DNA of 25,217 bases from a virus: positions 1 through 25,217 of IMG/VR virus record IMGVR_UViG_3300046792_000178, one strand, 5' to 3'. The translations under genes were made by a program, and so were the position numbers. The notes beneath the pieces are model-generated. The model saw nothing but the letters and a program-made list of their open reading frames with translations. It searched no databases and was not told the origin of the DNA. Within the stretch, counting starts at the first letter, position 1, and each line of letters starts with the position of its first letter. Below are positions 1 to 25,217 of the stretch, piece after piece.

Positions 1-41
1 CCGTCCGGTTCACCTTGATCGCGTCGGTCCATCCCAAGTAA
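1..41 (+). CDS. C-terminal end of an upstream gene (cut by window edge)
   Basis: The frame beginning at base 3 is open and reads VRFTLIASVHPK before a TAA at 39-41. The stop overlaps the AAGGA that serves as ribosome binding site of the major tail gene, as expected of the preceding gene in a tail operon. In siphophages this position is usually a head-tail connector or tail completion gene, but twelve residues are too few to identify it. Confidence 0.5.
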   Translation, partial: VRFTLIASVHPK

Positions 42-54
42 GGAAATCGTCCTC

Positions 55-957
55 ATGGCAATCAACAACTCGGGCCTCGCGGATGCTGCGGACTATGTCC
101 TCGGCCGAGGCGTGGTGCAGATCGCGAAGCTGGACGTGGCGGGCAATCCCGGCCCGTTTCGCGACCTCGGCAACGCGCCGTCGTTTTCGCTGACGGGCGC
201 GTCGCAGACCGTCGAGCACCAGTCGAGCCGTCACGGCACGGCGTTCATCGACAAGAAGGTCATCACGAGCCAGTCCCTCTCGTGCGCCTTCGAGATCGAC
301 GAAGTCCAGAACTTCAACAACCTCGCCGACTGGCTGGTCGGTGAGGCGTCGCGCACGGAGAACGGCTACAAGAACGGCAACAGCGCGGCGATTGCGGTCG
401 CGGCGGACGCGGCGGGTTCGATCGCTCCCTGGCTCGGCCGCTCGTTCCTGCTCTTCGGCGATGCCGATTCGTCGGTGACGCCGGGCGACGGTCCGCGCGC
501 CTACAACGTCGCGACGGGCGACCTCGTCCTCGTGACCACGGAGACGATCCCGGTCACGCTGGTCGATGGCGAAGACTACGTCCTCGATGTCGAGAACGGC
601 TCGGTCTTCGTGATCTCGACGAGCGCGAAGCTGGCGACGGCGGCACTGGCGAACAAGGGCTTCACCTACCAGTTGTCGGCGTCGAGCGGCGATGCGAACG
701 TGGACCGCGTGCGCGCGTTCGTGGCGACGGGCCTCGACGTGGCGGTGCGGTTCGTGCTGGAGAACGCGGCGGACGACGCCAACCAGTCGGAGATCCTGCT
801 CCCCAACGTCAACCTCGCCTCGGATGGCGACATGGCGCTGATCGGCAAGGACTTCGCGGCGATCAAGTTCTCGGGCACGCTGTCGCCCGGCAAGGTCGGC
901 AGCAAGTTCGCGGGCGAGTACGCCCTGATCGTGGACGGTGGCACCTCGGGCAGCTAA
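55..957 (+). CDS. Major tail (tube) protein
   Basis: This 300-residue protein is probably the tail tube subunit that polymerises around the tape measure protein. The ATG at 55 has AAGGA about ten bases upstream. The sequence is rich in Ser, Ala, Gly, Val and Asp, has almost no Cys, and reads as alternating short beta strands, as in tail tube folds. The early segment around SFSLTGASQTVEHQSSR is of the kind seen in phage tube proteins. The strongest argument is context: it lies directly before the frameshifted chaperone gene and the tape measure gene, the usual order in long-tailed phages. It is followed by its own strong hairpin terminator, fitting a gene expressed far above its downstream neighbours. 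The function is inferred from position and composition; no catalytic motif is expected. Confidence 0.8.
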   Translation: MAINNSGLADAADYVLGRGVVQIAKLDVAGNPGPFRDLGNAPSFSLTGASQTVEHQSSRHGTAFIDKKVITSQSLSCAFEIDEVQNFNNLADWLVGEASRTENGYKNGNSAAIAVAADAAGSIAPWLGRSFLLFGDADSSVTPGDGPRAYNVATGDLVLVTTETIPVTLVDGEDYVLDVENGSVFVISTSAKLATAALANKGFTYQLSASSGDANVDRVRAFVATGLDVAVRFVLENAADDANQSEILLPNVNLASDGDMALIGKDFAAIKFSGTLSPGKVGSKFAGEYALIVDGGTSGS

Positions 958-981
958 CCCAGGTCGGAACGATTTGCTTGA

Positions 982-1026
982 GGGGCCGGCAGGCCGATTC
1001 CTGCCGGCCCCTTGTTGTTCTTGTTG
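982..1026 (+). terminator. Rho-independent terminator after the tail tube gene
   Basis: A perfect 12-base-pair stem, GGGGCCGGCAGG (982-993) with CCTGCCGGCCCC (1000-1011), encloses a six-base loop. It is followed by a T-rich run, TTGTTGTTCTTGTTG. It sits 25 bases after the tail tube stop codon and is the clearest terminator in the window. It probably uncouples expression of the tail tube from the genes below. Confidence 0.85.
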
Positions 1027-1046
1027 TCCAGGCTATACGGTACTAA
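1012..1046 (+). promoter_or_regulatory. Candidate promoter for chaperone/tape measure genes
   Basis: In the AT-rich spacer after the terminator, TTGTTG (1012-1017) is followed after 16 bases by TATACG (1034-1039). An alternative is TTCTTG (1018-1023), 17 bases, TACTAA (1041-1046). Either could restart transcription downstream of the terminator. Matches to a sigma-70 consensus are partial, and the T-rich part doubles as the terminator tail. Confidence 0.3.
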
Positions 1047-1077
1047 TGACGAATCTGCTTCCCACGAGGATCCTCGC

Positions 1078-1749
1078 ATGGCCCTGTCCCCGGAAACGAT
1101 CGGCCGCCTCGGCTTCCTGGCGCCCCGCTCCATCGAGCGCGAGATCGGCAACGTGAAGTGGCGGTTCTACGCCGTGCGCGTGCCGATGGTTGCCGAACTC
1201 CTGACGCTCTCCGGCCCAGTCGCCACGTCGCTCACCACGCTCTTCGGCGGCGGCAAGGAACTGCGCCCGCTGAAGTCGAAGCAGCAGGACATCATCACGC
1301 GCGACGGCGACCGGCAGACGGTCGTGGACAGCGAGCAGGCCGCCGCGTCGCTGGAGGCGATGAAGTACCGCGACGACGCGCAGCGCACGGCCGTCACCAC
1401 GCTCGTGGACACGCTGGTCGGTCCCAAGAGCCAGAACATCCTGGCCCGCTTCGTCATGGACTCGCTGCGCGGCGACTTCCCCGCCACGCCGACGCAGAAG
1501 GACATCGACGACTTCTGGAACCAACTCGACCTCGATGTGATCTTCCAGTTCGTCGCCGGTGCGCTGGAGGCCAACGCACAAGTGATCCGCCCTTTTCTCG
1601 CGAAGGCCGGATTGAACTTGCAAAGCGAAGCACTGTCCGTGCTCCGCGCAAAGGTCGCCCCGGTGCTGAACCTCCCGCCGCGCCCGCCAGCCGTTCCCGA
1701 AAGCGCGACGACGCTGCCGACCTCCGACGAGCCGTCATCTTCCTCCTGA
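1078..1749 (+). CDS. Tail assembly chaperone, short form (G-like)
   Basis: This 223-residue protein is probably the short tail assembly chaperone, the equivalent of lambda gpG, which binds the tape measure protein before tube polymerisation. The ATG at 1078 is preceded by GAGGA at a good distance; an in-frame TTG at 1012 lies inside the terminator tail and is rejected. The body is mixed and helical, and the last 45 residues are a low-complexity Pro/Ser tail (LPPRPPAVPESATTLPTSDE) ending in four Ser codons. It lies between the tail tube and tape measure genes and overlaps a -1 frame that stays open for 300 more bases, the classic arrangement of this gene pair. Assignment rests on position and architecture rather than on a recognised motif. 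Confidence 0.75.
   Translation: MALSPETIGRLGFLAPRSIEREIGNVKWRFYAVRVPMVAELLTLSGPVATSLTTLFGGGKELRPLKSKQQDIITRDGDRQTVVDSEQAAASLEAMKYRDDAQRTAVTTLVDTLVGPKSQNILARFVMDSLRGDFPATPTQKDIDDFWNQLDLDVIFQFVAGALEANAQVIRPFLAKAGLNLQSEALSVLRAKVAPVLNLPPRPPAVPESATTLPTSDEPSSSS
1590..1596 (+). other. Probable -1 ribosomal slippage site C CCT TTT
   Basis: In the frame of the short chaperone the codons read CGC CCT TTT CTC. This gives the heptamer C CCT TTT, a canonical X XXY YYZ slippage site. Reading both frames through the overlap from 1158 to 1749, I found no other heptamer of this form in phase. Slippage here would join 173 residues of the short form to 152 residues of the -1 frame, giving a 325-residue long form. 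Confidence 0.6.
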
Positions 1750-2054
1750 GCGCGCTCAGTGGCGCCGTGACGCTCGACCAGATCGTCGAGATGGACTTCC
1801 TGACCTTCGACGACCTGCTCAAGACGACGCTGTCGGTGGACGCTTCCCGCCGCCTCGACCTGCTCACCCTCATCAACTACGGGGCGCAGGGCGGCGGCGA
1901 GGAGATGGAGAAGCTGCGGAAGTCGATGACCAAGCTGGCCGACCCGAACTTCGACGACACGGTCAACCCCAACGCGGGGATGCGCGGCCTCAAGGGCCTC
2001 CTGGCCTCCGGGAAACTCGGCAAGGGTAGCAAACCCAAGCGGCCCGGGCTATAA
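1596..2054 (+). CDS. Tail assembly chaperone, -1 frame extension (T-like)
   Basis: This is the -1 frame segment made if ribosomes slip at 1590-1596. Its first 50 residues are basic and Pro-rich. The part after about 1750 looks like a conserved domain: FLTFDDLLKTTL followed by RRLDLLTLINYGAQGGGEEM and a charged C-terminus. That pattern resembles the T domains of long tail chaperones, which contact the tape measure and tube subunits. The segment ends at TAA 2052-2054, 18 bases before the next gene. Possible internal starts are GTG 1767 and ATG 1791, but neither has a convincing ribosome binding site, which favours frameshift expression. Where the reading frame actually changes is an inference. 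Confidence 0.65.
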   Translation, partial: SREGRIELAKRSTVRAPRKGRPGAEPPAAPASRSRKRDDAADLRRAVIFLLSALSGAVTLDQIVEMDFLTFDDLLKTTLSVDASRRLDLLTLINYGAQGGGEEMEKLRKSMTKLADPNFDDTVNPNAGMRGLKGLLASGKLGKGSKPKRPGL

Positions 2055-2072
2055 GGAAGAGGGGAGGGACGC

Positions 2073-2384
2073 ATGGCCTACAAGAACCGGAAGTCAGCAG
2101 CGGCTCTAGCGACTCAGAAGCGGTGCATGCACCGCTACTTCCTGAAGCGCAAGTACGGGATGTCTAGCGAGCAGTTCCAACGGGTGCTGGAAGCGCAGGC
2201 TCACCGCTGCGCGATCTGCCGAAGTCCTTTCGAGGGAACGCTTCGCCCCTGCGTGGATCACGACCACGCGACCGGCGAAGTGCGATGGCTGCTCTGCGGC
2301 GGCTGCAATCTCGGAATCGGCAACTTTCGTGAGGATCCCGTTCGACTCCGGGCCGCTGCTGCGATGCTCGAAGCGCGAAAGTAG
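2073..2384 (+). CDS. Endonuclease VII-type HNH nuclease (copy 1)
   Basis: This 103-residue protein fits the recombination endonuclease VII family, a beta-beta-alpha-metal nuclease group found in phages as resolvases and as free-standing homing-type enzymes. Zinc-binding pairs are C46/C49 and C75/C78. The metal and catalytic motif is DHDH at 62-65, followed by G68, R71 and the family's CNxxIG and EDP elements. The start at 2073 follows a strong purine-rich GAGGGGAGGGA. The gene is inserted between the chaperone and tape measure genes, which are usually adjacent, and uses more A/T-ending codons than the tail genes (14 of its first 60 by hand count). A selfish or accessory role is therefore more likely than one in tail assembly. 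A second, diverged copy lies at 15812-16192. Confidence 0.88.
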   Translation: MAYKNRKSAAALATQKRCMHRYFLKRKYGMSSEQFQRVLEAQAHRCAICRSPFEGTLRPCVDHDHATGEVRWLLCGGCNLGIGNFREDPVRLRAAAAMLEARK

Positions 2385-2387
2385 ATC

Positions 2388-5300
2388 ATGGCAGAACTCG
2401 GCGGCATCAACTTCCCGATCCGTACTGAATACGACGGCTCGGGAGTCCAGAACTTCATCGCCGACTTGGCTTTCGCCCGGTCTGCCTTCCGTCAGTTCCG
2501 CGACGACCTTGCGTCCGGCACCGGCCCCGGCCGAGACTTCGCCGCCGTCGAGCGCACGATCGCCGACAACGCGACGCGCACCAAGCTGGCCCTGACGGCC
2601 CAGGTCGCCGCGCTGAAGGCCGTGACGGCCGCTGCGAATCAGGCTGCCGCTGCCCAGAAGGCGGTCGCCGCGCCGGTCGCTGCCGGTGCCACCGCGCCGG
2701 CCGCCGCGCTCGCCGCCAACACCAAGGCCGCCGCCGGCAACCTTCGCGAAGCCACCGTCCAGGCCAGCCTCCTGAACTCGACGATCGTGCGGATGCTCGT
2801 CTTCCGGCAGATCGTTCAGTTCATCCGCGAGGGCGTCGGGCTCTTCAAGGAATTCGTCAAGACCGGCGTCGAGTACGACGCCACCATCGAGAAGACGCGG
2901 CTGTCGATCGCCGGCCTCCTCGACTCGATCGCGCTCATCAAGGACGCGCAGGGCAACACGCTGGAGGGCGCGCAGAAGTTCCAGGCGTCGCAGGCCGAAG
3001 CCGTCCGTCTCACGCGCGACCTGAACAGCGAGGCGCTCCGTACCGGCATCGCCGTCCAGGAACTCGGCAAGACGTTCGCCGTGGCGCTCGGCCCTGGACT
3101 CCAGGCCGGCCTGAGCCTCGACAACATCACGAAGCTGACTGGCGAGATCGCGATTGCCGCGAGCACCTTGAACGTCAGCGAGAACCGCATCGCGCACGAG
3201 TTGCGCGACCTGACGACCGGGCACATCCGCTCGGCGACGGACCGCATCGCCACGTCCCTCGGCATCACGAACGAGGACATCAAGCGCGCCAAGGAAGCGG
3301 GCAACCTGTTCGACTTCCTCCAGAAGAAGCTGCAAGGCTTCAACGCGGTCGCGAACGAGGCGCCGAAGACCTTCGACGGCTTGGTCGATCGTCTCCGCGT
3401 GACGAGCCAGATCATCTCCGGCCTCGCCGCGTCGAACCTCTTCAACGAACTGAAGTCGGCCGGTGCGGAACTGCTGAAGACGCTCCAGGGTCCGAACAAC
3501 CCGCGCATCGTCAGCATCCTCCAGATCATCTTCGACTCACTCACGGCGCTCGTGCAGCAGGGCCGCGCCTTCATCGAGAGCCTCACCTTCGACGACTTGG
3601 AGAAGGGCGCGAAGGGCGTGGCTGCTGCGATCAACACGCTCGCCGACATCATCATCGGCGTCGGTTCGGCGCTGAAGGACGTGGTGGGCTTCGTCCTCGA
3701 CATCACCTCCGGCTTCGGCGGCACGCACGAGAGCGTGCGCGAAGTGGTGAAGGATGTCACCGAGTTCTACCTCGCCCTCAAGATCGCGAGCCCCATCGCC
3801 TCGGCCCTCGGGCCGGCGTTCGGCGTCCTACTGGAGAAGCTGGTCAGTTCGAAGGCCGCGATGGAAGGACTCGTCGCGGTCGTGCGCACCTTCGGCTCGG
3901 TACTCGCCACGATCACCGGCCCGGTGCTGCTCATCGTCGGCGGCGTCGAAGGACTCGCGGCGCTCTTCGGCGGCGGCACGCTGTCGGTCAAGGAATTCGC
4001 CATCGCGGCCGAGTTCGGGTTCAAGCGGACCATCCTCCAGATCGACAACCTGATCGAGAAGTTCAAGGGCTACATCGCCATCACGAAGGCCGGCGAAGAC
4101 TCCTCGTTCCTGAACATCCGCACGAACAACGCCCGCATCGAGCAGTTGAACCGTGAGGAGACGGCGGCGTTCGTCAAGCTGATCGACACCGGCGCGGTGC
4201 AGGGCAGCCAGGAAGCCACGCAGAAGATCATCGAGAAGGCGCAGGAGGCCAGCGGCGCCTACCTCAAGTCCCTCGGCGAGAACATCCGCCCCGGCGTCGC
4301 GGGCATCTTCGACAACATCACGCGCGGGATCCTGGACAGCCAGACCAAGCTGATTACGGCGCTCGGCGGCAACGCGAGCCGGCCGCTGCTCACGCCCGAG
4401 GCGACCTCGATCTCCGTCGAGAAGAACCAACTGACGGCGCAGCAGGAAGAGCAGATCGCCAAGCAGAAGGAGGAACTCACCGTCCTTCAGGCGCAGGCAT
4501 CTGCGGTTCGCGAGATCACGGCAGCGAAGCGCATCGGCATCTCCGTCACGGATCAGCAGATCATCGCGACGCGCAACCAGTCGAAGGAACTCGAAGCGCA
4601 GATCGGCGTCCAGAAGGCGCAGAACGCGATCGAACTCCAGAAGTTGCAGGACAAGCTGGCGACCGACAACGTCGATCCGGCCGCGCAGCAGGAGGCGATC
4701 AACGCCCTCACGGACGAGCAGAACGGGAAGCTGGATCTCCAGCAGGCCAAGCTGGAGGGCATCAACGCCCTGCTCACCGAGGAAGAGAACCGCGCCGGCA
4801 AGAACGGCGTCGGTGCGGCGTTCGACCAGATGGCCGTGGACATCACGACCAAGATCCCGACCGCCATCGAAGCGGCCGTGACGCTGGCCGGGCAGGCCGT
4901 GACGCAGTTCGCCTCGTTCGTCAGCGACGCCATCATCGCGGCGTTCGACCCGAACAACAAGGAATCCCTGCTCGACCGCTTCAAGGCGTTCCTGTCCAGC
5001 ATCTTGAAGCAGGTCATCCAGATGCTCGTTCAAATCGCCATCACGAAGGCGATCCTCGGCGACCCGGCCAGCAACGGCGGGAAGGCCGGCGGCCTCGTCG
5101 GGATCATCGCCGGCATCGCGGGCGCGGTCGCCAGTTCCGCGCAGGGCGGCGTCATCCGCTCGCCGCAGCACTACCAGCGCGGCGCCGGCAGCTATGCCGA
5201 GGGCGGTGGCGTGCGCCCGAACTGGGTCGATCGCCGCGACACCGTGGCGGCGTGGCTCCAGCCGGGCGAGTTCGTCCACTCGCTGCGTGCCGTGCGGAAG

Positions 5301-5618
5301 TACGGGCTCGCGGTCATGGACTCCCTCAACCGTGGCACGGCCAACCCGTCGGCGGTCCAGGCGGCTGTCGGCATCGGCTCGCTCGGTGCGACCGAGGCGG
5401 CCCCGCGCGGCGCGTCCCTGGCCGGCGGCGGCGTGGCGGCCGGCGTGGCCGGTGCGCAGGCCCACACGACCAACACGCCCATCCCTGCCTTCATCGTGGC
5501 CGACGATCACTCGGTCGATGCCCTGCTGCGCGGCGGCAAGGGCGCGGTGCTTCGCTTCATGCGTGAGAACGCAGATCACATCGACACGGCCATTCGCCGT
5601 GCCCGGCCGAGCCGGTAG
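2388..5618 (+). CDS. Tail tape measure protein
   Basis: This 1076-residue protein sets tail length by serving as a ruler inside the tube, and may enter the host envelope during DNA ejection. The N-terminal 140 residues are Ala-rich and helical. Hydrophobic stretches lie near residues 505-530 and 897-925 (GLVGIIAGIAGAVASS). A long Gln/Glu/Lys-rich coiled-coil region spans roughly 678-803. The C-terminus has the familiar tape measure signature: Gly-rich repeats (GGVI, YAEGGGV) followed by WLQPGEFVHSLRAVRKYG near residue 955. At about 0.15 nm per residue the family rule suggests a tail of roughly 160 nm. The ATG at 2388 lies three bases after the HNH gene stop with only a weak purine stretch before it, so translation may depend on the upstream gene. 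It is the longest gene in the window. Confidence 0.93.
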   Translation: MAELGGINFPIRTEYDGSGVQNFIADLAFARSAFRQFRDDLASGTGPGRDFAAVERTIADNATRTKLALTAQVAALKAVTAAANQAAAAQKAVAAPVAAGATAPAAALAANTKAAAGNLREATVQASLLNSTIVRMLVFRQIVQFIREGVGLFKEFVKTGVEYDATIEKTRLSIAGLLDSIALIKDAQGNTLEGAQKFQASQAEAVRLTRDLNSEALRTGIAVQELGKTFAVALGPGLQAGLSLDNITKLTGEIAIAASTLNVSENRIAHELRDLTTGHIRSATDRIATSLGITNEDIKRAKEAGNLFDFLQKKLQGFNAVANEAPKTFDGLVDRLRVTSQIISGLAASNLFNELKSAGAELLKTLQGPNNPRIVSILQIIFDSLTALVQQGRAFIESLTFDDLEKGAKGVAAAINTLADIIIGVGSALKDVVGFVLDITSGFGGTHESVREVVKDVTEFYLALKIASPIASALGPAFGVLLEKLVSSKAAMEGLVAVVRTFGSVLATITGPVLLIVGGVEGLAALFGGGTLSVKEFAIAAEFGFKRTILQIDNLIEKFKGYIAITKAGEDSSFLNIRTNNARIEQLNREETAAFVKLIDTGAVQGSQEATQKIIEKAQEASGAYLKSLGENIRPGVAGIFDNITRGILDSQTKLITALGGNASRPLLTPEATSISVEKNQLTAQQEEQIAKQKEELTVLQAQASAVREITAAKRIGISVTDQQIIATRNQSKELEAQIGVQKAQNAIELQKLQDKLATDNVDPAAQQEAINALTDEQNGKLDLQQAKLEGINALLTEEENRAGKNGVGAAFDQMAVDITTKIPTAIEAAVTLAGQAVTQFASFVSDAIIAAFDPNNKESLLDRFKAFLSSILKQVIQMLVQIAITKAILGDPASNGGKAGGLVGIIAGIAGAVASSAQGGVIRSPQHYQRGAGSYAEGGGVRPNWVDRRDTVAAWLQPGEFVHSLRAVRKYGLAVMDSLNRGTANPSAVQAAVGIGSLGATEAAPRGASLAGGGVAAGVAGAQAHTTNTPIPAFIVADDHSVDALLRGGKGAVLRFMRENADHIDTAIRRARPSR

Positions 5619-5627
5619 GAGACAGTC

Positions 5628-6650
5628 TTGGCACTGAAGTGGATGGAAGGGTTCGAGGCCCCCGACGTTTCCTCGACGTACTACGGCCGCAAGTACGCCT
5701 CCTCGGCGACCGGCCCCGGCACGAACGCCGGCCGCGTCACCGGGAACGCGAGCGGCACGAACAACATGAACCTGCGGTCCGCATCGCTCGGGTCGCAGGT
5801 CAAGTGGACGGCGGGGTTCGGCTTCAAGGGCTCGAACTCCACGCCGGCCTCGTGCGACGTGTCGCTGCGCTTCTTCCTCTCGGCCACCGAGCAGATCCGG
5901 TTGCGCATCCACGCCACCGGCGCGGCGGTCGCCAGCATCGACATCATGCGCGGCGCCACGATCATCGCGACGCCGGTCACGAATCTCTCGATCAATGCGT
6001 GGCACTACATCGAGTTGCAGGTCCGCGTGGACACCGGCACGGCCGGCACGCTCGAACTGCGCGTGGACGAGGTCAGCGTCTACACGAACAGCGGGACGAA
6101 CACCGCGAACGCCGGCTCGGCGAACGCGGACGTGTTCTCGTTCACGGGCGTGTCAGGCCAGACCAGCTTCCTCGACGACATCTACATCTGCGACGATCAG
6201 GTCGGTGACGGCCTCGGCAACGACACGTTCCGTGGCGACAGCCAGATCGTCGGCTTCAAGCCGAACGCCAACGGCTCGATCGACAACTGGACGCCGTCGT
6301 CGGGCGCCAACCACGCGACGCTGCTCGCGGACACGAGCGACTCCACCTATGTCGCCAGCAGCACGGTGAACCAGGAAGACCTCGTGAACTTCGAGGATCC
6401 CACGATCCCGAGCGGCACGATCTTCGGCATCCAGTTGACCTCCCTCGCGAACCTCGACGTGGCTGGCTCCCGCCAGTACGTCACCGAATACTACGACGGG
6501 TCGAGCCACGTCTTCCCGACCAGCCACGTCGTCGGTTCGACCACGATCGCCGGCTTCAACGACGTGGTGGAAGCCAACCCCGTGTCGGCCGTGAACTGGT
6601 CTTCGGCCGACCTCAATGCCGCGCAGTTCGGCGTGAAGTTGATGGTGTAA
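5628..6650 (+). CDS. Lectin-like minor tail protein, paralogue A
   Basis: This 340-residue beta-rich protein is probably a minor tail or tail-tip protein. The start is TTG at 5628 with AGGAGA five bases upstream, the only well-placed ribosome binding site. It opens with LKWMEGFE, a pattern common at the start of phage concanavalin/LamG-like tail proteins. The N-terminal half reads as a jelly-roll lectin-like domain ending near FLDDIYI. The C-terminal half has NWTPSSGANH, IFGIQL and a closing NPVSAVNWSSADLNAAQFGV. All of these recur in the protein at 6983-8047, so the two are tandem duplicates. Lectin-like domains can bind carbohydrate, but no ligand can be named from the sequence. Confidence 0.75.
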   Translation: MALKWMEGFEAPDVSSTYYGRKYASSATGPGTNAGRVTGNASGTNNMNLRSASLGSQVKWTAGFGFKGSNSTPASCDVSLRFFLSATEQIRLRIHATGAAVASIDIMRGATIIATPVTNLSINAWHYIELQVRVDTGTAGTLELRVDEVSVYTNSGTNTANAGSANADVFSFTGVSGQTSFLDDIYICDDQVGDGLGNDTFRGDSQIVGFKPNANGSIDNWTPSSGANHATLLADTSDSTYVASSTVNQEDLVNFEDPTIPSGTIFGIQLTSLANLDVAGSRQYVTEYYDGSSHVFPTSHVVGSTTIAGFNDVVEANPVSAVNWSSADLNAAQFGVKLMV

Positions 6651-6651
6651 T

Positions 6652-6981
6652 ATGCGACTCTCAGAACTCGATCCTCGGTGGTGCTGCGATGCGGATATCG
6701 TTGTCGGTGGAGTGAACCGCCATCACGAAGGCCGTATCGGGATGGCGCTATCCTTCGAGTGCCCCCATTGTGTCGAGCGCAAGCGCGCAACTGGCGACAA
6801 GCGAGTTCAGCGAATCGCCGTCTGGTTCTCGAATCCGATGGATGGCCTGCCTCCGACCGATGATGCTACAACTCTGTGGCATCGCGACGGAATCGACTTC
6901 GAAACTCTGACGCTCTCACCTTCCATCGACGCATCGAAGGACGGCCATTGGCACGGCTTCATTCGAAACGGATCAGTCTGA
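6652..6981 (+). CDS. Small Cys/His protein, possibly DUF6527-like
   Basis: This 109-residue protein is not firmly recognised. It contains FECPHC (C37, C40), a later IAVWFSNPMDG segment, and a C-terminal TLTLSPSID followed by HWHGFIRNG. The Cys pair plus the SPSI and H-W-H segment resemble small phage and bacterial proteins grouped as DUF6527, probably metal binding; I recall that family only loosely. It sits between two paralogous minor tail genes, one base after the first and one before the second. Its codons differ from its neighbours: 13 of the first 30 end in A or T, against 3 of 30 in the gene upstream. It is probably a later insertion and need not be a tail component. Confidence 0.7.
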   Translation: MRLSELDPRWCCDADIVVGGVNRHHEGRIGMALSFECPHCVERKRATGDKRVQRIAVWFSNPMDGLPPTDDATTLWHRDGIDFETLTLSPSIDASKDGHWHGFIRNGSV

Positions 6982-6982
6982 C

Positions 6983-8047
6983 ATGTCACTTCGCTGGATG
7001 GAAGGGTTTGAACGCGACCAGGGTACGACCGACTTCGGTCGCAAGTACGCCGTGGCGCAGAACACCGGCTCATGGAACTTCATCACGGGGCCGAAGGTCG
7101 GGCAGGCCATGCAGGCCGGCAGCAACCTCGATGCGGAACTCCGCACCAAGGCGCTGGTCGGCGCGGTCCAGAACACCTGGGTCGTCGGCTGGCGCGTGCG
7201 CGGCGCGACCTCCTCGGGCACGATCGCGGCCGGCGACCGCGCTGGTGGCGTCACACTCTTCAGCGGCTCCAGCGATCAGATCGAGGTCCGCTACCACTCG
7301 CTCGGCGGTGGCGGTGTGACGTGGCGCGTCTACCGGGGCTCGACGCTCCTCGGCGAGTCCCCGTCCTTCTGGGACGTGGACTGGACCTATTGGGAGTTCA
7401 AGATCACGGCGCGTACGGCGACCAATGGTGCGGTGCAGATCCGCCGCGATGGCGCGGTCTTCTACACGCTCTCCGGCATCAACGCCGGGAACAGCGGCGG
7501 CGACGGCGCGGACCGCGTGCGCTTCCTCTTCCAGATGGGCAACAACGGCAGCTTCGACGACATCTACATCCTCGACACCTCGGGCGCGCTGAACAACGAC
7601 TACCTCTCTGGTGACGTGGTTGTCTTCGGCTCCTCGCCGTCTGCGGACGGCAATCGGAATCAGTGGTCGCCGTCTCGCGCCGGCACGCACTTCGACCTCG
7701 TGAATGACGCGGCCGGCGCGCCGACCGACGCGACGAAGGTGAAGTCGCAGACGCCCGGCCAGGACGAACTGTACGACTACCAGAACCTCAACCTCGTCTC
7801 CAGCGGTCAGCCAATCTACGGCATGCAGTTGAGCACGACCGGCGGCATGGAGACTTCCGGCAACCGCACGCTCAAGCCCCTCGTCCGAGACACCGGCGGC
7901 TCCGAAGCCAACGGTCCCTCGTGGAACTGGAGCGACACCTCGCAACACAACGAGCCCACCATCTTCGAGCAGAACCCCGTGACGAGCGTGGCCTGGAGCA
8001 AGGCATCACTCGACGCGGCACAGTTCGGCCTCGACCTGTTCGCCTAG
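6983..8047 (+). CDS. Lectin-like minor tail protein, paralogue B
   Basis: This 354-residue protein matches the gene at 5628-6650 along its length. It opens with LRWMEGFE and FGRKYAV, reaches SFDDIYILD at the end of the lectin-like half, then NQWSPSRAGTH, IYGMQL and a closing NPVTSVAWSKASLDAAQFGL. Sequence between these anchors has diverged strongly, so the duplication is old or the copies are under different selection. A loop with SGGDGADR and a Gly-rich HSLGGGGVTW segment look surface exposed. The ATG at 6983 follows the preceding stop by one base, suggesting coupled translation. The role is inferred to be a tail-tip or fibre component, possibly two subunits of one assembly. Confidence 0.75.
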   Translation: MSLRWMEGFERDQGTTDFGRKYAVAQNTGSWNFITGPKVGQAMQAGSNLDAELRTKALVGAVQNTWVVGWRVRGATSSGTIAAGDRAGGVTLFSGSSDQIEVRYHSLGGGGVTWRVYRGSTLLGESPSFWDVDWTYWEFKITARTATNGAVQIRRDGAVFYTLSGINAGNSGGDGADRVRFLFQMGNNGSFDDIYILDTSGALNNDYLSGDVVVFGSSPSADGNRNQWSPSRAGTHFDLVNDAAGAPTDATKVKSQTPGQDELYDYQNLNLVSSGQPIYGMQLSTTGGMETSGNRTLKPLVRDTGGSEANGPSWNWSDTSQHNEPTIFEQNPVTSVAWSKASLDAAQFGLDLFA

Positions 8048-8053
8048 CCCGAC

Positions 8054-9700
8054 ATGGCCGCCATTCGGGTTGAGGCGCTCTACGGCGAAGCGATCTTCTC
8101 GTCGGGTCATCTGACCCGGATGACGAAGCAGAGTTTCGAGGCAGCGATCGACAACGCGGCGGTCAACACCTCCGCGCAGATCAAGCTGGAGGCGCTCTAC
8201 GGAGAGGTCATCACTGCGACGCACTTCCCGCAACTCGTGCGGATGACGAAGCAGAGTTTCGAAGCCCTCATCAACAACAAGAGCAGCAACGCCCTCGCGA
8301 CCCTGAAGGCCATCGCTCTCTACGCCGAAACGATCTTCGGTGCCTCTTCGCTGGTGCGGATGACGAAGCAGAGCCTTGAGGTTCTGGTCGATAACGGAGC
8401 AGCAAATCCCTTGGCAACCATCCGAGTCCCCGCCATCTACGGCGAAGTCCTCGCGCAGCGCGGCGCCGCACCGCCGATCCCGCTGACCGATCCGAGCGGG
8501 CTGGAGTTCTTCGTTCACAACTGGGCCACCACGGTCCAGATGACGACGACCTACCGCACCGATGTCGTGTCGGCGCAGGAGTCCCTGTCGGAAGATCGGC
8601 GCGCGCTGCACAGCCGCCCCGAGCGCACCATCACGATCAAGTGGCTCCAGAATGACCCCGAGTTCATCGAGCGGTTGACGGCCACGCTGCGCCGGATCCC
8701 GAACGAGCGCCTGTGCATCCCGCTCTACCAGGACCAGATGGAGGTCACGACGAGCAGCGCGGCCAGCGACACGATCCACGGCGACACGACCAAGAAGCGG
8801 CTCTTCGTCGGCCAGCGCGTCGCGATCTGCTACCTCGAATCTGACGGCTCGCGCGTCACCTCGACGGACCTGCGGCGGATCATCTACCTCACCGCCACGT
8901 CCATGCAGTTGGACTCGGCCACCAGCAACGCGATCGTCGCCGGCAGCCTGATCGTGTTCCCGACGATGGACACGGAGATCAACCTCGACTCCTCGGTCGC
9001 CTTCATCACGGAGACGGTCGGCGAAGTCGGACTCGAACTCACTGAGGTCATCGGCCCGAGCGCCCTGCCGCCGCTGTCGCGCACGCTGCCCGACGGCATG
9101 GTCACGTTCCTCGGCAAGCCCATCTGGAACTTCGAGCACGACTGGTCGCACACCTTCATCACGCGGTTCATCCGCGAGGGGCAGAAGACGACGCAGGGGC
9201 GCGGGCAGGTCATCAACACGCAGGGCGAGCGCCACCGGCTCGTCCAGGAGTACAAGATCGGCCCCTACGAGCGCGACGAGTTCTGGCCGTTCGTTCAGTT
9301 CTTCGACTGGACGCTCGGGCGCGCGAAGTCCTTCTGGGTCATCGACCAGGAGAACAACTGGGTGTGGGACACGTCGGCGGCCGGCTCCATCGACATCGAG
9401 GCCACCGGCAACTTCGACGAGTTCAACGTCGAGTTGGACTTCGTCGGTGTGGTCCTGAATGACGGAACCCACATCGTCCGACAGGTCGATGACGTGGAGG
9501 ATCTCGGCAGCGTCTACCGGCTCACGCTCCACACCTCGGACCTGCCGATGGTCAACCCGAGCAACGTGCGTCGCGTGGCTCGCGCGCGCATCTGCCGCTT
9601 CAACACCGACGAACTCAAGGAAGTCTGGACGACCGACGGGATCGCCGACGCCGCGACCGACATCATCGAAACCCTCGAAGAGAAGGACGTGATCCTGTGA
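8054..9700 (+). CDS. Distal tail-like protein with N-terminal repeats
   Basis: This 548-residue protein occupies the place where a distal tail (Dit-like) or DUF2460-type protein usually stands, between the tape measure and the BR0599/J genes. Residues 4-135 hold three full repeats and one partial repeat of about 40 residues, each with ALYGE followed by RMTKQSFE. From about residue 150 the sequence changes to a tail-hub-like region: an aromatic W..TVQMTTTYRTDVV, then SEDRRALHSRPERTITIKW, a segment ending IPLYQD, and a later EYKIGPYERDEFWPFVQFFDWTLGR. The pattern 'YRTD...S...RRALxxxP' is frequent in phage tail-hub proteins, but the assignment is inference. The last codons overlap the next gene by four bases (GTGA). 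Confidence 0.65.
   Translation: MAAIRVEALYGEAIFSSGHLTRMTKQSFEAAIDNAAVNTSAQIKLEALYGEVITATHFPQLVRMTKQSFEALINNKSSNALATLKAIALYAETIFGASSLVRMTKQSLEVLVDNGAANPLATIRVPAIYGEVLAQRGAAPPIPLTDPSGLEFFVHNWATTVQMTTTYRTDVVSAQESLSEDRRALHSRPERTITIKWLQNDPEFIERLTATLRRIPNERLCIPLYQDQMEVTTSSAASDTIHGDTTKKRLFVGQRVAICYLESDGSRVTSTDLRRIIYLTATSMQLDSATSNAIVAGSLIVFPTMDTEINLDSSVAFITETVGEVGLELTEVIGPSALPPLSRTLPDGMVTFLGKPIWNFEHDWSHTFITRFIREGQKTTQGRGQVINTQGERHRLVQEYKIGPYERDEFWPFVQFFDWTLGRAKSFWVIDQENNWVWDTSAAGSIDIEATGNFDEFNVELDFVGVVLNDGTHIVRQVDDVEDLGSVYRLTLHTSDLPMVNPSNVRRVARARICRFNTDELKEVWTTDGIADAATDIIETLEEKDVIL
8063..8458 (+). repeat. Protein-coding tandem repeat, about 120 bases per unit
   Basis: Three full units and one partial unit encode ALYGE...RMTKQSFE...NALAT-like blocks. 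The stretch CGGATGACGAAGCAGAG recurs identically at 8117, 8240 and 8357, giving spacings of 123 and 117 bases (41 and 39 codons). Near identity at DNA level in the RMTKQS part, against drift elsewhere, points to recent amplification or strong selection on that motif. Confidence 0.9.
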
Positions 9701-10542
9701 GCGACGCCATCAGCCAGTCCGCCAAAGAATCGTTCATCCTAGTCACGTTCACCTACGGCGACCCGGACGATCTCTCCTACGCCTACTACACCAACCGCTC
9801 CGAGAGCTACGGCATCTATGCTCCGATGCCCGCGATCGAGGTGGAACTGCCGCCCAACACTGGCGTCTTCGGCGACGACCTTTGCACGATCCGCATGGCG
9901 AGCGACGCCTTCTCCGACCGGCTGACCGACGGCATGCCGACCTCGCGCACGCAGGTCCAGGTCGAAGAGATCACGCTGTCGCTGGAGATCGGCGGCGCCG
10001 CGCTCCGCAAGCTGCTCTTCCGAGGGCAGGTCACGAGCACGATCCGCAACTACCAGGGCCGCGCCGGTTCACGCGCCATCAAGGCGAAGAGCAAGAAGGT
10101 CTTCCTCAACGTCAAGATGGGCCTCCAGATCGACCACCAGTGCCCCTTCATCTTCAACGGCCTCGGCTGCAACAGCGGCACGTTCGCCGGTGGCGCGCCG
10201 CTGCACTCGAACGCGGGCGGTGGCACCATCCTGTCGATCGAGGGCCACAAGATCACGATGACGGCACCGCTGACGGCCGCGATCAACAACCTCTACCGGA
10301 AGGGCTACGTCACTCTCGACGGCATCAACATCGACGTTCGAGACTTCGATGCGTCGATCGACGCGAGCGTGCTCTACCTCACGCGGCAGCCTCCGACGTA
10401 CTGGGTCGGCAAGGTGATCCAGGTCTTCCCGGGCTGCGACAAGACGATCTCGAACTGCCGCGACCAAGTCAACGAGCCGAACTTCGGCGGCGTCGGCTAC
10501 GGCATGCCGGCCTACAATCCGAACTTCGAGTCCGCGCCGTGA
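9697..10542 (+). CDS. Phage BR0599/DUF2163-like tail-tip protein
   Basis: This 281-residue protein fits the BR0599/DUF2163 group, a tail-hub component found just upstream of the NlpC/P60 and J-like genes in many phages of Proteobacteria and in gene transfer agents. The C-terminal part holds the family's cysteine layout: C149 and C158 (HQCPF...GLGC), then FPGCDKTISNC (C247, C254) followed by NFGGVGYGMPAYNP. In gene transfer agents such cysteines are reported to hold an iron-sulfur cluster in the hub; whether that applies here is inference. It starts at GTG 9697, overlapping the previous stop, and its own stop overlaps the next GTG, so the genes are probably translated in sequence. Confidence 0.85.
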   Translation: MSDAISQSAKESFILVTFTYGDPDDLSYAYYTNRSESYGIYAPMPAIEVELPPNTGVFGDDLCTIRMASDAFSDRLTDGMPTSRTQVQVEEITLSLEIGGAALRKLLFRGQVTSTIRNYQGRAGSRAIKAKSKKVFLNVKMGLQIDHQCPFIFNGLGCNSGTFAGGAPLHSNAGGGTILSIEGHKITMTAPLTAAINNLYRKGYVTLDGINIDVRDFDASIDASVLYLTRQPPTYWVGKVIQVFPGCDKTISNCRDQVNEPNFGGVGYGMPAYNPNFESAP

Positions 10543-11048
10543 TCCAGGCGCAACTCATCCCGCTGCGCTGGAAGGAATCTGGCATCGGCTTCGAGCCGCG
10601 TCTGGAGACGATCCTCCAGTCGTGGGCCGGCACTCCGTACATGGAGGGCCAGCAGATGAAGGGTGCCGGCGTGAACTGCGTCCGCTTCCTGACGGCGGTG
10701 TGGGACGAACTCATGCACCGCGAGGCGCTGGCCTACGATCGACTGCCGCGCGACGTGTCGCTCAACCAGCCGGAGATCGCGCGCTCATTCATGCACATGC
10801 TGCTGCGCAACTACCAGCCGATCGAAGACGTGACGGGCACCACGGCCTTCGCCGAGCCCGGCGATGCGCTCGTGGTCGCGGCGCCGCGCGCCGGCCCGGG
10901 CCATGCCATCATCGTCGGCGCACGTCGCAATACGACATGGCAGGCCGGCACGCACGGCGTCATGCAGACCGGCTGGACGCTCGCCGCCGGCCACCAGATC
11001 CTCACTCACCACTTCCGATTCGGGAACCGTGACTCATGGACATCGTAA
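10539..11048 (+). CDS. NlpC/P60-like cell wall peptidase of the tail tip
   Basis: This 169-residue protein is probably the tail-associated cysteine peptidase that cuts peptidoglycan stem peptides during DNA entry. The N-terminal nucleophile motif is WAGTPYMEGQQ followed by GAGVNCVRFL, with C47 as the expected nucleophile. The general base is H122 in GPGHAIIVG. The preceding AEPGDALVV strand is also typical of the fold. I chose the GTG at 10539 because it overlaps the previous stop codon as GTGA, and because the sequence upstream in this frame is Arg/Pro-rich noise. The stop at 11048 lies 13 bases inside the J-like gene. Its place between a BR0599-like gene and a J-like gene is the standard one for this peptidase. 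Confidence 0.87.
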   Translation: MIQAQLIPLRWKESGIGFEPRLETILQSWAGTPYMEGQQMKGAGVNCVRFLTAVWDELMHREALAYDRLPRDVSLNQPEIARSFMHMLLRNYQPIEDVTGTTAFAEPGDALVVAAPRAGPGHAIIVGARRNTTWQAGTHGVMQTGWTLAAGHQILTHHFRFGNRDSWTS

Positions 11049-13393
11049 TCGAACTCCTGCTCGTGGTCGTTCTGTCCTACCTGAACGGCCGCCTCCAGCA
11101 GAAGAAGCTGGACAGCATCGCGAAGGACGACAAGCCGACGACGCTCTCAACGCGCGGCTCGTACTCCAACTGGTTCCTCGGCGAGCGGCGCCTCGGCCCC
11201 GTGTTCGCGTGGGCCGGCAATCGGCACATCCGCAAGGAAGACGTGCCGGGCGGCAAGGGGCCGGAACTCGGCGGCAAGGCGCTCCAGTCGGCGGTCTATT
11301 ACGAGGATGCCGTCCACGTCATCAGCGTCGGCTACGCGGACGAGATCCGCAACATCCAGATGCACGGCACCTCGATGTTTGCCGGCCCGATCACGCGCGA
11401 GAACTGGCCGAGCGGCAGTGCCTTTGATCTCGGCAAGGAAGGCATCTTCTACATCTGGTGGGGCGAGGATGGCGGCTCGCTCACCGGCGACGTGCCCCCG
11501 GTCAACAGCTTTCTCGGCGACGTGAGCCGGCTCGACATCTCCAGCCGCTTCCCGCTGCACTGCATGATCGTCTGGATCAACAAGCGGCTCGGCCCGCAGG
11601 CTGTGTGGCCGTCGATCGACTACACGCTCTTCCGCAAGTGCCACTACAGCGACGCGCTGCTGCCGAGCACGGACTCCTACATCCCTTCGACCTACACGCT
11701 CGACGGCCCGACCTTCCCGGTCGTGGACCGCGTGAACGGCGTGGAGGGCGTGGGCTACTTCACGACCACGGCTGACATCGGCCTCGTGACGACGGAGCCG
11801 GGCATCCACTACAAGGCGTCAATCATCAAGGATGGCGACAAGCTGGAACTGGTCGGCAACTCGATGGCGGACCAGACGCTCGATGTGCTCTTCGCGCAGG
11901 TCACGGCGACGCCGCTGCATCCCCTGCTCGGCGAAGTCCAGACCCAGATTTTCCCGGTCGGTGGCGTGAGCGGCGCGAACACCAGCGGCACGCTCCAGCA
12001 CTACACGCGCGCCCATGATGACGGGCTGAACCCGGCGCACTGCATCGCGGAACTCCTCTTCGCGCCCTGGCCGCTCGGGCTCGGGCTCGACACGGCCGAC
12101 TGGAACGTGGCCGGCAGCGGCAACTCGCTCGATGCGCTCGGCGTGCTCTGCGCCTCCGAGGGTCTGAAGGCGAGCCTGCTCGCGAAGGACGGCCAGACGG
12201 CTGCCGAGGTCGCGGCCGGCGTGCTCCAGGACATCGGCTGCGTCTGCCCGGTGAACAACCTGACCGGCCTGATCGACTTCGTGGCCGTGCGCGACGAGAG
12301 CATGAACACGCTCGACACCATCAACTTCGACATGCAGGCCGGCACGTTCCCGGAGATCGAGACTCCGCAGGGCGAGTTGCCGATCAGCACCACGATCTTC
12401 AGCTTCTCGGACCGCGCGAACTTCTTCCGCGACATGACCGTCAGCATCGCGGCCGACGGGCAGGCCAACTACGTCGGGAACCAGCGCGCCGAGAACGTGC
12501 AGTTGCCATCCATCATCGACTTCGACGTGGCGGCCAAGGTCAGCGAGCGCCGGATGCAGGAGTTGATGGCCGGCGGCGCGTCCTACCACCTCACGACGAA
12601 TCGCGGGACCCGCGACCTCATGCCGGGTCAGGTCGTCCACATCGAAGGCGTGGACGAACTGGTGCGCATCACGTCGGTCCTCATCAAGCCCGACTCGGGC
12701 GAGGTGGACCTCGGCGGCGTCGCCGACTTCATGGGCGCGCGCGCAACCGGCCTCGACGTGGCTGCACCGATCCCCTCGGGCCTGCCGGGCTCGCTCACTG
12801 CGGCCGACGCGCCGCTCCAGTTCGACCCGGTGCAGATCCCGTCGGCCTACCTCGCCGGCAACCCGACCACGCTCCTCGTGCCGCAGATCCGCGCCAGCAG
12901 TGCGGTCGCCAGCACGCTGGCCTATCTCTCGCCGGACAACTCGACGTTCTACGAGAAGAACTCTTCGCTGGACGCGCAGGCCGGCGGCACGACGACGGGT
13001 TCGCTGTCGAACGTGGCGACGACCGGGCCGAACTTCACGGCGCTCGGGCCGGACATCGGGACGGTGCTCGACCTGTCGAGCGACTCGGCCAGCTTCAACG
13101 CCGGCCGCCAGTTGCTTATGATCGTCAGCCTCGCCGGCATGGAGGTCTGCTACCTCGACTCGATCACGGCTCTCGGCGGTAGCAGCTACTCGCTGAACAA
13201 CCTCGTGCGTGCGCAGTTCGGCACCACGGCGCTCACGCACGCGAGCGGCGCGCGGGTCTACATCTTCCAGCAGACGGAGCCTGCGGCGATCCAGGACGTG
13301 CTCCTGACGCCGGGCGCGACGGTCTACGTCAAGATGGTGCCGACGGGCCTCTCACTCGCCGACGTGACCTCGAAGTCCGTCGTGATTGTCTGA
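11036..13393 (+). CDS. Tail tip / baseplate hub protein (lambda J-like)
   Basis: This 785-residue protein is probably the central tail-tip protein. A hydrophobic N-terminus (residues 4-15, VIELLLVVVLSY) is followed by a hub-like region with LGERRLGPVFAW and an early GKGPELGGK segment. Around residues 440-580 the sequence reads like the common core of J-type and 'putative phage tail protein' families: an acidic strand region, a run ending TTNRGTRDLMPGQVVHI, and VRITSVLIKPDSGEVDL. The C-terminal 170 residues are beta-rich and may contact the receptor or fibres (LVRAQFGTTALTHASGARVY). It ends the tail module and overlaps the peptidase gene by 13 bases. It is shorter than lambda J (about 1130 residues), so extra receptor-binding domains may be supplied by other proteins. 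Confidence 0.82.
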   Translation: MDIVIELLLVVVLSYLNGRLQQKKLDSIAKDDKPTTLSTRGSYSNWFLGERRLGPVFAWAGNRHIRKEDVPGGKGPELGGKALQSAVYYEDAVHVISVGYADEIRNIQMHGTSMFAGPITRENWPSGSAFDLGKEGIFYIWWGEDGGSLTGDVPPVNSFLGDVSRLDISSRFPLHCMIVWINKRLGPQAVWPSIDYTLFRKCHYSDALLPSTDSYIPSTYTLDGPTFPVVDRVNGVEGVGYFTTTADIGLVTTEPGIHYKASIIKDGDKLELVGNSMADQTLDVLFAQVTATPLHPLLGEVQTQIFPVGGVSGANTSGTLQHYTRAHDDGLNPAHCIAELLFAPWPLGLGLDTADWNVAGSGNSLDALGVLCASEGLKASLLAKDGQTAAEVAAGVLQDIGCVCPVNNLTGLIDFVAVRDESMNTLDTINFDMQAGTFPEIETPQGELPISTTIFSFSDRANFFRDMTVSIAADGQANYVGNQRAENVQLPSIIDFDVAAKVSERRMQELMAGGASYHLTTNRGTRDLMPGQVVHIEGVDELVRITSVLIKPDSGEVDLGGVADFMGARATGLDVAAPIPSGLPGSLTAADAPLQFDPVQIPSAYLAGNPTTLLVPQIRASSAVASTLAYLSPDNSTFYEKNSSLDAQAGGTTTGSLSNVATTGPNFTALGPDIGTVLDLSSDSASFNAGRQLLMIVSLAGMEVCYLDSITALGGSSYSLNNLVRAQFGTTALTHASGARVYIFQQTEPAAIQDVLLTPGATVYVKMVPTGLSLADVTSKSVVIV

Positions 13394-13404
13394 CGGGGAT
13401 TCCC

Positions 13405-13632
13405 ATGCTACAATGTCCCACATGCGAAGGCCGGTTGTCGATCAAGCGGACCTACTCGGCCGGCACGGCTGGGCAGACCCAGGAGACGATCTGCCGGTCA
13501 TGCGGAAACCGTTTCGCAGCGGTGACGATCGTCCTTCACCAGATCGACCAGTTCGGCCTCGGGGCCTTCGCGGCTGCCGCGCAGATGCGCCGAGGGGAAC
13601 TGAAGCTGGCAGTGGACAAACCGAAGACCTGA
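13405..13632 (+). CDS. Small zinc-ribbon protein
   Basis: This 75-residue protein has two CxxC pairs, CPTC (C4, C7) and CRSC (C30, C33), separated by 22 residues, a classic zinc-ribbon arrangement. The C-terminal half is helical and Ala-rich. The ATG at 13405 is preceded by CGGGGA at a workable distance. It starts 11 bases after the J-like gene. Zinc ribbons of this size in phages may bind nucleic acid or host proteins; no specific function can be given. Confidence 0.75.
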   Translation: MLQCPTCEGRLSIKRTYSAGTAGQTQETICRSCGNRFAAVTIVLHQIDQFGLGAFAAAAQMRRGELKLAVDKPKT

Positions 13633-13640
13633 AGTAGAAT
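13613..13640 (+). promoter_or_regulatory. Candidate sigma-70-like promoter
   Basis: TGGACA (13613-13618) and TAGAAT (13635-13640) are separated by 16 bases, five of six matches to each consensus hexamer. The element lies at the end of the zinc-ribbon gene, just before the largest spacer on the plus strand, so it could drive the phosphoesterase gene and the small genes after it. Confidence 0.4.
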
Positions 13641-13649
13641 CCTGACTCG

Positions 13650-13805
13650 ATGGACGCCTGCTCTAAATGTGGGCACGACCTGAGAGACGCCGCTGCTATG
13701 GACCGATCGGCATACAGCGAACGACTCAGCAATCGAGCGGTGCAACTCCTCTGGCGTCCACCATTTCTCTCTGAAAGGATCCCATGCCCTCGATCGAGAA
13801 GCTGA
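13650..13805 (+). CDS. Possible 51-residue protein with one Cys pair
   Basis: A frame starting at ATG 13650 encodes MDACSKCGHDLRDAAA and runs to a TGA at 13803-13805, overlapping the phosphoesterase start by 22 bases. CSKCGH looks like half of a zinc knuckle, which might make this a decayed remnant of a zinc-ribbon gene like the one upstream. There is no clear ribosome binding site. It may equally be a leader or non-coding; the 151-base spacer 13633-13783 otherwise shows only the promoter candidate. Confidence 0.3.
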   Translation: MDACSKCGHDLRDAAAMDRSAYSERLSNRAVQLLWRPPFLSERIPCPRSRS

Positions 13806-14929
13806 CGCGCGGACAGTTGGAGAGCGCCCTGGTTCGTGCGCGTGAGCGTGCGGCGAAGGCCGAGCGGCTCCTGAAGGACGCGCCGGCTGACGTGGAACTG
13901 CTCCGCAAGGCGAACAAGAAGCTGCTGGCGCAGGAACGGAAGAACGAGGGTGTGGTCGCGCTCGCGCTCGACGCGGTGAAGAGCGCCGTCGCCGAGCAGG
14001 ACTTCCGCATGAAGCTGCCGGACCCGATCAAATTCCTGCCGGCAGCGGAAGAGTGCAAGGCGGTCCTGCACATCACCGACACGCAGATCGGCAAGAACTC
14101 CCCGAGCTACAACACCGAGATCGCGCGGGGACGCATCCTGGACGTGTGCCGCAAGACGGTGTCCTGTCTCCAGAACCACAACCGCGCGCGCGGGATCCAG
14201 GAACTCCACCTGAAGCTGGGCGGCGACATGATCGAGAACGAGATCATCTTCCCGCACCAGGGCCACGAGATCGACAGCAGCGCGCTCGTGCAGTCGATGG
14301 TCAGCGTCCCGACGATCTTCCGCGACGCGATCATGTACATGCGCTCCTACTTCAAGCGCATCCACGTTGACTGCGTGGCCGGCAACCACGGCCGCCCCGG
14401 CGCCTTCAACAGCAGCAACCATCCCGAGACGAACCTGGACACGATGTCCTACATGATGATGCGGGAGATGGTGGACCGTTCCATCGCCGAGAACCCGATG
14501 CGCGGGCACAACGTCGATATCCACATCGCGCGCGGCTGGAAAATCATCGACAACCACCTCTTCGAGCACTACCCGCTGCTCGTCCACGGCGACAAGGGGA
14601 TCAAGGGCGGCTACGGCGGCTTCCCCTACTACGGCGTGGCGCGCGCCGTGTCGAAGTGGTCCGTCTCGATCCCGGAACCCTGGAAGGTGCTCTTCTTCGG
14701 CCACTTCCACGGCTGGCAGTCCGGCGAGGCGTTCGGCCGCAACTGGTACTGCGGTGGCACGCTGGAGTCCGGCAACGAGTACGCTCGCATGAACTTCGAC
14801 GCGAGCGGACGGCCGAAGCAGCGCCTCCTGCTCTACACCAAGAAGCAGATGATCTGCGAACTCCCGATCTACACCAACTACAAGTTCAAGGGCCAGGGGT
14901 TCTCCAACCCCGAAGAGGAGTTGATCTGA
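13784..14929 (+). CDS. Calcineurin-like metallophosphoesterase
   Basis: This 381-residue protein has the ordered metal-binding motifs of the calcineurin-like phosphoesterase superfamily. They are D99-T-Q101 (in HITDTQIG, with Gln where the usual motif has His), GGD at 146-148, GNH at 200-202, HGD at 268-270 and GHFH at 306-309. The first 60 residues are charged and helical, probably a coiled coil. Superfamily members cut phosphodiesters or phosphomonoesters; the DNA exonuclease and cyclic nucleotide groups cannot be told apart here. The DxQ first motif is shared with a phage-borne subgroup as far as I recall. The ATG at 13784 has GAAAGGA upstream. The stop overlaps the next start (TGATG). Its substrate is unknown. 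Confidence 0.85.
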   Translation: MPSIEKLTRGQLESALVRARERAAKAERLLKDAPADVELLRKANKKLLAQERKNEGVVALALDAVKSAVAEQDFRMKLPDPIKFLPAAEECKAVLHITDTQIGKNSPSYNTEIARGRILDVCRKTVSCLQNHNRARGIQELHLKLGGDMIENEIIFPHQGHEIDSSALVQSMVSVPTIFRDAIMYMRSYFKRIHVDCVAGNHGRPGAFNSSNHPETNLDTMSYMMMREMVDRSIAENPMRGHNVDIHIARGWKIIDNHLFEHYPLLVHGDKGIKGGYGGFPYYGVARAVSKWSVSIPEPWKVLFFGHFHGWQSGEAFGRNWYCGGTLESGNEYARMNFDASGRPKQRLLLYTKKQMICELPIYTNYKFKGQGFSNPEEELI

Positions 14930-15168
14930 TGCACCCCGTCCGAATCGTGATGGTCAGCCGTCTCCCGAAGCGCACCTCGAAGGCGGCCCGCCGCCGCGTC
15001 ACGGTGCTGATGGCGCGGTTCGAGCAGCGGCTCGCGAAGCTGCTCAAGCGCATCCCCGGCTCCGGCAAGGAAGCCGGCGTGCAGATCCTCTTCTCCACGT
15101 CGCGGAAGCCCGGGACATGCGCGGCGTTCGTGAACGACCCGAACCTGAAGCTGCCGGGCGCGCGCTGA
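14929..15168 (+). CDS. Small basic protein of unknown function
   Basis: This 79-residue protein is not recognised. It is strongly basic (KRTSKAARRRV, RLAKLLKRIPGSGK), with a helical centre and a C-terminal CAAFVNDPNLKLPGAR. The ATG at 14929 overlaps the phosphoesterase stop, and its own TGA overlaps the next start, so it lies within a chain of coupled small genes. The charge would suit nucleic acid binding, but that is only a guess from composition. Confidence 0.6.
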   Translation: MHPVRIVMVSRLPKRTSKAARRRVTVLMARFEQRLAKLLKRIPGSGKEAGVQILFSTSRKPGTCAAFVNDPNLKLPGAR

Positions 15169-15386
15169 TGCTCCTCGACGACGCGGACCGCAACTCCGAC
15201 AAGACCTCGGCGCGGCTGATCTGCCTCGTCCACGGCAAGGTCCGCTACTGCCGTGAGCACCGGCGCGCGGAGTTCCCGCCCGACGCGGCGCGGCGGTGGT
15301 TCAAGAAGAACTGCCGAACGACGCTGAACGACTGCGAACTGGTCTACCGCGCCGGCTTCATGCCGATGGGACGGGGGATCTCGTGA
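15168..15386 (+). CDS. Small Cys/His protein of unknown function
   Basis: This 72-residue protein contains CLVHGKVRYCREH near its middle, followed by FPPDAARRWFKKNC and ending YRAGFMPMGRGIS. The Cys and His spacing could form a small metal site, but no known finger pattern is evident. It starts at ATG 15168 on the preceding stop (TGATG) and ends within the GTG of the next gene, so it is probably co-translated. Coding is supported by the start-stop coupling on both sides. Confidence 0.6.
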   Translation: MLLDDADRNSDKTSARLICLVHGKVRYCREHRRAEFPPDAARRWFKKNCRTTLNDCELVYRAGFMPMGRGIS

Positions 15387-15535
15387 CGCCCGAGGCCGAG
15401 CGGGCGCTCCGCGCGCGTGTGCGACGGCTGGTCGAACTGTTGCGCAAGTGGAGCGAAGACCTGCGACGGCTCGAACGCGAGATCGCGGAGATGAGGAAGC
15501 GAGAGTCCGAAGGCGACTGGTGGAAGAACCAATGA
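15383..15535 (+). CDS. Small coiled-coil protein
   Basis: This 50-residue protein is almost entirely a charged amphipathic helix (LRARVRRLVELLRKW, then LRRLEREIAEMRKRE), with leucines at heptad-like spacing, ending GDWWKNQ. It starts at GTG 15383, overlapping the previous stop as GTGA, and its stop overlaps the next ATG. Helix-only phage proteins of this size act as assembly factors, spanin-like or regulatory partners; none of these can be chosen here. Confidence 0.55.
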   Translation: MTPEAERALRARVRRLVELLRKWSEDLRRLEREIAEMRKRESEGDWWKNQ

Positions 15536-15819
15536 GCGACACCCCGACACCCGATCCGTTCCTCACGCCCGAGCGCCTGCCGCGACTGACGGCGCAGGGC
15601 TTCCTCCAGATCCGCACCGTCCCGCAGGGCGGCGCCGCGCTCGTGCTGCACAAGCTGACGCCGCCGGACGGCAAGGAAGACGTGTTCGCCTTCCTGCTGC
15701 GCCTCTCGCGGCCGGAGTGGGCCGGCTGGACGACCGAGGCGATCTACGATGGCGTCGAGGCCCTGATCTACGAGGGGATCGCCCAGCGGCGTGCCACGCT
15801 CGGAATCAGCGATGGGTAA
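15532..15819 (+). CDS. Small protein of unknown function
   Basis: This 95-residue protein is not recognised. It begins with a Pro/Thr-rich segment (SDTPTPDPFLTPERLPRL), then a short beta segment (FLQIRTVPQGGAALVLHKL) and a helical C-terminal half with FAFLLRLSRPEWAGW and TEAIYDGVEALIYEGI. It starts with an ATGA overlap on the coiled-coil gene and overlaps the following HNH gene by eight bases. It contains no Cys residues and no membrane segment. Confidence 0.6.
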   Translation: MSDTPTPDPFLTPERLPRLTAQGFLQIRTVPQGGAALVLHKLTPPDGKEDVFAFLLRLSRPEWAGWTTEAIYDGVEALIYEGIAQRRATLGISDG

Positions 15820-16192
15820 CGTCGAGGCGTGCCGGAAGTGGCGAGAGGCGAACCGGGAATCCGCCCGCGCCTCCTGTCGTCGTTGGGTTGCTCGGAATCC
15901 AGACAAGCATCGCAATTACTACATGCTCTGGAAGTTCGGCATCACGATCGAACAGAAGCGCGCGATGATCGTCGGCCAGGGTGGTCGGTGTGCGGCCTGC
16001 GGCCAGGACATTCTACGCCTGCCAACGCGAGAACAGCATCTCGACCACGATCACCGCAAGAAGAAGGGCGACCCCGGCTTCATCCGAGGTGTGGTCTGCA
16101 AAGGCTGCAACACGGCCATCGGCTTCGCGAAAGAGGATCCAGACCGGCTAGTGCGTATAGCGCACTACCTTCGGAGGCACTCCGATTTTTGA
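15812..16192 (+). CDS. Endonuclease VII-type HNH nuclease (copy 2)
   Basis: This 126-residue protein is a second member of the endonuclease VII family. Zinc pairs are C60/C63 and C96/C99, the catalytic motif is DHDH at 78-81, and CNTAIGFAKEDP follows. The N-terminal 40 residues are basic. Compared with the copy at 2073-2384 it keeps a shared [RK]xKFGI/KYGM segment before the domain and all metal ligands. It has a longer loop between DHDH and the second Cys pair (KKKGDPGFIRG). I chose ATG 15812 because it overlaps the previous stop; GTG 15791 is an alternative. Its end lies inside a short acidic frame, which suggests it was inserted at that gene's 5' end. Confidence 0.85.
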   Translation: MGNVEACRKWREANRESARASCRRWVARNPDKHRNYYMLWKFGITIEQKRAMIVGQGGRCAACGQDILRLPTREQHLDHDHRKKKGDPGFIRGVVCKGCNTAIGFAKEDPDRLVRIAHYLRRHSDF

Positions 16193-16289
16193 TTGGTTGG
16201 ACGAGTGGGAAGAGGGCGACGACGGCGACGAGTTCGAGCCGGACGTGTGCGACATCGAGATGGGCTGGGAGCCCTTCTCCGACAGCTAA
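16185..16289 (+). CDS. Short acidic reading frame, uncertain start
   Basis: A frame with no ATG encodes FDWLDEWEEGDDGDEFEPD and ends MGWEPFSDS at TAA 16287-16289. It is about 34 residues long with around 15 acidic side chains. The only good ribosome binding site, GGAGG at 16173-16177, stands seven bases before an ATT at 16185; TTG 16197 is the other candidate. Either the gene uses a rare start, or it lost its 5' end when the HNH gene was inserted. Acidic micro-proteins of this kind occur in phages, sometimes as nucleic acid mimics, but that is not shown here. Its stop overlaps the converging terminase gene. Confidence 0.4.
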   Translation: MFDWLDEWEEGDDGDEFEPDVCDIEMGWEPFSDS

Positions 16290-17728
16290 CGCTGGAAGAG
16301 TCCCGTGCCCCCCAGGGTGCCGCCGAACTGCGGGCGCGCCCCGGAAGACTCCCCGACCTTGGTGACGCGCCCCTGGCCCATCACGTCGCTGTAGAACGCC
16401 ATGATGAGGGCATCCCCCCGGTCCGGGGAGCCCATGCCGGTCCGCTGGGCGAACGCCTGCTTGTTCTCCAGGCGCAGACGCCCCCGGGCGTCCAGGTCGT
16501 AGGCCCGGGACACCAGTTGGCCGATCAGATGGTCGTCATCGGGAAGACTGATGGTCCCGGCCTTCAGCCGGCGCGCCAGGGTGAACAGCGCCTCGGTCGC
16601 CTTGTTGGCGTACTCGCGCGAGTCGCACGCGGTCCCGCCGAAGTTGAACGGGATGTAGCGCACCTTGGCTTCGTCGAGGATGTGGCGCACGCCCGCGCCC
16701 ATGCCGCCCACGTCGAAGACGTAGGTGCAGTCCTCGTTCTTCCAGCACGCGAGGTGCTGCATGCGGATCGCGTAGCGCATGACCTGCGCGGGGTCCGTGT
16801 TGCGGAACGTCTTCTCTTCGACGATCGCCATGCCGTGCCGGCGGTAGATCACGCTCTCGTCCGAGCCGAACGCCGCGAGGTCGATGCCGAACGACTTGAG
16901 GCCCGGCGCCGCCAGAATCGACGGACCCTTCGGCCGCTTGCACGCCTGCTCCAGCAGGTTCAGGTCGAATGGCGACTTGGCGTTCATGTTCGGGAACTCG
17001 CCGAGCACGCGAGTCCGGTACACGTCGCTGTCGCGGCCGTACTGCTCCTCCAGGCGCTTGTTGCGCGCCGGATCGACGATATGGGGGTACTGCTCGGCAA
17101 CCTTCTCGGCGTTGAAGACGTGGCACTTCCACAAGCCGCGCTTCGCCGTGAAGCAGCGGTGGAAGGCCGTCTTGGTCGCGGTCGGGTTGCCGATCGCCAT
17201 GAAGAGGCAGTCTTCGTTCGACAGCGTGCCCTCGGCCGTCACGAAGATTTCGTCGGAGATGCCCTGCGCCTCGTCGAAGATGAAGGTCAGGCCCTTCTCG
17301 TGGTAGCCCGAGATGTTCGCCGACTTGGTCGCGGTGGCGATCTTCACTTCCCAGTCGCGGGTCTGTCCGAAGACGATGCGCGACTTGGTGACGTTGACGA
17401 ACCGCTTGAGATACGGATGCGCCTTGTCGAGATGGCGCGCGCACTCCGCGAGGAATTGGTCACGGCACTGCCGCACTGACGGCGACGACAGAACCGTCAT
17501 CGCCTTGTAGCCTCGGAGCGAGCGCCACATCGCGATGACTGCGGTGATCGCCGTCTTGCCCGGGCCTTGGCCGGATCGAATGGCGATGTGCGTGACGCCG
17601 GCCTGCACGTCCTTCAGGACTTCCATCTGGTAGTCCGTCGGCACGAAGTTGAGGCACTGGCAGAAGTAGAAGATGTCCGTGCGGATCCGCGCGTACATCT
17701 CCTCCCAGGTTTCAGTCTGGGTGGGCAT
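16286..17728 (-). CDS. terL: Terminase large subunit
   Basis: This 480-residue protein is the packaging motor: an ATPase that drives DNA into the prohead and a nuclease that cuts the concatemer. The ATPase motifs are Walker A SGQGPGKT (52-59), Walker B FIFDEA (149-154, with D152 and E153) and coupling motif AIGNPT (178-183). The RNase H-like nuclease domain has acidic positions D283 (GIDLA), D339 (VFDVGG) and D436 or D439 (SPDRGDA). Length is normal for the family. The ATG at 17728 lies 17 bases inside the preceding gene, so translation is probably coupled. It is the last gene of the minus-strand series and meets the plus-strand genes head-on, an unusual orientation relative to the tail genes. 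Confidence 0.95.
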   Translation of the reverse strand: MPTQTETWEEMYARIRTDIFYFCQCLNFVPTDYQMEVLKDVQAGVTHIAIRSGQGPGKTAITAVIAMWRSLRGYKAMTVLSSPSVRQCRDQFLAECARHLDKAHPYLKRFVNVTKSRIVFGQTRDWEVKIATATKSANISGYHEKGLTFIFDEAQGISDEIFVTAEGTLSNEDCLFMAIGNPTATKTAFHRCFTAKRGLWKCHVFNAEKVAEQYPHIVDPARNKRLEEQYGRDSDVYRTRVLGEFPNMNAKSPFDLNLLEQACKRPKGPSILAAPGLKSFGIDLAAFGSDESVIYRRHGMAIVEEKTFRNTDPAQVMRYAIRMQHLACWKNEDCTYVFDVGGMGAGVRHILDEAKVRYIPFNFGGTACDSREYANKATEALFTLARRLKAGTISLPDDDHLIGQLVSRAYDLDARGRLRLENKQAFAQRTGMGSPDRGDALIMAFYSDVMGQGRVTKVGESSGARPQFGGTLGGTGLFQR

Positions 17729-18254
17729 ACGTCACGACCAGCGCCTTGGCCGGCGCGGCGTAGAGCGCCAGCATCTCTCGCGACAGCGCGCCCGGGATGC
17801 CGTCGAAGTCGCTGATAATCAGCAGCGAGTTGCGACCGGGGGGAATCAAGGGTCGGCACTTGTCCTTGCCGCCGGCAATCCACCAGCGGAGTCCGCCTCG
17901 GCCGAGGAAGCGGGTCAGGACCGCGTTCTGGTTCACGGCGATCTCGCGTTGCACGCCGGTCGTCCCGCCCTTGAGGACGGTCGTCAGGTCCGTCAGCCAG
18001 TTCACGCGCGACTGACCGTAGGGGACCGCGATCACGACATCCTCTTCCGGCTCGGCGAGGAGGTGCCAGAGCGCGGCGGCGATCTCGATGCGGCGCGCCT
18101 CGGGCGACTTGAAGTGCGTCTTCGAGACGCCGACGTGGTGGCCGGCGGCGAGTTGGCGCAGTGCGACCTTGGACCGGACCAACAGCTTCATCCCGAGCGC
18201 GAGTTCGGCGAACTGCGCGGGCGACGTGGCGGGTTCGGTTGCCACGGCGGTCAC
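17712..18254 (-). CDS. Unknown protein resembling a terminase ATPase domain
   Basis: This 180-residue protein has no family I can name with certainty. Its order of elements follows that of the ATPase half of the adjacent large terminase. A glycine-containing AGHHVGVSKT (37-46) stands where Walker A would be, then an AALWHLL helix, a DVVIAVPYGQSRVNW strand and helix, a second strand region, LLIISDFDGIPG (144-155) where Walker B would be, and a final VVTYAHPD where terminases have GNPT. The P-loop glycines are imperfect and the usual Glu after Walker B Asp is absent, so it may bind but not hydrolyse nucleotide. A helix-turn-helix at 31-55 is an alternative reading. The GTG at 18254 overlaps the previous stop. 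A packaging role is suggested by the 17-base overlap with terL. Confidence 0.6.
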   Translation of the reverse strand: MTAVATEPATSPAQFAELALGMKLLVRSKVALRQLAAGHHVGVSKTHFKSPEARRIEIAAALWHLLAEPEEDVVIAVPYGQSRVNWLTDLTTVLKGGTTGVQREIAVNQNAVLTRFLGRGGLRWWIAGGKDKCRPLIPPGRNSLLIISDFDGIPGALSREMLALYAAPAKALVVTYAHPD

Positions 18255-18508
18255 TTTCGCAGGCCGATGAACGCCGCTGCGAGCCCGAGGATGGTCGCGA
18301 TGCCGCTGCCGATCGAGACGAGCAGCTTGTACTTCGTCTCGACGCGGTCCACGCGGACGCGCAGGCCGGGCGTGTCGCCCTCGCCTACGATCTCGCGGTG
18401 TACTTCCCGCAACCACTTGTCGCGCATGGCGTCGCGCTCGCGGTCGTTCTTGCGCTCGATCTCCAGTGCCAGGACGCGCGACGGGAGGTCGTTCTTCTTG
18501 GGGCTCAT
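18251..18508 (-). CDS. Small membrane protein, holin- or XhlA-like topology
   Basis: This 85-residue protein has a charged helical N-terminal region (LEIERKNDRERDAMRDKW), a predicted coiled coil (VRVDRVETKYK), then one transmembrane helix at about 62-82 (LLVSIGSGIATILGLAAAFIGL), ending in LRK. A soluble coiled coil followed by one C-terminal membrane helix is the topology of XhlA-type lysis proteins and some holin partners. No endolysin gene is visible next to it, so lysis is only a possibility. The ATG at 18508 overlaps the preceding stop as ATGA. Confidence 0.65.
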   Translation of the reverse strand: MSPKKNDLPSRVLALEIERKNDRERDAMRDKWLREVHREIVGEGDTPGLRVRVDRVETKYKLLVSIGSGIATILGLAAAFIGLRK

Positions 18509-19419
18509 GGGGCTGGCTCGACGGGTGGTTCCAGCAGCAGACGTTCCGGCGCAGGCGCGATCGACGCGCGCTTGACCGACCGAACCATCTCCGCAACGTC
18601 TTCGTCCTGCTGGTCGCCGCTGCTGATGAGTCCCTGGATCGAAGCCATGAGGCGCAGCAGGGCCGCCTCCGCTGGGACCTTGCCGTCGTCTCGCGCGCGC
18701 TCCAGGGCTTCCTGGAGGCGCATCATCATCAGGCCCTTGTCCGCCTCGGGGTCGGACATCGTGAGTCGCTTCGCCGACCGCTTGGCGAGGCCGATCAAGG
18801 TCGTGGCCTCGGCCTCGCCGTATCCCTCTTGCGTCAGTGTCGCACGAGCATCCAGTTCGGTTCGCGCGAGGAGAAGGCGCAGGACGCGGGCGGCTTCGAT
18901 GTTCTCGAAGTCGGTGAAGTCGCTGGGCATCGGCCACGACAGCAAGGCCAGCGACGGATCGGTCAGGAGGACGAAGGCGGTATCGTCTTCGGCTCGGGCT
19001 CGAAGGCCGAGGCGCTTGCCGACCGTGTCGGCGATGGCGCAGAACTGCTCGACGACCTCGCCGGAAGGCGGCGGGTCGGAGGCGGTGGGAAGCAGCGCGA
19101 TCGGCTGCCGGGAGATGCCGATGACGAGGGAGTCACGCACATCGACGTGCTTCGTCGGGAAGACCTGCCAGGGCTCGGTCCAGCCGGGGTCGGCCGAAGT
19201 GGCGTCGGCGAGGAACTCGTTCCCGCGCAACATCCCGCGCAGTCGAGCGATCTCGCGCACGAGCCGCCAACCGACGCGGCGACGGGCGGCGAACGTGCCG
19301 TCAAGCTGTTCCTCGGGGGACAGGAAGGCGCGCCGCCAGAAAACGACAAGGTCGTCCGCCGTGAAGAGGCGGCCGGCGGGTTCGTCCCGGAAGGCAGCAG
19401 CAAGTCCCATACCAGACAT
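18505..19419 (-). CDS. Unknown protein, candidate small terminase subunit
   Basis: This 304-residue protein is not recognised with certainty. The N-terminal two thirds contain helical segments (TADDLVVFWRRAFLSPEEQL) and strands around WQVFPTKHVDVRDSLVIGI. The C-terminal third, from about residue 185, is helical: ARATLTQEGYGEAEATTLI, then GLAKRSAKRLTMSDPEADKG and a long amphipathic helix, ending in an acidic and Pro-rich tail. A helix-turn-helix-like segment followed by a coiled coil would suit a small terminase, and the gene stands two places upstream of terL. Start choice is uncertain: ATG 19419 and ATG 19410 both lack a clear ribosome binding site. At 304 residues it would be long for a small terminase. 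Confidence 0.4.
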   Translation of the reverse strand: MSGMGLAAAFRDEPAGRLFTADDLVVFWRRAFLSPEEQLDGTFAARRRVGWRLVREIARLRGMLRGNEFLADATSADPGWTEPWQVFPTKHVDVRDSLVIGISRQPIALLPTASDPPPSGEVVEQFCAIADTVGKRLGLRARAEDDTAFVLLTDPSLALLSWPMPSDFTDFENIEAARVLRLLLARTELDARATLTQEGYGEAEATTLIGLAKRSAKRLTMSDPEADKGLMMMRLQEALERARDDGKVPAEAALLRLMASIQGLISSGDQQDEDVAEMVRSVKRASIAPAPERLLLEPPVEPAP

Positions 19420-19443
19420 TGTAGCCCGGACGGGGCGGGGGCG

Positions 19444-19593
19444 CTAGTGGCCCAGGAGCATCCGGGCGACCCAGGCGATACCCGCGCCGGCCGCGATGCC
19501 GAGCAGGACGAACTCGAACACGTCAAGGCCCGGGCGGCGGCGGTAGACTCGGTGCTCCGGCGGCTGGTTCCGTTGCGGCTTTGAAGGCGACAT
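19444..19593 (-). CDS. Small single-pass membrane protein
   Basis: This 49-residue protein has a polar, basic N-terminus (SPSKPQRNQPPEHRVYRRR) and one transmembrane helix (about 28-47, FEFVLLGIAAGAGIAWVARMLLG). The positive flank predicts that the N-terminus stays in the cytoplasm. I chose ATG 19593 over ATG 19626 because AAAGGA stands seven bases upstream. Its first 71 bases overlap the end of the zinc-ribbon gene in another frame. Function unknown; size would fit a holin-like or superinfection-type membrane protein. Confidence 0.6.
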   Translation of the reverse strand: MSPSKPQRNQPPEHRVYRRRPGLDVFEFVLLGIAAGAGIAWVARMLLGH

Positions 19594-19720
19594 AGAGAGA
19601 TCCTTTCCCGTCAGTGACTCGACCACACTTCCGACAGAACACGGCGACGCCGTTCTCGGTCATCACGCCGAAGTCCATGTAGCCGCAGGGGCAGACGTAG
19701 CCGCCAGGATCGACGCTCAT
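19523..19720 (-). CDS. Small zinc-ribbon protein with proline-rich tail
   Basis: This 65-residue protein has CPC (C10, C12) and CRKC (C29, C32), likely one zinc site, with a two-stranded segment (FGVMTENGVAVF) between them. The tail is Pro/Ala-rich (AAGAPSLPPPPGP) and is encoded in the region shared with the membrane protein gene at 19593. The ATG at 19720 overlaps the previous stop as ATGA. The zinc ribbon and the coupled start support coding; the role is unknown. Confidence 0.65.
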   Translation of the reverse strand: MSVDPGGYVCPCGYMDFGVMTENGVAVFCRKCGRVTDGKGSLYVAFKAATEPAAGAPSLPPPPGP

Positions 19721-20277
19721 CGCCGGCCCGCCGTGCAGCCGGCCGCGCGGCACGGGCCGCCGAAGCCCTTGTGGAAGCCGGTGTCGAAGCAACCTTCGCA
19801 CTGGACGATCTGCTGCTTCAGCTTCTTGATGTCGTCGAGCGGCAGGGTTCGGTCGCCGTGCCAGTCCGCGCCGAAGTTGACCTTGCCGGTGAAGGGCGGC
19901 ATGTACATCGGGTAGGGCTGCGTCGCAGGACCGTAGGCTGCGGGGAGCGGCATGCCGGTGACGAGTGCGATGCCGTTGCGGGACACGTTGATGTCGCCGC
20001 CGTTGGGGATGACGGGGAAGCCGTTGTCCGATTCGAACAGCCACTCGTTGTTCTGGTCGATCTCGAACCGCTCCAGCGGCGGGCCGCTGACGTTCTTGAA
20101 GTACACGTCGGGCATGTCGATGCGGATGGTCGCGGAGGCGACATCGACGTAGTACCCGAGGCTGACCGGCCGGCTCGCGATGAACAGACCACCCGGGCCG
20201 ACGAGCACGCACTCGAAGGGCTGCGTGAAGTCGAACAGCCCGGCCACGAGCGAGGCTCTGTTGATCTCTTCCTTCAC
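19717..20277 (-). CDS. Unknown protein with C-terminal Cys cluster
   Basis: This 186-residue protein is not recognised. The first 145 residues are beta-rich (ECVLVGPGGLFIASRPV, YYVDVASATIRIDM, NEWLFESDNGFPVIP) with a Tyr/Pro-rich stretch near 115-128. A short helix (LDDIKKLKQQI) leads to C160, C163, C176 and C181 (CEGC, then GPCRAAGC), a probable zinc site of the CxxC..CxxxxC type. A beta domain plus a metal-bound tail could be a virion component or a host-interaction protein. The GTG at 20277 overlaps the previous stop as GTGA; the upstream part of this frame is Arg-rich and is not coding. Confidence 0.6.
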   Translation of the reverse strand: MKEEINRASLVAGLFDFTQPFECVLVGPGGLFIASRPVSLGYYVDVASATIRIDMPDVYFKNVSGPPLERFEIDQNNEWLFESDNGFPVIPNGGDINVSRNGIALVTGMPLPAAYGPATQPYPMYMPPFTGKVNFGADWHGDRTLPLDDIKKLKQQIVQCEGCFDTGFHKGFGGPCRAAGCTAGRR

Positions 20278-20693
20278 GGCTGGAGCCTCACGGGCGAGTT
20301 CCACTTCTCGCTGGTCTTGTTGAACTTGCGCGCGACGATGGTCGCGAGATCGAGGCCCATGCTCGCGCCGAGGAGATCGACGCAGATCATCGCGTCGGCC
20401 AGTTCGTCGGCGAAGTGATCGAAGAGACGGGCGTACTCCTGCTCGCTTGCGTAGGCCATCTGTCCCATCATGTGACGCGGCGACGTGCGGCTGAAGAATG
20501 ACCACGGCTGAATCCGCCGCATCTTCTTCAGGACGTTCAGCGCCTCGCCGACCTCACCCGCGAGGTTCACGGCCCATTCGGCCGGCGTTAGCACGTCGAT
20601 GTCTTCGCCCGGTCGCGTGCTTGTGCGTGCGAGGTTCGCAACGCGGAGCCGCGTGAGGAAGTCCGGGATGCCGTCCGTGAGGAGGTCGCTCAC
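20274..20693 (-). CDS. MazG-like nucleotide pyrophosphohydrolase
   Basis: This 139-residue protein resembles the all-alpha MazG/dUTPase-like NTP pyrophosphohydrolase superfamily. Those enzymes cut nucleoside triphosphates to monophosphates and pyrophosphate. The metal-binding motif appears as GEVGEA (E47, E50) and DELADA (E97, D100), followed by a helix with GLDLATIVARKFNKTSEKW, typical of the family's end. The gap between the two halves is 46 residues, longer than the common 12-28, because of an inserted segment (PWSFFSRTSPRHMMG). Phage MazG proteins may recycle nucleotides or lower alarmone levels; which applies here is unknown. The GTG at 20693 overlaps the preceding stop as GTGA. Confidence 0.78.
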   Translation of the reverse strand: MSDLLTDGIPDFLTRLRVANLARTSTRPGEDIDVLTPAEWAVNLAGEVGEALNVLKKMRRIQPWSFFSRTSPRHMMGQMAYASEQEYARLFDHFADELADAMICVDLLGASMGLDLATIVARKFNKTSEKWNSPVRLQP

Positions 20694-20905
20694 CGGAGCA
20701 CCAGTTCGCCCTTCGCGGGCGCGAGGGTGCTCGTGACGGCGGGCTCGACGGTCCACTGGCCGCCGACGGGCGCGGTGAGGAGGTAGCGGCCGGGCGACAG
20801 CCCGAAGCGCGCGCCGGCCTCGTTGGACGGGACGTGGAAGTAGAACTTGCGCGGCATCCCGGCCTTGATGGCCTTGTGCAGCGCGTATTCGAGGGCGTGG
20901 CGCAC
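20690..20905 (-). CDS. Small protein of unknown function
   Basis: This 71-residue protein opens with a helix (RHALEYALHKAIKAG) and continues as beta strands (RKFYFHVPSNEAGARFGL, RYLLTAPVGGQWTVEP). It ends LAPAKGELVLR. I chose GTG 20905 because CAGGAGT stands five bases upstream; a longer frame to 21040 is Ser/Arg-rich and lies inside the protease gene. It is the first gene after a 40-base gap that holds an RNA hairpin and a weak promoter candidate. No family is recognised. Confidence 0.6.
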   Translation of the reverse strand: MRHALEYALHKAIKAGMPRKFYFHVPSNEAGARFGLSPGRYLLTAPVGGQWTVEPAVTSTLAPAKGELVLR

Positions 20906-20912
20906 AGTGGAC

Positions 20913-20936
20913 TCCTGGGGTTTCGGTCGCCCAGGA
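20913..20936 (-). promoter_or_regulatory. Hairpin covering the ribosome binding site at 20905
   Basis: On the minus strand TCCTGGG and CCCAGGA form a seven-base-pair stem with a ten-base loop, CGACCGAAAC. The 3' arm includes the CAGGA of the ribosome binding site for the gene starting at 20905, so folding would hide it. This could tune translation or bind a protein; no T tract follows, so it is not a terminator. Confidence 0.35.
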
Positions 20937-20963
20937 TGATACTGCCTACTTCGTCGGAAGCAA
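20936..20963 (-). promoter_or_regulatory. Weak promoter candidate on the minus strand
   Basis: Read on the minus strand, TTGCTT (20963-20958) and TATCAT (20941-20936) stand 16 bases apart. The -10 matches five of six positions; the -35 only three. It overlaps the last codons of the protease gene and would drive the genes from 20905 down to terL. Confidence 0.2.
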
Positions 20964-21734
20964 CCAGTAGGGAGGATCGAGGTGAAGGACTTTCTCGATC
21001 CAATCGTGCGCGATCGGCGCCGACGCGACCACGATCCCATTCAGGCCGCCGGGCGCCCCGAAGCTGAGCGTTAGGACGCCGAGGACCTCTCCGTTGTCGT
21101 CGAGCACCGGCGAGCCGCTGTTGCCGGGGTTGCCGAAGATCGCGAGGGTGAGGATATCCGGCTCGGAATCGCCCTCGGAGTCCGAAGGGAAGTCGCGCGT
21201 GCGCGGGTCGCCGACGTAGCCTTGCGTGATCGCGGCCGGCTGAACCCACGGGAAGCCGACGAGCCACACATGCTCACCGGCGCGCGGCGCCTCCGGCCGG
21301 AACTTGACGGCGGGCATCTTGCGGTCGGTCCAGAACTCGACGATGCCGAGGTCGGCGACCGGATGCTTCCACCGAGCCTGCGCCTTCCCGAGCGACGCGC
21401 CATGCCAGTCGTAGCCGTCGAACGGGCCGTCCATGAGGCAGTGACCGGCGGTCAAGATCAGCGTGCGGTACTTGTCGGCCGGCGTGACGCCATCGAGCAC
21501 GCTCGGCTTCTCGGACGAGATCACGAAGCCGGAGCCGCCGTGCATCGTGGGCTCACCGAGTAGAACGACCGACTCCATCGTCTGCGTGAGCATCGGGTTG
21601 ATCGTCGGCAGCGCGCGCTCGGTCGTGCAGGAGGACGGAATGAGCATCGCAAAGAGCGTGACCCACAGAAAGGCGGCGGACGCGAGGGCGGTCCAGAAGG
21701 CGACGCTTTCACGACGGGTCGGGCGCTGAAGCAT
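20946..21734 (-). CDS. Membrane-anchored trypsin-like serine protease
   Basis: This 262-residue protein has the full chymotrypsin-fold triad. H98 lies in LTAGHC, D128 in VADLGIVEF, and S206 in GNPGNSGSPVLD. A basic N-terminus (RPTRRES) and a hydrophobic segment at 12-33 form a signal peptide or signal anchor, placing the protease domain outside the cytoplasm. C36 follows as PSSC, a poor lipoprotein box. An acidic loop (DFPSDSEGDSEPD, 181-193) stands near the active site. The ATG at 21734 has TAGGAG upstream. Such proteases are uncommon in tailed phages. The target could be a host periplasmic protein, another phage at the surface, or a virion protein. It lies between structural-type genes and the small genes leading to terL. 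Confidence 0.85.
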   Translation of the reverse strand: MLQRPTRRESVAFWTALASAAFLWVTLFAMLIPSSCTTERALPTINPMLTQTMESVVLLGEPTMHGGSGFVISSEKPSVLDGVTPADKYRTLILTAGHCLMDGPFDGYDWHGASLGKAQARWKHPVADLGIVEFWTDRKMPAVKFRPEAPRAGEHVWLVGFPWVQPAAITQGYVGDPRTRDFPSDSEGDSEPDILTLAIFGNPGNSGSPVLDDNGEVLGVLTLSFGAPGGLNGIVVASAPIAHDWIEKVLHLDPPYWLLPTK

Positions 21735-21760
21735 GGGAATCTCCTACCTGTCCTTGTAGC

Positions 21761-22120
21761 TCAGGACAGGTCGATCTTCAAGGTGTACTCGAACTCCCCT
21801 TCGGCCACGACGATGGCGCCGTTGACCCCGTCGTCGAGGCTCAGTTGCCAGTGGTAGAAGCCGAGGAGGCTCGCCGAGTCCGTCGAGGTGATCGTCGAAT
21901 CGACGATGCCGTCGGCGCCCTGCGTCATGTCCGAAGTCACGACAAGGACGTTGTCCTTGAAGTAGCCCATCTTGCCACGCACCGAGACGGCCAGTTTGCC
22001 GCTCATCGCGGCGACGTTCGCCGGCTGCTTGCCATTCTTGTCGAGCGACAGATCCTTCACGAGCACACGAATCGTGTGCTGGTCGCCCTGCACGAAGGTC
22101 TGCTTGGGGTTACGCTTCAT
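21761..22120 (-). CDS. Ig/BppU-like small structural protein
   Basis: This 119-residue protein is probably an all-beta virion component. It reads like N-terminal domains of BppU-type baseplate proteins and related phage proteins. The features are an opening QGDQHTIRVLVKDLSLDKNG, a charge-rich middle with a GIVDSTITSTDSASL segment, and a closing YHWQLSLDDGV then EGEFEYTLKIDL. Similar domains attach fibres or receptor-binding proteins. It overlaps the repeat-protein gene stop by four bases (ATGA), so the two are likely made together. Family assignment is by pattern only. Confidence 0.5.
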   Translation of the reverse strand: MKRNPKQTFVQGDQHTIRVLVKDLSLDKNGKQPANVAAMSGKLAVSVRGKMGYFKDNVLVVTSDMTQGADGIVDSTITSTDSASLLGFYHWQLSLDDGVNGAIVVAEGEFEYTLKIDLS

Positions 22121-23076
22121 TGGAGGGAGCCTTCCTGTTCAACGATCGGCTGGTAGGCGCCGTCGAAGTCGATGCGAGGCTGATACCAGCCGTCGAGCGC
22201 CACGATCGGCTCGTACTCGCCGGCCATGACGATCTGTGCGCGAATGTGGATCTTGAGCGTGGGGCCGAAGACCTGCGACGACGGTCCGATGAGCGGCGGC
22301 AGGATGATGGCACGAGCGGAGAAGTCGGGATCGTTGACGATCGACTCGGCGTCGATGAAGTCCGGGAAGACTGTCACCGAGCCGGGCACGATCGTCGGGT
22401 TGAAGACTTGAGTGCTGGAGATCAGGTTCGGCACGAGCGTCACCGGGCCGGTGGTGATGGCCGGCGAGTAGATGACGGTGCTGGAGATCAGGTCCGGCGT
22501 GACGAGCGTCGGCGCGATCGGCGGCACGATGTCGGGCTCGTAGACGACCCCCGTCGTGTCGAGGAAGTCGGGCTCGACGGTCTGCGGCGGCCCGATGAGG
22601 TACGGTTCGAAGACCACGCTGCCGGTGATGATGTCGTTCGGCACGACCGTGATCGTGGCGTGGATCGACGGGCTGTAGACCGTGTTGCCGGACGAGATGA
22701 ACGTCGGTGTGACAACGACAGTGCCGAGCGAGATCGTCGGGCTGTAGACGGTCGCCGTCGAGCCGAGGAAGTTCGGCGCGACCGTGATCGTGGTCGAGAT
22801 GGTCGGGCTGTAGACCGTGTCGCCGGCCGGGATGTAGTCCGGCGTGACCGCGACCGAGGACGAGTTGGTCGGATTGTAGACGACGGCCGTGGGGCCGAGG
22901 AAGTCGGGCGTGATGACCGTCGATTGCGCGATGGCCGGCTGGTAGACCGTGCTGCCCGACGCAATGAACGAGGGTGCGATCCGCTGCTGCCAGAACGGCT
23001 CGACCCCCAATTCGACAGCCGCCCCATCCGACATCGGGGAGTTGACGAACGACTGAGTGAGGATGCCGACGGCCAT
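22117..23076 (-). CDS. Repeat-built virion or fibre protein
   Basis: This 319-residue protein is mostly tandem repeats. After a 32-residue leader, residues 33-279 hold eleven units of 22-25 residues with the consensus [IV]xPDFIxSxxxVYxPxI, as in VTPDYIPAGDTVYSPTI. The end (280-319) has three shorter units of about ten residues with GxYxPI (GEYEPIVALD, GWYQPRIDFD, GAYQPIVEQE). Repeats of this kind occur in phage structural proteins and probably make an elongated beta stalk. There are no Cys residues. The start at ATG 23076 lies just after the previous stop with GAGACGT upstream. It stands beside fibre-like paralogues, fitting a role in fibre or surface decoration, which is inference. Confidence 0.75.
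   Translation of the reverse strand: MAVGILTQSFVNSPMSDGAAVELGVEPFWQQRIAPSFIASGSTVYQPAIAQSTVITPDFLGPTAVVYNPTNSSSVAVTPDYIPAGDTVYSPTISTTITVAPNFLGSTATVYSPTISLGTVVVTPTFISSGNTVYSPSIHATITVVPNDIITGSVVFEPYLIGPPQTVEPDFLDTTGVVYEPDIVPPIAPTLVTPDLISSTVIYSPAITTGPVTLVPNLISSTQVFNPTIVPGSVTVFPDFIDAESIVNDPDFSARAIILPPLIGPSSQVFGPTLKIHIRAQIVMAGEYEPIVALDGWYQPRIDFDGAYQPIVEQEGSLQ
22240..22980 (-). repeat. Eleven tandem coding repeats of about 66-75 bases
   Basis: Each unit encodes a hydrophobic-Pro-Asp-Phe/Leu-Ile start and a VYxP core. Units 3, 4 and 5 are closest to each other (the VYSPTI or VYSPSI block recurs), while units 6, 7 and 10 are most diverged. The number of units could change by recombination, altering stalk length. 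Confidence 0.9.
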
Positions 23077-23077
23077 T

Positions 23078-24163
23078 TTACGTCTCGGTGAACATCGGCG
23101 AGATGCCGATGATGCCGGTGCCGGACAGGTTCGGGGTCACGACTGCCATGAGGCAGGCGTTGTCGAGAATTTCCTGGAGGTTCCCACCGTTGACGAACAG
23201 CGCATCGTAGACCGAGGGGTCTTCGAGCGCGTACATCGGGAGGTAGAGCAGCGGTCGGTAGAGGACGACCGCGAAGTCGCCGGCCGTGCCGGTGGAAGCC
23301 GACAGGGTCAGGTCCGCGATGGCCTTGAAGCCGCTCGACGCGCTGCTGCTGGAGTCCTGCGCCGCGAGCGCGAGTTCAAGCCAGTGACCCGCCTCACGGT
23401 CGCCGACCGCGCCGACCGGAACGGCCGTCGAGGTCTTCGCCGAGTTCGCTTCCGCGTCGGTGTAGGCCGCCGTCGCAGTGCGCGCCGTGGCGCCGATCGT
23501 CGTCGTGACCTCGATGGCCGCGCGCACGCCCTTGCCGTCGGTGTAGCGCGTGAGGCACACGGGAACCTGCCCCGTGACGGTGTGAACGCCGGACTGAGTG
23601 TCGCCGGTCGTGTTGATCGCCGAGCCCTTGAACGTCGCGCTGATCTCGAAGGCGCCGGTCGTGAAGCCGGCCGCGATGATGAAGTAGGTCGTGCCCGAGA
23701 CGATGTGCGACGGCAGCGCGCCGGTCGTCGTGAACTTGACCTGCTGGTTGATTGAGAAGCCGTGCGACGCGAGCGTGATGACGGCCGGGGTCGCGATCGA
23801 GATGGTGGGCGTGCCGGTGTTCGTGTTCCCCATCACGGCCTGCGGGCTCGTGACGGTGCCGTCGAGCCCGCCCGCGTGGAGCAGGCGGTCCGCGATCATC
23901 AGCGTGCCGGCCGAGTTGTTCATCACGGACATGCGCGGGAGCCACATGGTCCCGCTGCCGCCGTTGGAGTGAAGGATGCCGCCGGCCGTCGTGTTGTCGG
24001 GCACGGCCACCGCAGCCGGCGAGGCGCCCGCGTTCGGGCCGACCTTCCAGAGCGACATCCGCTTGCCGCTGGTCGCGGCCAGGGTGCTCCAGAGCCAGGA
24101 AAACCGCTGCGTGGGCTTCGTCAGTTGGGTGACGTAGTCGGCGAGACTCGCGTAGGCGGCCAT
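23078..24163 (-). CDS. Structural paralogue with inserted FCCH-like domain
   Basis: This 361-residue protein matches its upstream neighbour (24165-25004) at both ends. Shared blocks are ADRLLHAGGL against VDRLAEQGGL, LTRYTDGKG against ITRYTSGKG, AYTDAEANSA against DYTDENSASV, GTAGDFAVVLYRPL against GTGGDYCAVIGHPL, and the closing EILDNACL against EILTDACL. Between TSPQAV (105-110) and VCLTRYTDGKG (202-212) it carries about 90 extra residues. The extra segment holds VITLASHGFSINQQVKFTTTG and a GTTYFIIAA turn, the pattern of small fibre domains often annotated as E1 FCCH-like. It is probably a virion surface or fibre protein. The ATG at 24163 has GGAGG upstream. Confidence 0.7.
   Translation of the reverse strand: MAAYASLADYVTQLTKPTQRFSWLWSTLAATSGKRMSLWKVGPNAGASPAAVAVPDNTTAGGILHSNGGSGTMWLPRMSVMNNSAGTLMIADRLLHAGGLDGTVTSPQAVMGNTNTGTPTISIATPAVITLASHGFSINQQVKFTTTGALPSHIVSGTTYFIIAAGFTTGAFEISATFKGSAINTTGDTQSGVHTVTGQVPVCLTRYTDGKGVRAAIEVTTTIGATARTATAAYTDAEANSAKTSTAVPVGAVGDREAGHWLELALAAQDSSSSASSGFKAIADLTLSASTGTAGDFAVVLYRPLLYLPMYALEDPSVYDALFVNGGNLQEILDNACLMAVVTPNLSGTGIIGISPMFTET
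23564..23833 (-). other. Domain insertion inside a paralogue (about 90 codons)
   Basis: Aligning the two complete paralogues by eye, the extra segment covers residues 111-200 of the 361-residue protein. The length difference, 361 against 279, agrees with one insertion of about 82-90 residues. The inserted part reads SHGFSINQQVKF then SGTTYFIIAAGFTTGAFEIS, a compact beta module seen in many phage fibre proteins. Confidence 0.65.
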
Positions 24164-24164
24164 A

Positions 24165-25004
24165 TTACGCCTCCACCATGCTCGCCATTCCCTCGACGTA
24201 CCCGGGCACGTTCGAGTTCGTGAGGAGGATCAGTTGCAGACACGCATCGGTCAGGATCTCGACCGGCAGCGCGCCCTGCATCCAGTTCGTAATCGACATC
24301 ATGCCCGCGAGGTTGGCCGGCGCGATGCAGAGCGGATGGCCGATCACGGCGCAGTAGTCGCCGCCGGTCCCGCTTGTCGCCGCCAGCTTGAAGTTCGTCA
24401 TGTTCTTGACGCCGGTCCCGCCGACACCGGCCGACGGCACGAGTCCCGGGATGAAGACCTGCTGGGGCGTGTTGTAGTTGTTGGCGCCGATCTGGTGCTC
24501 GTAGGTCGTGACGCTCGCACTGTTCTCGTCGGTGTAGTCGAAGTGGAACGTCGTGTTCACGGGCGCGCCGGGCTGCGTGGTGATCTCCAGCCAGATCCAG
24601 TTGCCCTTGCCGCTCGTGTAGCGCGTGATCGTGCTCGCGACCGACTGGCTCGTCGTGCTGCTGGACGAGAGGCCGCCCTGCTCGGCGAGTCGGTCCACGA
24701 GGACCAGCGTGCCGGAGTCCACGAAGAGATGCGAGAACGACATCAACCAGTTCTGCCGGCCGCCGCCCGGATCGGCCTGCTTCAGCGAGCCCTGCTGCAC
24801 ATTCGTCGGATAGATGAGGGTCGTCGGCGTCGCCGCGTGCGACGGGAAGCCCTCGTACTGCCACATCGAGTGGATCGAGCCGGCTAGTGGCGTCGCCACC
24901 GCCGCGCCCGCGACACGGCCGGTCTTGGTGAACGGGATGTTCTGGCTCTTGGTCGAGTCGCTGGCGTTCGCGATGAGCGTGTCGAGGTTGGTGATTGCGC
25001 CCAT
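24165..25004 (-). CDS. Structural paralogue without the insertion
   Basis: This 279-residue protein is the simpler member of the tandem family. It begins with a helical MGAITNLDTLIANASDSTKS and continues as beta-rich sequence with QNWLMSFSHLFVDSGTLVLVDR, ITRYTSGKGNWIWLEITTQ, NFKLAATSGTGGDYCAVIGHPLC (split in two here for reading) and VEILTDACLQLILL, ending GMASMVEA. The 5' junction (ATGGTCGAGGCGTAACATG) nearly repeats at the start of the next gene, with GAGG as ribosome binding site inside the last codons of the gene before. Function is inferred as virion structural: a head or tail surface protein present in several related versions. Confidence 0.65.
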   Translation of the reverse strand: MGAITNLDTLIANASDSTKSQNIPFTKTGRVAGAAVATPLAGSIHSMWQYEGFPSHAATPTTLIYPTNVQQGSLKQADPGGGRQNWLMSFSHLFVDSGTLVLVDRLAEQGGLSSSSTTSQSVASTITRYTSGKGNWIWLEITTQPGAPVNTTFHFDYTDENSASVTTYEHQIGANNYNTPQQVFIPGLVPSAGVGGTGVKNMTNFKLAATSGTGGDYCAVIGHPLCIAPANLAGMMSITNWMQGALPVEILTDACLQLILLTNSNVPGYVEGMASMVEA

Positions 25005-25005
25005 G

Positions 25006-25217
25006 TTACGCCTCGACCATGTGGAGCGCGCCCATCAGGCAGGGGATCGTCGCGCTGCGTGCCAGGAAGGTGAGACAGAGCGCCGCGTCGGTGAGGATCT
25101 CGACCTCGCTTGGCTGGCCCTGCTCGAAGGTCTTGCGCGAGAGGATGGCGGTGTTGATGACCTCCATCTCGGCGATCGGATGGACGACCATCGCGTGAAA
25201 CACGCCGGCGGTCGTCG
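25006..25217 (-). CDS. Third structural paralogue, 5' end outside the window
   Basis: The frame is open from the window edge and reads TTAGVFHAMVVHPIAEMEV, then VEILTDAALCLTFL, ending GALHMVEA at TAA 25008-25006. It matches the C-termini of the two genes that follow, notably TAGVFHAMVVHP against GGDYCAVIGHP and VEILTDAAL against VEILTDACL. An apparent GTG start at 25203 is not needed, since homology continues upstream of it. Only the last 69 residues are visible, so any insertion like that in 23078-24163 cannot be judged. Confidence 0.75.
   Translation of the reverse strand, partial: TTAGVFHAMVVHPIAEMEVINTAILSRKTFEQGQPSEVEILTDAALCLTFLARSATIPCLMGALHMVEA

Follow-up and report, generated by a model that had tools for sequence, protein, structure and literature searches.

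A conserved gene upstream of terL predicted to encode a TerL-related ATPase core that has lost its catalytic motifs

What is a protein that resembles the motor domain of the large terminase (TerL) doing directly upstream of a complete terL gene? The virus record IMGVR_UViG_3300046792_000178, analyzed here over its whole length of 25,217 bases (the window), encodes such a protein, which we call the pseudo-ATPase. A preliminary description, made from the DNA letters without database searches, had offered two answers: a decayed duplicate of the motor domain, or a regulatory pseudo-ATPase that pairs with the motor. We combined orthologue comparison, structure prediction and profile alignment at this locus to choose between these and other explanations.

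The terL locus and its relatives

The open reading frame and the motif strings quoted in the preliminary description are present in the window, on the minus strand, which had been left unstated, and a complete terL follows directly with the 17-base overlap described (Table 1). The annotated start of the pseudo-ATPase is a GTG at 18254, which the stop codon of the preceding 85-aa gene overlaps. An alternative GTG at 18245 gives a product of 177 aa and may be the actual start, because two aligned orthologues (L003 and L004) begin with ATG there. The terL product carries the P-loop SGQGPGKT, the Walker-B motif FIFDE and the coupling motif GNPT followed by the nuclease half, and it matches phrog_5902 (1.4e-38) and phrog_2, terminase large subunit (1.7e-27). 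Tail genes (tape measure, major tail and tail assembly) lie on the left of the window. Two adjoining plus-strand genes of the tail module (5628-6647 and 6983-8044) both match phrog_2448, so they are likely a tandem duplication. Elsewhere on the minus strand, an ORF at 20946-21734 matches the Trypsin_2 peptidase (3.8e-17), and one at 20274-20756 has a weak MazG-like match under the curated cut-off.

Table 1 Features of the terL locus in the window
Feature	Position	Strand	Evidence
terL, complete large terminase, 480 aa	16286..17728	minus	motifs, PHROG matches
Overlap of pseudo-ATPase stop and terL start, 17 nt	17712..17728	minus	ORF coordinates
Pseudo-ATPase gene, 180 aa, related to TerL ATPase core	17712..18254	minus	ORF, orthologues, AF2, Foldseek/VIA, hhalign, dN/dS
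Walker-B position, residues 145-151 LIISDFD	17802..17822	minus	alignment, hhalign, pattern test
P-loop position, residues 44-49 SKTHFK	18108..18125	minus	alignment, model secondary structure, pattern test
85-aa conserved neighbour, C-terminal hydrophobic segment (possible TM helix)	18251..18508	minus	
304-aa conserved helical protein, possible small terminase	18505..19419	minus	

Orthologues of the pseudo-ATPase were found in three other IMG/VR contigs, with 71% identity in L001 and 49% in each of L004 and L003, and the family consists of these four known members only. The gene immediately precedes terL in all four contigs with this type of terL (4/4), and the same 85-aa and ~300-aa genes come before it in each. 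Its overlap with terL is shorter in the orthologues, at 14, 11 and 11 nt. Outside the family and within the limits of these searches, tblastn of the pseudo-ATPase against 50,697 phage records gave no match, and two scans of GTDB bacterial and archaeal genomes, one using the pseudo-ATPase family and the other TerL, gave none. Pfam and PHROGs scans of the pseudo-ATPase returned no useful match, and a sequence search of the PDB returned no credible one.

We estimated selection by the Nei-Gojobori method. The dN/dS of the pseudo-ATPase gene is 0.38 between the window and L001 and 0.12 between L003 and L004; in the same pairs, it is 0.32 and 0.12 for terL, and 0.23 and 0.13 for the gene of the 304-aa protein. 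Distant pairs give 0.57-0.70 for the pseudo-ATPase and 0.28-0.38 for terL. As the former values are above those of terL but below 1, like those of every pseudo-ATPase pair, the pseudo-ATPase evolves faster than TerL, yet under purifying selection, and this pattern is not what a decaying copy would show.

Predicted fold and similarity to large terminases

The best AlphaFold2 model of the pseudo-ATPase, built from an alignment of three orthologue sequences, has a pLDDT of 79.4 and a pTM of 0.81; the remaining four were poorer, ranging from 59.5 down to 43.9. The order of elements in the model is a helix, strand 40-43, helix 50-67, strand 72-77, helix 82-95, further strands, strand 143-147, helix 155-165 and strand 170-174. 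When the model was compared with the PDB by Foldseek, the first 17 matches were TerL structures, including those of HK97 (6z6d, E 3.2e-4), D6E, P74-26, T4 gp17 and PhiV-1; the Sf6 terminase appeared lower in the list, and the TerL chain of 8dgc was also among the matches. Nearly all named top matches in a BFVD fold search were terminases. VIA-align gave a Z score of 13.5 to the Sf6, HK97 and T4 terminases over 144-169 residues, followed by NAT10/Kre33-type proteins and helicases with Z scores of 12.4 and lower. The predicted fold is thus a TerL-type ASCE ATPase core, whereas the outcome named beforehand as speaking against a terminase-like protein was an unrelated fold, for example a helix-turn-helix (HTH) small terminase.

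Profile comparisons agree with the predicted fold. Against a profile of 13 remote phage TerLs, hhalign aligned the pseudo-ATPase with an E value of 6.6e-5 over 133 columns, colinear from 9-156 to 18-161, and the real score of 35.5 compares with 23.3 for the best shuffle (0/120 shuffles as good). A profile of 17 TerLs, composed of the four closest and the 13 remote ones, gave an E value of 0.0032, or 0.0013 with the ATPase half alone, and none of 200 column shuffles matched the real score. The TerL nuclease half, in contrast, aligned with the pseudo-ATPase at chance level, with 66 of 200 shuffles as good. Together with the ASCE core of the model, these colinear alignments bear out the earlier suggestion that the product follows the element order of the TerL ATPase domain.

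The reach of this similarity is limited. Alignments with the four closest TerLs alone were colinear and not significant (E 0.11 and 0.069), so we confine the claim of kinship to TerL broadly and do not extend it to the phage's own terL. BLASTP of the pseudo-ATPase against its own TerL found no match, which means that the link to TerL needs profiles. T4-like jumbo TerLs gave no match either (E 0.71), which places the pseudo-ATPase with the broad TerL type to which its own motor belongs. The protein is probably derived from the ATPase domain of a phage large terminase.

Loss of the catalytic motifs

The position of the P-loop reads SKTHFK in the window and TKTNFK or SCKRFK in the relatives, and no member has a glycine in it. 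Residues F48 and K49 are invariant and stand just ahead of helix 50-67. The model puts SKTHFK before this helix and hhalign sets the register a few residues later; a working P-loop is backed by neither. The preliminary description had read the P-loop as AGHHVGVSKT, which is doubtful, as HVGV forms strand 1 in the model. At the Walker-B position, Ser or Ala stands in place of the Asp, and Asp or Gly in place of the catalytic Glu (SD in the window and L001, AG in L003 and L004). Walker A and hhhhDE patterns were found in 0/4 members, and the terL of each of these genomes retains its motifs. The P-loop glycines and the catalytic Glu, described earlier as imperfect, are indeed altered, but they are erased rather than imperfect.

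At the coupling position, the family has AHPD or a similar sequence where terL has GNPT. A stop codon then follows, with no lid and no nuclease, and the protein ends where the ATPase core ends; in this respect the alignment and the chance-level score of the nuclease half agree with what had been read from the window. We considered the retention of an arginine finger and dropped it: an Arg before the conserved GR, near the position of P74-26 R139, is present in L001, L003 and L004, but the window has Pro there.

Possible functions and companion genes in other phages

The gene, its predicted fold, its homology, the loss of its motifs, the purifying selection and its conserved position are established directly. 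We believe that these features are best explained by a conserved, TerL-related and catalytically dead ASCE core, probably a non-catalytic companion of TerL, with a probability of roughly 0.6; the lack of ATP hydrolysis, the contact with TerL and the regulation are what we infer. The overlap with terL indicates that the protein is probably made together with TerL, and the position, the overlap and their persistence suggest that it acts on TerL. In such a mechanism, the pseudo-ATPase and TerL would be produced together from the overlapping genes, the pseudo-ATPase would bind TerL via its ASCE surfaces, and, once bound, it would help to assemble, stabilise or restrain the motor or its DNA-cutting state.

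Of the two options offered at first, the pseudo-ATPase is thus favored by the purifying selection and the conserved position, while it is very unlikely that a copy of the motor domain has decayed, lost its function and persisted by chance. Decay could account for the missing catalytic motifs and for an in-frame TGA that replaces the conserved Trp63 of the orthologue in L003 (3667-3669), where the rest of the frame is intact. This TGA could reflect an error in the assembly, or else the gene was lost recently in L003 and is perhaps dispensable. However, none of the other three contigs has an interrupted frame, although divergence reaches ~50%, dN/dS stays below 1 in every pair and falls to 0.12, and the synteny is conserved in 4/4 contigs. 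It is quite unlikely that the protein serves as a nucleotide sensor, still binding nucleotide through K49 in a non-canonical site: the invariant F48 and K49 precede a helix and K49 could touch a phosphate, but the loop is free of glycine in every member and the Walker-B Asp is replaced. The least probable reading is that the protein acts as a decoy and distracts host immune receptors for TerL, such as Avs3. The protein imitates the ATPase fold of TerL that Avs3 binds, and the TerL chain of 8dgc is among its Foldseek matches, but a decoy would not need to be coupled to terL and nothing specific speaks in its favor.

A role as small terminase (TerS), in which the protein would stimulate TerL and bind either DNA or the site where packaging starts, we regard as unlikely. 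The gene occupies the usual place of terS, as in PfDIW6 and Kovu, and no terS was recognised in the window. TerS proteins are built from an HTH DNA-binding domain and a helical-hairpin oligomerisation core (PMC9611059), however, and both are absent from the pseudo-ATPase model, which is an alpha/beta ASCE fold; hhalign of the pseudo-ATPase also gave no match to the TerS of related phages. Moreover, the phage phiM12 has both an annotated terS and a gene for an ATPase core, and the helical 304-aa product is another candidate in the window. It could be the TerS of this phage; its AF2 model has a pLDDT of 62.5, and none of fold searches, tblastn, PHROGs and hhalign linked it clearly to TerS.

Short stand-alone jumbo-phage proteins among the BFVD matches led us to a group of RaK2-like phages. 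CBB_274, GAP32_268, RaK2 ORF110 and the homologues in SNUABM_47, BF and PBECO4 are encoded directly upstream of terL with an overlap of 11-23 nt. The small gene and terL abut in XbC2 and Kaldavass, and the overlap is thus present in six of eight RaK2-like genomes. The Walker-A Lys is replaced in 9/9 aligned sequences, Atu_ph07 included (GLS, GLT, GIT, GTT, GTE, GSS). The nine aligned small proteins lack the catalytic Glu as well. In Atu_ph07 (L041, 1418-2152) the pseudo-TerL-like gene lies far from terL, and the Walker-A Lys is Ser. The RaK2-like genes for TerL-ATPase-like proteins directly upstream of terL, annotated as terminase or hypothetical, lie at 1677-2384 of L040, at 1538-2218 of L042 and in L044-L049. 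Some of these small proteins (CBB_274, GAP32_268, RaK2 ORF110 and PBECO4 gp501) have been called truncated terminases and considered unusual (PMC5259590, PMC7760394). Like the pseudo-ATPase, the RaK2-like proteins resemble a stand-alone TerL ATPase without nuclease and are encoded directly upstream of terL; unlike it, they have ~225-245 aa, a lid-like C-terminal part and kinship with T4-type TerL.

Sinorhizobium phage phiM12, which PMC5259590 mentions, encodes gp17.2 between terS and terL (L056, 34-2674, minus strand). The 196-aa gp17.2 lies directly upstream of terL with a 4-nt overlap and aligns to its own TerL with an E value of 9e-22. It shares with the pseudo-ATPase an ATPase core that ends at the coupling motif, but it keeps ATGKTT and YIDE, and it is the full TerL of phiM12 that has an altered P-loop, QSAKTT. 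Since gp17.2 keeps its motifs, companions of this kind need not share one mechanism. We do not claim the RaK2-like and phiM12 small proteins as direct relatives of the pseudo-ATPase family, as the hhalign similarity is weak for the RaK2-like family (E 0.02) and absent for gp17.2 (E 0.87). Because each small protein resembles the TerL type of its own phage, independent duplications appear likelier than common descent, although the window-type TerL profile also picks up the RaK2-like family, which makes the discrimination of origins partial.

The usual model of a phage packaging motor is a homomeric ring of TerL that works with TerS. The occurrence of motor-like genes at the same position in unrelated phages suggests that some motors have a non-catalytic partner subunit. 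Tentatively, DNA packaging in some tailed phages might rely on a heteromeric motor, one of whose subunits is a TerL-like protein dedicated to a non-catalytic role. Such a motor would have evolved more than once: in the small tailed-phage group of the window, in the RaK2-like jumbo phages and, as a related variant whose small partner is still canonical, in phiM12. If true, this would reveal a hidden class of motor regulators, against the picture of a homomeric ring. A literature search for pseudo-ATPase or pseudoenzyme terminases found no paper, and where the retrieved papers mention such genes, 'truncated' terminase is the only term used. The pseudo-ATPase is a new family of a poorly described kind, and the coupling of terL to a conserved, dead relative of the TerL core points to a class of pseudoenzyme subunits unnamed in the literature searched. 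A partner subunit would make both the switch of TerL between cutting and pumping and a possible asymmetry of the motor ring testable.

Compared with the TerL ATPase domains of HK97, D6E, P74-26, T4 gp17 and Sf6 gp2, the pseudo-ATPase shares the predicted fold, the order of elements from the N-terminal region to the coupling position and a colinear profile, but it is devoid of the P-loop glycines, the Walker-B Asp, the catalytic Glu, the coupling motif, the lid and the nuclease. A parallel in organization, for which we claim no kinship, is found in herpesviruses. Structures of their terminase subunit pUL28 have no typical ATPase or nuclease features (PMC7196598), and the pUL15/pUL28/pUL33 terminase is, as we propose for the window, a motor accompanied by extra regulator or fixer subunits (PMC7196598).
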